Assembly: GCF_000296775.1 (NCBI RefSeq)
Contig: NZ_AJLE01000003.1
Span: 186,001 to 250,000 of the forward strand
DNA: 64,000 nt
Source of the DNA: Sulfurovum sp. AR
GTDB lineage: Bacteria; Campylobacterota; Campylobacteria; Campylobacterales; Sulfurovaceae
Direction of reading: 5' to 3'
Shown here: positions 1 through 64,000 of the stretch, piece after piece
Layout of the letters: every line of letters begins with the position of its first letter
Position numbering within the stretch: position 1 is the first letter of the stretch
Position numbers and translations under genes: made by a program
Notes under the pieces: generated by a model
Database searches by the model: none
Told to the model about the DNA's origin: nothing
What the model saw: the letters and a program-made list of their open reading frames with translations, nothing else

Positions 1-1
1 T

Positions 2-313
2 ATATATAAAATCACAAATACAAAAAATAACAAATTCTATATCGGGTATACAACCATGACATCACAAAAAAGGTTAAAAGCTCATGCGGATGAAACAAGA
101 AGAATGCAAAAAGGTCATAAAGGGAAGTCCAGTTATCTTCATAATTCTATGGCTTTTCATGGTATTGAACATTTCAAGGTGAAAGTACTGGAGGAATTTA
201 CCAATGTCACGCCTATTTTTTTAGGAACGTTGGAAAAGGAATATATTGAAAGAGAGAAACCTCACTATAATCTCTCACCGGGTGGTGAACTTGGAGCTCA
301 CAAAAACAAATAA
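2..313 (+). CDS. GIY-YIG endonuclease, 5' end beyond window
   Basis: The reading frame is open from the first bases of the window, well upstream of the first ATG at 56. The upstream codons read IYKITNTKNNKFYIGYTT, which contains the paired IY(K) and YIG motifs that define the GIY-YIG nuclease fold. Further on, a KRLKAH segment carries the expected arginine, and EKEYIEREKPHYNLSPGG supplies the glutamate and asparagine of the catalytic centre. The ATG at 56 is therefore an internal methionine, and the gene begins to the left of the window. The family includes phage and homing-type nucleases as well as repair enzymes. The place at the end of an integrated element favours a mobile or defence role, but that is inference. 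Confidence 0.8.
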   Translation: MYKITNTKNNKFYIGYTTMTSQKRLKAHADETRRMQKGHKGKSSYLHNSMAFHGIEHFKVKVLEEFTNVTPIFLGTLEKEYIEREKPHYNLSPGGELGAHKNK

Positions 314-536
314 ACTTGATTTCATAAGCATATTCTGCTGCAGTAATTATTAGTAATACAGTGACACTTACAAATGACTACATAATATATTGTTGTTCCG
401 TCATTTATGAAGCAAAATATTAAGGAAGACTATACACAGGGAATATTAATTTAAAGAATCTTTTTCATTTTACCCTGAGTCAACATTCTTTAATTATATT
501 TCCATTAGAATGATTTAAACTATTGACTGGGTTTAA

Positions 537-1154
537 ATGACATATAATACACTATCCTATTATGATAAAAATGCAATGCATTTATCAGACAGATATGAAT
601 CTGCAAATGTTGACCATTTGCATTCTTTACTACTGGATATCTTTCCAAATAGATCTCATTTGTTGGAAATTGGGTGTGGATCAGGGAGAGATGCTTCCTT
701 CATGGTAAAAAATAAATTTGACATTCTTGCCACAGATGGATCCAAAGAAATGATCGAAACAGCAAAACAATGCCACCCTGAAATAAGCAATTCACTTTGT
801 TTAATGCAGATTCCTGAGGACCTTTCATTTGAACCTTCTTCTTTTGACGGCGTTTACTCCATAGCAACTTTAATGCATCTACAAAAAAATGAGATTGAAT
901 CTACTATTTATAAAATTTCTACAATCATTAAAAAAGGTGCTAACTTTCTCTTCTCCGTATCAATTCAAAGAGATGACATTGATAATCAAGGAAAAGATAA
1001 AATGGGGAGACATTTCACCACTATGCCTGAGAGTGAATGGATCAGTTATTGTGAAAAGTATGGTATGCGGTTCAAATATTCAAAAATTACCGGAGATGGA
1101 CTCAATAGAGATGGAATCGTTTGGCTTACCTGTGTTGTCAAAAAAGAAGAATAA
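537..1154 (+). CDS. Class I SAM-dependent methyltransferase paired with HNH nuclease
   Basis: This 205-residue protein has the Rossmann methyltransferase motif I LLEIGCGSGRD at residues 42-52 and an acidic residue (D67) closing the second strand, as expected for S-adenosylmethionine binding. The fold is of the Methyltransf_11/25 type. The substrate cannot be read from the sequence, and no DNA methyltransferase NPPY/DPPY signature is seen, so it is not an obvious classical modification enzyme. Only 3 bp separate it from the HNH gene downstream, so the two are almost certainly co-transcribed. The Shine-Dalgarno is weak. The DNA is visibly A+T-richer than the housekeeping genes, which fits acquisition with the integrase-bearing element. 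Confidence 0.85.
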   Translation: MTYNTLSYYDKNAMHLSDRYESANVDHLHSLLLDIFPNRSHLLEIGCGSGRDASFMVKNKFDILATDGSKEMIETAKQCHPEISNSLCLMQIPEDLSFEPSSFDGVYSIATLMHLQKNEIESTIYKISTIIKKGANFLFSVSIQRDDIDNQGKDKMGRHFTTMPESEWISYCEKYGMRFKYSKITGDGLNRDGIVWLTCVVKKEE

Positions 1155-1157
1155 TCT

Positions 1158-2114
1158 ATGGAGCATGCATTTATCAAATACGTAGCCAAGGGGTCTAACA
1201 GCAACACATACAAATTTGCTTTAGCAAAATTTCTTCTGGATTACTCCCGAAGTAAAAAAATTATTTCCGATTGCACTATCAGTTATAATGAGATTGCTAC
1301 AAAATTTTTAGAGTACTACTGGTTCCAGGAATGTAAATATAAATTCAAACAAGATTTTAATAAAGATAAAATGCCCGTAGTGATTCGGCTAATACAGAAA
1401 TATTGTGGTACGGAATATATCCCTGAAACTTATGAGAAATACTTTCAAGATAAAAAAGATATACAAAAAAAACTCATATCTGATATAGAAAAACAATGTT
1501 TTAAGGATGTGATTCCCAGATTTCAATCTGATGGAGAAAACCCTTTTTATATGCATTTTCATCAAATCTCTGAAAGTGAACGAAAATTTATGCCACCCCA
1601 AACTGAAAAAAGGCATATTATATTAAATTACAAAGCGCTCTCTTTTTTTAAAGAAGAATATGAAACGTTAACTAAGATTTTGATTTTAGAGTGGGCAAAG
1701 TTTCTTGAAAAAACGAACTTTACGCCAAGACTCATATCTAAAATAGAACTTATGAAAGATCCCAAAAGAAATTCACTAAACAAATTTAGGAAAATTCTCT
1801 TGGAAATGGATAACAAATGTTTTTATTGCGGAGAATCTTTTGACAATAAAACCATACATATAGACCATTTTATACCCTGGTCATATATCTATGAAGATGA
1901 GATATGGAATCTGGTACAGGCTTGTTCAAACTGCAATCTTATTAAAAGTGATGCTTTACCTCCAAAACAATATATTCAAAAAATAACCACAAGAAATGAA
2001 AACCATGGATTGCTTAAATGGAATCGTGACATCAATGAATACTATGAGAACTGTTTCAAAGCGGGTTTTAAAATAATCAACGAAGAAAAGCTGGAATGCA
2101 AAAGTGCTATCTAG
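1158..2114 (+). CDS. HNH endonuclease with unusual N-terminal domain
   Basis: The 318-residue protein carries a complete treble-clef HNH domain near its C-terminus, about residues 219-265. A CFYC pair (C221, C224), IDHFIPW with D236-H237, N251, then CSNCN (C256, C259, N260) and K263 give two zinc-binding cysteine pairs plus the H-N-H catalytic set. The first 200 residues are not a domain I can name. They begin with a helical segment that includes KGSNSNTYKFALAKFLLDYS. The preceding gene, 3 bp upstream, is a SAM methyltransferase. A nuclease paired with a methyltransferase in a mobile element suggests a restriction-like or anti-phage module, but the target and the partnership are inferred from context only. 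Confidence 0.85.
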   Translation: MEHAFIKYVAKGSNSNTYKFALAKFLLDYSRSKKIISDCTISYNEIATKFLEYYWFQECKYKFKQDFNKDKMPVVIRLIQKYCGTEYIPETYEKYFQDKKDIQKKLISDIEKQCFKDVIPRFQSDGENPFYMHFHQISESERKFMPPQTEKRHIILNYKALSFFKEEYETLTKILILEWAKFLEKTNFTPRLISKIELMKDPKRNSLNKFRKILLEMDNKCFYCGESFDNKTIHIDHFIPWSYIYEDEIWNLVQACSNCNLIKSDALPPKQYIQKITTRNENHGLLKWNRDINEYYENCFKAGFKIINEEKLECKSAI

Positions 2115-2325
2115 TGGTGAATTACTGAGACTTGAAATCTACTTCATATACCTGAAGACTTATATATGGGTAATCGAGTAGTAGAATTGTACTTGTATAA
2201 GCACTTCTATAATGTCCCCCATTTGTCTATAAAAACACTTTTCTTTCTCTGCTGAAAAGTTTTACCCAATTTTTACACCCCCCTGTATGCTAGAATGCTT
2301 CAATATCAAAATAAAAGGATCCAGC

Positions 2326-2559
2326 ATGATATTTGATGTAATAAATGACAAGCTTGATGAAATACTATCCATCCATCAAGCATTGCCTGAATGGATACCT
2401 ATATCAAAACAGTACGCCAATGAATGTGGATATCAGACAATTGATGGGCTTCGAAAATGGTGCTATAACAATCTGCCTCCTGAAAAGTTTGAAAAGCGTG
2501 GCAAGAATTGGTATATCCATATTTCTGTAATTCATTTTATAAAGAGAAAGGTAGTATAA
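2326..2559 (+). CDS. Excisionase-like small DNA-binding protein
   Basis: A 77-residue protein beginning at ATG 2326, preceded by an AAAGG Shine-Dalgarno at 2314-2318. An upstream in-frame ATG at 2287 lacks one. The segment from about WIPISKQYANECGY to RKWCYNNLPPEKFEKRGKNW resembles the winged-helix proteins that accompany phage-type integrases: a helix-turn-helix followed by a short wing ending in a buried tryptophan. Its TAA overlaps the integrase ATG by one base (TAATG), so the two are translationally coupled. The likely role is a recombination directionality factor or a repressor of the element. The family call rests on pattern and position. The 200 bp before it hold no gene that I can see. 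Confidence 0.6.
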   Translation: MIFDVINDKLDEILSIHQALPEWIPISKQYANECGYQTIDGLRKWCYNNLPPEKFEKRGKNWYIHISVIHFIKRKVV

Positions 2560-3644
2560 TGAATAGTATGCCAACAGCCAACGAAAGGAAAACAACGTTG
2601 GCAAAAGTAACAGTAAATAACTACGATATCATCATTTTAGATGGCACCGTAGATGGTAAACGGCATAGACTTACAACTGGTAAGAAAGCAGGTAATCGTC
2701 TATTGTCTTGGTATGAACGTCATGCAGATGACGAGTTCTTTAAATTATACGAGCAAAAATTTGGTTCTGCATCAAATGAGTCTATAACTTTCAAAGAGTA
2801 TGGTTTACAGATTCTAGAGATTACCAAAAATAACCGAAATGAATTTACACAAAATGAAGAGATATACAGATTCAACAAGTTATGTGAAACTTTTGGAGAT
2901 ATGAAAATCTCTGATATAAAAGCATTTGATGTAGCAAAATGGCAAAATGAGTCTGGTTTTGCACCTAAGACGATACGAAACTACAGGTCTACCCTCAATC
3001 GCATCATGGAAATGGCCGATTATGACGAACTCATAAGAAAAAATCCTGTGAAATTCGTCAGGATACCTAAGAAGGTTCATAAAGAGATACATATATTCAA
3101 TCAAGATGAGATAATGCTTTTGATCGAAAAAAGTACGGGACAGCTAAAAAATGTTCTGATGTTCAATTTCTTTGCAGGGCTTAGACCTAGTGAACTCATA
3201 GCTCTTCGCTGGAATGACATTGATTTTGATTCAAATACGATTAAAGTAGATACACGTATACGTAGAGGCGTTGAGGATGTCACAAAATCAAAGAGGGTCA
3301 GGATCATTGACATGCTCCCTCAAGCTAGAAAAGCACTCAAAAGACAAAGACTTCTTACTGGCCTCAAAAATGACTATGTCTTTATCTCGCAGCATGGTAA
3401 AGGATATACGACACCTAATGTGATCAGTGATCGTCTCAAAAAACTTTGTAATGAATGTGGTATCAAAGCCGGAACGATGCAGACGGTAAGAAGATCCTGC
3501 AATACCCTGCTTAAACAATACGGGCTACCGCTAGATTGGATATTGGACCAGTTGGGTCATGTAGAAGATGGCGTGAACCGTGAACATTATACGGGTAGAA
3601 TAAAACCTGATCTGTCTAAAATTGGCAGAGTTTTGGCAGAGTAA
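2559..3644 (+). CDS. Tyrosine recombinase/integrase of a tRNA-Ser element
   Basis: A 361-residue site-specific recombinase. The start at 2559 overlaps the preceding stop and has a GAAAGG ribosome site. An in-frame methionine codon 17 residues earlier lies inside the upstream gene and is rejected. A core-binding domain (about 75-165) precedes the catalytic domain: R209 in FFAGLRPSEL, R311 in QTVRRS, H334 in LGH, and the nucleophile Y344 in EHYTG. The usual histidine of HxxR is glutamine (Q308), a substitution that active integrases may tolerate. The gene ends 42 bp from the 3' end of tRNA-Ser, the classic position for an integrase next to its attachment site. The element therefore extends leftward out of the window. 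Confidence 0.93.
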   Translation: MNSMPTANERKTTLAKVTVNNYDIIILDGTVDGKRHRLTTGKKAGNRLLSWYERHADDEFFKLYEQKFGSASNESITFKEYGLQILEITKNNRNEFTQNEEIYRFNKLCETFGDMKISDIKAFDVAKWQNESGFAPKTIRNYRSTLNRIMEMADYDELIRKNPVKFVRIPKKVHKEIHIFNQDEIMLLIEKSTGQLKNVLMFNFFAGLRPSELIALRWNDIDFDSNTIKVDTRIRRGVEDVTKSKRVRIIDMLPQARKALKRQRLLTGLKNDYVFISQHGKGYTTPNVISDRLKKLCNECGIKAGTMQTVRRSCNTLLKQYGLPLDWILDQLGHVEDGVNREHYTGRIKPDLSKIGRVLAE

Positions 3645-3686
3645 ATGATTGGTTAGTCTGAAAGTTCGTGTTTTAGGGGATTAAAG

Positions 3687-3777
3687 TGGCGGACAGTGAG
3701 GGATTCGAACCCTCGGTACCCTTACGAATACGCATCCTTAGCAGGGATGTGGTTTCAGCCAACTCACCCAACTGTCC
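3687..3777 (-). tRNA. tRNA-Ser(GCU)
   Basis: Read on the minus strand, the RNA starts GGACAGT and ends ACTGTCC-G-CCA, giving a perfect 7-bp acceptor stem with an encoded CCA. The anticodon stem CATCC/GGATG encloses CTGCTAA, so the anticodon is GCU and the tRNA reads AGC/AGU serine codons. The T arm is GAGGG-TTCGAAT-CCCTC. A long variable arm (about GCGTATTCGTAAGGGTAC) is as expected for a class II serine tRNA. Its 3' end faces the integrase gene, so this is the probable integration target. Confidence 0.97.
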
Positions 3778-3795
3778 TTGTGTTTTGTGGATGAG

Positions 3796-3801
3796 ATTAT
3801 A
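3796..3801 (-). promoter_or_regulatory. Probable -10 box of tRNA-Ser promoter
   Basis: The minus strand reads TATAAT here, with its 3' end 18 nt upstream of the mature tRNA 5' end (3777). No good -35 hexamer is apparent, which is common for sigma-70 promoters in this group. Confidence 0.55.
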
Positions 3802-3932
3802 ATAGCATTGGCTTAAATAGAAGCTTAAAATTTTTTAAATTTATATTTTTTCACATCGATCAATTATATTTTAGGAAAATCACAAAAAAACTGATTATCA
3901 TTACATCATAGAATTACCAAACAAGGTTCGAA

Positions 3933-4055
3933 ATGTTAAAAAAACTTACGCCCCTTCTAGTACTGGCAATGTTTGCTGCAGGTGCCTATTTTATGATGAA
4001 GGGTATGGACAATGCTGTCCATATGACCAAATCAAAAAAAGAGATCAAAAAGTAG
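3933..4055 (+). CDS. 40-residue single-pass membrane protein
   Basis: An ATG at 3933 with AAGG at 3923-3926 opens a 40-codon frame ending TAG at 4053-4055. The product has a lysine-bearing N-terminus, one hydrophobic segment of about 15 residues ([18 protein letters not shown]) and a lysine-rich tail (TKSKKEIKK), i.e. a small inner-membrane protein. Its last 11 bases overlap the 3' end of the convergent pyrF gene. No family is recognised. The ribosome site, hydrophobic pattern and position between tRNA-Ser and pyrF are the only support. Confidence 0.55.
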
Positions 4056-4737
4056 TGATTACTTTCAGTATCTCTTCTACTTTGCTTTGAGGGTCACTGT
4101 CTTTGTAGATAGGTCTTCCTACTACAGGGTAGTCTACTCCCTCTTTATTTGCTAGATCGAGTGTTGCCACACGCTGTTGATCTCCTGCATCTTCTCCAAA
4201 AGGTCTTATACCAGGGCAGAGGGTCAAGAATGTCTCAGAGGTTGCATTTTTGATCGCCCTGCTCTCAAAGGTTGAACATACCACACCGTCCAAACCGTTT
4301 TCATAACTCATTTTTGCGAACTGTTCAGCTTTTTCGTCTATGCTTTTCTCGTAGATACTCTGAAAGTTTGCTTCATCAAAAGAGGTCAGAGCCGTTACAG
4401 CTAGTACTAACGGACGGTTTTCATAAGGAGCCAGTCTCTCCATCACTGTTCTCATCGCTACAGCCCCTGCTGATGCATGGATGTTGAACATATCTACACC
4501 TATCTTGGCTATCTCTTCTGCTGCATCAGCCATAGTGTTGGGGATATCGTAAAGTTTGAGGTCTAAAAATATCTTGAAATCAGTGTTGATCGCTTTGAGG
4601 GCTTCTATAAAAGGTTTTCCGTCACGGATGTAGGCACGGAATCCTACTTTCATCCAAACATTGTATGATTTGAGTGACTCGGCTAGAGCCAGATTCTCTT
4701 CAGCTGACGGCAGATCAAGTGCTACACATAGTTCCAT
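4045..4737 (-). CDS. pyrF: Orotidine 5'-phosphate decarboxylase
   Basis: This 230-residue TIM-barrel enzyme performs the last step of UMP synthesis, decarboxylating OMP. The family signature is clear as [13 protein letters not shown] (about residues 55-67), which carries the D-x-K-x-x-D catalytic array. A GIRPFG loop near residue 180 and VGRPIY near 208 bind the phosphate. Length matches bacterial pyrF. GAGG lies 8 nt before the ATG. It is divergent from the cyclophilin gene, and its 3' end overlaps a small convergent gene by 11 bp. Confidence 0.96.
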
Positions 4738-4763
4738 GGTTTAAACCTCTTATCTTTTAGTGG

Positions 4764-4769
4764 TATAAT
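4764..4769 (+). promoter_or_regulatory. TATAAT -10 box upstream of cyclophilin gene
   Basis: A perfect TATAAT lies 36 bp before the cyclophilin ATG, in the 68-bp divergent spacer shared with pyrF. The leader would be about 30 nt. Confidence 0.55.
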
Positions 4770-4805
4770 AATATCAAAATTTTAATATATAAGGACTAAA
4801 CACAC

Positions 4806-5327
4806 ATGTTTGGAAAAGAAACAAAAAGATACGATATCGTTCAATCTGTAATGGATACATACAACTACGCTAAATTCACGACTTCTAAAGGTGTGATCTG
4901 GGCTAAGCTCTTTAAAGACGATGCACCTAACACAGTTGCAAACTTTGCTCACCTTGCAGAAACAGGGTTCTATAATGGCCTCAAATTCCACAGAGTGATC
5001 CCTGGATTTATGGCACAAGGTGGTTGCCCACACTCTAAAGATAATCCGGCTATGGCTGGTACAGGTGGTCCAGGGTGGCAGATAGACTGTGAGACTGACA
5101 CAAGTACACACCCGCACAGAAGAGGAGTACTCTCTATGGCGCATGCAGGACCAAACACAGGTGGAAGCCAATTCTTCATCACATTCGTTGCGACACCACA
5201 CCTTGACGGTGTTCACACTGTATTTGGTGCGATCGATGAAGATGATACTGAGAGTTTCATGGTTCTAGACCAGATTCAACAAAATGATGACATCATCAGT
5301 ATTGAAGTGCTTGAGTCAAGAGCGTAA
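4806..5327 (+). CDS. Peptidyl-prolyl cis-trans isomerase, cyclophilin type
   Basis: A 173-residue cyclophilin without a signal peptide, so probably cytoplasmic (PpiB-like). Recognisable family blocks are KFHRVIPGFMAQGG (the catalytic arginine and phenylalanine region), a GTGGPGW loop, SMAHAGPNTGGSQFFIT and HLDGVHTVFG. It speeds proline isomerisation during folding. AAGGA at 4791 precedes the ATG by 10 nt. An N-terminal extension of about 20 residues (FGKETKRYDIVQSVMDT) precedes the barrel. It appears monocistronic, followed by a hairpin. Confidence 0.93.
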   Translation: MFGKETKRYDIVQSVMDTYNYAKFTTSKGVIWAKLFKDDAPNTVANFAHLAETGFYNGLKFHRVIPGFMAQGGCPHSKDNPAMAGTGGPGWQIDCETDTSTHPHRRGVLSMAHAGPNTGGSQFFITFVATPHLDGVHTVFGAIDEDDTESFMVLDQIQQNDDIISIEVLESRA

Positions 5328-5341
5328 TTAACTGTTTATCA

Positions 5342-5363
5342 TCCTTGGACTTTTGTCCGGGGA
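5342..5363 (+). terminator. Hairpin between cyclophilin and nadE genes
   Basis: TCCTTGGAC (5342-5350) pairs with GTCCGGGGA (5355-5363) around a TTTT loop, with two G-U pairs. It lies 15 bp after the stop and has only a short T-rich stretch after it, so it is a weak terminator or an attenuator for nadE. Confidence 0.4.
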
Positions 5364-5381
5364 TATTCTAAAAGGAACTGT

Positions 5382-7280
5382 ATGTTTGGATATTATAGAG
5401 TTGCATCGGCTGTGAATAAGACCATCGTAGGAAATCCTGCAAAAAATGCCGAAGAGATCATCACACTTATCCAAGATGCACACGCTAAAGAGGTTAGTGT
5501 CGTTGTATTTCCGGAGCTGACGCTTACAGGATACACTGCCAGTGACCTTTTCCTTAATCAAACACTCATTGCCTCCCAAAATGAGAAACTCGCATATATC
5601 TTACAACAAACATCAGATATACATACCATTGCCATCATCGGCTTAGCACTGCTTGAAGCAGACAGGCTCTACAATTGTGCCGCTGTACTGCAAAACGGAA
5701 AGATCCTGGGTATCGTACCTAAAAGCTATCTGCCGAACAAAAAAGAGTTCTATGAAAAACGTCAATTTATCACAGGCAGAGATATCACCAGAACCACCAC
5801 AGAGCTGTACGGAGAGGAGATACCTTTCGGGGTGGACCTTCTTTTCAGTGATTCAAAAGAGATGACCTTTGGTGTGGAGCTATGTGAAGACCTTTGGGCT
5901 GTGACCCCTCCTAGCAACCATATGGCAAACAATGGTGCAAACCTCCTCTTTAACCTTTCGGCAAGTAATGAACTCATAGGTAAAGCCGAATACCGCGAAG
6001 AACTGGTACGTACACAGAGTGGTCGTTGTATGGCTGCCTATGTCTATACTTCTGCAGGCGTAGGTGAATCTACCACTGATACTGTTTTTGGAGGGCATGC
6101 CATCATCTCTGAATATGGTTCTACCTTGGCTCAAAATGAGCGTTTTAGCCTAGAGAGCACTCTCATCACAGCGGATGTAGACCTGGAACGTTTACGATGG
6201 CTCAGACTCAATGAATCGAGCTACTCTGATGGCAGACGTAAAAAAACACGGATCATCAAAGTGGATAACCTGCCAGAGATCACTACACTAGATCGCAAGA
6301 TCAACCCAATGCCATTCGTACCTTCACTTTTTGAAGAGAAAAAGCACCGTTGCGACGAGATCGTGCAGATCCAAGCCCATGGCCTCATTAAGCGTATGAG
6401 CCATGCACATATCACAAAAGCAGTCATAGGCATCTCTGGGGGACTTGACTCTACACTTGCCCTACTCTCCACGCACAGAGCATTTGAGATCATGGGATGG
6501 GACCATACCAATATCATCGCAGTGACCATGCCTGGCTTTGGTACCACAAGCCGTACCAAATCCAATGCGGTCAAACTTTGTGAAGCCCTGGGCGTTACAC
6601 TAAGAACGATAGATATCACCGATATCTCTCACAAAGAATTTGAAGCCATAGAGCATAACGTCAACGAACACTCTGTGACCTATGAGAATGTGCAGGCACG
6701 CGCAAGAACCTCCATACTGATGAACATGGCCAACAAAGAGGGTGGGCTTGTCATCGGTACAGGTGACCTTAGCGAAGTGGCTTTAGGCTGGTCTACCTAC
6801 AATGGTGACCACATGAGTATGTATGCGATCAATTCGGGTATCCCAAAGACACTCATACAGTATGTGATCGAGTATTTTAAATATGATGAGAGCATAGCTG
6901 ACGTCATAGACGATATCCTGAATACACCTATAAGCCCTGAACTGCTTCCGCATAAAGAGGATGAGATCGTCCAGGAGACAGAAAGTATCGTTGGTCCTTA
7001 TGCACTGCATGATTTCTTTCTGTACCATTTCATCAAGTATGGTGCCAGACCAAGGAAGATACGTTTCCTGGCCGGTTTGGCCTTTGAGGGGAAATATGAT
7101 GAAAAGACCATTACAAAATGGCTCAAACTCTTCTTAAAACGTTTCTTTACCCAGCAGTTCAAACGTTCATGTATGCCAGATGGGCCCAAAGTAGGTACGA
7201 TATCTTTAAGCCCCAGGGCAGATTGGAAGATGGCCAGTGATGCAGATGTAGAGATCTGGTTAGAGGAGTTAGAGAAATGA
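5382..7280 (+). CDS. nadE: Glutamine-dependent NAD+ synthetase
   Basis: This 632-residue two-domain enzyme amidates deamido-NAD with ammonia released from glutamine. The N-terminal nitrilase-type amidase has the Glu-Lys-Cys triad: E45 in FPELTLTGY, K114 in VPKSYLPNK and C168 in GVELCEDLW. The C-terminal synthetase has the PP-loop SGGLDST (residues 352-358) and later GTGDLSEVALGW. AAAAGGA precedes the ATG. The stop overlaps the next gene's ATG (ATGA), so the DUF502 gene is in the same operon. Confidence 0.96.
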   Translation: MFGYYRVASAVNKTIVGNPAKNAEEIITLIQDAHAKEVSVVVFPELTLTGYTASDLFLNQTLIASQNEKLAYILQQTSDIHTIAIIGLALLEADRLYNCAAVLQNGKILGIVPKSYLPNKKEFYEKRQFITGRDITRTTTELYGEEIPFGVDLLFSDSKEMTFGVELCEDLWAVTPPSNHMANNGANLLFNLSASNELIGKAEYREELVRTQSGRCMAAYVYTSAGVGESTTDTVFGGHAIISEYGSTLAQNERFSLESTLITADVDLERLRWLRLNESSYSDGRRKKTRIIKVDNLPEITTLDRKINPMPFVPSLFEEKKHRCDEIVQIQAHGLIKRMSHAHITKAVIGISGGLDSTLALLSTHRAFEIMGWDHTNIIAVTMPGFGTTSRTKSNAVKLCEALGVTLRTIDITDISHKEFEAIEHNVNEHSVTYENVQARARTSILMNMANKEGGLVIGTGDLSEVALGWSTYNGDHMSMYAINSGIPKTLIQYVIEYFKYDESIADVIDDILNTPISPELLPHKEDEIVQETESIVGPYALHDFFLYHFIKYGARPRKIRFLAGLAFEGKYDEKTITKWLKLFLKRFFTQQFKRSCMPDGPKVGTISLSPRADWKMASDADVEIWLEELEK

Positions 7281-7936
7281 GATCCAACAATACGATAAAA
7301 CACTTCATCAACACGATGATCCAGGGGCTGTTCTGGCTTTTACCGATCGTTGCTACGATCATTATCATTTCATGGCTCTATACCAATATAGAAAATGTAT
7401 TGGGTAGTATGTTCAGACTTATCGGATTCATGCCTGAAAAGTATCTCTTTTTATGGGAAGCTCTGGCTGTTGTTGTCTTTTTAATTATACTTTATATTCT
7501 CGGACATCTTGCACGGACAAAACTTGCAAACCTCTTTGAATACCTATTTTCCAAAATACCCGGATACACTACGATCAGGGAACTCGTAGGTATTTTCAAC
7601 TCTTCCAAAAAAGGTAAAAATCAAGTATTGGTCGTAGCGATCAAAGGTTTTGGAAATGAAGGGTACAATATAGGACTGATGTATTCACAAAAAGAGAGTA
7701 TCATCAAAGACCACTACACCATTACACTCTCCATGTCACCCATACCAAACGGTGGATTTATGTTTGAGATCCATAAAGACAAGATCTATGTCATAGAGAA
7801 TGCTACATTTGATAACAACCTGCAATACCTGCTCTCTATGGGGGTGAAAAGTTTTACCGAAATTCTAAGGATTGAACCCAAAAGCATAGATGAATTCACC
7901 CCGCTTTGTGAGTGGATCAAAAACAATGAAGGGTAA
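7277..7936 (+). CDS. DUF502 family inner-membrane protein
   Basis: A 219-residue protein with two membrane helices near the N-terminus (about residues 16-36 and 61-83), followed by a soluble domain. The short linker IPGYTTIRELVGIF and the later PNGGFMF segment match the DUF502 pattern. The function of this widespread family is not established; some members are described as membrane-associated. The ATG overlaps the nadE stop by four bases, so translation is coupled to NAD synthesis, although no functional link is visible. No further gene follows for 164 bp. Confidence 0.8.
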   Translation: MRSNNTIKHFINTMIQGLFWLLPIVATIIIISWLYTNIENVLGSMFRLIGFMPEKYLFLWEALAVVVFLIILYILGHLARTKLANLFEYLFSKIPGYTTIRELVGIFNSSKKGKNQVLVVAIKGFGNEGYNIGLMYSQKESIIKDHYTITLSMSPIPNGGFMFEIHKDKIYVIENATFDNNLQYLLSMGVKSFTEILRIEPKSIDEFTPLCEWIKNNEG

Positions 7937-8064
7937 ATGATCTCTATCTGATAATGATCTTTCATTAGAATAAACAGTATGTAAACAAGAAAGAGACCTG
8001 TATAGGGTCTATATACTGCAGATCACAATGATATTTTTCTTGAAATATCAGCCTTCAAAAATGC

Positions 8065-8070
8065 TATAAT
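8065..8070 (+). promoter_or_regulatory. TATAAT -10 box
   Basis: A perfect TATAAT 31 bp before the ATG of the coiled-coil gene at 8101. It lies in a 164-bp spacer that holds no other gene. Confidence 0.5.
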
Positions 8071-8100
8071 AACTCTAATAGTCTACTGAAAGGATCAAAA

Positions 8101-8577
8101 ATGGAAAAAGAGTTTAAAAAGATCATAGAAGATTCTAAGAAGTCCTTAGAGAAAATTGAAAAGAAGATAGAAACGAAAAGCGATGACTTTACAGAAGAGG
8201 TCAATGCATTTTGGATCGATCTGAAAAAACATCTATCCACGCTTGAAGACAAACTAAAAGAAACGTATGAACACTTTGAAGACCAAGCAGAACTCCAAGG
8301 ACATTTAGGGATCATGGAGGCTCGCGATCGTGTTGAAAAGATTCAAGAGGCTACACTTGAGTTTAGTGATAAGATTTCAAATAATGCACAAGAGGAGCTG
8401 GATATTGTAGCACTAAGAGTACATCTTGCAAAGATGGAGAGTGAAGATTTTTGGGAAGAGAAACAAAAAGAGCTCCTGTATATTTACAGTGATGCTAAAG
8501 CAGAAGCCCAAAAAGCAGCCGAAAAAGCAGCCAAAGAACTTAATCATATGATTTTAAAATTAACAGAAATTATATAA
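8101..8577 (+). CDS. Small helical coiled-coil protein, unknown function
   Basis: A 158-residue, highly charged protein with almost no proline or glycine. Heptad-like spacing runs through most of it (EKEFKKIIEDSKKSLEKIEK and onwards), and an alanine-rich tail EAQKAAEKAAKEL ends the chain. This predicts a long helical bundle or coiled coil. There is no signal peptide or membrane helix. GAAAGG sits 8 nt before the ATG, and a TATAAT box lies 31 bp upstream, so it has its own promoter. It lies before the cold-shock gene but is separated by 268 bp. No family is recognised. Confidence 0.75.
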   Translation: MEKEFKKIIEDSKKSLEKIEKKIETKSDDFTEEVNAFWIDLKKHLSTLEDKLKETYEHFEDQAELQGHLGIMEARDRVEKIQEATLEFSDKISNNAQEELDIVALRVHLAKMESEDFWEEKQKELLYIYSDAKAEAQKAAEKAAKELNHMILKLTEII

Positions 8578-8708
8578 CTTTCTAAAAATAATAGATATCA
8601 ATACGGCTGAAAGTCCCTTTATACCGAATAATATGACGGTAGATACCATAAAATATATTTAAAATAAATATCTTAATTTTAACTAAGCTTATAACTGAAA
8701 AAAGAGGC

Positions 8709-8845
8709 TACAATATAGTTGAAGAAAGATGAGGTTCGAGTTCATCTTTCGCGTGTTAAGTGTTATTGCTAGACCCCGAAAGACTTCTCTCTGATTTTGA
8801 TTCCGCTTAATTATAAGTGAAAATTATTACCCAAAGGTACAAAAA
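8709..8845 (+). promoter_or_regulatory. Promoter and long structured leader of cold-shock gene
   Basis: TACAAT at 8709-8714 is a plausible -10, leaving a leader of about 125 nt before the csp ATG. Just downstream, GAAAGATGA (8724-8732) and TCATCTTTC (8742-8750) form a perfect 9-bp stem around a 9-nt loop. Long structured 5' leaders that refold with temperature are established for E. coli cspA. A similar role here is inferred from position and hairpin only. Confidence 0.5.
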
Positions 8846-9064
8846 ATGGCAACATTAGTAAACGGAACTGTTAAATGGTTCAATGATGAAAAAGGTTACG
8901 GATTTATTCAACAAGAAAATGGTGGAGACGATGTATTCGTACATTTTCGTCAAGTGAACAACGAAAATGGTGGTCGTGTAACATTGAACGAAGGTCAAGC
9001 GGTAACATTTGAAATCGGTGAAGGTCAAAAAGGGCCACAAGCTGAGAACGTAACTGCACTCTAG
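8846..9064 (+). CDS. Cold-shock domain protein, CspA family
   Basis: A 72-residue single cold-shock domain, the usual family length. The RNA-binding motifs RNP1 (KGYGFI, residues 17-22) and RNP2 (VFVHF, about 30-34) are both intact, preceded by GTVKWFN. The protein would bind single-stranded nucleic acid and act as an RNA chaperone. It is monocistronic: a long structured leader precedes it and a strong intrinsic terminator follows 7 bp after the stop. That pattern fits an abundant, independently regulated product. Confidence 0.97.
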
Positions 9065-9071
9065 TAGTGTC

Positions 9072-9092
9072 TTGCAGGCTTTGTGCCTGCAA
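9072..9092 (+). terminator. Rho-independent terminator after cold-shock gene
   Basis: TTGCAGGC (9072-9079) and GCCTGCAA (9085-9092) form a perfect 8-bp stem with a TTTGT loop. A T-rich stretch (9094-9114) follows. It may also serve the convergent DUF4139 gene. Confidence 0.8.
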
Positions 9093-9116
9093 CTTATTCC
9101 TCTTTATTTTTCCCTC

Positions 9117-10520
9117 TTAATACTTCACTTTCAGATCTTTATCGTACGATAATTCAAACAGTACTTCTATTTTTTTCATTTCATGGGGTGCTAACGTAAG
9201 TTTTATTTCTATCTGTCCCTCTTTAAGTATGTTGTAGTCAACTTTTTTCTTAGAGTTAATACTTAAAAGTTTTGATGTGATCTCTTCTGTTGTAGATGTA
9301 GGTATGCGTTCTATAAGCGTAAGTGTTTTTACCTTGTCAGATTTGTTTGTGATCGAAATCCCATACCCATCCTTCTTACGTACAGTACCGCCAAATATAC
9401 CTGTTTCACGTTCCTTATTCACAATGGGCTTGCGTACTATGTTAATATCTTCTTCTACTTTGGTGTAAAGGTCGTATCTCCCTTCCCTATACTCTCCTTG
9501 TGCCTTTTCGTTGATCAACTCCTGAGAAAACATTACTTTCCATTGATTATGCTCTATTTGATATTTTGGTTCAAAAGAACAGACATGAAATGCTTGTGTA
9601 TTGGTATAAGGGTAGGCACGGATTTCACATGAAAGTGGTGCTTTCCAGCTCACTACTTTTACCTCCAAAGGTACACCGGTTGAAGGCAACACGAGTTTGT
9701 CTATCTTATACTCTCTGGCATCTTCATAAGAGACTGAAGGTGCAGCACTTTGTTCTGCCATCATCAGCATATCCATTTGTTCTCTTTTTTCCTTAGCCCT
9801 TTTAGCTACGAGTGGCATTGGTTCATACTTTCTGACCACCCATGGATAAAAGTGTGTTGGGTAGACCGTTTGATGGGCATCACGATAATAGAACATAGCG
9901 CTATCTGCTTCAATATCGATACCGCTTCTGTTAGTGATAGAGAGGTATTGTGTCACCTCTACTTCTTTTTCATCTTCTATATCGGCTTCATAGGCTGTAG
10001 AAAAAGAGACATACCCGTAAGGAAGGGTAAGATCAAGCTCTTGATCGCAATTCTTCACAGTCTCTATTGCACGTCTGCTGGGTGCCTGTTTATCAAATGC
10101 ACTTTCTTTCATTTCTACTTCTTGATGCAAGCCCTTCTCTTCTTCTAAAAGTCTTGCCTGTGCGTTGCCAAGTTCTTTTGCAGACTCGATCAATAAATTG
10201 GCATCTACAGTTGCTGGTTGTGGCAATGATGCAAGTTGTTTTAAAAACTTACTGTTGTGCTGCACAGCTTGCAGCTTTTGCTCTACATTTTTTAAATCCG
10301 TCATAACCTGACATAATCTATCATCCGAAGGACAACTGGTCGTTATCGCCAGTGGGAGTGTGCTTCCCCCACACCTTGTTTTTAGACCTTTAGAAAAGCC
10401 TAGAAAATTGTTTTTTGGTGTAAATGTGTAAAAAGTATTGTCCTGATAGACAGCAAGAGAAGAAGCATAGCTCATGCTTCCACTTAAAAGTAGTATGGCA
10501 AGAGAAGTAGTGAATTTCAT
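9117..10520 (-). CDS. Exported DUF4139 domain protein
   Basis: A 467-residue protein with a cleavable signal peptide (KFTTSLAILLLSGSMSYAS). A helical segment at about 70-135 is followed by a beta-rich C-terminal half with the features of DUF4139/MuiA-like proteins: alternating strands such as QYLSITNRSGIDIEAD, and a terminal LTLIERIPTSTTEEI followed by TLAPHEMKKIEVLFEL. The family's biochemical role is unknown. The protein is probably periplasmic or outer-membrane associated. It lies convergent to the cold-shock gene and downstream of a c-type cytochrome gene on the same strand, 37 bp away, so co-transcription is possible. Confidence 0.75.
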   Translation of the reverse strand: MKFTTSLAILLLSGSMSYASSLAVYQDNTFYTFTPKNNFLGFSKGLKTRCGGSTLPLAITTSCPSDDRLCQVMTDLKNVEQKLQAVQHNSKFLKQLASLPQPATVDANLLIESAKELGNAQARLLEEEKGLHQEVEMKESAFDKQAPSRRAIETVKNCDQELDLTLPYGYVSFSTAYEADIEDEKEVEVTQYLSITNRSGIDIEADSAMFYYRDAHQTVYPTHFYPWVVRKYEPMPLVAKRAKEKREQMDMLMMAEQSAAPSVSYEDAREYKIDKLVLPSTGVPLEVKVVSWKAPLSCEIRAYPYTNTQAFHVCSFEPKYQIEHNQWKVMFSQELINEKAQGEYREGRYDLYTKVEEDINIVRKPIVNKERETGIFGGTVRKKDGYGISITNKSDKVKTLTLIERIPTSTTEEITSKLLSINSKKKVDYNILKEGQIEIKLTLAPHEMKKIEVLFELSYDKDLKVKY

Positions 10521-10557
10521 CGATCATCCTTTCGAGTATAAGAATGATTATAACCAA

Positions 10558-10923
10558 TTATTCTGTACTGTTACTCTCTGTGAATTGTGACAGGTATGCC
10601 TGATTTTTTTTCTGCAGATAATCATAGATCGCTTTGACCTCTTCATTGGTCAAATAATAACGGGGCATGACTTTATGATAGGTATTCACTGCTTTGATCA
10701 TGTCATCGAGTGAGTCTCTACGTATATCTGAACCTTTTAAAGCCTGTTTTCCATGTATATCCCGGTATTCAACAATGATTTGGCCTTCACCGCTTTCTCC
10801 ATGACATTGTGCACAGCTTACGCCTCTGGGATTCGCATAAAGCATTTCACCATACTCATAGTGTGAAATAAAATCTTCTTCTCCCCATAACATTAAAGGC
10901 AGTAATATCAATAATAGTCTCAT
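10558..10923 (-). CDS. Small monohaem c-type cytochrome
   Basis: A short signal peptide (MRLLLILLPLMLWGEE) leads to a mature chain of about 105 residues with one haem-binding CAQCH motif. A likely distal methionine lies in KVMPRYYLTNEEVKAIYDYL, the usual C-terminal helix of class I cytochromes c. It would carry electrons in the periplasm. A GTG six codons upstream (10941) is also in frame, but it sits directly on a GGAG. I prefer the ATG at 10923 because the signal peptide then begins normally, although neither start has ideal spacing. It precedes the DUF4139 gene on the same strand. Confidence 0.85.
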   Translation of the reverse strand: MRLLLILLPLMLWGEEDFISHYEYGEMLYANPRGVSCAQCHGESGEGQIIVEYRDIHGKQALKGSDIRRDSLDDMIKAVNTYHKVMPRYYLTNEEVKAIYDYLQKKNQAYLSQFTESNSTE

Positions 10924-10981
10924 GATAGTATCAACGTTCACTCCAAACCGGCCAAAACTCTGTTGCCTAAAGTATTTTTGA

Positions 10982-10987
10982 TATAAT
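10982..10987 (+). promoter_or_regulatory. TATAAT -10 box upstream of folD
   Basis: A perfect TATAAT 25 bp before the folD ATG, in the divergent spacer with the cytochrome c gene. Confidence 0.5.
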
Positions 10988-11012
10988 ACAATAAAAAATA
11001 TAAGGGCACTCT

Positions 11013-11858
11013 ATGCAACTCATCGATGGTAAATCCTTAGCCAAAAAAGTGCAAACTACAGTCGCTACTGAAGTCGCAAAACTCAAACAAGAAAAAAATA
11101 TCGTTCCAGGACTTGCAGTCATCCTCGTAGGTGATGATCCTGCCAGTCATGCCTATGTTAAAATGAAAGCAAAAGCGTGTGAGAATGTAGGATTTTACTC
11201 TATCACACATAACATGCCTGATACGATCAGTCAAGATGAGATCATAGCAACCATAGAGATGATGAACAACAACCCGCGTATAGATGGTATATTGGTGCAG
11301 CTTCCCTTACCTAAACAGATCGATACGGACAAGATACTTGAAGTCATAGATCCGAAAAAAGATGTGGATGGTTTCCATGCCTATAATGTTGGACGTTTGG
11401 TCACAGGACTTGACAGTTTTGTGGCATGTACGCCGCTTGGTGTGATGAAAATGTTTGAAGAGTACGAGATTGACCTCAGAGGTAAAGATGTATGTGTGGT
11501 AGGTGCAAGTAACATCGTCGGTAAACCTATGGCTTCCCTTCTTCTTAATGCAGAAGCCACAGTGACCATTACCCACATCCATACCAAGGACCTGAAAGCA
11601 CATACAAGCAAAGCAGATATCATTGTTGTAGGTGTAGGTGTTCCTGGGCTTATCAAAGAAGATATGGTGAAAGAAGGTGCTATCGTCATAGATATCGGTA
11701 TCAACCGTATAGAAGACGGTTCACTCGTAGGTGATGTAGACTTTAAAAATGTAAGTCCAAAATGTTCTTACATTACTCCTGTACCAGGCGGAGTGGGTCC
11801 TATGACCATAGCAATGCTTTTGAGCAATACACTGAAGTCAGCGAAAGCCAGAGCATAA
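11013..11858 (+). CDS. folD: Bifunctional methylene-THF dehydrogenase/cyclohydrolase
   Basis: A 281-residue enzyme interconverting 5,10-methylene- and 10-formyl-tetrahydrofolate. Family blocks are visible: ASHAYVKMKAKACENVG with the catalytic YVxxK lysine, GILVQLPLPK, KDVDGFHAYNVG, and the dinucleotide-binding VVGASNIVGKP. It closes with TPVPGGVGPMTIAML. GGGCA precedes the ATG by a few bases. Its TAA overlaps the lepB ATG by one base, so folD and lepB (and probably rpiB) form one operon. Confidence 0.97.
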   Translation: MQLIDGKSLAKKVQTTVATEVAKLKQEKNIVPGLAVILVGDDPASHAYVKMKAKACENVGFYSITHNMPDTISQDEIIATIEMMNNNPRIDGILVQLPLPKQIDTDKILEVIDPKKDVDGFHAYNVGRLVTGLDSFVACTPLGVMKMFEEYEIDLRGKDVCVVGASNIVGKPMASLLLNAEATVTITHIHTKDLKAHTSKADIIVVGVGVPGLIKEDMVKEGAIVIDIGINRIEDGSLVGDVDFKNVSPKCSYITPVPGGVGPMTIAMLLSNTLKSAKARA

Positions 11859-12829
11859 TGAAAGGTTTTATACAGGCTTCGGGCCGTTTTGCCAGTTCAT
11901 GGACCGGAACGATCATCATCGTACTTTTTCTCATCTTCTTTGTGGCACAATCTTTTGTCATTCCATCAGGTTCGATGAAAAGAACACAACTGATAGGTGA
12001 CTTTTTATTTGCCAAGAAGTTTTCCTATGGAATCCCTACCCCTCACTTGCCATGGTTAGAGATCCCTCTTTTACCGGATTTTAACGGGAATGGACATCTT
12101 ATAGAAGGTCCTAGACCGCAAAGAGAAGATATCGTTATTTTCCGCTATCCAAAAAACCATAAAATACACTATGTCAAGCGTTGTGTCGCTGTAGGCGGAG
12201 ATGAAATACTCTATGCCAATGAAAAACTGCTTATTCACTTTCATGAAGGTGAAGCATATATGAAAGCAAATTATCCTTCAGATAAACTGGTTTCGCTTCG
12301 AGGTAAGCTTTGGGTAGAAAATCCTTATATGTCAAAATATCCAGGTATACAGTATGCACCTGAAGGGGAAAATATCTTTGAGTCTCTTCTAAAGTACTAT
12401 GCATACAATAAAGAGATCGATATGGTACCTGTCTATGTAGATGGTCTTGATACACCTACCTATGAGATCACAGGAAAAGGTGTCAATGCACTCTATGTAA
12501 AAGTAGATGAGGACCACTTCTATATGATCGGTGATAACCGTGACAACTCAAATGACAGCCGTTTCTGGGGTGCCGTTCCTTATAAGCTTATCGTAGGAAA
12601 GCCTTGGCTGAACTATATGAGTTTAGAACACCGTTCTTATGAGAGTGTACTCCATGGTGATGAATATGGCAGCGGGAAGGACAATGCAAGACTTAAACGT
12701 CTATGCGGTGAAATAGCGATTGATAGTAAAGCGTGTGAAGAGCTCTGGAACAAACAACGATTTACGGTCCGCTGGGGACGTGTAGGAAGACGTATAGAAA
12801 CGATACAAACAGAACAACCTATAGAGTAA
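11858..12829 (+). CDS. lepB: Signal peptidase I
   Basis: A 323-residue leader peptidase. One membrane anchor (about residues 17-34) precedes the catalytic serine S39 in IPSGSM. The general-base lysine is K107 in HYVKRCVAVGGDE, and the late box GDNRDNSNDSRFWG is complete. It removes Sec signal peptides on the periplasmic side. The start is the ATG at 11858 that overlaps the folD stop (TAATG); longer in-frame extensions lie inside folD. rpiB follows after 11 bp. Confidence 0.96.
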   Translation: MKGFIQASGRFASSWTGTIIIVLFLIFFVAQSFVIPSGSMKRTQLIGDFLFAKKFSYGIPTPHLPWLEIPLLPDFNGNGHLIEGPRPQREDIVIFRYPKNHKIHYVKRCVAVGGDEILYANEKLLIHFHEGEAYMKANYPSDKLVSLRGKLWVENPYMSKYPGIQYAPEGENIFESLLKYYAYNKEIDMVPVYVDGLDTPTYEITGKGVNALYVKVDEDHFYMIGDNRDNSNDSRFWGAVPYKLIVGKPWLNYMSLEHRSYESVLHGDEYGSGKDNARLKRLCGEIAIDSKACEELWNKQRFTVRWGRVGRRIETIQTEQPIE

Positions 12830-12840
12830 AGGGGAAAGAC

Positions 12841-13299
12841 GTGAAAAAATTTTACATTGCAACAGACCATGCAGGATATGCGCTTAAAGCCTACGTTAAA
12901 GACTTTGTGAGATCACTAGGACATGAGATCATTGATCTTGGCCCGGACTCTGCAGACAGAGTGGACTACCCCGATTTCGCAAAAAAGTGTGCAGATGCCG
13001 TACTTGCTGACAAGGGCAGTTTTGGTATTCTTATTTGTGGTACCGGGATCGGTATCTCTATCGCTGCGAACAAAGTACCTGGTATACGTGCAGCACTTTG
13101 CCATGATACCTATACGGCAAAACTCACAAGACAGCACAATGATGCAAATATCCTTTGCTTTGGTGAACGTGTCGTAGGTAAAGGTGTGATAGAAGATATG
13201 ATAGAAACATTTGCTAGCACAGAATTTGAAGGCGGTAGACATACCGGACGTGTCGCAAAGATAGAAAGTGTTTGTGCTTTCGGTTCCGACTTAGGTTAG
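12841..13299 (+). CDS. rpiB: Ribose-5-phosphate isomerase B
   Basis: A 152-residue RpiB/LacAB-type isomerase converting ribose 5-phosphate and ribulose 5-phosphate. TDHAGYALK at the N-terminus and GILICGTGIGISIAANK, with the catalytic cysteine, are diagnostic. HDTYTAKLTRQHNDANILCFGERV follows in segments typical of the family. The start is GTG, preceded by AAAGGGGAAAG. It is the third gene of the folD-lepB-rpiB cluster, and a short hairpin follows 21 bp after the stop. Confidence 0.95.
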   Translation: MKKFYIATDHAGYALKAYVKDFVRSLGHEIIDLGPDSADRVDYPDFAKKCADAVLADKGSFGILICGTGIGISIAANKVPGIRAALCHDTYTAKLTRQHNDANILCFGERVVGKGVIEDMIETFASTEFEGGRHTGRVAKIESVCAFGSDLG

Positions 13300-13320
13300 T
13301 ATTTACTACATAGCATCCAA

Positions 13321-13335
13321 AGGGCACACTGCCCT
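13321..13335 (+). terminator. Short hairpin after rpiB
   Basis: AGGGCA and TGCCCT pair around CAC, followed by a pyrimidine-rich tail (ATCCTTATTCCTCTCTT). This is a weak candidate for the operon terminator. Confidence 0.45.
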
Positions 13336-13515
13336 ATCCTTATTCCTCTCTTACTTAACATACATATAGACCATTGAAGTCTCTATAGATTTACTAAACC
13401 ATTGTAGATTTTCAAGATCACACTTTTTCTCATATATAGATGAGATAAGAAATTATAATAAATGTATATTTATTCCACAAAAAACAGTAAAACAGTCAAT
13501 ACTTAATGATACTTC

Positions 13516-13554
13516 TTGCAATAGCAAGACATTTTATCATATACTATATAGTAT
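13516..13554 (+). promoter_or_regulatory. Promoter with palindromic operator candidate
   Basis: TTGCAA (13516-13521) and TATACT (13540-13545) are separated by 18 bp, a good sigma-70 match. A perfect 14-bp palindrome, ATACTATATAGTAT (13541-13554), overlaps the -10 and could be bound by a dimeric repressor. TCTTGC/GCAAGA at 13514-13529 is a second inverted repeat overlapping the -35. Confidence 0.45.
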
Positions 13555-13682
13555 GTACAAAGATTGGGAAGATATATGTTCAGAGTTGTCATATAAGATA
13601 TAGAAAAATTCATCTAAGACAACCTCTGTGATCATGGATCAAATATGTTATACATTATCAATGAGGGAAAAGGGTAACAACA

Positions 13683-14261
13683 ATGACAAATTGGATGGAC
13701 GACGCGGAAATCGATTATGTAAAACAAGAAAAAGATAAGATTTTGTATAAAGAACTAGGAGAGAAACTAGAGGATCTGGATAGAGAACATGATCTTGCAT
13801 TATGGGCACTTAAAGAAGCAAACGACGTAGTAGACGCTCTTTGGGAAAGAAGACAAAAAGTTAAAAGAGAGTTGAGAAATGTTTCTCGAAGACTTAGAGA
13901 GAGGACTATGAGTAGAACCATGTATACAATTGATTTCAGGTCAGAAATGGAACTCTACTCTCCAAAGATCGTCTTTGAAAATATACATATCATCTCTGCT
14001 ATTTTCAGTGATGGGGCAATAAAGATAGAAAGGGCTCTACAGGCAAGGATCAAAGATGAACTTACATGGAATGAGATCTTCTCATATATTGAGCCTATGG
14101 AGATCTATGTGATCTTGAAAACCATCATACTCAAAAGATTCTATAAAGATACAGCCTATACGATAGGTGGCAATATGGATGAGGATAAGGTAAAGAACAT
14201 TGAGAAAAAAGCATTTGAAAAAATGAGAACGATCAATTTCATCGAAAATATCTACAAATAG
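13683..14261 (+). CDS. Unknown protein with N-terminal coiled coil
   Basis: A 192-residue protein with no signal peptide. Residues 1-75 are strongly helical and charged (KQEKDKILYKELGEKLEDLD onward), giving a coiled coil. The rest is a mixed domain containing IISAIFSDGAIKIERAL and a segment ILKTIILKRFYKDTAYTIGG. I recognise no family. AAAAGGG lies 9 nt before the ATG. The gene has its own promoter 140 bp upstream with an overlapping palindrome, so it may be regulated separately from its metabolic neighbours. Confidence 0.7.
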   Translation: MTNWMDDAEIDYVKQEKDKILYKELGEKLEDLDREHDLALWALKEANDVVDALWERRQKVKRELRNVSRRLRERTMSRTMYTIDFRSEMELYSPKIVFENIHIISAIFSDGAIKIERALQARIKDELTWNEIFSYIEPMEIYVILKTIILKRFYKDTAYTIGGNMDEDKVKNIEKKAFEKMRTINFIENIYK

Positions 14262-14300
14262 GTCTGTACTACATTCGATACAACCTTCAAGCAACTATGC

Positions 14301-14306
14301 TACAAT
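14301..14306 (+). promoter_or_regulatory. TACAAT -10 box upstream of apt
   Basis: TACAAT 36 bp before the apt ATG, in the same place as the TATAAT boxes of other genes in the window. Confidence 0.4.
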
Positions 14307-14342
14307 TAATCCAAAAAAACAGTTTCATCTCAAGGAAATAAC

Positions 14343-14885
14343 ATGACACTCACCTCCGAAGATAAAAAAATCATTCTGGACAGTATTAGAGACATCCCAG
14401 ACTTTCCAAAGCCAGGTATCATCTTTAAAGATATTACTACCCTGCTCTCTACGCCAGATGCTTTTAATACTTTGATGACGCACCTTGCAAACCGTTATGA
14501 AAGTTATGACTTGGACTATGTTGCAGGCATCGATGCAAGAGGATTTATCTTTGGTTCCATTTTGGCTGATAGACTGGGAGTTGGCTTTGTACCTGTACGA
14601 AAGAAAGGAAAACTACCCTATACCACTGTGGCTGAGAAATACAGTCTTGAGTATGGATTTGACGAAGTAGAGATCCACATCGATGCATTTGGAGAAAAAG
14701 AAAATCCAAAGGTACTTCTCATAGATGATCTTATCGCCACAGGCGGAACAGCTAAAGCTGCTGCTAACCTCATAGATAAAGTGGGTGCAAATTGTGTGGA
14801 GGCATGTTTCATCATGGAGCTTGCTTTCCTCAATGGACGTCAAGGATTCGATGCCCCTGTCTATTCTGTTTTAGAGATAGATTAA
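14343..14885 (+). CDS. apt: Adenine phosphoribosyltransferase
   Basis: A 180-residue purine-salvage enzyme making AMP from adenine and PRPP. The PRPP-binding motif [14 protein letters not shown] (about residues 122-135) is intact. The N-terminal [19 protein letters not shown] and the [12 protein letters not shown] loop are characteristic of Apt. CAAGGAAATAAC precedes the ATG. It stands alone between the unknown coiled-coil gene and the metallophosphoesterase. Confidence 0.97.
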
Positions 14886-14981
14886 GAGCTATGGCGTGTT
14901 CCTACATAAGCACACTATGAACAAAATTTATACTTTCATCAGATGATAATACTCCCTCACCAATAAACAAGCAATATAGAG

Positions 14982-14987
14982 TATAAT
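14982..14987 (+). promoter_or_regulatory. TATAAT -10 box
   Basis: A perfect TATAAT 22 bp before the start of the phosphoesterase gene at 15010. Confidence 0.45.
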
Positions 14988-15009
14988 GTAAAGATATTAA
15001 CAAGGTGTT

Positions 15010-16113
15010 ATGATGAGAGTCTATATATTTTTTTCAATTTTTCTTCTACTTTTTTTCTCAATACATTACCTTTTTTACTCCAGGGTCATCAAAAAGTTCT
15101 TGGTACCTGAAGCAGTAAAAAAGAAGTTGACCCTCCTGTTAGGCCTGAACTTTATTTTCAATATACTCTATGTCTTAGGCCGTTATACAGATCTTATCAA
15201 CACGCCTTTTTATTATCTCTTCTCTCTCTCCATCGGTATCTCTTTTGTGCTTCTTTTATATCTTATTGTTCATGAAGTGCTTAACCTGTTTCATAAAACA
15301 CTCAGAAGTGTCGACATTTCGAAAAGAAACTTCATTAAGAACAGTGGTGATGCTGCGTTGATCGCACTCTCTACCTCTTATGTCAGTGCCGGTGCCTATG
15401 AGGGGATGAAGGAGCCCGTCGTCAATGTAGTGGAGTTTGATCATTTTGATTTTTCTATCATTCAGATCAGTGATTTTCATATAGGAGGCCTGATCGACAG
15501 AGATTTTGTTAAAGCCTCTGTCTCTAAGATCAATGCGCTCAAACCGGACATCGTCTTTATAACCGGCGATCTTGTCGATACTGCGCTGGAAGAGATAAAA
15601 GAGAGTATCAGAGAACTTGACAATATCCGTGCTAAACACGGTATCTACTATATTTTTGGTAATCATGAGTTTTTTCACAATCCCCTGGAGATCATTGAGT
15701 TTATCAAAAGCACAAAGATCACACTGTTGCTCAATGAGAATGAAAAGATAGATGCATTAAAGCTCAATGTCGTAGGTGTAACAGACCTTATAGGCTATCG
15801 TATGAACCTGCTCGAACCGGATATAGATAAAGCCTTTAAAGGGTGCGATGACACCTATAAGACCATACTTCTGGCCCACCAACCCAAATATATAGAAGAG
15901 CTTGGAAACTATAGACCTGATCTCATTCTCAGCGGGCATACACACGGTGGACAGATCTGGCCTTTCGGGCATTTGGTCAGACTGCAGCAGCCCTATATCA
16001 AAGGACTGCATAGACTTTCCAATGGCAGCCACCTGTATGTCAATAGCGGTATCGGGTTTTGGGGACCGCCTATGAGACTGGATTCACAAGCCGAGATCGC
16101 CTACATTGTTTGA
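15010..16113 (+). CDS. Membrane-anchored metallophosphoesterase, YkuE-like
   Basis: A 367-residue protein. Three hydrophobic helices occupy about residues 3-25, 37-55 and 68-92. A calcineurin-type phosphoesterase domain follows, with all metal-binding blocks: ISDFHIGG, FITGDLVD, FGNHEF, LLAHQP and LSGHTHGGQ. The placement of the domain after the helices resembles the YkuE group, whose members act on phospholipid-type substrates. The true substrate is unknown. Two adjacent ATGs (15010, 15013) both lie after AAGG; the second has better spacing. Confidence 0.85.
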   Translation: MMRVYIFFSIFLLLFFSIHYLFYSRVIKKFLVPEAVKKKLTLLLGLNFIFNILYVLGRYTDLINTPFYYLFSLSIGISFVLLLYLIVHEVLNLFHKTLRSVDISKRNFIKNSGDAALIALSTSYVSAGAYEGMKEPVVNVVEFDHFDFSIIQISDFHIGGLIDRDFVKASVSKINALKPDIVFITGDLVDTALEEIKESIRELDNIRAKHGIYYIFGNHEFFHNPLEIIEFIKSTKITLLLNENEKIDALKLNVVGVTDLIGYRMNLLEPDIDKAFKGCDDTYKTILLAHQPKYIEELGNYRPDLILSGHTHGGQIWPFGHLVRLQQPYIKGLHRLSNGSHLYVNSGIGFWGPPMRLDSQAEIAYIV

Positions 16114-16165
16114 TCTGACTCGTCTCATCTGCTCACCATAAGGCAATTTATAACCTCCCATACGA

Positions 16166-16171
16166 TATAAT
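16166..16171 (+). promoter_or_regulatory. TATAAT -10 box upstream of trpB
   Basis: A perfect TATAAT 28 bp before the trpB ATG. Confidence 0.5.
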
Positions 16172-16199
16172 CTGCCCAATTACTATACAAGAGAAACAG

Positions 16200-17447
16200 A
16201 TGAACTTACATAAAGAAATATATATCCCTAAACCAAGTCCACATGATCCCGATAATCTAGGGCATTTTGGCAGCCTTGAAAATGGGCAGGTAGGTTTTGG
16301 TGGACGTTTTGTGCCTGAAACATTGATGCCGGCACTTGAGAAGCTTCGACTTGACTATGAAGCCGTACGTTTTGATAAAGAGTTTTGGGCAGAAGTGGAC
16401 CATTACTACAAAAACTACGTAGGTCGCCCCTCTTCGCTCTACTTTGCTGAGAATCTCTCTAAAGAACTTGATGCAAAGATCTACCTAAAGCGTGAAGACC
16501 TTAACCATACAGGTGCACATAAGATAAACCACACGGTAGCACAGGCAATACTTGCAAAGCGACTCGGTAAGAAAAAAGTGATCGCAGAAACCGGTGCAGG
16601 TCAACATGGTGTAGCTACAGCTACGGTTGCCGCACTCTTTGGGCTGGAGTGTGAAATATTTATGGGTGCCAAAGATGCTGCACGCCAGGAATTGAACGTT
16701 TTCCGTATGAAACTGCTTGGTGCAAAAGTGCATGCCGTTGAATCTGGAAGTAAAACACTCAAAGATGCGATGAATGAGGCCATTAGACACTGGGTGACCA
16801 ATGCACGCGATACCTACTATATCATCGGTACAGTAGCAGGTCCCCACCCTTATCCAATGATGATACGTGACATTCAGTCTATCATCGGATGGGAAGCGAA
16901 GCAACAGCTCAATGCAGTGGAAGGATGTCTACCTGACAAAGTGATCGCCTGCATCGGTGGAGGGTCTAATGCCCTTGGTATTTTCAATCACTTCTTAGAA
17001 GATGAAAGCGTAGAGTGTATTGGTATAGAAGCTGGCGGACTAGGACTTGACTCTAAACATGGCTGCTCACTGGCTAAAGGAAGCCCAGGTGTGCTTCACG
17101 GTCAACTGAGCTACATCCTTCAGGATGAAGATGGTCAGGTACAAGAGGCACACTCTATCTCAGCAGGACTTGATTACCCTGGTATAGGGCCTGAACATTC
17201 TTTTTTAAAAGATGAAGGTATCGCAAAATATGACTATATCACAGATGATGAAGCCTTGGATGCATTTGTATGGCTTTCTCAGGCAGAGGGTATCATTCCT
17301 GCCTTTGAAAGTTCACACGCCATTGCCTACCTTAAAAAGATGAAACCAGAGGAGATCAAAGGTAAAACGATCCTGATCAATCTTTCAGGACGTGGTGATA
17401 AAGATATGATACAGGCAAAAGATATACTCAAAGACCAGTTTGCCTAA
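16200..17447 (+). CDS. trpB: Tryptophan synthase beta chain
   Basis: A 415-residue PLP enzyme joining indole and serine. The PLP lysine is K108 in [34 protein letters not shown] and the C-terminal LSGRGDKD are also present. HTGAHK marks the TrpB1 type, which normally works with TrpA. No trpA or other trp gene adjoins: upstream is a phosphoesterase and downstream a convergent transporter. It therefore stands alone here, either partnering with TrpA encoded elsewhere or salvaging indole. Confidence 0.96.
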
Positions 17448-17457
17448 ACATCACAAC

Positions 17458-18399
17458 CTATACATCGGTCATATACCTATTGCTGATGACGACAGATAAT
17501 GGTATCTGCACGAGATAGGAAAACATGATAGGCAGAAGCATTGAAACACCAAAGGTACTTGCCGAAAAGGTAGAAAGCACCAAAGCCAAGGTGATGTATC
17601 GTGTAATACTTTGCCAAAATGCCGCTCTCTCCTGCGGTGAGTCCAAATTATAGATCAATTTTGAAACTATCAATACAAGCAGATAGAATACCGCTACTGC
17701 AATCAGAGCGATAAAGAAAAGTTCCGGTTCAAAATCATAAATGTCGATCAACTGTTGGGAACTCTGTAAACCGAACAGATAGAATAAAATGATAAAGATA
17801 CTGATACGGCTGATAAATTTACTGTAAGTTTCGATCCATGTAAGCAATGGTTTTATTAAGAGTACCACCCTGCTTGCCAAGAAAGGTATCACGATTAAAA
17901 GTGTGATCACCGGTTCTACAAATCTACTGATAGTGATCTTCTCATCATAGGTCACCCCAAAGTGCCCTGCACTATACGTAGCAAAAAGATGCAACATCAA
18001 TAATGAGAGTGAAACAAAAACAAGATTAATGAAAAGAAGCAAGAAACCTAAAGAGGTGTCAGCATTGGATCTTTTGATCCAATGCATGACCATACCTCCA
18101 CCACTCAATACAGCAAGTAAAAACAAGCCTGCAGTAATGCCAAAATCATTCGTTATAAATCCGATAACCAGTGCAAATATCGGTAAAAGCAGATAGTTAA
18201 TGATAAATCCTTTAAAAAGAACTGACCTATACTCCCATACCAGCATAGTATCTCTTACCTTGAATTTAAAAAGTGATGGCATGATGAGTGTAAGACCTGC
18301 AAAGAGGCAAATGTTTTTATCGAAAATAAACCCATCTGTCATATTACCATACATAAAACCCATTAGTGCTCCTGCTATCACAATAACAATTAACAGCAT
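17458..18399 (-). CDS. BASS-superfamily membrane transporter (Acr3/bile-acid symporter type)
   Basis: About 313 residues with some nine or ten hydrophobic segments and little soluble sequence. A glycine-rich stretch (LSGGGMVMHWIKRSNADTSL) lies where sodium:bile-acid symporters and Acr3 arsenite exporters have their unwound crossover region. It lacks the cysteine of classical Acr3, so arsenite is not a safe substrate. AAGGAG lies just before two adjacent ATGs (18402, 18399); spacing favours the second. A longer TTG start would overlap that ribosome site. It is convergent with trpB, 10 bp away. Substrate unknown. Confidence 0.6.
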   Translation of the reverse strand: MLLIVIVIAGALMGFMYGNMTDGFIFDKNICLFAGLTLIMPSLFKFKVRDTMLVWEYRSVLFKGFIINYLLLPIFALVIGFITNDFGITAGLFLLAVLSGGGMVMHWIKRSNADTSLGFLLLFINLVFVSLSLLMLHLFATYSAGHFGVTYDEKITISRFVEPVITLLIVIPFLASRVVLLIKPLLTWIETYSKFISRISIFIILFYLFGLQSSQQLIDIYDFEPELFFIALIAVAVFYLLVLIVSKLIYNLDSPQERAAFWQSITRYITLALVLSTFSASTFGVSMLLPIMFSYLVQIPLSVVISNRYMTDV

Positions 18400-18543
18400 C
18401 ATTTCTCCTTGCAATCTTTTTACATAGTATACTACAAAAAGTATCTTTAGTCTTTTTAGAAGTGGTCGTCTTCTTTATTCTCATACGCGTATTTACCAAT
18501 ATTTTGATATACTCCATAGAATAAAACAAACCAAAGGCTATCC

Positions 18544-20007
18544 ATGAATTTCGAATTAACTCAACTCTCTGTGGCAGATATCCAAGGCGATATAGAAGTC
18601 ATCATTGTCATCGACAAAAATACAGATCATACGTTCGTACAAGATAAAAAACTTTTAAAAAAAGCAGGTTTTGAAGGGGGACAGGATGAAACATGTCTCC
18701 TTGTAAGTAAAGACAGACTCTATGTGGGTGCAGACTCAACACGCAGTAAAGATATCAGAACGGCTGCAGCCAATGCCATTAAAGCACTCAATGGGAAAGA
18801 GTACAGATCTATCAAAATTGCAACCTATCTTTCCAGTGAGAAATGTATGAACTCTCTTCGTGCTATGGTGGAAGGCTTTGTCCTGGGTGCATACACATTT
18901 GAGAATTATAAAACAAAAAAAAGTAAGAAGAAGATCAAACATATCTCTATCTCACTTGAAGAGTATAACGGATACAAGGTAGATGTAGAAAAAGCTTCTA
19001 CAGTCATCCATAAAGCACAGATCATAGCTGATGCCACCAACTTCACACGTAACATCGTCAACACAACACCGGATGACTGTTATCCGAATGTCATGGCAGA
19101 GATCGCTGAGACCATGGCAGATGAAACAGGTCTGAAGTGTAAAGTACTTAAGCCCAAAGAGCTGAGAAAAGAGAAGATGGAGACACTGCTTGCTGTGGCA
19201 CGTGCAAGCCGACATAGACCAAGGGTCATACACCTTACACACAAGCCAAAAGATGCAAAATGTGTCGTGACCCTAGTAGGTAAAGGTCTTACCTATGACA
19301 GTGGTGGACTAAGCCTTAAGCCTGCTGACTTCATGGTGACTATGAAGTCGGACAAGAGTGGTGGTTCAGCGGTCATCGGTATCATGAAAGCCGTAGCAGA
19401 AATGAACTTGCCTGTAGAGGTACATGGTTTTGTAGGTGCTGTAGAGAATATGATCGGCGGGGATGCCTATAAACCTGATGATGTACTGGTAGCGAAGAAT
19501 GGCAAAACGATCGAGGTACGCAACACGGATGCCGAAGGCCGTTTGGTCCTTGCAGACACACTCTGCTACGCACAGCAGGAGGTCAAAGCGGATTACCTCT
19601 TCGATCTTGCAACACTTACAGGTGCCTGTGTAGTGGGTGTAGGAAACTATACATCAGGTATTATGGGGAACTCTGATGACATGAAATCACTTGTTGTAGA
19701 TGCAGCAAAACGTTCAGGAGAATTGGCCACTGCCTTAGACTTTAACCCTTACCTCAAAAAGACGATCAAGTCTGAGATAGCAGATGTATGCAATATTTCC
19801 AATACACGTTATGGAGGAGCGATCACAGCGGGTCAATTCCTCTCGGAGTTCATCGATGAAGACCATAAAGAAAAATGGGCGCATATTGATATCGCAGGTC
19901 CTGCATTTGTAGAACATGCATGGGGAGAAAACCCTTTTGGTGCTTCTGGTGCCGGAGTGAGAATGATGGTAAAACTTATTGAAAAACTCTCTGAGGATGA
20001 TAAATAA
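18544..20007 (+). CDS. pepA: Leucyl aminopeptidase (M17)
   Basis: A 487-residue cytosolic M17 aminopeptidase. The catalytic C-terminal half has GKGLTYDSGGLSLKP, MKSDKSGGSAV and the family signature NTDAEGRLVLADTL at about residues 327-340. These supply the two-metal site and the catalytic lysine and arginine. The N-terminal half is the usual variable macro-like domain. It is divergent from the transporter upstream, and its 3' end faces the antiporter gene. Confidence 0.96.
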   Translation: MNFELTQLSVADIQGDIEVIIVIDKNTDHTFVQDKKLLKKAGFEGGQDETCLLVSKDRLYVGADSTRSKDIRTAAANAIKALNGKEYRSIKIATYLSSEKCMNSLRAMVEGFVLGAYTFENYKTKKSKKKIKHISISLEEYNGYKVDVEKASTVIHKAQIIADATNFTRNIVNTTPDDCYPNVMAEIAETMADETGLKCKVLKPKELRKEKMETLLAVARASRHRPRVIHLTHKPKDAKCVVTLVGKGLTYDSGGLSLKPADFMVTMKSDKSGGSAVIGIMKAVAEMNLPVEVHGFVGAVENMIGGDAYKPDDVLVAKNGKTIEVRNTDAEGRLVLADTLCYAQQEVKADYLFDLATLTGACVVGVGNYTSGIMGNSDDMKSLVVDAAKRSGELATALDFNPYLKKTIKSEIADVCNISNTRYGGAITAGQFLSEFIDEDHKEKWAHIDIAGPAFVEHAWGENPFGASGAGVRMMVKLIEKLSEDDK

Positions 20008-20043
20008 TCGGCATCCTAGAGAACAAGAGAGTGTTACATCGTT

Positions 20044-21672
20044 TTACTCTTTTGTGAGTTTAAGATGACATGCCAATGCCTCTTCTGCCAGCATATCAGC
20101 AATAGTATCTCTGCTATTGATGATATGTTTGATACCCAATGCTGAGATAAACTCTTCTTCTGCATGATTGTTTACACTTACGATACTATTGATATCATGA
20201 TTGAATGAAGCAATATTTTCACAGATCAATTGTCTCTGTATCTCATTTTCTACCGTGACAATGATGGCATTACAAGCATTAACATTAAAATGTGATAAAA
20301 CCATTTTCTGTGCGGCATTGGCAAAATAAATGGCTTCTTCACCTTTTGCTATGACATCATCCACTACCTTCACATCATGCTCAAGTATGACGTAAAGTAG
20401 ATTTCTTTCTTTAAACATTTTGACAAGTTTTTGTCCTACCGGTCCATATCCACATATAATAATATGATTTCTATATGTACCACCTATAAGTGCACGGTCA
20501 CGTAATGCCATAGGCTCTTTGTGAAGCATATCTGCAATCTTTTTAATATTTTTCAGTACAAAAGGTGTCAATATCATTGAAAAAATGACCGTAATGATCA
20601 TGATCTGATTAAGTTCATTAGAGATGAGATTATTGGCATATGCAAGTGCAAACACAGCTAAGGCAAATTCTCCTACCTGAAACAGTGCCAATGCAGTTTT
20701 AAGTGCTGTTCTCGTCTGTACAAACACGCGTAAAATACTAAAGATAACTAAACCTTTAAAGAGCATAATACCTACAAGTAACCCAAATATAACATCTCCG
20801 TAATTCACAAGAGAATGCCAATCGATCAACATCCCTATCGTAATAAAAAAGACGCCTAAAAGGATATCTCTAAAGGGTATCAGGTCTGTTTCTATACGAT
20901 AACGATACTTTGTTTCTGATATTATCATTCCCCCAAGGAATGCTCCCAATGAGTAGGAAAAACCAAATATATCTGCCAAATAGGAAGCACTCATAACAAT
21001 AAGCAATACCGCAACCAGAAAAATCTCTTCTGAACCTGATGCTGTGATCCAGCCAAAGAATCGTTCAAGAAAATATTTACCGAAAAGAAAGAGAATTGAA
21101 AATACCACAATAGCACTTCCAAAAGTTTCAACCAGGAGAATGGACAAGGACTCAGTTTCAGAAGTGAAAAAAGAGACCATTAAAAGTATCGGAATAACAG
21201 CTAAATCCTGATACAGTAGAATGCCAAGCGTTGTACGTCCATAGCCTGAATGTATTTGATTGTTTTCATTAAGGATCTTCAGAACGATCGCTGTAGAGGA
21301 GAGTGCAAGTGCAAAACCTATGACGATAGCACTTCTAATATCCAGATCAAAAGCAAAGGAACCTAGTAATGTGAATAGAACCCCTGAAATGATAACTTGC
21401 ATCGCACCATAAACGAAAACCTCTTTTTTCATCCTTTTGAGGTGGTTAACGGAAAATTCCAATCCTATAGTAAACATTAAAAATACAATTCCAAATTCTG
21501 CCAAATGAGATAACATTTCCCTGGAATCATTGGCAAAATGGAAAATTGATGAGATAGTAAAACCAGTGATAACATACCCTATAATCGTTGGTATATCAAA
21601 TCTTTTTAGGACAACATTGAGTGCTGTTGCTATACCAATCGTAATAATTAATATCAGTAAAGCATTTTCCAT
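20044..21672 (-). CDS. Kef-type cation:proton antiporter with TrkA-N domain
   Basis: A 542-residue protein: a 12-helix CPA2 sodium/proton-exchanger domain (about 1-375) followed by an NAD-binding RCK/TrkA-N domain starting at IIICGYGPVGQKLV near residue 400. The FKERNLLYVILEHD strand-turn follows. The architecture is that of KefB/KefC and YbaL, which couple potassium efflux to proton uptake under nucleotide or thiol control. AGGAAG lies 5 nt before the ATG at 21672. A GTG eleven codons earlier has no ribosome site and is rejected. Confidence 0.88.
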   Translation of the reverse strand: MENALLILIITIGIATALNVVLKRFDIPTIIGYVITGFTISSIFHFANDSREMLSHLAEFGIVFLMFTIGLEFSVNHLKRMKKEVFVYGAMQVIISGVLFTLLGSFAFDLDIRSAIVIGFALALSSTAIVLKILNENNQIHSGYGRTTLGILLYQDLAVIPILLMVSFFTSETESLSILLVETFGSAIVVFSILFLFGKYFLERFFGWITASGSEEIFLVAVLLIVMSASYLADIFGFSYSLGAFLGGMIISETKYRYRIETDLIPFRDILLGVFFITIGMLIDWHSLVNYGDVIFGLLVGIMLFKGLVIFSILRVFVQTRTALKTALALFQVGEFALAVFALAYANNLISNELNQIMIITVIFSMILTPFVLKNIKKIADMLHKEPMALRDRALIGGTYRNHIIICGYGPVGQKLVKMFKERNLLYVILEHDVKVVDDVIAKGEEAIYFANAAQKMVLSHFNVNACNAIIVTVENEIQRQLICENIASFNHDINSIVSVNNHAEEEFISALGIKHIINSRDTIADMLAEEALACHLKLTKE

Positions 21673-21868
21673 TGATCTTCCTGTTTTTTTTTGATTCTGT
21701 CTCACTTGTATTTTTTTATCATAGCAAAAGTGTATGTAAAATAGATAAATTTTCTATAAATCATCTATGATCATCATGAATAAAATGACATCTGATAGGA
21801 ACTAACCCCCTCTTCACCAATATTTCGCTAAAATCGCGGTAATCATATTATCATACTTAAGGAATACC

Positions 21869-22972
21869 ATGGGACTAGGCATCGGACTTGTTGGACTACC
21901 AAATGTAGGAAAATCTACGACTTTTAACGCACTCACTAAAGCACAAAATGCAGAAAGTGCAAACTATCCGTTCTGTACCATCGAGCCAAATAAAGCGGTG
22001 GTACCTGTACCAGACAAAAGACTGGATGAACTTGCAAAGATCGTTAACCCTGAAAGAATACAACACTCAACGATTGATTTCGTTGATATCGCCGGGCTTG
22101 TAGCCGGTGCGAGTAAAGGTGAAGGTCTGGGAAATAAATTTCTTGGAAATATCCGTGAAACAGAAGTGATCCTGCACATTGTAAGATGTTTTCATGATGA
22201 GAACATTGTTCATACAGAAGGTTCTATCGACCCTATCAGAGATGTTGAGATCATTGAGCAGGAGCTTCTCTTTGCCGATATCGATGCAGTGCTCAAACGT
22301 ATAGAGATGCTAAAAAAGAAAGCAAGAGGAAACGACAAGGATGCAAAAGAACAGCTTGAAGTCGCTGAAGCACTCCTGGCATATATAGAAGAAGGCCATC
22401 CTGTATCTACGTTTGCAGACAAAGAGAGTGATGGCTTTTTGGCGATGAACAAGGATCTGCGTCTTCTTACATCAAAACCGATCATCTATGGTGCAAATGT
22501 CGATGAAGATGGTCTGAGTGAAGACAATGAATATGTAAAAAAACTCAAAGCCTATGCAGCAGAACGAAATTCAGAAGTGATCAAACTGTGTGCCAAAGTA
22601 GAAGAAGATATGGTAGACTTTGATGATGAAGAGAGAGAGGAGATGCTTGCAGAACTTGGTGTTGAAGAGAGTGGTCTGGACCAGATCATACACAAAGGTT
22701 TTGACACACTTGGCCTGATGAGCTACTTTACCGCAGGTGTCAAAGAGGTACGTGCATGGACCATACGTAAGGGGACGACAGCACCTAAAGCTGCAGCAGT
22801 CATTCATAATGACTTTGAAAAAGGTTTCATCCGTGCGGAGGTTATCAGCTATGAAGACTTTATCGCTTGTGGAGGAGAAGCCGGTGCAAAAGAGGCTGGT
22901 AAAAGCAGACTGGAAGGTAAAGAGTACATCGTACAAGATGGCGATGTGATGCACTTTAGATTTAACGTGTAA
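21869..22972 (+). CDS. ychF: Ribosome-associated YchF/OLA1 P-loop ATPase
   Basis: A 367-residue Obg-family protein. The P-loop is GLPNVGKST (residues 8-16), and NYPFCTIEPN and DIAGLVAGASKGEGLGNKFL follow as in YchF. The protein ends with the TGS-like domain (VRAWTIRKGTTAPKAAAVIH to GDVMHFRFNV). YchF proteins prefer ATP to GTP and bind ribosomes. AAGGAAT lies before the ATG. The following DUF302 gene starts about 12 bp after the stop, so they may share a transcript. Confidence 0.96.
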   Translation: MGLGIGLVGLPNVGKSTTFNALTKAQNAESANYPFCTIEPNKAVVPVPDKRLDELAKIVNPERIQHSTIDFVDIAGLVAGASKGEGLGNKFLGNIRETEVILHIVRCFHDENIVHTEGSIDPIRDVEIIEQELLFADIDAVLKRIEMLKKKARGNDKDAKEQLEVAEALLAYIEEGHPVSTFADKESDGFLAMNKDLRLLTSKPIIYGANVDEDGLSEDNEYVKKLKAYAAERNSEVIKLCAKVEEDMVDFDDEEREEMLAELGVEESGLDQIIHKGFDTLGLMSYFTAGVKEVRAWTIRKGTTAPKAAAVIHNDFEKGFIRAEVISYEDFIACGGEAGAKEAGKSRLEGKEYIVQDGDVMHFRFNV

Positions 22973-22984
22973 TAAAGGACCATG

Positions 22985-23446
22985 ATGAGAAAATTACTAT
23001 TCATTGGATTGATCGGGTTTGCTTTAGTTGGCTGTGATAGTAAAAAAGGCACCTTTCTTGAAACAGTAAAAAGTGAAAATGATCACACTACTTCAGTAGC
23101 CAAACTGGAAAAACTCATCATAGATCAAGGGCTTACACATTTCAGTACCATGGATCATAGAGCCAATGCAAGAAATGTCAATATGAATTTGAAACCTGAA
23201 ACGGTTGTGGTCTTCGGTAATCCAAAGATGGGAACGGTTCTGATGAACTGTAACCCTTCTATAGGCTTGGACCTGCCTCTTCGCATACTTGTTACTACGA
23301 ACTATGAGGGTGAAACAAGCTTTATTTATACCAATCCGGAATACTGGTCATTAAAACACAATGTTAAAGACAAAAATTGTTTAAACATACTGACAAAAGC
23401 TAAAATAGCATTAGCCGCCCTTGCCCAGAAAGCAGGTAAAAAATAA
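22985..23446 (+). CDS. DUF302 lipoprotein
   Basis: A 153-residue exported protein with a lipoprotein signal ending in the lipobox LVGC (cysteine near residue 17). The DUF302 core is evident: IDQGLTHFSTMDHRANA followed by ETVVVFGNPKMGTVLM. The ATG at 22985 is preferred over the one at 22982 because AAAGGA (22974-22979) is then 5 nt away rather than 2. The function of DUF302 is unknown; members are often periplasmic. The stop overlaps the next ATG (TAATG), so it is coupled to the DUF1456 gene. Confidence 0.82.
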   Translation: MRKLLFIGLIGFALVGCDSKKGTFLETVKSENDHTTSVAKLEKLIIDQGLTHFSTMDHRANARNVNMNLKPETVVVFGNPKMGTVLMNCNPSIGLDLPLRILVTTNYEGETSFIYTNPEYWSLKHNVKDKNCLNILTKAKIALAALAQKAGKK

Positions 23447-23925
23447 TGCAGATCAATACAAATGAAATACTCTACCGTATACAAAAAGCACTGAATTTAA
23501 CAACAGAAGAGATGTTAGAAGCCTATAGGCTTGAAGACTTTCCTATGGATGCTTCACATTTGGAGTCTCTTCTCAAACGCCGTCAAGACAAAGATTTCAT
23601 ACCGGCCAGTTATGAAGAGTTAGGTGTATTCTTAGATGGAATGGTCACACTTAAAAGAGGTCCATCTCCGAAAAAACAAAATGATGAGGAAGCGGTAGAG
23701 CTGACCAACAACCTCATACTCAAAAAGCTTCGTATCGCTCTGGAACTCAAAGAAGCAGAGACAGAGATCATCTTTGGTCTAGCAGATGTTGAACTCAGCA
23801 AACAGCAACTCGCTTCCCTTTTTCGAAAAGAAGGGCATAAGAACTTTAAGGCATGCTCTGATGAACTGCTCATGGCCTTTCTAGAAGGTTTGGATGAGTT
23901 TTACTATACGGGAGAGATAGAGTAG
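23446..23925 (+). CDS. DUF1456 (YehS-like) protein
   Basis: A 159-residue cytosolic protein made of two similar halves, as is typical of DUF1456. Each half begins with a helix of the form NEILYRIQKALNLTTEEML or NLILKKLRIALELKEAETE and closes with LDGM or LEGL. The duplicated four-helix pattern suggests an internal tandem. Its biochemical function is not known. It starts on the last base of the DUF302 stop. Confidence 0.8.
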   Translation: MQINTNEILYRIQKALNLTTEEMLEAYRLEDFPMDASHLESLLKRRQDKDFIPASYEELGVFLDGMVTLKRGPSPKKQNDEEAVELTNNLILKKLRIALELKEAETEIIFGLADVELSKQQLASLFRKEGHKNFKACSDELLMAFLEGLDEFYYTGEIE

Positions 23926-23943
23926 ATCCCGCTCTACCATGTG

Positions 23944-24324
23944 ATGCACTTAAAAAAATCCCTTCAAACTATCAAAAGTAAACTAGCCAAAAACGAAGAG
24001 ATACTCAAACACCTCCAAAAAAGCCACCCTCACCTGGCCCACCTCTCAGAAGATCAAATATTAAAATACTTTAATGTTCAGAGCCTTCATGAACTGAATG
24101 GGCATATGGAACAGATAAAAAAGTCTCAAGAACTCCAAGTTGACCTCACTGTACAAAAAAAGGAAGTATGTACCTGCAGAGACAGTCATGGAGAGATCAA
24201 AGACCTTTATGACTCTGAAGTATCTGCCAAAGAGCAGATAGCTACACTATCCAAGGAAAAACAATTACGGCTTGGTGTTTATAGATGTCCTTATGGCTCT
24301 GGATGGCATTTGACCAAAGGATAA
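23944..24324 (+). CDS. Unknown protein with cysteine-containing C-terminus
   Basis: A 126-residue protein: a helical charged N-terminal half (LKKSLQTIKSKLAKNEEIL), a central VCTCRDSHGEI cysteine pair, and a terminal RCPYGSGWHLTKG. Endings of the form RCPxGSGWHLT occur on small proteins that seem to bind metal. Here only three cysteines are present, so a complete zinc site is uncertain. A GTG at 23941 is an alternative start, and no ribosome site favours either. It starts 18 bp after the DUF1456 stop and ends 2 bp before convergent xth. Confidence 0.6.
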   Translation: MHLKKSLQTIKSKLAKNEEILKHLQKSHPHLAHLSEDQILKYFNVQSLHELNGHMEQIKKSQELQVDLTVQKKEVCTCRDSHGEIKDLYDSEVSAKEQIATLSKEKQLRLGVYRCPYGSGWHLTKG

Positions 24325-24326
24325 AG

Positions 24327-25106
24327 CTAAACCTTCAAAACCAACTTCACAGGACAGTGGTCACTTCCCATAATATGATCCAGTATATCTGCATCGACGA
24401 TCCTCTCTTTGAGATCATCAGAAACGAAGAAATAATCGATCCTCCAGCCCACGTTTTTGCCCCTGGCTCCCGCTCTGTAACTCCACCAGCTGTAACGGTC
24501 TGTTTCATCGCCTTTTACATGTCTAAAGGTATCGATATAGCCATGGCTGAGAAGTTTGTCTATCCATTCCCGTTCCATCGGTAAAAAACCGGAGGTCTTT
24601 TCATTGGCTTTAGGTCGGGCGAGGTCGAACTCTTTGTGGGCTGTATTGACATCACCGCATACAATAATGGACTTACCTTCATCCCTTAAGGTGTTGATAT
24701 GCTCTAAGAAACGGTCATAAAATGCCATTTTGTACTCCAAACGCTCATCGTCACGCTGTCCATTGGGGAAATAGACATTGAAATAGGCGATATCTCCAAA
24801 GTGGTATTCATTGATGCGTCCTTCATCCAAGATATCCACATGCGAACAACAAGATGCTTCACCCTTGATATCTGTATAGAGTGCTACACCTGACTGTCCT
24901 TTATTTGATGAGGAGTTGATACTTTGAAATTTGTATTCCCTCTCAAAGATACTCTCAGGGATCTGATCTGCTTCTGCTTTGATCTCCTGCAGCCCCAAAA
25001 AGTCCACATTTTCTTCATCGATCCACTTGAGTGCCTCTTTCTTCTCTACCGCCCTGATACCGTTCACATTCCAAGATATAAAGGTTAGTGTATTGCGCTC
25101 TGACAT
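24327..25106 (-). CDS. xth: Exodeoxyribonuclease III family AP endonuclease
   Basis: A 259-residue base-excision repair nuclease of the exonuclease III/Ape fold. The catalytic blocks are SWNVNGIRA (N), LGLQEIKAE (catalytic E), CGDVNTAHKEFDLARPK, WRIDYFFVS and the terminal GSDHCPVKL (D-H pair). It incises abasic sites and trims 3' ends. GGGAG precedes the ATG at 25106; a TTG six codons earlier lies within this ribosome-site region and is rejected. Confidence 0.95.
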   Translation of the reverse strand: MSERNTLTFISWNVNGIRAVEKKEALKWIDEENVDFLGLQEIKAEADQIPESIFEREYKFQSINSSSNKGQSGVALYTDIKGEASCCSHVDILDEGRINEYHFGDIAYFNVYFPNGQRDDERLEYKMAFYDRFLEHINTLRDEGKSIIVCGDVNTAHKEFDLARPKANEKTSGFLPMEREWIDKLLSHGYIDTFRHVKGDETDRYSWWSYRAGARGKNVGWRIDYFFVSDDLKERIVDADILDHIMGSDHCPVKLVLKV

Positions 25107-25203
25107 TTCATCTCCCTGATACAAATTTAACTGAGTCTCATAAAACTTATTTATAATTTTGATAGAATAATACCAAAAGAGACTTCAAAGAAAAAGGGCA
25201 GCT

Positions 25204-25770
25204 ATGGCACAAGAGGATAAAGAACGTTGGGATGAAAAATGGCGAAACAAGCCAATGCCAGATGAACCCATCAAACTTGTCAGTGACTATGCTTCACTGG
25301 CTCCAGGACTAGAGGCACTTGACATAGCCTGCGGTATGGGAAGACATAGCAGATATCTTGCTTCCAAAGGATTTGAGGTCGATGCACTTGATATCTCTTC
25401 TGTGGCTATAGATCAGCTTCAGAACATCCCTCATATCCATGCAAAAGAAGTGGATTTTGATACCTATACCCTCCCCAAAGAGAAATATGACCTTATTATC
25501 TGTACCTATTTTCTAGAGCGTAGACTCTTCCCACAGATGATAGATGCTCTTAAGCCCAACGGTATCATTCTGATGGAAACCTTTTTACATCATCCTGACA
25601 ATGAGCGTACCACATCCAATCCTGCTTTTCTTCTGAATGAAGGTGAACTAGAAGCCACTTTTGATGACACATGTGAACTTTTACAACTACCTGAGTTTTG
25701 GGATGAAGACTACCAGGGGTACAGAACGATGAAAACGTCTATGGTCGCTAAAAAGAAAGCAGCGGTTTGA
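25204..25770 (+). CDS. SAM-dependent methyltransferase, TehB-like
   Basis: A 188-residue class I methyltransferase. Motif I is ALDIACGMGRHSRYLA (about 39-54), with a DALDIS second strand and YDLIICTYFL in the motif IV region. The opening ERWDEKWR is shared with TehB/thiopurine-type small-molecule methyltransferases. Substrate is unknown; tellurite or other oxyanion methylation is only a family suggestion. A single gene, divergent from xth. Confidence 0.8.
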   Translation: MAQEDKERWDEKWRNKPMPDEPIKLVSDYASLAPGLEALDIACGMGRHSRYLASKGFEVDALDISSVAIDQLQNIPHIHAKEVDFDTYTLPKEKYDLIICTYFLERRLFPQMIDALKPNGIILMETFLHHPDNERTTSNPAFLLNEGELEATFDDTCELLQLPEFWDEDYQGYRTMKTSMVAKKKAAV

Positions 25771-25801
25771 GATAAAAACTTTTAGATTAGTCCATTTGAG
25801 A

Positions 25802-26713
25802 TCAGTTTACGATACTGACCGGTGTACCTTTACGTACCTTGTTAAAAATGGTTTTTGATACTTTATAAGGAAGTCTGATACACCCATTGCTTCCAGGATA
25901 CCGTTTCACATATTTACTTGCATGAAGACCGATACCACCACTTGTAAGCCGCATCCAGTTCTTAAGTGATGCACCCACATATTTGGCTTTTTTACCTTTA
26001 TATTTTCTTCTGTCACCTTTGTAGACCAACTTCTTGCCCCGATACATTTTACCAAAGATAGTAGAACGCTTATCTGCTATCTTCTCCTTGATACAAAATG
26101 TCCCTTTGGGTGTACTTTGATTTCGGATGATCCCAGTATTAGGTTCAAGCTTTCTTTTGGCCCCGGTCGTACAAGGTGCACAAAGTGCTACTTTATCGTT
26201 GACATAAAGCCTTATTCTTTGCTCTGAGATATCTACTTTTAATTTTGTATTTCTTCCATTTGCTTTACTGAGCAGTTTTTTATCTTCATAGATACTGTAA
26301 CTTTTTCTCAAGTTTGTGTGTTTTCTAAAGTCAGCATAGTTGTTATACTTCATCAATTTTACATGTTTGACTTGTTTATCTTTAGGGAATTTGATATTTT
26401 TAGAAATTTTATCAAGTTTGGATTTGGTTTCTTTTCCTACCCAGCCGTCTGTATGAGTCAGCCCATAATACGTTTGAAAAGCGATCACTGCTTCTTTTGT
26501 CTTCTCTCCCCATCTGCCGTCAACCTTGAGTTTCACATTGATGTGTTTATCTCTATTCAGTGCAATTTGAAGATTGCGTACAGTGTTAAAATCATTTGTA
26601 CATTGTATGGTTTGGGTACCGTCACACATATCATCATGTGTTTTAAAATAATTCTTGGCGTTTGCCATGGAAATAAGCGTAAAAAGGGTAAAGAGGATCT
26701 TTATGAAGGGCAA
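25802..26713 (-). CDS. L,D-transpeptidase with peptidoglycan-binding domain
   Basis: A 303-residue exported protein. A signal peptide (PFIKILFTLFTLISMANA) precedes a PG_binding_1-like helical domain (about 45-100, with VDGRWGEKTKEAVIAFQ). A YkuD catalytic domain follows, ending in GIGLHASKYVKRYPGSNGC; H and C of HxxxxxxxxxxxSxGC are both present. Such enzymes make 3-3 peptide crosslinks or attach proteins to the wall. The start is TTG, supported by GGAG 8 nt upstream; the next methionine would destroy the signal peptide. Confidence 0.88.
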   Translation of the reverse strand: MPFIKILFTLFTLISMANAKNYFKTHDDMCDGTQTIQCTNDFNTVRNLQIALNRDKHINVKLKVDGRWGEKTKEAVIAFQTYYGLTHTDGWVGKETKSKLDKISKNIKFPKDKQVKHVKLMKYNNYADFRKHTNLRKSYSIYEDKKLLSKANGRNTKLKVDISEQRIRLYVNDKVALCAPCTTGAKRKLEPNTGIIRNQSTPKGTFCIKEKIADKRSTIFGKMYRGKKLVYKGDRRKYKGKKAKYVGASLKNWMRLTSGGIGLHASKYVKRYPGSNGCIRLPYKVSKTIFNKVRKGTPVSIVN

Positions 26714-26793
26714 AATGATATCTCCGGAAAATTATGATAGTAATTATTATACTGTTTTTCCATTAAGCCATTCTAACCTGAGTTTGAGAGATC

Positions 26794-27498
26794 TCAGATC
26801 AAAAATGATGTTACCACTCCTATAAGGCCACCGAAAACACCGCCCCACACCACAAGCCATCCTAAATGTTCCTTGATCAGATCTTGTACTAGTTCTTTCA
26901 CCATTTTTGGTGTCAGTTCATCCAATCTTTTTGCGATCAATGTTTCTACTGAAACGATCATATCTTCACTTAAGGTTGAGCTTTGTATATGATGGTCAAG
27001 TTGTGCCTTAAAAGCAGAAGAAGAAACGATGGCACTTACAGCACTCTTGAGCTTGCGTGAAAAAGGATCACGTAAACCTTCTAATGCGGCTTCACCACCG
27101 AACATTGCGATAGCGCCACCGAATTTCGATTCCATCACCGTTTTAGAGAGTGCATCAAAAGCAGGAGAAAAGTCTGCACCTTCGACCAAAGGAGTCAGAT
27201 CTATATTCTCTTCTTCTTTTGCAAAAAAATCTCCCAGCTGCTCTTTACTAAAGAACTGTTTCATCATCATCTCACGGATAGACGCTTTGAAAGCCGTAAA
27301 GTTTTTTTCTATCACCCCGGAGCCATATAGTAATGGTACCTTTTCAAATAACATATGAATAGCAAGTTGATTAGTAATGGCTCCTGAGAGTGCAAATAAT
27401 CCTGTAAACAGCAGCATCTCATAATAGACAGATGGCACCAGAAAAGCTATCCCTATAAGAAGGAGAGAAAAGAGATCGGTGATGAGGGTTTTTGACAT
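26794..27498 (-). CDS. DUF445 family membrane protein
   Basis: A 234-residue protein with N-terminal hydrophobic helices, an amphipathic soluble middle and a C-terminal helix (LGWLVVWGGVFGGLIGVVTS). The DUF445 hallmark is NQLAIHMLFEKVPLLYGSGV, close to the NWLAIHMLF core of the family. Function is unknown; the family is widespread in bacteria. GAGGA lies about 7 nt before the ATG at 27498. An ATG six codons upstream overlaps that ribosome site and is not used here. Confidence 0.8.
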   Translation of the reverse strand: MSKTLITDLFSLLLIGIAFLVPSVYYEMLLFTGLFALSGAITNQLAIHMLFEKVPLLYGSGVIEKNFTAFKASIREMMMKQFFSKEQLGDFFAKEEENIDLTPLVEGADFSPAFDALSKTVMESKFGGAIAMFGGEAALEGLRDPFSRKLKSAVSAIVSSSAFKAQLDHHIQSSTLSEDMIVSVETLIAKRLDELTPKMVKELVQDLIKEHLGWLVVWGGVFGGLIGVVTSFLI

Positions 27499-27587
27499 TG
27501 GAGTTCCTCTTTGCATTTTTTGCGTAATATAGCAAAATCTGAATTATAGTACGCCATCAACTCAATATACCAACATTAAAAAGAGGA

Positions 27588-27593
27588 TATAAT
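27588..27593 (+). promoter_or_regulatory. TATAAT -10 box of MFS gene
   Basis: TATAAT lies 36 bp before the ATG at 27629. Its last base coincides with a TTG that could otherwise be read as a start after AGAGGA. The match to the promoter spacing seen elsewhere in the window favours promoter plus ATG. Confidence 0.45.
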
Positions 27594-27628
27594 TGATTTT
27601 AACGATAAATTACCTAATAAAGCTTTCC

Positions 27629-28777
27629 ATGTCTAAAACTATAAATAAGAAGATACAGATCTCTCTACTCTTGATCGCAACGATGGGTGTGATGTCCGGC
27701 ATCACTGTTGTCTCTTCTCTTCCCCTCATTAGTCAAACATTCAGTGATCTTCCTCATATCGAATTTCTTTCAAAACTGATGTTGACCATTCCTTCCATCA
27801 TCATTGCACTTTTTGCTCCAATAGCCGGGATCATTGTAGATAAATTTGGCAGATTAAAACCGCTCTATACAGGGATCATCCTCTTTGTACTGGGTGGAAG
27901 TTCGGGATTTTATCTTGAGAACTTCTATGCCATTCTTGCCGGTCGGGCGGTTCTAGGTATAGCTGTTGCACTGCTTATGACCAGTTCTACCGCACTCATA
28001 GGTGATTATCTGGATGAAATGGCACGGCATAAATTTATGTCTGTTCAGGGGATGGCCGTAGCACTAGGAGGGATCCTGTTTATTACAGCCGGAGGTCTAC
28101 TTGCGCAACTTCATTGGTCCTACCCTTTTGCTATCTACATCTTACCCCTCTTCTTTCTACCTCTGCTGCTTACCGCTCTCCATGAGCCTGAGAAACATAC
28201 ACATGTTGAAAGTGATATGGAGATAGAGGCCAAACTCTGGCCTATATATCTCACTGCTTTTTTTGCCATGGTACTTTTTTATATGCTGCCTACCCAACTG
28301 CCTTATCTCATTATAGAGACTTTACATGGCAAACCAAGTACTATAGGATTGGTCATTGCTACAGCGATGATCTTCAATGCTCTTACCTCGAGACAGTATG
28401 CCAAACTGAAAGCGAGGTTCTCTTATGTCCATATCTATATTATGACATTTATTTTTTTTGGCACAGGCCTCTTCATCATTTCTCAAGCCCACACTATTGC
28501 ACAACTTTTTTATAGTACAGCGTTCATTGGTATAGGATTTGGCCTGATCCTTGTCAATACCAACTCATGGTTTCTTGCGAAAGTACCTGCTCAGAAGAGA
28601 GGGAAAGCTTCAGGCGTACTTGCATCAAGCTTCTTTCTAGGACAGTTTTCTTCTCCGATGCTCATGCAACCTATTGTACATCTCTATGGCATTCAAGGAC
28701 TTTTTTTGATCGTATCGGGTATTGCGTTAACGACAGCATTGATACTGTTTTTAAAAGACAGGATCCCTAAAATATAA
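27629..28777 (+). CDS. Major facilitator superfamily transporter
   Basis: About 382 residues and twelve membrane helices. The MFS motif A loop between helices 2 and 3 is visible as GIIVDKFGRLKPLY. AGRAVLGIAVALLMTSSTAL, in the fourth and fifth helices, is reminiscent of drug:proton antiporters of the DHA1 type. It is a secondary transporter, probably an exporter; the substrate is unknown. The ATG at 27629 is chosen because a -10 box lies 36 bp upstream, but a TTG at 27593 with AGAGGA in front is a real alternative. Confidence 0.85.
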   Translation: MSKTINKKIQISLLLIATMGVMSGITVVSSLPLISQTFSDLPHIEFLSKLMLTIPSIIIALFAPIAGIIVDKFGRLKPLYTGIILFVLGGSSGFYLENFYAILAGRAVLGIAVALLMTSSTALIGDYLDEMARHKFMSVQGMAVALGGILFITAGGLLAQLHWSYPFAIYILPLFFLPLLLTALHEPEKHTHVESDMEIEAKLWPIYLTAFFAMVLFYMLPTQLPYLIIETLHGKPSTIGLVIATAMIFNALTSRQYAKLKARFSYVHIYIMTFIFFGTGLFIISQAHTIAQLFYSTAFIGIGFGLILVNTNSWFLAKVPAQKRGKASGVLASSFFLGQFSSPMLMQPIVHLYGIQGLFLIVSGIALTTALILFLKDRIPKI

Positions 28778-28795
28778 AGGTTTAAAAATAGATAG

Positions 28796-29416
28796 TTAAC
28801 GTAGTAGTATAGTATGCAGTTCATCGACACTGCGCACAGCATCTGCATGGTCTGTAAAACCCCAGTCAACCATAATATAGTCTATCTCTGCCCTTTGGCT
28901 TGCCAACGCATCACGTGGACCGTCACCAATAAAAAGTGCCTGATGGCTGCTATGACCTAGTTGATCCAGTATTTTGTGAAGCATGTCCGGGTGTGGTTTT
29001 CCTTGCGGGACATCATCATAACAGGCGATTGCATCAAAATGCTCATAGACCTCTAGGTGGGTCAGTGATTCTATGGTTGAACCCCTGTAAGCATTGGTCG
29101 CTACAGCAAGATCGTGTCCTTTGCCTTTCAGCGTATCAAGCAGCTCTTTGATACCCTCATAGAGTACCAATTCGCTTGCATGGTTTTTCGTATAGTACTC
29201 CGAAAACCATTTTTCATGGTCCCGGTCAAAGGCTTTTGCATGGTAAAAGGTTTGTGCAGGATTGATCGTATGGTCATTGACCAATCTTAAAATATACTCT
29301 TGTGCCATGGGTTCAAAACCCAGGTTTTTTCGAACATAATTGATCGCATTGGCTATGGTCAATGAAGAGTTGACCAAGGTGCCATCCATATCAAAAATGA
29401 TCAGTTTTTTATCCAC
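28796..29416 (-). CDS. HAD-superfamily phosphatase, Gph-like
   Basis: A 206-residue HAD hydrolase. The nucleophile and acid are D9 and D11 in FDMDGTLVNS, a threonine lies in VATNAYRG, and GKPHPDML and FIGDGPRDALAS complete motifs III and IV. A helical cap is inserted after motif I, as in phosphoglycolate phosphatases and beta-phosphoglucomutases. The substrate cannot be fixed. The start is a GTG overlapping the stop of the upstream gene by one base (TAGTG), so it is co-translated with the Cache-domain membrane protein. Confidence 0.87.
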   Translation of the reverse strand: MDKKLIIFDMDGTLVNSSLTIANAINYVRKNLGFEPMAQEYILRLVNDHTINPAQTFYHAKAFDRDHEKWFSEYYTKNHASELVLYEGIKELLDTLKGKGHDLAVATNAYRGSTIESLTHLEVYEHFDAIACYDDVPQGKPHPDMLHKILDQLGHSSHQALFIGDGPRDALASQRAEIDYIMVDWGFTDHADAVRSVDELHTILLR

Positions 29417-30339
29417 TAGTTCATCTTCTCCGTATCTTTAAGTCTTGGCTGTATGAACTTCACATAGACAGAAAGGCTCACTAGAAGTAATGCAACACCG
29501 GAAATGAGATAGACCGCATACACAAGCTGGGCCGGATCTGTGAGTGCAAACTTAAATACCAGCATCAAGGCTTCAATGGACAGTGCAATGATAATGGAGC
29601 CTAAAAAACGAATCATTGTCTGATGTCCCTCGCCGGTGGCCCCTTTTTTCTCCTTACCCAAAACTTCTTCCTCAAATATTGCTTTGACCAGATCGAAAAT
29701 AGCCAAAGAGAGGGTCAACAGGATCGTGGCTTTAAACATCTCATTAATATCAATCGCAGTAAAATCAACACCAAAATGCAAGAATGCTGTCACACCTTTG
29801 ACAAAGAGTAACAGTGATACACCTGCCAGTGCTAAAGAGAATGCAGTATAGGCAATTTTACTTAATTTTCCAGAATATGAGTCGATAGAGCTTGGATGCA
29901 CCATACGTAAAATATTTGCCAAAGAGATATCTACGCAAATAATACTGATCAAATTATCATTTTCATCTACGATTGGAAATGATGCAGTGACAACCATCGT
30001 ATTACTTAAATTCGACGGGTATGGTTCTGTTAAGGTACAACGATGTTCTCTTTGCGTTTTATAGTAATAAGCCCTATCACTTCTATCCTCACCTTTACCA
30101 ATCCCCTGAAGCTTTTTATCCTTAGAGATATTTTCAGTGATCTGTATACCTTTACCATCCAGTGCATAAATCGCCTCTGCAGTAGGGATACTCTCATGAA
30201 GCGGTTCTAACTTTGCAAGTACTGTAGAAATATCACCATTGATAATCGTTTGAGAAATATGTCTTCCTATGATATAACAAAGGTATGCTCTTGCTTTCGC
30301 ACGGACCTGTGCATACTCTTCTATCTCTTTAATTTTCAT
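29416..30339 (-). CDS. Cache (PDC)-like sensor protein with C-terminal membrane helices
   Basis: A 307-residue protein. Residues about 20-150 resemble a PDC/Cache sensor fold: AIYALDGKGIQITENIS, then DRAYYYKTQRE, then VVTASFPIVDENDNLISIICVDIS. Four hydrophobic helices follow, at about 160-185, 197-220, 243-268 and 273-298. Cache domains normally follow a membrane helix and face the periplasm. Here no helix precedes it, and no output domain such as a kinase, GGDEF or MCP signalling domain is present. GGGGAG precedes the ATG. Its stop overlaps the HAD gene start. Confidence 0.65.
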   Translation of the reverse strand: MKIKEIEEYAQVRAKARAYLCYIIGRHISQTIINGDISTVLAKLEPLHESIPTAEAIYALDGKGIQITENISKDKKLQGIGKGEDRSDRAYYYKTQREHRCTLTEPYPSNLSNTMVVTASFPIVDENDNLISIICVDISLANILRMVHPSSIDSYSGKLSKIAYTAFSLALAGVSLLLFVKGVTAFLHFGVDFTAIDINEMFKATILLTLSLAIFDLVKAIFEEEVLGKEKKGATGEGHQTMIRFLGSIIIALSIEALMLVFKFALTDPAQLVYAVYLISGVALLLVSLSVYVKFIQPRLKDTEKMN

Positions 30340-30365
30340 ACTTTCTCCCCTTTATTTGTAATCTT

Positions 30366-31181
30366 CTATAATACTTTACCTAAAATATCAGTAAATTTTA
30401 CTTTTTGATTGATCGCTACTTCCGGGAATATACTCCCTTTTTCTGAAAAGGTCAAGATCGTCGAGCCCATCTCAAACCAGCCATAGAATTCTCCTCTCTC
30501 GACCCAAAAATCTTCATATTCATAATGCACCGGTTCTCTTATCTCTGAATTCGTTCTCACTTTCTCTTCAAAGGTTACAACCATTTGACCTACATTGAGT
30601 GCAGCCACAAGTACCAGTACCTGTGTTCTTCCCTTCTCATCTTCACACTCTATGATCACTCTTTCATTTTCAATGAAGAGGTCCACTTTATGACGGAGTA
30701 ACGGGAAATTCACAGGATAGTGTTTACCCGGGATATGTGTCAATGATTTTACCTTGAGTCTCATCGGCATATGATAGCGATGGTAATCTTTGGGAGAGAG
30801 ATAAAAATTGATGAACTCTCCTCCTTCTACTTTACTGACCGCATCCTGATGATAGGTACCAAAAAGCTTATCAATAGAGTAACTCATTCCTTTGATCTGA
30901 TAGGCTTTACCCTCTTTGATCATCCCTGCATCCGTAATGAGTGCATCCACACCGGATATCAGAGCATCTTTATCTTCAGGCAAGGCTCTAGGAGTTTCAA
31001 AAGCCCTTGTAAAGAGTTTGTTCAGTGTCGGGTAAGCACTGGGCTCTTTGAACTCACTCATATCAAGTCCCATAAGTTTTACATATCCATTGTTAATAAA
31101 GTGTTGTATCGGTGAGGGAAATGCTTTAGAAGCGAACTTTCCAAATGCACTGGAGATGATCGAAGTAAAGTGTTTGGCCAT
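30366..31181 (-). CDS. psd: Phosphatidylserine decarboxylase
   Basis: A 271-residue pyruvoyl enzyme making phosphatidylethanolamine. The self-cleavage site, usually LGST, is visible as EMGSTILTF near the C-terminus. YLSPKDYHRYHMP carries the conserved histidines. The proenzyme splits before the serine to form the pyruvoyl group. AGGA lies 6-7 nt before the ATG at 31181. A farther upstream in-frame methionine lacks a ribosome site. It may lead an operon with the Cache and HAD genes (26 bp gap). Confidence 0.93.
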   Translation of the reverse strand: MAKHFTSIISSAFGKFASKAFPSPIQHFINNGYVKLMGLDMSEFKEPSAYPTLNKLFTRAFETPRALPEDKDALISGVDALITDAGMIKEGKAYQIKGMSYSIDKLFGTYHQDAVSKVEGGEFINFYLSPKDYHRYHMPMRLKVKSLTHIPGKHYPVNFPLLRHKVDLFIENERVIIECEDEKGRTQVLVLVAALNVGQMVVTFEEKVRTNSEIREPVHYEYEDFWVERGEFYGWFEMGSTILTFSEKGSIFPEVAINQKVKFTDILGKVL

Positions 31182-31294
31182 GGTGTGTCCTGTAATTGAA
31201 GCTATAATATGCAGTATTATACCATTTGTCATTTAGGGTTGGGGTTGTTAGATAAAATACGATACTATCTATCTACATCATTCAAGGATAAAGC

Positions 31295-32035
31295 ATGGCA
31301 ATATACGTACTTTTCGATACAGAAACCACAGGAAATCAAGAACCTGACCGCATTATACAGGTAGGTGCAATGATCGTACACAGTAAAGATGAGATCGAAG
31401 TGTTGGATGAACTGTGCCAGGCGCCTGTACCCATCACTGTAGAAGCGATGGAAGTACATAACATCACACCGGAGCTCATCAAAGACAAAGGACTTTACGA
31501 TGAAACCGATTTTGCACTCAAATTACAGCAGTTCAACCAAAAAGAGAATTATCTTATCGCACATAATATTGCTTTTGATCTGGGTATGCTGGAAAAAGAA
31601 GGGTTTCAAAACCACTACACCCTGATAGACACACTCCGATGTGCCAAGCACCTGCTTCCTGACAGTCCCAATCACAGACTGCAGTATCTGCGCTACGCAC
31701 TTGAACTCTATCAGATCGAAGAGGCAGAAGCGCAAAAACTCGGTATCACTATCAAAGCACATGATGCGATAGGTGATGTACTTGTCATGAAATTGCTGCT
31801 TTCAAAACTGGTACGTCTGACTCAAGAGAAATTTGCAGGTATAAACCCTATGCAAAAACTGGCTAAACTCACCCAAACCCCTGTGATGATGAAAACCTTC
31901 AAGTTCGGGAAATACAAAGACAGAGAGATCGCTGAAGTCGTGAATGAGGACAGAGGCTATATTACATGGATGAGAGCCAACCTGGACCTGGATGAAGATA
32001 TGACATTTACGCTCGATTACTATCTGGCTTCATAG
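31295..32035 (+). CDS. DnaQ-fold 3'-5' exonuclease with DUF3820 tail
   Basis: A 246-residue DEDD-family nuclease. ExoI is VLFDTETTG, with the catalytic D and E. ExoII is LIAHNIAFDLGML, and ExoIII is KAHDAIGDVLV, with H and D as in DEDDh enzymes. After residue 190 comes a small second domain FKFGKYKDREIAEV with ITWMRAN, the DUF3820 pattern often fused to such exonucleases. It is a proofreading-like or RNase T-like nuclease rather than the polymerase epsilon subunit itself. AAGGATAAAGC precedes the ATG. Confidence 0.85.
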   Translation: MAIYVLFDTETTGNQEPDRIIQVGAMIVHSKDEIEVLDELCQAPVPITVEAMEVHNITPELIKDKGLYDETDFALKLQQFNQKENYLIAHNIAFDLGMLEKEGFQNHYTLIDTLRCAKHLLPDSPNHRLQYLRYALELYQIEEAEAQKLGITIKAHDAIGDVLVMKLLLSKLVRLTQEKFAGINPMQKLAKLTQTPVMMKTFKFGKYKDREIAEVVNEDRGYITWMRANLDLDEDMTFTLDYYLAS

Positions 32036-32042
32036 GGTCTCA

Positions 32043-32071
32043 GAGTGTAGAAAGTTCCTTTTGCTACACTC
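32043..32071. terminator. Bidirectional terminator candidate
   Basis: GAGTGTAG (32043-32050) and CTACACTC (32064-32071) form a perfect 8-bp stem between the exonuclease and the convergent diguanylate cyclase. Outer GGGT and ACCC could extend it. The loop is 13 nt. Confidence 0.55.
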
Positions 32072-33773
32072 ACACCCTGATAAATTTATCTAATGCTTTC
32101 ACCCTATTCCTGCCGCTCTCTTTCACATGGTAAAGGGCTTTATCGGCTCTTCTTACAATGGTCTCTATGCTTCTTTCAATGTGGTTATATTGGCTGATAC
32201 CAAAACTGGCCGTAATGTAGAACTTCTCATCCTTCTCCATGAACTTTTTATTGGCTACTCTTTTTCTGATACGTTCAGCAAGGAACAAGGCTTGTTTCTC
32301 ATTGGTTTCAGGCAATAAAACCAAAAACTCATCACCGCCCATTCTAAAAGCATAATCATATTCCCTGATCACACCTTTTACGATATTTGCTACTGCTTTC
32401 AATACATTGTCTCCTGCGTCATGTCCATACGTATCATTGATCTCTTTAAAATGGTCGATATCAAACATAATGATCGATAGACATCTATTGTGCCGTAAGA
32501 GACGGTTAAACTCTTTATGTGAGATCTCATAATAGGCTCTGCGGTTATAGAGTCCTGTTAAGATATCTGTTTTTGCCTCTTTTTCAGCGATGAGCCTTTT
32601 CTCCTGTGTCATTTTCATACGATCAGCCAGTGCCATAGAGAGTAGAATCACATCGATATACATACCAAAATCATTGGCCTTATAGGTCAGATAGGTATAC
32701 GGAATATAAGACATGACCGTCAGCGCAGTAATAAAAGCACCGATCAGACCACTGGCAGTACCAAGAAGAAAAAATCGAGCTGAATGATTACCCGTGAGTA
32801 GACTATACAGTGCGATACCAAAGAGATAGACACTGATCAAAAGTATTGATATGATAGCAAGCATCACATGATAATGATAGCCACCGATCATAGCTGAGAG
32901 CACTGCAACCCCGACAATACCAAAGATCAGAATCGTTGTGATGATGTACAAGGTATGATGGTATTTCACAAAGTTTAAAAATGATTTTGCAAAAAGCAGT
33001 GCGGCCACCACATAAAAATAGATCGATGTAGACTGTGCCCAATTTTGCACAGTAGGCCAATGAGGGAAGAGGTACATAAAAGTATAGCCGTTATAAGAAG
33101 CATTCATCGCAAAAAAGGCAACCAGGAAGAGTACATAATAAGCATAATAACGGGCTTTCACACCAAAATAGAGAAAAAGATTATAGAAGAGCATGGCAAC
33201 AATACCACCATACACCAAACCGATATACATCGACGCATCAACCTGTTCGGCTAAAAATGCTGCTTTATCCATGACAGACATCGCAACAATAAAAGGATCT
33301 CTTGTTTTCACTTGAAGATAAACGGTAGAAATACCCGGTTCAAACAGTGGTTCGAAATTGATAAGATAGTGATCGAGTGCTCTTTTTGAATAAGGATAGG
33401 TATTCCCGCCCTGATAGGTCTTGACTTCTCCTTTTGAAGATATGACAGTGAAGGTCACGGAGTCAAGCCAGGCCGGTTCAAAGATGATCAGTCTGGATAG
33501 TGGTGTCTCTTCTTTATTGATCACTTTGAACTGATACCAAAATGCTGAATTTGTAAAGGGATGGCTTGCTACAGGTTTATTGAGTGGTATAAAATCTTTG
33601 GAAGGAAGACGGCGTATCTCGGATAATGTCATCTTCGCAGTCGTATCCTCATACTCAAGCATCGATTCACCGATTTCATAGTGTGAGTCTGAAAGGTCCA
33701 GTACCTTTAACTGTACTTCTCCATAGAGAAGGGAAAGATAAGAAAAAAGTACTAAAAAAATTGTTTTTTGCAT
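32070..33773 (-). CDS. 7TMR-DISM diguanylate cyclase
   Basis: A 567-residue protein. A signal peptide leads into a periplasmic 7TMR-DISM-type beta domain (about 25-165), seven membrane helices (about 180-385) and a GGDEF domain (about 405-565). The active-site sequence MGGDEF is intact. An RxxD inhibitory site (REYD) lies in the normal place before it, so c-di-GMP product inhibition is expected. DISM modules are thought to sense carbohydrates or related ligands. AAAGGATAAAAG precedes the ATG. It is a single gene. Confidence 0.9.
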   Translation of the reverse strand: MQKTIFLVLFSYLSLLYGEVQLKVLDLSDSHYEIGESMLEYEDTTAKMTLSEIRRLPSKDFIPLNKPVASHPFTNSAFWYQFKVINKEETPLSRLIIFEPAWLDSVTFTVISSKGEVKTYQGGNTYPYSKRALDHYLINFEPLFEPGISTVYLQVKTRDPFIVAMSVMDKAAFLAEQVDASMYIGLVYGGIVAMLFYNLFLYFGVKARYYAYYVLFLVAFFAMNASYNGYTFMYLFPHWPTVQNWAQSTSIYFYVVAALLFAKSFLNFVKYHHTLYIITTILIFGIVGVAVLSAMIGGYHYHVMLAIISILLISVYLFGIALYSLLTGNHSARFFLLGTASGLIGAFITALTVMSYIPYTYLTYKANDFGMYIDVILLSMALADRMKMTQEKRLIAEKEAKTDILTGLYNRRAYYEISHKEFNRLLRHNRCLSIIMFDIDHFKEINDTYGHDAGDNVLKAVANIVKGVIREYDYAFRMGGDEFLVLLPETNEKQALFLAERIRKRVANKKFMEKDEKFYITASFGISQYNHIERSIETIVRRADKALYHVKESGRNRVKALDKFIRV

Positions 33774-33889
33774 CTTTTATCCTTGATATTGATAAGACAC
33801 ACTCTTTTGTACTCGTTTTAATTCTAATTTTGGGTTATTATAATAACATAAAATTATTAAAAGGCATTATTTTGACAACATTAGTGTAT

Positions 33890-35089
33890 TCAAACTACCT
33901 TTCTGATGAATACTACTTTCAGATAATCTCCCTCTTTAAATTTTTCCATGACCCTGAAATCCTTGGGTAGAGAAAACGTATGTTCTATCTTGTACTTTCC
34001 TCCCAACTCTTTAAATGCCTTGTCTATAAACTCTTTGAATTTACCCATCTTCAAGTTCGCATAATTCGTCGATGCAACGATCACCCCATCCTTATTTGTT
34101 ATCTGTATCGCCTCTTTAAGCAGTTTGACATAGTCTTTTGCCACAGAGAAGGTATGTTTTTTTGACCTTGCAAAACTAGGCGGGTCCAATACCACGATGT
34201 CGAATAATAATTCTTTCTTGACAGCATACTTAAAGTAATTGAAGACATCTTCAACGATGATATCATGTGCATTCACATCGATGTTGTTGAGCATAAACTG
34301 TTCTTGTGTTTTACTGCGGCTTCTTTTGGCCAGGTCCACACTGGTGGTCTTGGTTGCACCGCCCAAAGCGGCAAACACAGAAAAGGCACCGGTGTAAGAG
34401 AAGGTATTCAGTACCGTTTTCCCTTTGGCATAGCAATCACGAATTTTTTTTCTCACTTCCCTTTGGTCTAAAAATACCCCGACCATAGGCCCGTCATCCA
34501 GATAGATAGCGAATTTTGCACCATTCTCTTTCACGACTAAAGGGAATTCACCTCTCTCGCCACACACAAAATCATCAGAGTCATCAAGGTATTTGCCTTT
34601 GGCATCAAATCTTTTTTTCTGATAGATCCCTTTATATGCTACTTGAGACTTCAATGCTTCCAAGATTACCCCTCTGAATGCATAGATACCTAAACTGTAC
34701 CAAGTCACCAGATAGAAGCCGTCAAAATAATCTATCGTTAAGCCACCTACACCATCGCCTTCACCGTTAAATACCCTGAACGCTGTAGTGTTTTTATCAT
34801 TGTAGAGATCGTTTCGGTATTGGAGAGCCGCTTTTATCTTCTTACTGAAATACGCAACATCAATCTTTTCCTCTTTGTTACAGGAGAGTATCCAACCATG
34901 CCCTTTGTTTTGGATACCGTAATACCCTTTAGCGATAAACTTTTTTCTATCATCAAGTAGGTTAACGATCGTTCCTTCTGTTTTTAGTTTGTCCCAATCG
35001 ACTATAAACTCTTTTGAGATCAAAGGGTATCCGTTCTTGTAGTTTTTGATATATTGCGGTTTAATGGTCAGGTCAATTATATGGTTCAT
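33890..35089 (-). CDS. rlmI: RlmI-like 23S rRNA cytosine methyltransferase
   Basis: A 399-residue protein: an N-terminal PUA domain (about 1-75), an intermediate domain, and a C-terminal class I methyltransferase. VLNTFSYTGAFSVFAALGGA is motif I, and VVLDPPSFARSK is motif IV, as in RlmI-type enzymes that make m5C1962. The catalytic cysteine of other m5C families is not obvious in motif IV, as is usual for RlmI. AAGGA lies 5 nt before the ATG at 35089; two earlier methionines overlap it. Confidence 0.85.
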   Translation of the reverse strand: MNHIIDLTIKPQYIKNYKNGYPLISKEFIVDWDKLKTEGTIVNLLDDRKKFIAKGYYGIQNKGHGWILSCNKEEKIDVAYFSKKIKAALQYRNDLYNDKNTTAFRVFNGEGDGVGGLTIDYFDGFYLVTWYSLGIYAFRGVILEALKSQVAYKGIYQKKRFDAKGKYLDDSDDFVCGERGEFPLVVKENGAKFAIYLDDGPMVGVFLDQREVRKKIRDCYAKGKTVLNTFSYTGAFSVFAALGGATKTTSVDLAKRSRSKTQEQFMLNNIDVNAHDIIVEDVFNYFKYAVKKELLFDIVVLDPPSFARSKKHTFSVAKDYVKLLKEAIQITNKDGVIVASTNYANLKMGKFKEFIDKAFKELGGKYKIEHTFSLPKDFRVMEKFKEGDYLKVVFIRKVV

Positions 35090-35178
35090 ATGCATCCTTA
35101 TGCACCTCATGCGAGGTGTAACGAGGGGAACAGCCTCTTAAACTAAGAAGTGTTTAATGAGTTGTTTTCGTTCTTTTA

Positions 35179-37440
35179 TTACTTCAACTTCTCAGCCACT
35201 AGTTCATTGACCACTTGAGGGTTTGCTTTGCCCCCTGTGGCTTTGAGTACTTGTCCTACAAAAAAGCCTAACAATTTCGTATTTCCTGCTTTGAATTTTT
35301 CAACATTATCTGGATTTTTCACAATGACCTCATCAATGATAGGTGCAATCTGTGAAGGGTCGCTTATTTGTACAAGCCCTTTAGCTTCAACGATCTGTAC
35401 AGGGTCTTCTCCGTTCTTACTCATCTCCTCAAATACTTGTTTGGCAATTTTACTTGAAATAGTCCCATCATCGACCATCTTTACAAGCTCAGCTATCTGT
35501 TTTGCGTCAAATCTTAGTTCATCTGCCTGCTTCTCTTTAAACTCTCTGGCTACTTCATTGGCCACGATATTTGCGATAGTGACAGGACTATTGTTTATAG
35601 ATAAAGCCTCTTCATAAAATGATGAAAGTTGTTCATCTCTAGCTAAAATATCAGCAACCATACTATTGAGTTTAAGCTCACCCGTATACTTGTCAAACAG
35701 TGCCTGTTCAACTTCACTCATAGGCTCTACTTCACCATCAATTTGTACCTTTTTAGCTTGAGGTTTACGCTCATTTTTAGTTGCGCTTTCAGGTGCTTTG
35801 GTCTTCTTGCTCCAAGAGTCTTTCAGACCAACGATTTTATTGAACACCGGTGTTTCATCCGTATAGTCTATAGGATCAGCATAGAAATACCCCTGTCTTT
35901 CAAACTGGAATCGCTCATCAGGTTTGTCTGTGATGACAGCAGGCTCGATAAGCGCATTTTTGACCACTTTTAAAGAGTCTGGATTGATATCTTCCAACCC
36001 TTCAGGCGCTTCATCTTTAAAGAGTCTGTCATAGAGTCTCAGTTCAACTTTTTTAGCTTTCTCTACATCAACCCACTGAATCGCACTTTTCACCTTGATA
36101 CCACTGGTATCAGCACCACTTTTGGAATCCGGATGATACGCTGCTTTTATCTCTATGATATTGCCATCGGCATCTTTGATCACTTCTTTGCAAGTGATGA
36201 TATAGGCATGTCTAAGTCTTACCGGTTGTTCTGGTGTAAGACGGTAGTACCCTTTTGGAGGGTTTTCCATAAAGTCATCACGCTCAATATAAATCTCTCT
36301 TGAAAAAGGTATCTTTCTTGAACCCTCTTTAGGCACATCATGCGGGTAGTATGGTGCATCGAGTTCTTCTGCCCCCTCATAATTCTCAATGGTGACTTTG
36401 AGCGGGTCCAGTACACACATGACACGAGGCACTTTTGTATTGAGATCATCTCTTATACAAAACTCAAGTTGTGAGACATCTACTGTTGAGTTTGCTTTGG
36501 CTATACCTATTTGATCACAGAAGTTTAGAATAGACTCTGGTGTATACCCTCTTCTTCTATATCCCGCGATCGTAGGCATTCTAGGGTCATCCCAACCGCT
36601 CACTCTTCCTTCATTCACTAATTCTAAAAGCTTTCTCTTACTCATCACTGTATAGTTGATTGCAAGTCTTGCAAACTCATGCTGATACGGTCTTGGTGAC
36701 TTAAGCCCAAGCGTATCAAGTACCCAATCATAAATATCACGGTTGTTTTCAAACTCCAAGGTACAGATAGAGTGTGTAATCCCCTCAATATAGTCAGAGA
36801 GGCAGTGACCAAAGTCATACATCGGGTAAATATGCCATTTATCCCCTGCTCTATAATGATGTGCATGTCTGATACGATATAAAAGCGGATCTCTCATTTT
36901 CATATTGGCTGCTGCCATATCGATCTTAGCTCTAAGTACGTGTTCACCGTCTTTGAACTCACCGTTTTTCATTCTCTCCAAAAGGTCCAGGTTCTCTTCA
37001 ACAGAACGCTCGGCGTATTTACTTCGTTTTCCAGGTTCAGTGACCGTACCGCGATATTCACGGATCTCCTCTTCACTAAGACTGTCAACGTATGCCTTGC
37101 CCATTTTAATCAGTTCAACAGCATAATTGTAAAGTTCAGGGAAATAGTCAGAAGTATAACGCACACTATTATCCCATTCAAACCCAAGCCACTGTACAGC
37201 ATCTTTGAGTGCTTCAACATATTTCGTGTCTTCTGTCGTTGGATTGGTATCATCCATTCTAAGGTTACAGCGACCATGATAATCACGGGCAATACCAAAA
37301 TTTATAGCGATGGATTTGGCGTGTCCGATATGCGGGAAGCCATTGGGCTCCGGAGGAAATCTTGTATGAATCTCTTGATACTTGCCTGATGCTAAGTCCT
37401 CTTCAACTATCGTACGTAAAAAATCTTTGCTCTCACTCAT
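35179..37440 (-). CDS. glnS: Glutaminyl-tRNA synthetase with YqeY-like C-terminal domain
   Basis: A 753-residue synthetase. The class I signatures are intact: PPEPNGFPHIGHAKS (HIGH, about 29-43) and VMSKRKL (KMSKS variant, about 264-270). The beta-barrel anticodon-binding domains follow to about residue 560. Residues about 590-753 form a helical GatB/YqeY-type tail, as described for Deinococcus GlnRS. Many Campylobacterota lack GlnRS and make Gln-tRNA by GluRS2 plus GatCAB, so its presence here is informative. The neighbouring divergent gene is a GluRS2-type protein with broken motifs. Confidence 0.95.
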   Translation of the reverse strand: MSESKDFLRTIVEEDLASGKYQEIHTRFPPEPNGFPHIGHAKSIAINFGIARDYHGRCNLRMDDTNPTTEDTKYVEALKDAVQWLGFEWDNSVRYTSDYFPELYNYAVELIKMGKAYVDSLSEEEIREYRGTVTEPGKRSKYAERSVEENLDLLERMKNGEFKDGEHVLRAKIDMAAANMKMRDPLLYRIRHAHHYRAGDKWHIYPMYDFGHCLSDYIEGITHSICTLEFENNRDIYDWVLDTLGLKSPRPYQHEFARLAINYTVMSKRKLLELVNEGRVSGWDDPRMPTIAGYRRRGYTPESILNFCDQIGIAKANSTVDVSQLEFCIRDDLNTKVPRVMCVLDPLKVTIENYEGAEELDAPYYPHDVPKEGSRKIPFSREIYIERDDFMENPPKGYYRLTPEQPVRLRHAYIITCKEVIKDADGNIIEIKAAYHPDSKSGADTSGIKVKSAIQWVDVEKAKKVELRLYDRLFKDEAPEGLEDINPDSLKVVKNALIEPAVITDKPDERFQFERQGYFYADPIDYTDETPVFNKIVGLKDSWSKKTKAPESATKNERKPQAKKVQIDGEVEPMSEVEQALFDKYTGELKLNSMVADILARDEQLSSFYEEALSINNSPVTIANIVANEVAREFKEKQADELRFDAKQIAELVKMVDDGTISSKIAKQVFEEMSKNGEDPVQIVEAKGLVQISDPSQIAPIIDEVIVKNPDNVEKFKAGNTKLLGFFVGQVLKATGGKANPQVVNELVAEKLK

Positions 37441-37614
37441 TCTTATTAAACCTTTTGATTTTAAAGTTGTATTTTATCTAATTAGAGCTTATCTCATCTT
37501 AGATACAGTGTTTTAGCTTCAGAGAAATGGCAGCTTGTATCACGAGAGATGTTTCCTAAAGAAAAAAGCCTAGCAATACTATCGCTCTTTAAAACAGTTA
37601 TAAATTAAACCCAC

Positions 37615-37620
37615 TATAAT
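37615..37620 (+). promoter_or_regulatory. TATAAT -10 box upstream of GluRS-like gene
   Basis: A perfect TATAAT 38 bp before the ATG at 37659. The 218-bp divergent spacer to glnS holds no other gene. Confidence 0.5.
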
Positions 37621-37658
37621 TACACTCTTATAAACGCACAGTTTTTGGAGTAGGATAA

Positions 37659-38966
37659 ATGCTTAGATTTGCCCCATCACCGACCGGTGATATGTCTATA
37701 GAAGACCTTCGTATAGCACTGTTTAACTACATGGTAGCCAAACAAAAAGATGTCAACTTCATTGTACGTATCGAAGACCTTGACAAAGAACGGAACATTA
37801 CCGGCAAAGATACGGAGATCATGGATATCATTGAGAAGTTTGCACTGCCTCACGACAGCGTCTCTCACCAAAGTGAAAACCTCCATATACACCAGACACT
37901 GGCGATCAGACTCCTTGAAGAGAAAAAAGCGTTCATCTGTACCTGTACCCCTGAGCAGCTTAATGAAGAGCAAGAAGAGGCAAAACATAACAAGGTACCT
38001 TACCGCTACAGTGGTCGGTGCTCTGCTATGGGTGCGGAAGAGCTTCATAAGCTCAAAGAAGAGAAAATACCGTTTGTCGTGCGTATCAAGGCTCCGGATG
38101 CACCTATCATCACTCACGACCTGATCAAGGGGGATATCGAAACTCCAGCCGATGAAGTAGACTCTTTTGTCATTTTAAATGCTGACGGTACACCAACCTA
38201 TGACTTTGCCTGTGCCTGTGATGATATGATCTCAGGGATCAGCCTCGTCATCCGTAGTGAAGATCAACTCTCAAACACTCCTAAACAAATACATATCAAA
38301 ACGCTCCTTGGATATGAGCAGCAGGCAGACTATACACATCTGCCTATGATTCTTAATGCCGAGGGTAAGAAAATGAGTACAAATGATGATGCCGGCTCGG
38401 TCAAGTGGCTATTTGAACATGGATTCATTCCCGATGCGATCGCTAACTACCTGATACTGCTTGGCAATCAAACACCATCAGAGATCTTCACCATGCCTGA
38501 GGCATTAAAATGGTTTGACTTGAGTAGACTTTCCAAGTCACCTGTAATATTTGACATAGACACACTCCGTTCTATCAACGCAGAACACCTTAAGCAGATG
38601 GATGACAAACGTCTTTCTACACTCTTTGGCTTTGCAGATGCAGATATCGGAAAACTCGCCAAACTCTACCTTCAGGAAGTATGTACCATTAACGAACTTG
38701 AATCAAAGATCAAACCGATCTTTGCACCTAAGAATTTTGAAGGTAAATGGAGTGCCCAGATGCACACGATGGAAGATATCATCCAAAATGCTCCTATGAT
38801 CAATGACTTTAACGCATTTAAAGCACACATTCTGAAAGAGAGCGGACTGGAAGGAGAAGATTTCTTTACACCGCTGAGACTCATCCTGACGGGTGCAGAG
38901 CATGGACCTGAACTCTCCGAGATCTATCCGCTTATTAAACCATATTTACTGGAGGTAGCATCATGA
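37659..38966 (+). CDS. gltX2: GluRS2-type glutamyl-tRNA synthetase homologue with degenerate active-site motifs
   Basis: A 435-residue protein, close in length and in sequence along its whole chain to the short non-canonical GluRS2 of Helicobacter, which charges tRNA-Gln with glutamate. FAPSPTGDM, DSFVILNADGTPTYDFACA and SVKWLFEHGFIPDAIANYLI are family hallmarks. However, the HIGH motif, usually HIGN, reads SIED (residues 13-16). The KMSKS motif reads KMSTN (238-242). Aminoacylation is therefore doubtful. The frame is uninterrupted and has a promoter and an SD-like GGAG, so the gene seems maintained. It starts an operon with yggT (ATGA overlap) and the transglycosylase. Confidence 0.88.
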   Translation: MLRFAPSPTGDMSIEDLRIALFNYMVAKQKDVNFIVRIEDLDKERNITGKDTEIMDIIEKFALPHDSVSHQSENLHIHQTLAIRLLEEKKAFICTCTPEQLNEEQEEAKHNKVPYRYSGRCSAMGAEELHKLKEEKIPFVVRIKAPDAPIITHDLIKGDIETPADEVDSFVILNADGTPTYDFACACDDMISGISLVIRSEDQLSNTPKQIHIKTLLGYEQQADYTHLPMILNAEGKKMSTNDDAGSVKWLFEHGFIPDAIANYLILLGNQTPSEIFTMPEALKWFDLSRLSKSPVIFDIDTLRSINAEHLKQMDDKRLSTLFGFADADIGKLAKLYLQEVCTINELESKIKPIFAPKNFEGKWSAQMHTMEDIIQNAPMINDFNAFKAHILKESGLEGEDFFTPLRLILTGAEHGPELSEIYPLIKPYLLEVAS

Positions 38967-39238
38967 ATGCACTTATATACGCCATTGTACAAACGATCCA
39001 CACTGTACTGAACCTTTATATCTGGATAGTGATCATTGCTGCATTACTGAGTTTTGTACGACCTGATCCTTACAATCCTATCGTACAGGTACTCTACCGT
39101 CTAACTGAACCTGTCTTAAACTTCATCAGACGTAAAATGCCCTTTGTTGTATTTTCAGGTATTGATCTTTCGCCTTTGGTTGTGATCTTAGGTCTACAAC
39201 TGATCGATAACTTTATGATGCGTGCTGTACTCGGATAA
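38963..39238 (+). CDS. YggT family membrane protein
   Basis: A 91-residue protein with two membrane segments (about 5-27 and 67-88) linked by the YggT signature RPDPYNPIVQVLYRLTEPVL. YggT proteins are implicated in osmotic adaptation and in cell or thylakoid division in other bacteria; the molecular role is not settled. The ATG overlaps the stop of the GluRS-like gene (ATGA), and 3 bp separate it from the next gene, so the three are an operon. Confidence 0.88.
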   Translation: MNALIYAIVQTIHTVLNLYIWIVIIAALLSFVRPDPYNPIVQVLYRLTEPVLNFIRRKMPFVVFSGIDLSPLVVILGLQLIDNFMMRAVLG

Positions 39239-39241
39239 TCA

Positions 39242-40519
39242 ATGCACCTGAAATTTCTTTTGATTTTATTGCTGCTTGTACTCTCTATGGGTACATCCAC
39301 ACTACAGGCAAAAACGTTCACCTACGAACAGATACACAAGATGCCAAAAAGTATAGAAAAAGATTACTATATCTGGCGTTTTCTTTCACAGATCACCACC
39401 ACAGCTGCTGAAGCCAAAAAGGTCATCTATGAAGCAAGCAGGCTCAATACAAAGCTTCGAACGGCCTACAAAAATAGAACCGGGTCAACGATTGAACTTC
39501 CAAAGATAGTCGCAACCGGAGAAACAAACAAAAACTGGAGAAGAAGAAGCAATGCCCACAAAAGTTTCAAACATGGTCTTGCTTTGATGCAGCAGAGAAA
39601 ACCTAAGCAGGCAGCCGATTATTTTGAGGATGCCCGTAACAACTATCTTCAGCGCTATGACATAGACAAGTCTCTCTTCTGGCTCTATTTGAGCACAAAA
39701 GAGGATAAATATCTAGAAATGTTACGTGAAAGCTGTGATGTCAATATCTATACCTTAATGGCAGCAGATACCATCAACGGGAGATACCCTAAAACGATCA
39801 CTGAATCCCTATGGAAAAGCAGTACCTGGGGGTTTGATATCGAAGATCCGATCGATTGGGCCAAAGTGAAACAGAAGATGAATTCAGGTGTGGATCTGGA
39901 TGACCTGGCAGAGGATCATAAATCACAAGAGACAATAGGAATCTATACCTATCTCAAAGCCAAAGCATGTAACTATACGCAGTCTTACTTTCCTATGCCT
40001 TACCGCAAGGCCATGAAACATATGACTCCCGAAAGGCAAGCACTTATCTATGCTATTGCAAGACAAGAGAGTCGCTTTGTACCGGCCTCTGTCTCACGTT
40101 CCTTTGCATTGGGTATGATGCAGTTCATGCCATTTCTCATCGAACATATCTCCAAAGAGAAAGGTGAGAAGATAGATTATGATGACATATTCAATCCCTA
40201 CAAAGCCATAGAGTATGCAGACTTCCATCTTGACTATCTTACCAAGTACCTTTATCATCCTCTTTTTATTGCCTATGCGTACAATGGAGGGATAGGTTTT
40301 ACAAGAAGACATATTACCAACAAGCATAACTTTAGGAAAGGTCCTTATGAACCCTATATGAGTATGGAAAAAATGGAAAATGAGGAAGCTAAAGAGTATG
40401 GGAAAAAGGTATTGGCAAATTATGTCATCTATCTCAATAAACTGGGTGTAACCACACGTATCTTTCCCCTCTTAAAAGTGCTGGCTTCACCTTCTGAAAC
40501 CGATAAGTTCAGAAAGTAA
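39242..40519 (+). CDS. Soluble lytic murein transglycosylase (SLT domain)
   Basis: A 425-residue exported enzyme. The signal peptide ends near TSTLQAKT. A helical superhelix of about 240 residues is followed by the C-terminal SLT catalytic domain: AIARQESRFVPASVS (catalytic E), then ALGMMQFMPF and AYAYNGGIGFTRR. It cleaves glycan strands to anhydro ends in the periplasm. It is third in the operon gltX2-yggT-slt. Linking cell-wall turnover to YggT may be meaningful; the synthetase link is not obvious. Confidence 0.9.
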   Translation: MHLKFLLILLLLVLSMGTSTLQAKTFTYEQIHKMPKSIEKDYYIWRFLSQITTTAAEAKKVIYEASRLNTKLRTAYKNRTGSTIELPKIVATGETNKNWRRRSNAHKSFKHGLALMQQRKPKQAADYFEDARNNYLQRYDIDKSLFWLYLSTKEDKYLEMLRESCDVNIYTLMAADTINGRYPKTITESLWKSSTWGFDIEDPIDWAKVKQKMNSGVDLDDLAEDHKSQETIGIYTYLKAKACNYTQSYFPMPYRKAMKHMTPERQALIYAIARQESRFVPASVSRSFALGMMQFMPFLIEHISKEKGEKIDYDDIFNPYKAIEYADFHLDYLTKYLYHPLFIAYAYNGGIGFTRRHITNKHNFRKGPYEPYMSMEKMENEEAKEYGKKVLANYVIYLNKLGVTTRIFPLLKVLASPSETDKFRK

Positions 40520-40537
40520 CACCCAAGATATTTACGA

Positions 40538-41056
40538 TCAGAACGCTTCTTTACTCAATACATATTTCGCCACTTTGGCGAAGTGTAACTCACCTTTTCC
40601 GTATAAGGTACTCTCAAAGAGAAGCGTGATCTTTTTATTTGATTCATGTGGAAAAGTTACGAGATAATAACTGCTCCAAGGGGTCACAAAAGATAATTTC
40701 TTTAACTGTTCATCCTCGTGGCTAAGTGCTTGGATAGATTTAGCTCTTTTCCCATTTAGAGTTAAGATATTTCCCTCACCATTTAACTCTCCTGATGCTT
40801 TATCTTCCACAGACAACCCTACGATAAAAACTTCATCTCGGGTATCATTGTTTTCAAAGTTCGGAGTATAAAGATATGTTGCAGTCAACAAGACCTTGGT
40901 CTCATTATTTTGATAGAGTTGCGTCTTTTCTGTTTTTTGTAAATGCTTATGATAGGTCATTTTGTCACTATAGCTTGCGATCAAATCTGTCTCTTGTTTT
41001 GATGTGCAGCCAAAAAGAAGCATTATGGCTATGAACGATAAACATGACCTAACCAT
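40538..41056 (-). CDS. Lipoprotein of unknown function
   Basis: A 172-residue protein with a lipoprotein signal (lipobox LFGC, cysteine at 17). The mature part looks beta-rich, with a DEVFIVGLSVEDK strand and a LVTFPHESNKKITLLFES strand. No known domain is recognised. ACAAGGAG lies before the ATG. It is convergent with the transglycosylase gene and divergent from mobB. Confidence 0.72.
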   Translation of the reverse strand: MVRSCLSFIAIMLLFGCTSKQETDLIASYSDKMTYHKHLQKTEKTQLYQNNETKVLLTATYLYTPNFENNDTRDEVFIVGLSVEDKASGELNGEGNILTLNGKRAKSIQALSHEDEQLKKLSFVTPWSSYYLVTFPHESNKKITLLFESTLYGKGELHFAKVAKYVLSKEAF

Positions 41057-41110
41057 GCGTACTCCTTGTAATTCATACGGATTTTAACATACATTCAATA
41101 AAGATTAATG

Positions 41111-41116
41111 TATAAT
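41111..41116 (+). promoter_or_regulatory. TATAAT -10 box upstream of mobB
   Basis: A perfect TATAAT 31 bp before the GTG start of mobB. Confidence 0.5.
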
Positions 41117-41147
41117 TCATTCAATCATCATTCAAGGAAATCATACT

Positions 41148-41645
41148 GTGAGTAAAAGAGTTGCTGTTGCATTTACCGGTCCTTCAAACAGTGGGAAAAC
41201 CACTCTTGTAGAAAAAATTGCAAAAATATTGATAAAAGAACGTAAAGTTGCCATCATGAAAAATGACCCTAAAGACAAAGCACATTTTGATGTAGAAGGT
41301 AAAGACAGCCATAAATTCTCACAAACAGGTGCTGAAGTTGTTGTTACATCACCTACACGGACCACCTACTTCTCACAGAGAGAAAAAACACTCGATGATA
41401 TCGTAGCCATGATCAATGACTTTGATATATTACTTGTTGAAGGACTGAAAACACTCCCACTGCCGCGAATCGCTGTTTTCAGAAACAAGATCGACGAAAG
41501 TTATTTTTCCTGCAGTGAAGCCATAGCGATTGATGATACGATCGATATGGCAACCTATACGATACCAGAGAGTATCGATATACTGGATCTAAATAACACA
41601 GATCAGATCATAGAGTGGATCCATGCCCATGCAAAACAACTATAA
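41148..41645 (+). CDS. mobB: Molybdopterin-guanine dinucleotide biosynthesis protein B
   Basis: A 165-residue P-loop GTPase assisting molybdenum cofactor maturation. The Walker A motif GPSNSGKTTL (about 10-19) is near the N-terminus. KNDPKDKAHFDVEGKDSHKF is the typical MobB switch region, and DILLVEGLKTL follows. The start is GTG with CAAGGAAAT in front. It leads a short operon with fbp and a small cysteine protein. It implies molybdoenzymes such as nitrate or formate enzymes elsewhere in the genome. Confidence 0.9.
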   Translation: MSKRVAVAFTGPSNSGKTTLVEKIAKILIKERKVAIMKNDPKDKAHFDVEGKDSHKFSQTGAEVVVTSPTRTTYFSQREKTLDDIVAMINDFDILLVEGLKTLPLPRIAVFRNKIDESYFSCSEAIAIDDTIDMATYTIPESIDILDLNNTDQIIEWIHAHAKQL

Positions 41646-41663
41646 AGTAAAAGAGGATAAGAG

Positions 41664-42515
41664 ATGTTAACCATATTTGAAACCATTGAAAAAATTGCGA
41701 TCAAAATAGACCACGCCATTAAAACAGAAGACCTGGGATATAGTGACACAGAAAATACATCGGGTGAAGATCAACTGAAGCTGGATGTAAAAAGCGACTA
41801 TATTGTAGAAGAGGCTTTTAAAAATGTCTCGATTGTCAAAGCTTTGGTGAGTGAGGAGAAAGAGGGTGTCTTGGCATTGCATGATGAAGGAAAATATACG
41901 ATCTGTTATGACCCTTTGGATGGTTCAAGTCTTGCAGATGTCAACCTCTCTGTAGGGTCTATCTTCGGTATTTATGAAGGTGAACTGAAAGCTGAAAATC
42001 TTGTAGCTTCTGCCTATGTTGTCTATGGTCCGCGTATTGAACTTGTGACAGCAACAAGAGATGCCAAACCCAAACATTACAGAGCACAGGAAGGTCTTTT
42101 CAACTTTATCTCCGAGATCTCATTGGATGAAAAAGGAAAACTCAATGCGCCTGGCGGAACACAACAGAACTGGAGCAAAGTCCATAAAACATTTGTAGAT
42201 GGTCTTTTTGCTGAGGGGTACCGTCTTAGATACTCTGGCGGTATGGTACCGGACCTTCACCAGATACTTTTAAAGGGTGGCGGGATCTTCTCATACCCTG
42301 GGACATCAGACAAACCAAATGGCAAACTCAGACAACTTTTTGAAGTGATCCCTTTTGCCTTCATGTATGAACAGGCTGGCGGTCAGGCGATCAGTAATGA
42401 AGGGGTGCGACTGATGGAATTGATACCAGCTCATCCGCATGATACAAGCCCTTGTTTTTTCGGTTCCAATTATGAAATAAACAAACTCAAAGAAGCCTAC
42501 GGGATGAAAGTATAA
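41664..42515 (+). CDS. fbp: Class I fructose-1,6-bisphosphatase
   Basis: A 283-residue gluconeogenic (or Calvin-cycle type) phosphatase. VSEEKEG and the signature [20 protein letters not shown] supply the two-metal site. [19 protein letters not shown] and [21 protein letters not shown] complete the active site. It is rather shorter than the 330-residue E. coli enzyme but typical of this group. GAGGATAAGAG precedes the ATG. Its stop overlaps the start of the next small gene by one base. Confidence 0.95.
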
Positions 42516-42712
42516 TGTCAGATCAAATACTCGATGAGTGGCAGATCGCCCTGAAGCAGAAAAAATCCGAGTTGGAAGCCTGTCAGTCAGAGCATCAGGT
42601 CAAAAGCTGTATGAGCTGTGAAAAACTGCTTGATTGTGAGGTACGTGACAGCTACGTACAGGCTGTCTATGACAGTATGAGCAAAGGTTCAGGTGGAGGA
42701 TTTGAGTTCTAA
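42515..42712 (+). CDS. Small cysteine-containing protein
   Basis: A 65-residue protein starting on the last base of the fbp stop (TAATG). A charged helix precedes CMSCEKLLDC (three cysteines, about 32-41, plus C23), then DSYVQAVYDSM and a glycine-rich tail SGGGFEF. The four cysteines could bind zinc or an iron-sulphur cluster, but this is inference. Its last four bases overlap the convergent GIY-YIG gene. No named family is recognised. Confidence 0.7.
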   Translation: MSDQILDEWQIALKQKKSELEACQSEHQVKSCMSCEKLLDCEVRDSYVQAVYDSMSKGSGGGFEF

Positions 42713-42957
42713 GATGAAGCTATCAGCTTCAACTTCTCTGCCCTGCTCATCTTCTTCTTGATCTCATACTCACGTTTAGAGGCTGAACTTCTATCTGCAT
42801 ATTCTTCACTATAAACCAAGTTAACGGGTCTTCTTACGCGTGTGTATTTTGCCCCTTTGTCCGAACCGTTGTGCTCATCGATCCTGCGTTCCAGTTCTGT
42901 GGCAATGCCCGTATAAAGTGTCTCGTCTGCACACTTTACGATATACACATAATACAT
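42709..42957 (-). CDS. GIY-YIG domain protein, UPF0213/YhbQ-like
   Basis: An 82-residue stand-alone GIY-YIG domain: YYVYIVKCADETLYTGIA supplies both the tyrosine pair and the TGI version of YIG, followed by RRIDEHN (arginine) and SEEYADRSSASKREYEIK (glutamate). Proteins of this size form the UPF0213 group, whose E. coli member has been linked to DNA damage responses. There is no DNA-binding extension. It lies 9 bp downstream of the charged repeat protein on the same strand. Confidence 0.9.
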   Translation of the reverse strand: MYYVYIVKCADETLYTGIATELERRIDEHNGSDKGAKYTRVRRPVNLVYSEEYADRSSASKREYEIKKKMSRAEKLKLIASS

Positions 42958-42966
42958 TGCTTCTTT

Positions 42967-43482
42967 TTACTTCTCATCTTCTAAAGCATACCCTTTAAAA
43001 TAGACACGATGAATCTCATATGAGATAAAGAACTTATCTGAATATATTTCAGTTTTAATGAGCACATCTTTCTTTTTTATTTCAAATTCACTGATAGATT
43101 TATAATAGAGTGTGACAATACTTGGTCTTGTTGTTATCTTATCACAATCCGCAACTTCTATATAATATTCCCGTTCCATATTTCTAAATTTATAGAACTC
43201 TTTATTTCCGATCTTATAACGCTTTTTATTGTGAAGCCGTTTCTTTTTGATCTCTTCACGTTTTTGGGTACTGAGTCTTTTTTCATTGAGTTTGTCTAAG
43301 ATCTTCTTTTTTTCTTCTTCCGTGAATGATCTTTTTTGACCTTTGAGCTCCTCTTCTGCTCTTTGGTGGATCAATCTTTCTTCATTCAACCTATCCATAA
43401 TGAGTTGTTTTTCTTCGGCACTATAGGTCTTTTTCTTTGAAAAGCTCTTGATATCTAATATTTCAGTTGGATCTTTATCCAT
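42967..43482 (-). CDS. Unknown basic protein with internal repeat
   Basis: A 171-residue protein. Two copies of a helical unit occur at residues 19-37 and 52-70 (each like TYSAEEKQLIMDRLNEERL), 33 residues apart, followed by the basic KKKRLHNKKRYK. A beta-rich C-terminal half (about 90-165) ends the protein. AAGGA lies 6 nt before the ATG at 43482; an in-frame start ten codons upstream has no such site. Basic helices suggest nucleic-acid or membrane contact, without proof. No family recognised. Confidence 0.7.
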   Translation of the reverse strand: MDKDPTEILDIKSFSKKKTYSAEEKQLIMDRLNEERLIHQRAEEELKGQKRSFTEEEKKKILDKLNEKRLSTQKREEIKKKRLHNKKRYKIGNKEFYKFRNMEREYYIEVADCDKITTRPSIVTLYYKSISEFEIKKKDVLIKTEIYSDKFFISYEIHRVYFKGYALEDEK

Positions 43483-43642
43483 GCTTGTCCTTTTAGATCT
43501 TCCCTCTCCCATTCTATTCCATACGGTTATTATAGCATTAGATATATTATTTTATAATATCATCCATATTACAGCACTATTTGGCTAGAATATTTATTCA
43601 AATTTTACTCTACAAACTCATTTGTTTAAGGAACTACATACT

Positions 43643-45598
43643 ATGTCATGTCACAAAAAATCTTACATTACTACTCCGATCTACTACGTTAACGACATTG
43701 CCCATATCGGTCATGCGTATACAACCATCATTGCAGACACACTTGCACGTTACTCGCGTATGTCAGGATTGGATACTTTTTTTCTTACCGGTACGGATGA
43801 ACACGGTCAGAAAATAGAAGAAGCTGCAAAAGCAAGAGGAAAATCGACCCAAGCTTATGCAGATGAGATCTCAGCTACTTTTAAAAACCTTTGGGATGAT
43901 TTTGACATCTCTTATGATAAATTTATCAGAACTACAGACGCAGACCACATGAAAGGTGTTCAAAAAGCCTTTTCAATCATGCATGAAAATGGTGATATCT
44001 ACAAAGACACCTATAAGGGTCACTACTGTATATCATGTGAAACCTTCTTCCCTGCCATACAATTGGTTGATGATGAATTTTGTCCAGAATGTGGTAAAAG
44101 CACGACTATAGTAGAAGAAGAGAGTTACTTTTTCAAACTCTCAAAATATGAGGACAGACTGCTTCAATACTATGAAGAACACCCTAATTTCATTTTACCT
44201 AAGAGTAAAAGAAATGAAGTGATCCGTTTTGTTGAAGGCGGACTACAGGATCTTTCCATTACTCGTACAAGTTTTGACTGGGGTGTGAAACTTCCAGAAG
44301 AGATGGATGACCCTAAACACGTGATGTATGTATGGCTTGATGCACTGATGAACTATGTCACAGCACTGGGGTATGGTACAGATGAAGCGAACATGGACTA
44401 CTGGCCGGCACGTGTGCAACTTATAGGTAAAGATATTTTACGTTTCCATGCCATCTACTGGCCGGCATTTCTTATGAGCCTTGACCTGCCTCTTCCGACA
44501 CACATTGCTGCACATGGTTGGTGGACAAGAGATGGTGAGAAGATGAGTAAGTCCAAAGGGAACGTGGTCAACCCTAGAGAAGTGGCAAATGCCTATGGAC
44601 TGGACAACTTCCGTTACTTTATGCTTAGAGAAGTGCCATTCGGCGGTGACGGTGACTTTAGCCAAAAAGCGCTCATTGACCGTATCAATTCCGACCTTGG
44701 TAATGACCTTGGAAACCTGCTCAACCGTCTTATAGGAATGAGCGGTAAATACTTTAACGGTACCGTAGACTCTGCACATGTATCCAAATACTATCAGGCA
44801 GAACTTGATGAAGTCCATGCCGCTTTAGACACTTTGGAACCACTGCTTTTTGATATGCAGATACACAGATACCTTGAAGAGCTTTGGAGACCACTCACGG
44901 TAGCGAACAAAGCCATAGATATGTACCAGCCATGGACATTGATGAAAGAAGGCAGAGAAGAAGAAGCGATGGCCCTTAACGGACTCATAGCGGCAATACT
45001 TGCAAAAGTGTCGATCATGCTTTCTCCTGTCATGCCTGAGGTGTGTAAAAAGATCTCTAATGCCCTTCACTTCACTATAGACAATGCTTCATGGAACAGT
45101 ATGGTAAAAGATACCAAACTTCTTGAAACATTTACACTCGAAAAGATCGACCCTCTTTTCCCTCGTATAGAAGAGCCTTTACTGGAACAAGCAGAGCCTG
45201 TTGATGTCAAAGAGAAAGAGAAAGCACCTAAAAAAGAAGCGCCTAAAGAAGAAAAGAAGGAAGAAGGTATCGCATTGATAGGAATAGACCAATTCTTCCA
45301 AACTTCTCTCAAAGTCGGTACGGTTGTAAAAGCAGAGGAAGTACCAAAGAGTAAAAAACTTCTTTTACTGCAAGTCGATATCGGTGAAGATGCGCCTAGA
45401 CAGGTTGTTGCAGGTATCAAAGAGTGGTATAGTGCTGAAGATATGCTCAACACACAAGTCTGTGTTGTTGCGAACCTTAAACCAGCTAAACTCATGGGTC
45501 TCAAGAGTGAAGGTATGCTTCTTGCAGCCAAAGATGAGAATGGTCTATGTATGATACGTCCAGAGAAGCCGAAAACTTCTGGAACACCTATAGGTTAA
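43643..45598 (+). CDS. metG: Methionyl-tRNA synthetase
   Basis: A 651-residue synthetase. HIGH appears as DIAHIGHAYTT and KMSKS as GEKMSKSKGN. A zinc knuckle CISCETFFPAI...CPECGK lies between. After a lysine/glutamate-rich linker (about 525-548) comes an EMAP/Trbp111-type tRNA-binding domain (FQTSLKVGTVVKAEEVPKSK to the end), which also dimerises the enzyme. AAGGA at 43629 precedes the ATG at 43643; a TTG seven codons upstream overlaps it and is rejected. Confidence 0.96.
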   Translation: MSCHKKSYITTPIYYVNDIAHIGHAYTTIIADTLARYSRMSGLDTFFLTGTDEHGQKIEEAAKARGKSTQAYADEISATFKNLWDDFDISYDKFIRTTDADHMKGVQKAFSIMHENGDIYKDTYKGHYCISCETFFPAIQLVDDEFCPECGKSTTIVEEESYFFKLSKYEDRLLQYYEEHPNFILPKSKRNEVIRFVEGGLQDLSITRTSFDWGVKLPEEMDDPKHVMYVWLDALMNYVTALGYGTDEANMDYWPARVQLIGKDILRFHAIYWPAFLMSLDLPLPTHIAAHGWWTRDGEKMSKSKGNVVNPREVANAYGLDNFRYFMLREVPFGGDGDFSQKALIDRINSDLGNDLGNLLNRLIGMSGKYFNGTVDSAHVSKYYQAELDEVHAALDTLEPLLFDMQIHRYLEELWRPLTVANKAIDMYQPWTLMKEGREEEAMALNGLIAAILAKVSIMLSPVMPEVCKKISNALHFTIDNASWNSMVKDTKLLETFTLEKIDPLFPRIEEPLLEQAEPVDVKEKEKAPKKEAPKEEKKEEGIALIGIDQFFQTSLKVGTVVKAEEVPKSKKLLLLQVDIGEDAPRQVVAGIKEWYSAEDMLNTQVCVVANLKPAKLMGLKSEGMLLAAKDENGLCMIRPEKPKTSGTPIG

Positions 45599-45600
45599 GT

Positions 45601-46581
45601 ATGAAAATTGAAGATATTGTAAACCTCACAGAGGGAACACTCACGAATATTCCAAAGGTCCAGTCTATAGAGGCTGCAACGGTCTACTATTCAAAAGTAG
45701 AGCATGGTGATCTTTTCTTCTCTTCAAATCAGGAAGAGATAGACCAAGCCATCGCAAATGGTGCCTATGCCATCGTTTATGCCGATGACAATATCGTAAA
45801 AAAGGATGATGAAATAGCCTGGATCAAAGTCTCAGATCTGCAGCTTGCAGCCATGAAACTCATCCGTTATGTGATCATTAGAAAAGAAGCAGAATTCTAT
45901 CTGCTTTCAGAACATGAAATGACCTTTTTGAAGATGATACTTGTGCACAAGACCAACATTACCTTCATATCAAATGACTGGAGAAAGGCCTTTGAACAGA
46001 TTCTGAACACTGAAAGTTCGCTTTTTGTTGGAACGGACAAGGAACTTCTAGAACTTATCAAACCTGACATTCCTAAACTTAATAAAGAGGTGGATGGATA
46101 TGCCGTATTTGATACACTCTTTAGAACGACATTCAAGGTAGGCGGATTTGTCTATCAGGAAAAAGAGCTGATCCCATTCCATTTAGAGTATCTCCTTCGT
46201 GTGATAGACTTTTGTGACTCACATGAACTTACCTACTCAGTGGAGCGTCTAAAGTATACGAAACACTTTACACCGGTATTTATAGATGGAAAACTCAAAA
46301 GCACACAAGCAAGCAAGAGTGATAAGGTGGCAATATTTACTGACAACCTCTCAGATATCACCAAAGCAAGAGAATATGTCATGAGAAGTAATATGTGGGT
46401 CAAAAGTGTGGTTATGACACCGCCTAAGACCAAAGTACCCGGCATTGACCACCCGTATTGGTTTGCAACAAAAGAAGAGCTGCAGGAGCTACTCAAAAAT
46501 ATCCACTATAACTATGCATTCATCTACAATGCAGACAAAAGTATGTTACATACGATACAAGAAGAGTACTCACTCTTCTAA
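45601..46581 (+). CDS. Unknown protein with MurE/MurF N-terminal-like region
   Basis: A 327-residue cytosolic protein beginning 2 bp after the metG stop. Its opening, IEDIVNLTEGTLTN followed by HGDLFFSSNQEEIDQAIANGA and YAIVYADDN, resembles the substrate-binding first domain of Mur ligases. The ATP-binding GTNGKT motif of Mur ligases is absent, so it is not a working ligase. The remainder shows segments such as DGYAVFDTLFRTTFKVGGF and a C-terminal YAFIYNADKSMLH. This could be a Mur-derived protein with a different role. The homology is read by eye and is tentative. Confidence 0.55.
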   Translation: MKIEDIVNLTEGTLTNIPKVQSIEAATVYYSKVEHGDLFFSSNQEEIDQAIANGAYAIVYADDNIVKKDDEIAWIKVSDLQLAAMKLIRYVIIRKEAEFYLLSEHEMTFLKMILVHKTNITFISNDWRKAFEQILNTESSLFVGTDKELLELIKPDIPKLNKEVDGYAVFDTLFRTTFKVGGFVYQEKELIPFHLEYLLRVIDFCDSHELTYSVERLKYTKHFTPVFIDGKLKSTQASKSDKVAIFTDNLSDITKAREYVMRSNMWVKSVVMTPPKTKVPGIDHPYWFATKEELQELLKNIHYNYAFIYNADKSMLHTIQEEYSLF

Positions 46582-46588
46582 CACTTTT

Positions 46589-47251
46589 TTACACTTGCAG
46601 TGACTGTGAGTGTAAAGCTTTTCTCATCAACACCATATTTTTCCCGTTATCAGCGATAACTTCAACACCATACTTTTTGCATAGTACTCTAAAAGTCTGA
46701 GCAGTAAAGAAGACAATATGTGTCGGGTCCTGATGGTAATACCACTTTTTAAACGCCTCTACATCATTGGGGTGAAACTGTGTCTGTATGGCCAGGTAAC
46801 CGCCCTCTTCCAATCGTTCCAGGAGACTCTCAAATACTTCTCTGGGCTGATGCAAGTGTTCAAACACTTCTGTAGAGACGATCAGCTCATACTTTTTCTT
46901 CTCCTCTAAGGTGTCGGGATGATAGATAGGGTCATAGTAGTCACACGCTATACCTTCTTTTGTAAGTAGTGAAGCGAGCAAAGAGCTTCTGCCACAACCA
47001 AAATCAAGCGCTCTTTTCGGTTGGTTCACTAAAGGAAGTATAAAATCGATAAATCGCTGGAAATACGCCTGGTATCCTGTATCATTTTCATCATTTTCAT
47101 GAAGGTTGTATCGTTCTTTTTGGGTACTGAGATCCTGGTAGTATTCAGGTGATTTAAAGATGTACTGGCAAGCCTCACAATAGTAATAGGTGATATCCGT
47201 TTTTTCATGCTGAAATGACGCTGTTGGTTTATCGCAAATATGGCAGTTCAA
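46589..47251 (-). CDS. SAM-dependent methyltransferase with N-terminal zinc ribbon
   Basis: A 220-residue protein. The first 30 residues hold CHIC and CEAC, a four-cysteine zinc ribbon. A Methyltransf_23-type domain follows, with ALDFGCGRSSLLASLL (motif I), STEVFEHLHQPREVF and a GGYLAIQTQF strand. This ribbon-plus-methyltransferase layout is common in surface-polysaccharide or small-molecule modification enzymes, but the substrate is unknown. The start is TTG, six bases after AAAGGA. It is convergent with the gene downstream of metG. Confidence 0.8.
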   Translation of the reverse strand: MNCHICDKPTASFQHEKTDITYYYCEACQYIFKSPEYYQDLSTQKERYNLHENDENDTGYQAYFQRFIDFILPLVNQPKRALDFGCGRSSLLASLLTKEGIACDYYDPIYHPDTLEEKKKYELIVSTEVFEHLHQPREVFESLLERLEEGGYLAIQTQFHPNDVEAFKKWYYHQDPTHIVFFTAQTFRVLCKKYGVEVIADNGKNMVLMRKALHSQSLQV

Positions 47252-47312
47252 TCTACATCCTTTAATGAGTGTTATGTTACTATCTTATCTATTAATTCAA
47301 GGACAAAATGCA

Positions 47313-48410
47313 ATGAGAAGAAGAGACTTTATCACCGGTACAGCCATAGGTGCTACGGCTTTAGCACTAAACGGATGCCATAGGGCTGAAGAAAAAACAG
47401 AAGGCAGTTCTGTGAATATAAACCGGGGGAAAAAAGTAACGCTCAAACTCGCCACTTCCTGGCCTGCACACTTTCCTATCATGGGGACAGGTGTAGACAG
47501 TTTTGCCAAACGCTGTGCTGAACTGAGTGGAGGCACACTGGAGATCAAAGTCTATGCCAAGAACATTCTTGTCCCTGCCCTTCAGGTTTTTGACTCTACT
47601 TCCGCAGCACAAATTGATGCATTTCATTCCGGTGTCTACTACTGGAAAGGAAAGAATCCTGCATTTTCGATCTTTGGGGGTATGCCTCTGGGGCTCACCA
47701 GCGAAGAGATGGTTACATGGATGAAGTTTGGCGGCGGTTATGAACTCTGGCGTGAACTATATGGTAAATTTAACCTCTATCCATTGATAGGAGGTACTAC
47801 AGGACCCCAAATGGGAGGCTGGTTCAAAAAAGAGATCAACTCTCTTGCGGACCTTAAAGGCCTCAAGATGCGTATCCCCGGTCTGGGCGGCGAAGTGATG
47901 AAAAAACTGGGGGTAAACCCTGTACTACTGCCTGCTGGGGAGATCTATACCTCACTTGAACGCGGTACCATCGATGCAACAGAGTGGGTAGGACCTGCGC
48001 TTGACAGCATGATGGGCTTTGCCAAAGCAGCACCCTACTACTATACAGGCTGGCATGAACCAGGTTCGATACTGGAGATCACTTTTAACAAAGCCCGATG
48101 GGAAAAGCTGAGTAGCGAGCATCAAGCCATTATTACTGCAGCCAGTGAAGAGATGTCAGCAAACATGCTTCATGAATTTAGATACCAAAATGCAAAAGCA
48201 CTGCAAAACCTTCCAGACAATGTAGAAGTACGAACATTTCCCAAAGATATGATGGATGCAGCCAAAGTAGCACTGGGTGAAGTACTGGATGCCCAAAGTG
48301 CCCAAAATGAAGATTTTAAACGTGTATTGAAAAGCTATAGGGATTTTGTCAAACTCAATCAGCCTTGGGATGATATCAGTACCAAGAACTTCTTAAATAT
48401 CAGAGGGTAA
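47313..48410 (+). CDS. TRAP transporter substrate-binding protein, DctP family
   Basis: A 365-residue periplasmic binding protein. The N-terminus RRRDFITGTAIGATALAL is a twin-arginine signal, and NGC at its end could be a lipobox, so the protein is probably a Tat-exported lipoprotein. TLKLATSWPAHFPIMG, LKGLKMRIPGLGGEVMKKLG and TIDATEWVGPALD are DctP-family blocks for carboxylate or keto-acid ligands. No DctQ or DctM membrane gene is adjacent. AAGGA lies 9 nt before the ATG at 47313. Confidence 0.88.
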   Translation: MRRRDFITGTAIGATALALNGCHRAEEKTEGSSVNINRGKKVTLKLATSWPAHFPIMGTGVDSFAKRCAELSGGTLEIKVYAKNILVPALQVFDSTSAAQIDAFHSGVYYWKGKNPAFSIFGGMPLGLTSEEMVTWMKFGGGYELWRELYGKFNLYPLIGGTTGPQMGGWFKKEINSLADLKGLKMRIPGLGGEVMKKLGVNPVLLPAGEIYTSLERGTIDATEWVGPALDSMMGFAKAAPYYYTGWHEPGSILEITFNKARWEKLSSEHQAIITAASEEMSANMLHEFRYQNAKALQNLPDNVEVRTFPKDMMDAAKVALGEVLDAQSAQNEDFKRVLKSYRDFVKLNQPWDDISTKNFLNIRG

Positions 48411-48420
48411 TCACCCCTCT
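48402..48420. terminator. Hairpin between TRAP and DUF234 genes
   Basis: AGAGGG (48402-48407) pairs with CCCTCT (48415-48420), spanning the TRAP gene stop and the 13-bp gap to the convergent gene. It is a bidirectional terminator candidate with only a short T-rich flank. Confidence 0.45.
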
Positions 48421-48423
48421 CTT

Positions 48424-49350
48424 CTAATACTTCTTATTGGTATATTCAAGTAGATCTTTTTCACTCAGATCAGCTATCAAGCCGGTAAGGTTTCTCAATG
48501 AAAAAAGTTGCAACTTCTCACCTTTTTCCTTTTTGAGTTCAGATGAGAATTTGTTTTTAGAGAAGATGACAAACCTGTCGACATCCAGTTGCGCCTGTGC
48601 ACATTTTTCTTTGAGCTTTGTAAGTTCACTCTTATTGGCTTTTGACTTAGCGTACTTTGTGATACCTGCGATCATTTCTCCGGACTTTCTTTTGATCAAG
48701 ATGTCAATCTCAACATGCTTGTCCCAATACCCGCCGATACCAACGATAGGATCACCCTCAAATGCATCTTGAAAACTCTTTTTGAGCATTTCAAATACCA
48801 ATTGGTCATAGATAAGATTTGAAAATTCTGATCTTATACGTGACCAGTGTTCTTTCATCTCTGAATAGTCACCCTCTTTGATGCCTTTATAGTAAGGAGA
48901 GATGCAAGCGAACCAAAAACGCATAAAAGGCTGTACAAAGAGTAATTTATCCGAGTTTGCATCTGCCTCTGTCAGGGGCTTTTCTGTCGATCTGTCAAAG
49001 ATCAAGAGGTCTTTTTTAATCAGCCAGTCTATCGCCTCTTCACCCTCTTCTCTCTTTACATTCGCTTTTTTAAAAGCAGAGAATTCTCTTCTATCACCTG
49101 ATGCTATAGCCGATAAAAGAGAATGATAGATAGGTTTACTCTTTGTAATATATGCAATGTCACCATGAATGTATCTGTAGTTTCTAAGCACTTTTTCTTC
49201 TATCAGTTCATCAATAGATCTGGAAAAGTCAATACGCCATCCCATACCGCCAAATACAGAAAAATACTCTACAGCCTGTTCAAAGTCAGTCGCATGGTTT
49301 TGGTAACAAAAAGAGCGGAAATGTTGTAGTAGTGTCGGATTTTTTTCCAT
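48424..49350 (-). CDS. DUF234-type nuclease-like protein, paralogue A
   Basis: A 308-residue protein that looks like the C-terminal half of archaeal-type ATPases (DUF234), without the ATPase domain. It has a winged-helix region (about 20-110) and a PD-(D/E)XK-like fold after about 195: HVEIDILIKRKSGE then AGITKYAKSK. The putative catalytic E-x-K is replaced by I-T-K, while the first acidic residue (EID) remains. It shares its full length with the gene at 51484 (opening PTLLQHFRSF, ending YTNKKY). The nuclease interpretation is inference. Confidence 0.7.
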   Translation of the reverse strand: MEKNPTLLQHFRSFCYQNHATDFEQAVEYFSVFGGMGWRIDFSRSIDELIEEKVLRNYRYIHGDIAYITKSKPIYHSLLSAIASGDRREFSAFKKANVKREEGEEAIDWLIKKDLLIFDRSTEKPLTEADANSDKLLFVQPFMRFWFACISPYYKGIKEGDYSEMKEHWSRIRSEFSNLIYDQLVFEMLKKSFQDAFEGDPIVGIGGYWDKHVEIDILIKRKSGEMIAGITKYAKSKANKSELTKLKEKCAQAQLDVDRFVIFSKNKFSSELKKEKGEKLQLFSLRNLTGLIADLSEKDLLEYTNKKY

Positions 49351-49499
49351 CAGGAAACCTTTAGATTAATAGATAGATTATACCTAAGATGCTGTTATAA
49401 CCTACCACTTTCTATCACTTTTATACAGTGATATCTTCTACTCACCTTTATTTTTAACTTTATAAGTGACTTCAAAGCTTTACCAGCTAATATGGGCAT

Positions 49500-50930
49500 A
49501 TGAAATTAAATGAATTACACGTAACCAACCCCTACTTAAAACTGCCGTCTGTGTGTTATGACAGAGTAACACCAACGCCTCTTGCAGAACCCTACCTTAT
49601 ACATGCCAACACAGATGTGGCTAAGGTACTCGATATTGACGAGACGGAACTCCAGACTGAAGCATTTGTGAAGTTTCTTAATGGTGAGTATATAGCTGAA
49701 GGGTCAGAACCTTTTGCCATGTGTTATGCCGGGCACCAGTTTGGCTATTTTGTGCCTAGGCTTGGTGATGGCCGAGCGATCAATATCGGTACGATCGACA
49801 AGTATCATCTGCAGTTGAAGGGTGCAGGGATCACCGAGTATTCGCGTCACGGTGATGGACGTGCCGTACTACGTTCAAGTATCAGAGAATACCTTATGAG
49901 TGAAGCGATGCATGGTCTGAGTATACCAACTACACTCTGTTTGGGGCTGATAGGGTCAGAACATGATGTGAGACGTGACAAGATAGAAAAAGGTGCGATT
50001 GTCTGCCGTGTGAGCTCGTCATGGGTACGTTTTGGTACGTTTGAATATTATGCCCATCAAGGAAAGTTCAAAGAGCTTGCTGCATTGGCTGATTATGTCA
50101 TAGAGGAAAATTTTCCGCATCATAGTGGTAAAGAGAATCGCTATACCCTACTCTTTAATGATGTGCTGATCATCACAGCCAGGCTTATTGCACAATGGAT
50201 GTCTGTCGGTTTTAACCACGGTGTTATGAACACGGATAATATGTCTATCGCCGGGCTGACGATAGACTATGGTCCCTATGCTTTTTTAGATGATTTCCGA
50301 CATGAAAATGTATGCAACCAAACAGATGTAGAGGGACGCTACAGTTTTGCAAACCAGCCCGAAATCGCCAAATGGAATCTTAAATCACTGATAATGGCCC
50401 TTAGTCCATTAACCGATACAGATAAGATGGAAAAGAACCTGGCGATGTTTGATAAGATCTATATACGTTATTTTCACTACTACATGTGTAAAAAGCTTGG
50501 ATTTGAAGGCACGATAGAAGGTGACCCTGAACTCATAGATGATATGCTGGACATGCTGGAGCAGCTGCATGTGGATTATACGCTCTTTTTTAGAACATTG
50601 AGTCACTATGAGGGAGATAGAAAAGCACTTCTCTCTACAGGGCTCTACCATGAACCTATGAATGCATGGCTGGACAGATATGATGCACGCATCAAAACCA
50701 TAGATACAACAGAACGAAAAGAGCAAATGCTCTCTTCCAATCCGAAGTATGTGCTTAAAAACTATATGCTTCAAGAGGCTATAGACGCGGCTGAAAAAGG
50801 TGACTTCTCTGTGGTAGATGACCTCTTTCAAATCGCCCAAAACCCGTTTGATGAACATCCAGCATTTGAGCGATGGGCAGAGGCTACACCGCAAGAATTT
50901 AAAAATAAAAGGCTCAGCTGCTCTTCTTAA
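49500..50930 (+). CDS. selO: SelO/YdiU protein AMPylase
   Basis: A 476-residue pseudokinase-fold enzyme that transfers AMP to protein hydroxyls in studied members. Characteristic blocks are FAMCYAGHQFGYFVPRLGDG, LQLKGAGITEYSRHGDGRA, LRSSIREYLMSEAMHGL and GVMNTDNMSIAGLTIDYGP (metal-binding N and D). The C-terminus is LSCSS; vertebrate SelO carries selenocysteine at this cysteine, so this is the cysteine form. It lies between the two DUF234 paralogues. No Shine-Dalgarno is obvious before the ATG. Confidence 0.94.
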   Translation: MKLNELHVTNPYLKLPSVCYDRVTPTPLAEPYLIHANTDVAKVLDIDETELQTEAFVKFLNGEYIAEGSEPFAMCYAGHQFGYFVPRLGDGRAINIGTIDKYHLQLKGAGITEYSRHGDGRAVLRSSIREYLMSEAMHGLSIPTTLCLGLIGSEHDVRRDKIEKGAIVCRVSSSWVRFGTFEYYAHQGKFKELAALADYVIEENFPHHSGKENRYTLLFNDVLIITARLIAQWMSVGFNHGVMNTDNMSIAGLTIDYGPYAFLDDFRHENVCNQTDVEGRYSFANQPEIAKWNLKSLIMALSPLTDTDKMEKNLAMFDKIYIRYFHYYMCKKLGFEGTIEGDPELIDDMLDMLEQLHVDYTLFFRTLSHYEGDRKALLSTGLYHEPMNAWLDRYDARIKTIDTTERKEQMLSSNPKYVLKNYMLQEAIDAAEKGDFSVVDDLFQIAQNPFDEHPAFERWAEATPQEFKNKRLSCSS

Positions 50931-50967
50931 CAAGGATAACTTTCAGAGAGTCAAAGCGTAGAGATGC

Positions 50968-50973
50968 TATACT
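50968..50973 (+). promoter_or_regulatory. TATACT -10 box of small gene
   Basis: TATACT lies 30 bp before the 47-residue gene at 51004. Confidence 0.4.
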
Positions 50974-51003
50974 AAACAAAATACGCTATACAAAGGAGAC
51001 GGT

Positions 51004-51147
51004 ATGAATCAGGACGAACTATTAGACCTATATCTTGAGAAGTTACGTGTATTATGTAAAGAAAAACTTGAAGAGCGTGAGATCAGTGTCATAGAAGCAT
51101 TGAAAGAATCCATACTCTATATTGAAGGTGAGATGCAGGAGTACTAA
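51004..51147 (+). CDS. 47-residue acidic helical protein
   Basis: ATG at 51004 follows a near-perfect AAAGGAGA with 5 nt spacing, and the frame ends TAA at 51145-51147. The product is one or two amphipathic helices with leucines in a heptad-like pattern (DELLDLYLEKLRVLCKEKLE), one cysteine and a net acidic charge. No family is recognised. The strong ribosome site and a -10 box 30 bp upstream support a real gene. It follows selO with a 73-bp gap and could be a small regulator or dimerising partner; that is speculative. Confidence 0.65.
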   Translation: MNQDELLDLYLEKLRVLCKEKLEEREISVIEALKESILYIEGEMQEY

Positions 51148-51170
51148 AGTACCCTCTCCCTTGCTGGAGA

Positions 51171-51473
51171 TCAGCCAAACACCCCTCTTGTTGTCAATAG
51201 TGTTGCAAGCCCTACCATCATAAAAATACCAAAGAATTTCATATAGTACCGGTTGTTGATCATGGTAGAGATGATGGTTCCCGCCACCAACGCAACAGCC
51301 AAAAAACCATAAAGTACAAACATCAACAAGATGACCTCTTGAGGCAGTTCAAGAGGCTTTTCATCAGGGAGTACAAATGTCTGCAGTCCGATCGTCACGA
51401 TCCAGATATAAAGCATGACAGAGAAGAATGCTGTCCAAAATAAAAACTGAATTTTACCGCTTCGTATGAGCAT
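51171..51473 (-). CDS. Small three-helix membrane protein
   Basis: A 100-residue protein with three hydrophobic segments (about 8-31, 45-69 and 79-95) and short polar loops, hence an inner-membrane protein. AAGGAAAATAG precedes the ATG, and that ribosome site overlaps the stop region of the DUF234 paralogue B gene 10 bp upstream, so the two are co-transcribed. No family recognised. Confidence 0.68.
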   Translation of the reverse strand: MLIRSGKIQFLFWTAFFSVMLYIWIVTIGLQTFVLPDEKPLELPQEVILLMFVLYGFLAVALVAGTIISTMINNRYYMKFFGIFMMVGLATLLTTRGVFG

Positions 51474-51483
51474 CTATTTTCCT

Positions 51484-52410
51484 TTAGTACTTTTTATTGG
51501 TATAGACTAACAAGTCATCTTTACTCAAGTTATCTAGTAACGAAACTAGATGTGTGTGAGATAAAAGTGTCAAGTCTACATCTTTCATCTGCTCAAGCTC
51601 AGAAGAAAATCCATTTTTAGAAAAGAGTACATAATCCGTTATATCTAGTTCTGCCTTTTCACACTTCTCTTTAAGGGAATTTAACATGTTGATTTTTGCT
51701 GCCTCTTTAGAGTATTTGCACTCACCTGCCAACATCTTTTCTGATTTTCTTTTAGCGAGTATCTCTATCTGCACATGTTTGTCATAGTATGAACCTATGG
51801 AAACGATGGGGTCATCTGCAAACTTTTCAGCAAAGCTTTGTTTTACAAGTTCTAACACCAACTGATTGCTCAGCAAGATAGAAAAATTAGCTTTTAGTGG
51901 ATGCCATTTCTGTGTAAATTCACTAAAGTCACCATTAGAAATACTCTTATAATTGGGAGAGATCACAGCAAACCAAAAACGCATAAAAGGCAGTTCAAAC
52001 AACACTCTATCCGACTTTCCATCACTCTCTTTTAAAGGTTTTTCCACTGAGAGATCAAATCTTAACAGACTTTTCTTTTCCAGGTAGTCTATGGCTTCTT
52101 CACCCCTGTCTCTACCCACTTTAGCTTTTTTAAAGGCCTCATGCTCATGGTTCACACCCAGTGCCACGAGTGATAACAACATATGGTAGACAGGGTTGTT
52201 ATGTGTATACCTTGTCATACTTTTATGAAGAGGTTCATAGTTACGCAGTATTTTTTCCTCTATGAGTGCCTCTACACTCTTAGTAACATCTACACTCCAC
52301 CCCGTCCCGCCAAACACAGTAAAGTACTCTAAAGCCGTATCGAAATCTCTGATATTGTTCTGGTAAGCAAAAGAGCGAAAATGTTGTAAAAGTGTTGGAC
52401 GTTTTGACAT
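51484..52410 (-). CDS. DUF234-type nuclease-like protein, paralogue B
   Basis: A 308-residue full-length paralogue of the gene at 48424, with the same opening (PTLLQHFRSF) and the same ending (YTNKKY). Its nuclease-like core reads HVQIEILAKRKSEKM then AGECKYSKEA. Here the E-x-K of a PD-(D/E)XK site is intact (E-C-K), but the upstream acid differs (EIE where copy A has EID). No ATPase domain is attached. It is co-transcribed with the small membrane protein downstream. The family link and nuclease fold are read from the sequence pattern only. Confidence 0.7.
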   Translation of the reverse strand: MSKRPTLLQHFRSFAYQNNIRDFDTALEYFTVFGGTGWSVDVTKSVEALIEEKILRNYEPLHKSMTRYTHNNPVYHMLLSLVALGVNHEHEAFKKAKVGRDRGEEAIDYLEKKSLLRFDLSVEKPLKESDGKSDRVLFELPFMRFWFAVISPNYKSISNGDFSEFTQKWHPLKANFSILLSNQLVLELVKQSFAEKFADDPIVSIGSYYDKHVQIEILAKRKSEKMLAGECKYSKEAAKINMLNSLKEKCEKAELDITDYVLFSKNGFSSELEQMKDVDLTLLSHTHLVSLLDNLSKDDLLVYTNKKY

Positions 52411-52536
52411 AGATTGACCTTGTATTGATAAATGAATTATAGCTAATGTTTACAGTTGGAATAACCCCTATTGTCATTAGGTAAAAGTGATGTCAGAGAT
52501 ACTAGCATCCTTCCCCTAATGAATACGTATTTCTCA

Positions 52537-52965
52537 TCAAAGATATTGCTTGACCCACTCTTTTATTTGCGAACTGTTGCGTGCTCCAACAAATCTGTCT
52601 ATCTCTTTTCCCTCTTTAAAAACAAGCACCGCGGGAATGCTTGCTATAAGAAGCTTAGAGCCTAAGGTTTGTTCATCATCGTTATTGATCTTCAAAAATT
52701 GTGCTTGCAGCGGCATCGCCATCGCTGCTAGTTCAAAATGTGGTGCCATGGCTATACATGGTCCACACCAAGGTGCCCAAAAATCTACGATCACAGGCAG
52801 ATCAGAGTTTGTTATGAAGTTTTCTAGAATGTTGGCATTCCCATCAATGGGCCTAGAGTCTAAAAGTGACTCTCCACACTGAGTACAGTTCTCTTCTGAG
52901 TATGACTCTTTTTTCTCTATACTACTTACTTCAAGACAATGGGGACAAACAACATTTATATTCAT
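52537..52965 (-). CDS. Thioredoxin, TrxC type with zinc-binding N-terminus, copy 1
   Basis: A 142-residue thioredoxin 2-like protein. CPHC (about 7-10) and CTQC (about 27-30) form the N-terminal zinc module typical of TrxC. The thioredoxin domain has the canonical FWAPWCGPC site, IPAVLVFKEGKEIDRFVGA and the cis-proline. It is a cytoplasmic disulphide reductant often induced by oxidative stress. GGAG lies upstream of the ATG. A second copy with closely similar sequence lies at 54086-54514 on the same strand, beyond the mtfA-like gene. Confidence 0.92.
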   Translation of the reverse strand: MNINVVCPHCLEVSSIEKKESYSEENCTQCGESLLDSRPIDGNANILENFITNSDLPVIVDFWAPWCGPCIAMAPHFELAAMAMPLQAQFLKINNDDEQTLGSKLLIASIPAVLVFKEGKEIDRFVGARNSSQIKEWVKQYL

Positions 52966-53096
52966 AAATCAACACTCCAATATTTTATACATCATTTTAT
53001 ACTATCGTAGACATTATAGCGTGTAACATCATAAATACCTGAAGCTAAAAGTGTTACACTTATAGTGATTCACTTTTATTACAAGGTTTTTCGGCA

Positions 53097-53954
53097 ATGG
53101 CGAGCTATTATCTTCTACTCATACAATTTCTTTTTGCACTTATCGCGCTCTTTTTGTTTTGGCAAAGTGTAGGTTACTTTCGTCGTATGTGGAGATACAA
53201 GAGACTCAAAGCTATGCCCTTTCCAAGATCCTATGTGACCATACTACAAAACATACAACAGTACCAGAAACTCACACCCAAACAAAAAGAAAAACTCCAC
53301 GTTATGATACTTCTTTTCATAGATCAAAAAGAGTTCGTAGGTGCCAAAATGAACATCAATGATGAGATAAAAGTCACCATCGCATTTTATGCCTGTCTGA
53401 TGCGGCTTGGATTTGAACTGGGTGAGAAAGACCATGTCAGCACCGTTATAGTCTACCCCGAGCACTTCATCGTAGATGACTCACATACGATTGATGGCAT
53501 ACACCACACACGCACATCAGTCCTCGAAGGGCAATCAGCCAATGGCACTGTAGTCATCTCATGGCAGGATATAGCACTAAACATAGCTAAGCCGGGGAAA
53601 GAGAATGTCATCATCCATGAGTTTGCCCATGAGTTGGACTTTGAAGATGGACTTGCAGACGGTACACCTCTTTTGGAAACTTCAAAGTATCAAAAATGGT
53701 CTGAAGTTTTCTCTAAAGCTTTTACGACATTAAGAAACCTTGAAGAGAGGCAAAAACATTCAGAAGGGCTCATACTTTTAGGTAACTATGCGCTCACGAA
53801 TGAAGCTGAGTTTTTTGCAGTATGCAGCGAGCGCTTTTTTCAGATACCTAAAGCGTTCAAAAATCATTTTCCTGATGTCTATGAAGAACTTAAACGCTTT
53901 TATAGACTTGATGCAGAAAAGTTATACTCATCACATCCCGATCATAATGGATGA
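53097..53954 (+). CDS. MtfA-like zinc-dependent peptidase
   Basis: A 285-residue protein with one N-terminal membrane helix (about 3-24). The catalytic zinc motif is IIHEFAHELDFEDG (HExxH at about 180-184), and the third ligand region is LTNEAEFFAVCSERFFQIP. This is the MtfA/DUF980 fold, whose E. coli member interacts with the glucose repressor Mlc and has peptidase activity. The anchored form differs from cytosolic MtfA. AAGG lies about 10 nt before the ATG. It sits between two thioredoxin paralogues on the opposite strand. Confidence 0.88.
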   Translation: MASYYLLLIQFLFALIALFLFWQSVGYFRRMWRYKRLKAMPFPRSYVTILQNIQQYQKLTPKQKEKLHVMILLFIDQKEFVGAKMNINDEIKVTIAFYACLMRLGFELGEKDHVSTVIVYPEHFIVDDSHTIDGIHHTRTSVLEGQSANGTVVISWQDIALNIAKPGKENVIIHEFAHELDFEDGLADGTPLLETSKYQKWSEVFSKAFTTLRNLEERQKHSEGLILLGNYALTNEAEFFAVCSERFFQIPKAFKNHFPDVYEELKRFYRLDAEKLYSSHPDHNG

Positions 53955-53969
53955 TGTTTTTATGTAATC

Positions 53970-54045
53970 TACTTAATACCTTCACCATCGCCAAAGTATC
54001 AATCTTGCAGTACGCTAAGAGTGCTTTTCTCATCTTCTTTTTTAG
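53970..54045 (-). pseudogene. Remnant of a DUF2779-like C-terminus (copy 1)
   Basis: On the minus strand, codons from 54043 downward read MRKALLAYCKIDTLAMVKVL, which matches the typical end of DUF2779 proteins (LLxYCxxDTxAMV). A stop lies four codons upstream of this segment, and the frame runs into the antisense of the mtfA-like gene. No upstream body of the gene exists, so this is a decayed 3' fragment just downstream of thioredoxin copy 2. The family reading is from memory of the motif. Confidence 0.5.
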
Positions 54046-54085
54046 GTTGTCATTATCACCTGACACCTATTTTTTCTTTAAACTA

Positions 54086-54514
54086 TTAAAGATACTTTTC
54101 AACCCATTTTATGATCTGCTTACTACTGCGTGCACCGGTAAATCTATCTATCTCTTTTCCATCTTTAAACACAAGTACCGCAGGGATATTTACTATAATG
54201 ATAGTTGGGTTTTGTATTTGAGCGTTATCGTTGTTTATTTTTAAAAACTGTGCTTGTAATGGCATAGCCATAGCTGCAGCTTCAAAATGAGGTGCCATCG
54301 TCAAGCATGGACCACACCAAGGTGCCCAGAAGTCAACTATAACAGGTAGATCAGAAGTATGAATGAAGTAATCCAATATAGCTAAATTAGCATTCAGCGG
54401 CTTACTTTCTAAAAGTGATCCTCCACACTCTTTACAATGTTCAGTAGTGTATGTCTCCTTCTTTTTTACACTGCTTACTTTAAGACAATGGGGACAAACT
54501 ACATTGATATGCAT
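54086..54514 (-). CDS. Thioredoxin, TrxC type with zinc-binding N-terminus, copy 2
   Basis: A 142-residue paralogue of the gene at 52537. It has the same zinc-type CPHC and CKEC pairs, the same FWAPWCGPC active site and a near-identical MAMPLQAQFLKINND segment. Differences cluster at the surface and in one loop (QIQNPTIIIVNIPAVLVF). The ATG at 54514 has GGAG upstream, as in copy 1; an in-frame methionine five codons earlier would lie on that site. Both copies are intact, so both are probably expressed. Confidence 0.9.
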   Translation of the reverse strand: MHINVVCPHCLKVSSVKKKETYTTEHCKECGGSLLESKPLNANLAILDYFIHTSDLPVIVDFWAPWCGPCLTMAPHFEAAAMAMPLQAQFLKINNDNAQIQNPTIIIVNIPAVLVFKDGKEIDRFTGARSSKQIIKWVEKYL

Positions 54515-54796
54515 ATCGCGACACTCCAATTTTATTTAGTAAATATTATATCTAGTATAGATCAGAGTTTATACCCTCTCTCATTTGTTCTATTATGACC
54601 AAAATGTCTGAACATAACAAAAAATGTTTTATTCTTAAAATTATGAGGAATATATGACTTCATTAAAATAAATCTCTATGACTATAGAAATGATCAACGA
54701 CCTTGCAAAATTAGCAGATTACTCGTTCATGACTATATCCAATCAATACTATAAATGATCAACGGGTATAATAAACAAAAAGAAAGGATTGTAATT

Positions 54797-54901
54797 ATGA
54801 CTACTTTATTGATGATTATTTCAACTATCGTGATTATCTATGTCGCTGTAATGGTAGTGAGTATAGTGAAACAAAGAAAAAACAAAGAATATGATGGTTA
54901 A
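54797..54901 (+). CDS. 34-residue single-pass membrane peptide
   Basis: ATG at 54797 follows AAAGGA (54783-54788) with 8 nt spacing, and the frame ends TAA at 54899-54901. The peptide is one hydrophobic helix (LLMIISTIVIIYVAVMVVSI) with a basic tail (KQRKNKE), giving N-out/C-in topology by the positive-inside rule. It lies in an 800-bp stretch with no large gene. Small single-helix peptides of this kind can be regulators of membrane complexes or type I toxins; nothing decides between them. Confidence 0.5.
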   Translation: MTTLLMIISTIVIIYVAVMVVSIVKQRKNKEYDG

Positions 54902-55021
54902 GGGAGTATAAGAGAATCAAACACTAGCTTATAGCAACTACTATTATAAAGTAAACACTTTTCGGCTTAGCTATCATTATCACCCTACCACTATACCTCT
55001 TTGAGAGGTTAGGATCAGTTT

Positions 55022-55100
55022 AAACTTCTCTCAACTTCTCCAACACCCCAACCATCGCCAAACTATCAAGCTTTCAGTACGCTAAAAGTGCGTTTTGCAT
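55022..55100 (-). pseudogene. Remnant of a DUF2779-like C-terminus (copy 2)
   Basis: Minus-strand codons from 55100 read MQNALLAY, then TGA, then KLDSLAMVGVLEKLREV. The same segment as at 53970-54045 is recognisable, but the expected cysteine codon TGC is a TGA stop. About 50 bp of the two copies align at more than 80 percent by eye. It is therefore a second, more decayed fragment, about 1 kb from the first. Confidence 0.5.
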
Positions 55101-55164
55101 ATCTACTTTCCCGATAAATTTGGTGAAATATACTACAAAATTTCAGGAACAAAAGTCGAAATGA

Positions 55165-55199
55165 AAAACCTTATAAATTTATATATTTTATAAGGTTTT
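55165..55199. repeat. Perfect 13-bp palindrome, AAAACCTTATAAA family
   Basis: AAAACCTTATAAA (55165-55177) and TTTATAAGGTTTT (55187-55199) are perfect inverted repeats around a 9-nt loop. The same core recurs at 55558-55570, 56593-56623 and 56672-56705. It could act as a transcription terminator or as a small mobile palindromic element. Confidence 0.7.
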
Positions 55200-55308
55200 C
55201 TCTTCACACTAGTTTCACACTTCTATTTTATACTTCATCTGAATTTGAATAAAGCGTTTCTGATTTGAATATCAGATAAGCATTACAAAAAAATTAAAAG
55301 GATTTATA

Positions 55309-55452
55309 ATGAAAAAATTAACAGCAATCTTACTTCTAACAATCGGTTTAGCTTCAAGCGCTATGGCACATCACCCTGCACCAGTAGATCAAGCTGGCTC
55401 AGGAATACCAGATAATTCTGGACACTGGGATGCATTTCTTGGTGGTCTCTAG
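55309..55452 (+). CDS. Exported 47-residue precursor of a small peptide
   Basis: ATG at 55309, with AAAAGGA 6 nt upstream, encodes 47 residues. A textbook Sec signal peptide (MKKLTAILLLTIGLASSAMA) is followed by a 27-residue mature peptide that begins HHPAPVDQAG and ends GHWDAFLGGL. No cysteine is present. A strong intrinsic terminator begins 36 bp after the stop, so the gene is its own transcription unit. The mature peptide, with two histidines, two aspartates and aromatic residues near the C-terminus, could bind metal or act in the periplasm; no family is known to me. Confidence 0.7.
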   Translation: MKKLTAILLLTIGLASSAMAHHPAPVDQAGSGIPDNSGHWDAFLGGL

Positions 55453-55487
55453 TTCATTATATTAATATATTTTGGATAAAAAAAAGC

Positions 55488-55517
55488 AAGGCGTATCCTA
55501 AGTTTGGGATATGCCTT
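55488..55517 (+). terminator. Strong intrinsic terminator of the small-peptide gene
   Basis: AAGGCGTATCC (55488-55498) pairs with GGATATGCCTT (55507-55517) with one G-U pair around an 8-nt loop. A run of T follows (55518-55523). A preceding A-rich stretch makes it likely to work in the other direction as well. Confidence 0.85.
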
Positions 55518-55557
55518 TTTTTATTTCTTCGATCAAAACACCAATTTTTAAAATAAT

Positions 55558-55570
55558 TTTATAAGGTTTT
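55558..55570. repeat. Half-site of the TTTATAAGGTTTT repeat
   Basis: TTTATAAGGTTTT occurs without a good inverted partner, six bases beyond the 3' end of the Sel1-repeat lipoprotein gene. Confidence 0.5.
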
Positions 55571-55575
55571 ATCGT

Positions 55576-56511
55576 TTAATTTGCTCTTTTCATAAAATAT
55601 TCAGAGCCTTTCTCCTTTGTGACCCTATAATATTGGCACCCTACCATGTTATTTAAATTGCAACTATCACTAAAATATTTCATTGCTTTGGAATAATCTT
55701 GTTTTACACCCTTACCTTCCCTGTATAAAACTCCCAGTTGCACACATCCATTAGTATGATTTAAATTGCATGATTTACTGTAATAATCCTTGGCTTTAAA
55801 ATAATCTTGTGATATTCCTTTACCCTCTCTATACATATGACCAAGTTTCATACATCCGTATGCATCATTTAACCTACAAATTCTATTATAATACTCAATA
55901 GACTCTGGTGGGTCTTTCCGAATATCGCCCTGACCACGATATAGGAGAAGATCTAAATTCTTACAAGAAATACCACCCCCTAAATTGCAGGATTTTCTAC
56001 AATACTTTTTTGCCTTAGGATGATCAACATCTCTATGAAGATAGTAAGAACAAAGTGCTTCACATCCTTCAACATCCTTATAGAAATCACAAGCATCAAT
56101 AAGGGCTCTTCTTGCATGGTTATAAGAAGCGTATGATTTCCCTAATGGAACATTTCTCAAATAGTGTTCAGCACGTTTAATGCATCCAGGGCTATATCCT
56201 AACCAGCACGCTTGGCTATAATAGCTATGTGCTTTATAATAATCAAAACCGGGAGTATCTTTATATTTGAATTTGTCATAAGGAAAATTCTTCGTTTTAT
56301 TGCAGGCAGAAGTACGATAAAAATCACCCAGCTTGTAGCAAGCAACAGAATCCTTTTCGAGACATGCTTTTTTTAGTTCAGATAGTTTAGCCAAAGTCTT
56401 TTGATTTTTTGTATCTGAAGAGGATATTTCTGGGGTTGGATCAGGGAAACGGTAACATCCACTAAGTAATAATACAAATAATGTACAAAAAACTATTAAT
56501 GATTTTTTCAT
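55576..56511 (-). CDS. Cysteine-rich Sel1-repeat lipoprotein (Hcp-like)
   Basis: A 311-residue exported lipoprotein (lipobox LSGC, cysteine near residue 19). The mature chain is made of about six Sel1-like repeats of roughly 36 residues. Each carries a cysteine pair, for example SKSCNLNHTNGCVQLGVLYR followed by EGKGVKQDYSKA. This matches the Helicobacter cysteine-rich protein family, in which disulphides pin each repeat. Some repeats are irregular (FYRTSACNKTKNFPYDKF). Such proteins are periplasmic or secreted scaffolds. The flanking palindromic repeats and A+T-rich DNA suggest an accessory locus. Confidence 0.88.
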   Translation of the reverse strand: MKKSLIVFCTLFVLLLSGCYRFPDPTPEISSSDTKNQKTLAKLSELKKACLEKDSVACYKLGDFYRTSACNKTKNFPYDKFKYKDTPGFDYYKAHSYYSQACWLGYSPGCIKRAEHYLRNVPLGKSYASYNHARRALIDACDFYKDVEGCEALCSYYLHRDVDHPKAKKYCRKSCNLGGGISCKNLDLLLYRGQGDIRKDPPESIEYYNRICRLNDAYGCMKLGHMYREGKGISQDYFKAKDYYSKSCNLNHTNGCVQLGVLYREGKGVKQDYSKAMKYFSDSCNLNNMVGCQYYRVTKEKGSEYFMKRAN

Positions 56512-56592
56512 TAACCTCAGCCTTTTAAATATTATATATTATATCAATTATATAAAGTAGAAATCAATTTGATCAAAAATGTAGTTTTTTAA

Positions 56593-56623
56593 AACCTTAT
56601 AATCTAACATATTTTATAAGGTT
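56593..56623. repeat. Palindromic repeat, AACCTTATAA family
   Basis: AACCTTATAA (56593-56602) and TTATAAGGTT (56614-56623) are perfect inverted arms, upstream of the Sel1-repeat gene. This is the same core as at 55165. Confidence 0.6.
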
Positions 56624-56671
56624 ATCCACTATAGCGACGTTTGCGAGCCATAAATCTATTCTCTTCGTGAG

Positions 56672-56705
56672 AAAACCTTATAAAATGTTCTATATAGAAG
56701 GTTTT
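56672..56705. repeat. Palindromic repeat, AAAACCTT family
   Basis: AAAACCTT (56672-56679) and AAGGTTTT (56698-56705) enclose ATAAAATGTTCTATATAG. The left arm continues as ATAAAA, as in the other copies. The 393-bp spacer 56512-56904 that holds it has no intact gene, only this repeat, the one at 56593 and a coding remnant. Confidence 0.55.
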
Positions 56706-56782
56706 ATCATGAAAACATAAACCCAAATGAATTTAAAAACTTGTAGCTTATTTCATTGAATTTATGTGTTTTTAATTGGAAC

Positions 56783-56893
56783 TTACAGTTCCATAAGCCT
56801 CTCAAACATCTCCTTGATCTCACTCACATGAGAGATCAAAAATATCTGTCTATAGTGTTCTTTGATGGTATGGAACGCTCCCATAATCTCAAA
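56783..56893 (-). pseudogene. Remnant of SbcC/Rad50-like ATPase C-terminus
   Basis: Minus-strand codons from 56893 read FEIMGAFHTIKEHYRQ, then IFLISHVSEIKEMFERLMEL and TAA. The ISHVSEIKE string matches the H-loop (signature LISHVxExKE) at the C-terminal end of SbcC/Rad50-type ATPases. A stop lies about six codons upstream, and no Walker or coiled-coil part precedes it. It is a 36-codon leftover of a larger gene, just downstream of the DUF2130 gene. Confidence 0.6.
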
Positions 56894-56904
56894 TGATACT
56901 ATTT

Positions 56905-58218
56905 TTATTCATTCTCAATCTCTTCAGGTAACTCCAATGCCTCAATATTTCCCAGCGCTCCGGCCCCAGCAATCCCCTGTAGTGAACCATACATCTCTGT
57001 AGTGTTCTGAAGGACACCGTCTATAAGTTTCTGACGGCGTTTCCAGCTTGCCATAAGAGAGCGGCGTTCCTTATCCAGTTCTTGTTGCATCGACATAAAT
57101 CCATCTACGATAGCTTTAAGTTGCATACTAAATTCGTTACCTGTCAAGTAGTTGTAGAGGAGCGTCATCTTATCACTTTTATTCTCCTCTTTTTGTACGC
57201 TCAAATGTACACGTATCAGGCTTTCCCGCAGAAGGGATGCTGAACCTTTAAATTCATCAAGACTGCACACCCAGATACCATCCACAAAGCCCATCCTATC
57301 CATTCCATTAGGATAAACCGATGTCACAAGAACGCCCAGGTCTGCATTGACCTTGAGCATATCCTGCTTAAGCTTACTGACCCAAGTATCACTCCATGCT
57401 TTGGTATTTTTACTCTCATAACAGATGGTCCCACAGTTTTGCAATTCCCTGGTGTGTATGGTCTGTATACAGTCTGCACCAAAGGCGCCTTTTTTTACCT
57501 CATCTACCGTATCAAAAGGAAACTGGGAAGAGAGCCAGGACTCAATAAGAAGTTCCAATGCCTCTCCTTGTATCTGCATCGATCCCTGCTCGGATTTTCT
57601 TTTGGCATCTTCAATACTCTTTGCCATCTGTGCTATCTTCTCATCTTTGGCTTTTAACTCAAGCTCACTTGCCTCTTTTGCTTCTTTGAGGGCCAGCTCT
57701 TTCATTTCCATTGCCTGTTTTGCCAACTTCTCTTTTTCAAGCTTTAATTCTTCACTTAAAGCCTTCTGAGCCTCGACCTTTGCCGCCGATGCGATCTCAT
57801 CTTTTTCACGTTTAAGTTTTTCTATCATTGCTTTTGAAGCATTGAGTTCTTGGACTTGCTTAGATTTCTCTTCAAGCTCTTTTTGCAGTAGTGCTACTGA
57901 CTCACGCTGTTCCTCTACCAGTTCACGTTTAAGTTCATCCATGAGCTTTGTACGTTCAATTTTGAGCTGTTCTTTCGTTGCTTTATGCAGTTCTTCATCA
58001 AACTTCTCTTTCTCTTCTTTAAGCGCATCTTCTTTCGCTTTAAGCATATCAAGATGAGCTTTGTACTCTTTACGTTTGGCTTCGATTTCATGTTGAAGCT
58101 TTTTCTGGTCTGCTAAATGCTGTTGTTTGAACTTCTCTTCTATCTGATGGTAAAATATCTCATCAATATCAATTTTGGTTCCGCAGTTGGGACACTTTAT
58201 ACTGTTTTGCGTAGACAT
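56905..58218 (-). CDS. DUF2130 protein: zinc ribbon, coiled coil and nuclease-like domain
   Basis: A 437-residue protein. It opens with a zinc knuckle (KCPNCGTKIDIDE) and continues as a charged coiled coil from about residue 25 to 205. The DUF2130 domain follows (about 215-400), with WLSSQFPFDTVDEVKKGAFGAD and then TICYESKNTKAWSDTW. The D at GAD and ESK form a PD-(D/E)XK-like pattern, as in RmuC-related nucleases. AGGAAG lies before the ATG. The layout of coiled coil plus nuclease suggests work on DNA ends, but no activity is established. Confidence 0.82.
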   Translation of the reverse strand: MSTQNSIKCPNCGTKIDIDEIFYHQIEEKFKQQHLADQKKLQHEIEAKRKEYKAHLDMLKAKEDALKEEKEKFDEELHKATKEQLKIERTKLMDELKRELVEEQRESVALLQKELEEKSKQVQELNASKAMIEKLKREKDEIASAAKVEAQKALSEELKLEKEKLAKQAMEMKELALKEAKEASELELKAKDEKIAQMAKSIEDAKRKSEQGSMQIQGEALELLIESWLSSQFPFDTVDEVKKGAFGADCIQTIHTRELQNCGTICYESKNTKAWSDTWVSKLKQDMLKVNADLGVLVTSVYPNGMDRMGFVDGIWVCSLDEFKGSASLLRESLIRVHLSVQKEENKSDKMTLLYNYLTGNEFSMQLKAIVDGFMSMQQELDKERRSLMASWKRRQKLIDGVLQNTTEMYGSLQGIAGAGALGNIEALELPEEIENE

Positions 58219-58318
58219 AACACTTCCTAAATTCTAATTCCTATAATCATATCAGAAAAGTATCTAGAGTAGTCTAAATATGTCAAATTGACATGCTTTG
58301 TTTTATCAATGTAAAAAA

Positions 58319-59074
58319 TTATAAAAATGCAAGCAGAGAAGCGGTTACTGCGACATTAAGAGACTCAACACCACGCTGCATAGGTATGGCTATGCTTTTA
58401 TCACACAGATCTTCTACACGCTTGCTGACACCTTCACTCTCGTTACCAAGCACAAAGATGGTCTTGTTGCTGTAGCTCTGCTCTTTATAAGAGTTTGATG
58501 CATGCGATGAGAGTGTATAAAGAGATGCTCCTTTGCTTTGAAAAGACTCAAGCGTCTTTTCAAGATCGGTCGTTTTGATGATAGGCATTTTAAAGAGTGT
58601 CCCTGCACTGGCTTTGATCACCAAAGGTGATATCTGTGCCGCTCCTTTGGTAGGAAGCAAGATGGCATCTACATTACCTGCTGCGCAAGAACGAATGATC
58701 ATGCCCAGGTTCTGGGGGTTTGTTATGCCATCGAGTGCAATGATACGATACGTATTATGGGCATCCAGGAAGCTCTCTTCATCACCGAAATGTTCAAGTA
58801 CGATATCAAGGGCTACACCTTGGTCCTGTTTGGCATTTTTAGAGATACGTGATAGTGCCTGCTTATCGTGATAGGCTACTTCGATACCTCTTCTTTGAGC
58901 GATCTCTTTCATCTGTTCCAAAATAGTGGCATCTTTGTTAGATTTTGAGAAGTGGAGTTTGTGAATTGTGACAGCATCATCTTCCAGTGCTTCCATCACG
59001 GCATTACGTCCGTAGATGGTTAGCACTTTGTCAAAAAAAGACTTCTTTGCCAAATATTCTGGAGAATCTTTCAA
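58319..59074 (-). CDS. SpoU/TrmH-family rRNA methyltransferase (RlmB-like)
   Basis: A 251-residue SPOUT methyltransferase. An N-terminal substrate-binding domain with IYGRNAVMEAL is followed by the knotted catalytic domain: LDGITNPQNLGMIIRSCAAG (motif 1), FVLGNESEGVSKRV (motif 2) and IAIPMQRGVESLNVAVTASL (motif 3). The family 2'-O-methylates rRNA (RlmB, G2251) or tRNA; which is not certain. The start appears to be a TTG immediately following the fabI stop, so the two are co-transcribed. Confidence 0.9.
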   Translation of the reverse strand: MKDSPEYLAKKSFFDKVLTIYGRNAVMEALEDDAVTIHKLHFSKSNKDATILEQMKEIAQRRGIEVAYHDKQALSRISKNAKQDQGVALDIVLEHFGDEESFLDAHNTYRIIALDGITNPQNLGMIIRSCAAGNVDAILLPTKGAAQISPLVIKASAGTLFKMPIIKTTDLEKTLESFQSKGASLYTLSSHASNSYKEQSYSNKTIFVLGNESEGVSKRVEDLCDKSIAIPMQRGVESLNVAVTASLLAFL

Positions 59075-59899
59075 TTAAGCGTTTCCGTCCCAAGCGATCT
59101 TAGGCTTTCCGTTCGTATCAAATTCAACAGCAGGCATCCCCATGATGTTAAACCCTGCATCCACATAATGGATCTCACCTGTGACACCGGAACTGAGGTC
59201 TGAAAGCAGGTACATACCAGAGTTTCCTACCTGATCGATAGTCACATTTTGTTTAAGTGGTGAGTGGTGCTGATTCCACTTGAGCATAAATGAGAAATCA
59301 CCTATCCCTGCTGCTGCAAGGGTCTTGATAGGTCCTGCTGAGATGGCATTCACACGGATACCATCTTTACCAAGATCTTCTGCAAGATACTTTGTCGTCA
59401 TCTCCAATGCTGCTTTAGCCACACCCATAAGGTTATAGTTAGGGATGTATTTAACCCCACCGTAGTAGCTGAGTGTCAATACCGAAGAGTTATCAGAAAG
59501 GATCGGCTTTAACTCACGTGTAATTTCGATGAGTGAATAGACAGAAATGTCCATTGCCACATCAAAAGCTTCTTTAGAGATATCATAGAAACGTCCGCTT
59601 AGTCCCTCTTTAGGTGCAAATGCGATTGAGTGCACGATAAAATCGATCTTACCAAAATCTTTTTCAAGAGACTCTTTGAGTGCTTTGATCTCTTCTGGTT
59701 TGCTTACATCACAAGGGTACAATCTTGCCCCGCACCCTAGATCTTCTGCGATAGGAGCCAGTTTTTGCTCAAATCTTTCATTCAAGAAAGTAATGGCCAT
59801 CTCTGCACCCTGCTCCTGACAAGATTTTGCAATACCGTATGCAATAGACTTTTTGTTAGCGATGCCTAAAATAACACCTTTTTTACCCTTCATTATCAT
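59075..59899 (-). CDS. fabI: Enoyl-[acyl-carrier-protein] reductase
   Basis: A 274-residue NADH-dependent SDR enzyme completing each fatty-acid elongation cycle. GVILGIANKKSIAYGIAK is the FabI form of the nucleotide-binding loop. SYYGGVKYIPNYNLMGVAKA carries the Y-x6-K catalytic pair, and GPIKTLAAAGIGDF is the mobile substrate loop. GGAG lies 6 nt before the ATG at 59899; further upstream in-frame codons lack a ribosome site. The stop is followed at once by the SpoU methyltransferase gene. Confidence 0.96.
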   Translation of the reverse strand: MIMKGKKGVILGIANKKSIAYGIAKSCQEQGAEMAITFLNERFEQKLAPIAEDLGCGARLYPCDVSKPEEIKALKESLEKDFGKIDFIVHSIAFAPKEGLSGRFYDISKEAFDVAMDISVYSLIEITRELKPILSDNSSVLTLSYYGGVKYIPNYNLMGVAKAALEMTTKYLAEDLGKDGIRVNAISAGPIKTLAAAGIGDFSFMLKWNQHHSPLKQNVTIDQVGNSGMYLLSDLSSGVTGEIHYVDAGFNIMGMPAVEFDTNGKPKIAWDGNA

Positions 59900-59985
59900 A
59901 TAATGCTCCATAGAAATTAATGCGATAATTTTAACGCAATAATGGTAAAATCTAAAACTATATTTATCATAAATCAAGGAAATAG

Positions 59986-60477
59986 ATGAAAAAGACACTT
60001 ATTATGAGTACAGGTGGCACATTTAACAAGATTTATGACCCGATCAAGGGTGAATTTATCATAGATGTAGAGTCACAAGCCTTGAATGAGATCGCAAAAA
60101 AATGGCTGTGTGAATTTGAAATAATGAACCTCATAGGCAAAGACAGTCTTGACATGACCAATCATGACAGACTGGAACTTCTGGCGACGATCAATCAATC
60201 TGAGTACCATCATATACTGATCGTACATGGTACAGATACCATGGATGTAACAGCTGAGTATCTCGCGGATGCAGATATCGAAAAATGTATCGTCCTTACA
60301 GGTGCTATGGTTCCCTACAGTGTGGACCCGGTAGAAGCCACTGCCAACCTCTGTTCTGCCTATGGATATCTCAATGCCTTAAATAAAGAAGGTGTTTTCA
60401 TTGCTATGAACGGCATGATGGGAACCTATGACCAGATAAAGAAAGACAGGTTCAAAGGAAAATTTACAACACTTTAA
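59986..60477 (+). CDS. Single-domain asparaginase homologue
   Basis: A 163-residue protein matching only the N-terminal domain of L-asparaginases (which are about 330 residues). The catalytic threonines are present in STGGTF (about 8-13) and in VHGTDTMD (about 81-88), with the adjacent aspartate. VLTGAMVP follows. The C-terminal domain that completes the dimer interface is absent, and the frame ends cleanly, so this is a naturally short form and not a visible truncation. AAGGAAATAG precedes the ATG. It is divergent from fabI. Confidence 0.82.
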   Translation: MKKTLIMSTGGTFNKIYDPIKGEFIIDVESQALNEIAKKWLCEFEIMNLIGKDSLDMTNHDRLELLATINQSEYHHILIVHGTDTMDVTAEYLADADIEKCIVLTGAMVPYSVDPVEATANLCSAYGYLNALNKEGVFIAMNGMMGTYDQIKKDRFKGKFTTL

Positions 60478-60549
60478 CCATCGCATACTGTTTAACCTTT
60501 GTTAAATTTAAACTGCTATGCTGAAATAAAATACATAAGGTTCAATATT

Positions 60550-61674
60550 ATGGAAAAAGATTTTAATGGTGTTTCACTCCTGCGAAGCATACGTATTTTA
60601 CTTTTGATCCTGATCACTTTGTTCGCCCTTTTTTTATTCCTGCCAAGTATTGAAAATATATGGGCATCCCTACAGTCAGAACCAAGATCCATCACCGCTA
60701 GAGGATCACTTTCAGCTAGCGAAAAAGCCAATATAGAGATCTTTCAACAAAGCAGTCCTTCCGTGGTTTACATCACAACACTTGAAGATACGCTCAATCT
60801 TTGGACGCGTGACATTACCCGTATACCTCGAGGTACAGGATCAGGTTTTATATGGGACAGGCAGGGACACATCATTACCAATTATCATGCCTTGCAAGGT
60901 GCTTCCGCTGTAAAAATACGGCTCAGTGACCAGCGTACCTTTAATGCCACGCTCATCGGAGCAAGTCCGGAACATGATCTGGCGGTTTTACGTATACCTA
61001 TGATACCCAATATGCCAAACCCTCTTTCTATCGGTACAAGTCATGACCTGCAGGTCGGACAGATGACGTATGCTATAGGGAATCCATTTGGTCTTGATCA
61101 TACACTCACCACTGGTGTAGTCTCTGCACTCAATCGCACTCTGGTCAATAACAATGGTTCGACCATTGAGGGACTGATTCAAACAGATGCAGCTATTAAT
61201 CCGGGAAATTCCGGCGGTCCTCTACTGGATAGTGCCGGTAGATTGATCGGTATAAATACAGCGCTCTACAGTCCTTCAGGCACCTATTCAGGTATTGGTT
61301 TTGCCGTACCTGTGGATACCGTGAACCGTATCGTACCACGGATCATTAAAGAGGGTCACTACCAAAGACCAAAACTGGGCATCACCATAAATGAAAACCT
61401 GAATAAAAAGATCACCAAAGAGCTGGACATTTCTGGTGTTGCAGTCATAGAAGTTCAGCCAAATTCAGCGGCAAAGAGATCAGGCCTTAGAGGGGTTACT
61501 ATACAAAATAATACACTCATCTCTGGAGATATAATCGTCGGGATAGACCAACATCAGATAGAGACTACCCAAATGCTTCTCTCTACACTGGAGAGATATG
61601 ATATCGGTGATACAGTACAGGTAAAAATTTTTAGAAAGGGTCAAGTAAGAGAAGTATCTCTTACATTGGAATAA
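60550..61674 (+). CDS. DegP/HtrA-like serine protease
   Basis: A 374-residue S1C protease with an uncleaved-looking N-terminal anchor (about 12-33), so DegS-like. The catalytic triad is H in ITNYHALQG, D in PEHDLAVL and S in NPGNSGGPLL. One PDZ domain closes the protein (about 285-374, RPKLGITINENLNK to VREVSLTL). It would cleave misfolded periplasmic proteins or a signalling anti-sigma factor. The ATG at 60550 follows AAGG; a longer in-frame extension lacks a ribosome site. Confidence 0.92.
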   Translation: MEKDFNGVSLLRSIRILLLILITLFALFLFLPSIENIWASLQSEPRSITARGSLSASEKANIEIFQQSSPSVVYITTLEDTLNLWTRDITRIPRGTGSGFIWDRQGHIITNYHALQGASAVKIRLSDQRTFNATLIGASPEHDLAVLRIPMIPNMPNPLSIGTSHDLQVGQMTYAIGNPFGLDHTLTTGVVSALNRTLVNNNGSTIEGLIQTDAAINPGNSGGPLLDSAGRLIGINTALYSPSGTYSGIGFAVPVDTVNRIVPRIIKEGHYQRPKLGITINENLNKKITKELDISGVAVIEVQPNSAAKRSGLRGVTIQNNTLISGDIIVGIDQHQIETTQMLLSTLERYDIGDTVQVKIFRKGQVREVSLTLE

Positions 61675-61683
61675 CTGTTTTCC

Positions 61684-62724
61684 TTAACGATGGTTATCCA
61701 CGGTTGGAGGAATGATATCTCCACTGGCCTGCATACTGAGTGCTTCGGGATATTTTCTGTAGTGCTGTCGTACAGCATACGCTAATGCTTTTTTGGTGTT
61801 TTCTTCTACAGGTGTCGGCATCTCATCAGGTAAAGCTTTCAGCAATGCTTGAACCAAGAGATCTTGAGGCTGAGGCATTTTTTGTACCCATGAAGCCAAG
61901 AGATCCCTGTTCACATGAGAAGGGATGGAACCCATGATACCTACATCATTCTGATCATGTACCAACAGACCAGATGTGGTGCCTCTATCCAGTGTAAGTA
62001 CCTGGAAAAGATAGAGTGTATGATACGCCAGTTGTTCTTCTTTCTCTTCCTCTGTAAATGTAGGATACTCCATGAGTTTTTTCGAAATAATGTCAATATA
62101 TGTCTCTATCACTCTTTCACCTACTTTCAGGACAAACGCTTTGTCTTCTTCAAAGTTTCCGCTATTGTAACCTTCAAGATAAAAATGGCTTACACCGCGA
62201 TGTCGTCCCAGTACCGGGATATAAAAATATCTGTCACCCTGTGCGGCACCCTCTTCATACAATGCACCTATAACGTTTTTAAGTGTTTGGGAAAAATGCT
62301 TTTTATCTGCATCAGATTCACCTAGAAGCGAAGGGTTGAGATCCGCCATGACACGCCAATACCCTTCTCCATCTTTCATCTGTGTCCAAGAGATATGCAT
62401 ATGCATAGAAGGGGCATGGGGATTACGCGGGTGAATGATCGTAGAGATAGCAGTGGCTGAACCTAACTTTTTACTCTCATCGTCATCATAGTGTACTTGG
62501 GAAATATTGACCGAACCTCTGTCATAGACAACGGTGTCTCTGGCTTCATATCGTACACCGCCACCGTGTTCTCCGCCGTCACGTTCCCATGTGACAGCTT
62601 CACATGACCTGCCTTTTCCAAACTGTAACGCAACAGCGTTCAATTTTGAGACGAAATAAGCCTGCAATGCGTCTACAAGACTGTATGCTTCTTTTGCTTG
62701 AGGTGATTTTGCACGGATTATCAT
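61684..62724 (-). CDS. hemF: Oxygen-dependent coproporphyrinogen III oxidase
   Basis: A 346-residue haem biosynthesis enzyme using molecular oxygen to oxidise two propionates. NPHAPSMHMHISW matches the HemF signature NPxAPTxHxNxR, and the C-terminal block LTLDRGTTSGLLV with GIMGSIPS matches LYDRGTxFGL and SLPP. AAAGGA lies 8 nt before the ATG at 62724; the ATG two codons earlier is too close to it. Its presence indicates an oxygen-using life style, since anaerobic bacteria rely on HemN alone. Confidence 0.88.
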   Translation of the reverse strand: MIIRAKSPQAKEAYSLVDALQAYFVSKLNAVALQFGKGRSCEAVTWERDGGEHGGGVRYEARDTVVYDRGSVNISQVHYDDDESKKLGSATAISTIIHPRNPHAPSMHMHISWTQMKDGEGYWRVMADLNPSLLGESDADKKHFSQTLKNVIGALYEEGAAQGDRYFYIPVLGRHRGVSHFYLEGYNSGNFEEDKAFVLKVGERVIETYIDIISKKLMEYPTFTEEEKEEQLAYHTLYLFQVLTLDRGTTSGLLVHDQNDVGIMGSIPSHVNRDLLASWVQKMPQPQDLLVQALLKALPDEMPTPVEENTKKALAYAVRQHYRKYPEALSMQASGDIIPPTVDNHR

Positions 62725-62818
62725 GGTCATTTCCTTTATTTTTTATGGCATTATATCATAGTAATTTTTATTTCATTTCGTTACAATACCCACATAATAA
62801 TTTACAAGAAAGGGCACA

Positions 62819-63223
62819 ATGAAACGACATTTTTTATTAACGATATTGGCTGCATTTGGATTCTCTGGGTGTACAAGTTCTATAGGTCATCTCATAGAAC
62901 CAAAGAAACCAACTCAAACAACCCAACCGACACAACAGATTCAAACACCAAAGACACAGTATGATTATGAAGAGCCCACTCCTGAAAAGAAAGAGGCGTA
63001 TGAAAACACCATGAGAAAAATAGCCTCAGGTATCCAAGATGATCCTAATTATAAGCGACTTTCGCTCAATACAAATGAAAAAAAAGAGTGGTTTAAAAAA
63101 TTGACCTACCGTCTATGGGATAGACAGATCACTAGACATCAATTTATTGCAGAGGGACTAAAAAGATATCCGGACCATGGATATGAACTGAATTTTATTG
63201 TCAGAGGGTTTACCTTTGAATAA
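62819..63223 (+). CDS. Lipoprotein of unknown function
   Basis: A 134-residue lipoprotein (lipobox FSGC, cysteine at 18). After it comes a threonine/proline/glutamine-rich linker (PTQTTQPTQQIQTP) and a small helical domain with WFKKLTYRLWDRQITRHQF. Such a linker is typical of proteins spanning from the membrane to a partner. No family is recognised. AGAAAGGG precedes the ATG. It is convergent with queC. Confidence 0.7.
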   Translation: MKRHFLLTILAAFGFSGCTSSIGHLIEPKKPTQTTQPTQQIQTPKTQYDYEEPTPEKKEAYENTMRKIASGIQDDPNYKRLSLNTNEKKEWFKKLTYRLWDRQITRHQFIAEGLKRYPDHGYELNFIVRGFTFE

Positions 63224-63230
63224 ACCTCTG

Positions 63231-63893
63231 CTACGCATAAAGAATCGGGTCTACACTTCCCGCTTCTTCAAATCCTTTTAATCTCAATCGACAGCTGTCA
63301 CACACACCGCAAGCCTTCTCTTCTGATTTATAACAACTCCATGTATCTTTCAATGGGACATGAAGCTCTAAAGACTTTTGAACGATCTCGCTTTTTTTCA
63401 AATCCACCAATGGCATTCGTATCTCCAGATCTGTTTCATCTTTTGTACCCAGGTTGATCGCTTTTTGCATCTGTTTGATATAACTCTCACGACAGTCAGG
63501 GTATCCTGAACTGTCTTCTTCTACCACACCGATAAAAAGTGCCTGCGCACCATGTTTCTCAGCCACTGCAGCAGCAATGGAGAGAAAGATACCATTTCGA
63601 AAAGGCACATAGGTCACCGGTACACCCTTTTCTAACCCTCCCGTCGGTACATCAATGCTTTGATCTGTCAAGGCAGATGCACCGATCTGCTCAAAAAAAG
63701 GCAGATCGATCTCATACGTTTCAGAGGCATCAACTGCCGATGCGATCTTCCGGAAACATTCAAGTTCTTTATCCTGTGTACGCTGTCCGTAGTTAAAATG
63801 CAAAGCGATAATTTCATACCCTTCATTTTGCGCTATTTTAGCACTCAATGCACTGTCCATACCTCCGGAAATAATACATACTGCTTTTTTCAT
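63231..63893 (-). CDS. queC: 7-cyano-7-deazaguanine synthase
   Basis: A 220-residue enzyme making preQ0, the precursor of queuosine in tRNA. The PP-loop is ISGGMDSALSA (about 7-17), and the C-terminal zinc site is CGVCDSCRLR with an additional cysteine (SCYKSEEKACG). VPFRNGIFLSIAAAVAE is also typical. AAAAGGAG lies 8 nt before the ATG at 63893; the ATG two codons earlier is too close. A structured leader lies upstream. Confidence 0.96.
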   Translation of the reverse strand: MKKAVCIISGGMDSALSAKIAQNEGYEIIALHFNYGQRTQDKELECFRKIASAVDASETYEIDLPFFEQIGASALTDQSIDVPTGGLEKGVPVTYVPFRNGIFLSIAAAVAEKHGAQALFIGVVEEDSSGYPDCRESYIKQMQKAINLGTKDETDLEIRMPLVDLKKSEIVQKSLELHVPLKDTWSCYKSEEKACGVCDSCRLRLKGFEEAGSVDPILYA

Positions 63894-63901
63894 AAACATG
63901 T

Positions 63902-63965
63902 CTCCTTTTCACAGAGCTAAGCCCCGTGAAAATTGACCGAAGGGAATACCCTTGGTGCCTTTCAC
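63902..63965 (-). promoter_or_regulatory. Possible switching leader of queC
   Basis: On the minus strand the leader carries GTGAAA (63965-63960), an inner hairpin AAGGG-TATT-CCCTT, then TTTTCAC (63932-63926), then GTGAAAA (63912-63906) that overlaps the Shine-Dalgarno. TTTTCAC can pair with either flanking copy, so two mutually exclusive hairpins are possible. One of them hides the ribosome site. It does not match the preQ1-I riboswitch consensus as I know it. Confidence 0.4.
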
Positions 63966-64000
63966 TAAAGAGCATAGCCATTGGCTCAAAAATATTTATA

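Follow-up and report, generated by a model that had tools for sequence, protein, structure and literature searches.

Recurrent loss of catalytic signatures from GluRS2 in Campylobacterales that carry GlnRS, and retention of a full-length gene in Sulfurovum sp. AR

GluRS2 of the Helicobacter pylori type, as described in the searched text of a 2014 report (PMC3927822), is a functional epsilonproteobacterial enzyme specific for tRNA-Gln. The same text places GlnRS and GluRS2 together in 6/10 epsilonproteobacteria, derives GlnRS-YqeY from Deinococcus-Thermus and treats GlnRS as possibly non-functional in these bacteria; it makes no mention of GluRS2 signature loss, and no other report of such loss was found in a literature search of partial coverage. 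It also cites the GluRS2 of Thermotoga maritima as charging neither tRNA-Glu nor tRNA-Gln, likewise a second GluRS reported to be inactive, but one that is a gene duplicate, keeps its HxGG motif and has no link to GlnRS acquisition. Precedents in kind are SLIMP, a catalytically dead SerRS paralogue of insect mitochondria retained without aminoacylation activity and said to keep tRNA binding, and HisZ, a bacterial HisRS-like protein without adenylation activity that regulates ATP phosphoribosyltransferase through a protein partner (PMC9437257). Both are class II, the former eukaryotic and the latter long diverged with a known partner, whereas the dead GluRS2 proteins considered here arise repeatedly from a working enzyme and, judging from their residues, appear to lose tRNA binding. 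GluQ-RS (YadB; PDB 1nzj, 4a91) has the GluRS catalytic fold and a zinc knuckle, but is an active enzyme and lacks an anticodon domain.

The window analysed is a 64,000-nt stretch of the Sulfurovum sp. AR genome (NZ_AJLE01000003.1). Its gltX2′ gene (37659-38966, + strand) encodes a full-length GluRS2-type protein of 435 aa with an apparently dead active site; the length given in the initial annotation is confirmed by a full-length profile match to TIGR00464 (gltX_bact; 383 bits, cut-off 290). This match, together with the gltX2-yggT-slt order of active-type orthologues, identifies the gene as GluRS2 by descent, while a score of 176.8 bits against the TIGR03838 cut-off of 276.7 places it far below GluQ-RS. 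The class I signatures of a competent GluRS (HxGN and KMSKR) are both lost, replaced, as originally reported, by SIED for HIGN (codons 13-16; 37695-37706, +) and by KMSTN for KMSKR (codons 238-242; 38370-38384, +). Relatives without GlnRS are near-invariant at 103 positions, of which 13 differ in gltX2′, almost all within active-site motifs: eleven are active-site changes (H13S, G15E, N16D, T41L, R174N, N182D, G200S, H203Q, K241T, R242N and S246G), and the other two are L58I and K400E. Loss extends beyond the two signatures first reported and, judged from these residues, the product would be a pseudo-synthetase from which no tRNA charging is expected. Sequencing error was rejected as an explanation, given eleven active-site changes in an open, conserved gene and parallel losses in independent genomes. 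In the anticodon-binding domain, GEDFF (codons 399-403; 38853-38867, +) stands for the LKGKxFF patch, with K400 replaced by E, a charge reversal shared by most relatives that carry GlnRS. The acceptor-arm domain has a putative CxC...YxxxC zinc knuckle (codons 94-121; 37938-38021, +), a feature also of YadB. The protein is thus of the same orthologous family, length and predicted fold as functional H. pylori-type GluRS2, but has lost HIGH, KMSKS, the RGEDH motif and the anticodon patch.

The divergent neighbour, glnS (35179-37440, − strand), encodes a GlnRS with a C-terminal YqeY domain and both signatures intact (GFPHIGH and TVMSKR), as the initial annotation had it. Downstream, gltX2′ overlaps the membrane protein gene yggT (38963-39238, +) by 4 nt (ATGA), and a GGAGG motif within the last gltX2′ codons (38951-38955, +) provides the yggT Shine-Dalgarno sequence; slt (lytic transglycosylase; 39242-40519, +) follows as the third gene of the cluster. 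The view that gltX2′ heads an operon agrees with this arrangement and with preservation of the gltX2-yggT-slt order across Campylobacterales, including the Helicobacter loci examined. The promoter also claimed for the gene is less secure: TATAAT at 37615-37620 (+) is a possible −10 box when read by eye, but a consensus scan missed it and found no + strand promoter upstream of gltX2′. The closest gltX2 matches lie in Sulfurovum-type genomes. The same 2.13-Mb genome contains canonical gltX1 (HIGG/KLSKR) and gatB, genes whose presence had been proposed as a check, and only sub-threshold matches to AsnRS, none above the family cut-off. GatCAB would therefore still be needed for Asn-tRNA, so that its presence is uninformative about GluRS2; its retention was rejected as proof of a working GluRS2, gatB being near-universal among the genomes compared. 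One genome (G094, that of L119), 99% complete, has GlnRS and a dead gltX2 with no GatB found, which, if real, would leave Asn-tRNA formation unexplained. In about 30 genomes no more than about 220 nt separate glnS from gltX2, in divergent as well as tandem arrangements, an adjacency far commoner than expected from random insertion.

In the Campylobacterales, a large and mainly marine bacterial group, 178 gltX2 genes were scored for both signatures and for the GlnRS status of the genome (with a few genomes contributing two entries, and GlnRS-minus calls resting partly on drafts). Both signatures are kept in 77/79 genes from genomes without GlnRS vs 9/99 from genomes with it, at least one being lost in the other 90/99 (Fisher p=3e-37; this and the other Fisher and Mann-Whitney values are uncorrected for kinship). 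Quick maximum-likelihood trees with catalytic columns masked require about 28 state changes, and among 20 independent contrasts about 15 run in the expected direction and 0 in the opposite one (p=6e-5). The two losses in genomes without GlnRS (L192 in G117 and L066 in G322) are both in drafts; a degenerate gltX2 with no GlnRS found probably reflects an assembly gap there, and these are otherwise exceptions. An apparent counterexample with 'GlnRS' and an intact gltX2 (G267) was dismissed and counted as GlnRS-minus, the GlnRS contig being a probable ciliate contaminant: the GlnRS frame (L216; G267:C171:6500-10500) is open only if TAA and TAG are read as Gln (15 such codons, no TGA). The genome of L055 has an intact gltX2 and a GlnRS broken by TAG into two pieces (G314:C77:18199-20422); this may represent either the opposite outcome or a fault of assembly.

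These data strongly support the proposal that gain of GlnRS released GluRS2, which lost its activity yet survived; the accompanying suggestion of a role in binding tRNA-Gln fared less well (see below). Normal motifs in orthologues from relatives had been put forward as a sign of sequencing error or recent decay, and the nearest orthologues of the window gene (77, 75 and 74% identical) do have HIGN or HIGD and a normal KMSKR, intact in L035 and L006 alongside GlnRS. Loss in the window's own lineage is thus recent, and the idea stands because loss occurred in parallel in many lineages and dead genes were under selection afterwards. HIGH and MSKR are intact in all GlnRS N-termini examined; with GlnRS keeping its signatures and GluRS2 having lost its own, the sequences argue against GlnRS as the non-functional partner, the possibility raised in the searched text of PMC3927822. 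Transfer of glnS together with a dead gltX2 is disfavoured, as GlnRS is 83-86% identical across families and gltX2′ only 42-51% identical to that of the window.

Conservation in dead homologues drops from 1.00 at both H13 and G15 to 0.32 and 0.24, respectively, and 62-76% of these sequences have gaps in the KMSKR columns. C94, C96, C121, D188, D189, G255, Y264, L303, N307, T343 and Y423 stay at 0.94-1.00, with the putative zinc-knuckle ligands kept at about 94-95% and the Tyr at 81%. Much of the conserved set is hydrophobic core, and invariant basic residues are retained at a median of 0.55 vs 0.89 for hydrophobic ones. The LKGKxFF patch is usually the first to change, being altered in 9/10 GlnRS genomes with nearly intact catalytic motifs vs 5/79 lacking GlnRS (p=3e-8, with no kinship correction). 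E or D has replaced K400 in 45/56 dead clusters; the tree implies about 26 acid/basic changes at this site, and G399 and F403 are lost too. From its place in the domain, this patch probably touches tRNA. Loss of K388 and of most invariant basic residues along with G399, K400 and F403 departs from the retained tRNA contacts expected of a SLIMP-like binder, insofar as domain position indicates a contact role. Median net charge moves from −5.5 to −10.5 to −15 (−25 in the window protein), and acceptor hairpin columns about 148-164 are missing in the shortened forms examined.

Simple NG86 estimates of omega are 0.11-0.36 in sister pairs sharing signature loss, mostly deletion of the KMSKS loop (bootstrap upper bounds ≤ about 0.51), compared with 0.05-0.12 in intact pairs; the dN/dS comparison suggested at the outset thus indicates purifying selection after active-site loss, the combination that marks a pseudo-synthetase. 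The window gltX2′ has a pairwise omega of about 0.1, which includes time before its loss. Neutral evolution would be expected to have left 11-31 stops in each of seven dead pairs, but the ORFs are open; indels in gltX2 stay in frame, and no stop-riddled remnant was seen among the homologues examined. AlphaFold models of the window protein (pLDDT 95) and of a 395-aa homologue whose KMSKS loop is missing (pLDDT 93) both have GluRS structures as best matches, so that a GluRS-like fold is predicted to survive signature loss; as homologues are present in the alignments, the models indicate fold compatibility, not proof. A simple pseudogene is rejected by omega, the lack of stops and the predicted fold.

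Dead gltX2 ends as an open frame, a C-terminal truncation or a clean absence. The C-terminal domain is lost in two lineages (278-313 aa), with truncated forms in G150, G283 and G037. At least 12 GlnRS genomes have yggT-slt with no detectable gltX2, and a retained role is consequently not universal, being dispensable in some settings; yggT keeps its own Shine-Dalgarno sequence in 12 genomes with clean gltX2 loss. Loci of family f20 (L155-L162, L072, L147 and others) have a tandem glnS-gltX2′-yggT-slt arrangement and form an erosion series in which gltX2′ shortens from 432 to 395, 380 and 278 aa and is absent in L167.

The explanation that we favour, at somewhat better than even probability, is that GlnRS takes over charging and GluRS2 sheds tRNA binding and catalysis, to be kept as a scaffold for a second role. 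GluRS2 in Campylobacterales would normally charge tRNA-Gln with Glu for GatCAB, and gain of GlnRS-YqeY would make this charging redundant and possibly harmful. Since GluRS2 would compete for tRNA-Gln once GlnRS charges it, tRNA recognition is proposed to be lost first, by change of the anticodon contact (LKGKxFF, K400 to E or D), and catalysis next, through loss of KMSKS, HIGH and the loops at the acceptor end. What remains of the GluRS fold, the putative zinc knuckle included, would stay under purifying selection for a non-aminoacylating and probably protein-binding role beyond the reach of GlnRS; because independent lineages keep the scaffold, this role is proposed to pre-date GlnRS. Foldability alone could, however, explain a conserved hydrophobic core, and the recency of loss in the window's lineage also weighs against a scaffold role.

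The main rival is coupling to downstream yggT, according to which the chief reason for keeping gltX2′ is that translating it opens the yggT start, the protein needing only to be foldable and soluble. It accounts for the open frame, in-frame indels and conserved tail: the yggT start lies −10 to +8 nt from the gltX2 stop in most genomes, with the ATGA overlap and GGAG(G) embedded in the last gltX2 codons, and the tail with AAGGAGAT is kept even after deletion of the anticodon domain. A foldability constraint on such a translated leader is possible. However, omega is 0.11-0.2 over the entire gene, including parts remote from the junction, putative zinc ligands and particular polar residues are kept at 0.9 or more, and the 12 genomes that lost gltX2 cleanly have yggT with its own Shine-Dalgarno sequence, and we regard coupling as an unlikely, if serious, account of retention. 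Less probable still is a dead enzyme that continues to bind tRNA-Gln and serves as its chaperone or regulates GlnRS. The adjacency of glnS in many genomes, the usual presence of the anticodon domain and the kept knuckle of the acceptor arm would fit such a binder, but the reversal at K400 and the drop in net charge make retention for tRNA-Gln binding unlikely, and the loss of G399, F403 and many basic residues, the missing acceptor hairpin of shortened forms and the absence of an anticodon domain in G150, G283 and G037 point the same way; a tRNA-Gln chaperone is disfavoured on the same charge and basic-residue evidence.

A neutral relic, redundant and with too little time to vanish, would agree with the intact motifs of the nearest relatives and with deletion of the gene in some lineages, but is already contradicted for older lineages by open ORFs and omega well below 1, and decay falls mostly on catalytic residues and presumed RNA contacts; we consider it very improbable. 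Residual or altered catalysis, for example on a novel substrate, is given the least credence. Parts of the KMSKS loop and amino-acid pocket are still kept in some lineages, the window's included, which would suit this explanation, but the His and Gly of HIGH, the Lys of KMSKS, Y181, N182 and residues of RGEDH have disappeared jointly, usually with deletion of the KMSKS loop.

Retention of a scaffold for a second role thus remains the preferred reading, and the Campylobacterales provide a repeated natural experiment in which horizontal transfer makes an enzyme redundant, catalysis and RNA contacts decay and most lineages keep the scaffold, with order-of-loss data on the route from synthetase to pseudoenzyme. 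'Glutamate-tRNA ligase' labels assigned from family score alone mislead in many Campylobacterota genomes, and the window gene would receive one. The pattern suggests a housekeeping synthetase with an unrecognised second function. More tentatively, and at rather less than even probability, GluRS2 throughout the Campylobacterota, Helicobacter and Campylobacter included, may share a second function that is conserved and requires neither charging nor binding of tRNA; if so, this function would be visible only where GlnRS took over charging and the enzyme was repeatedly stripped to its scaffold.
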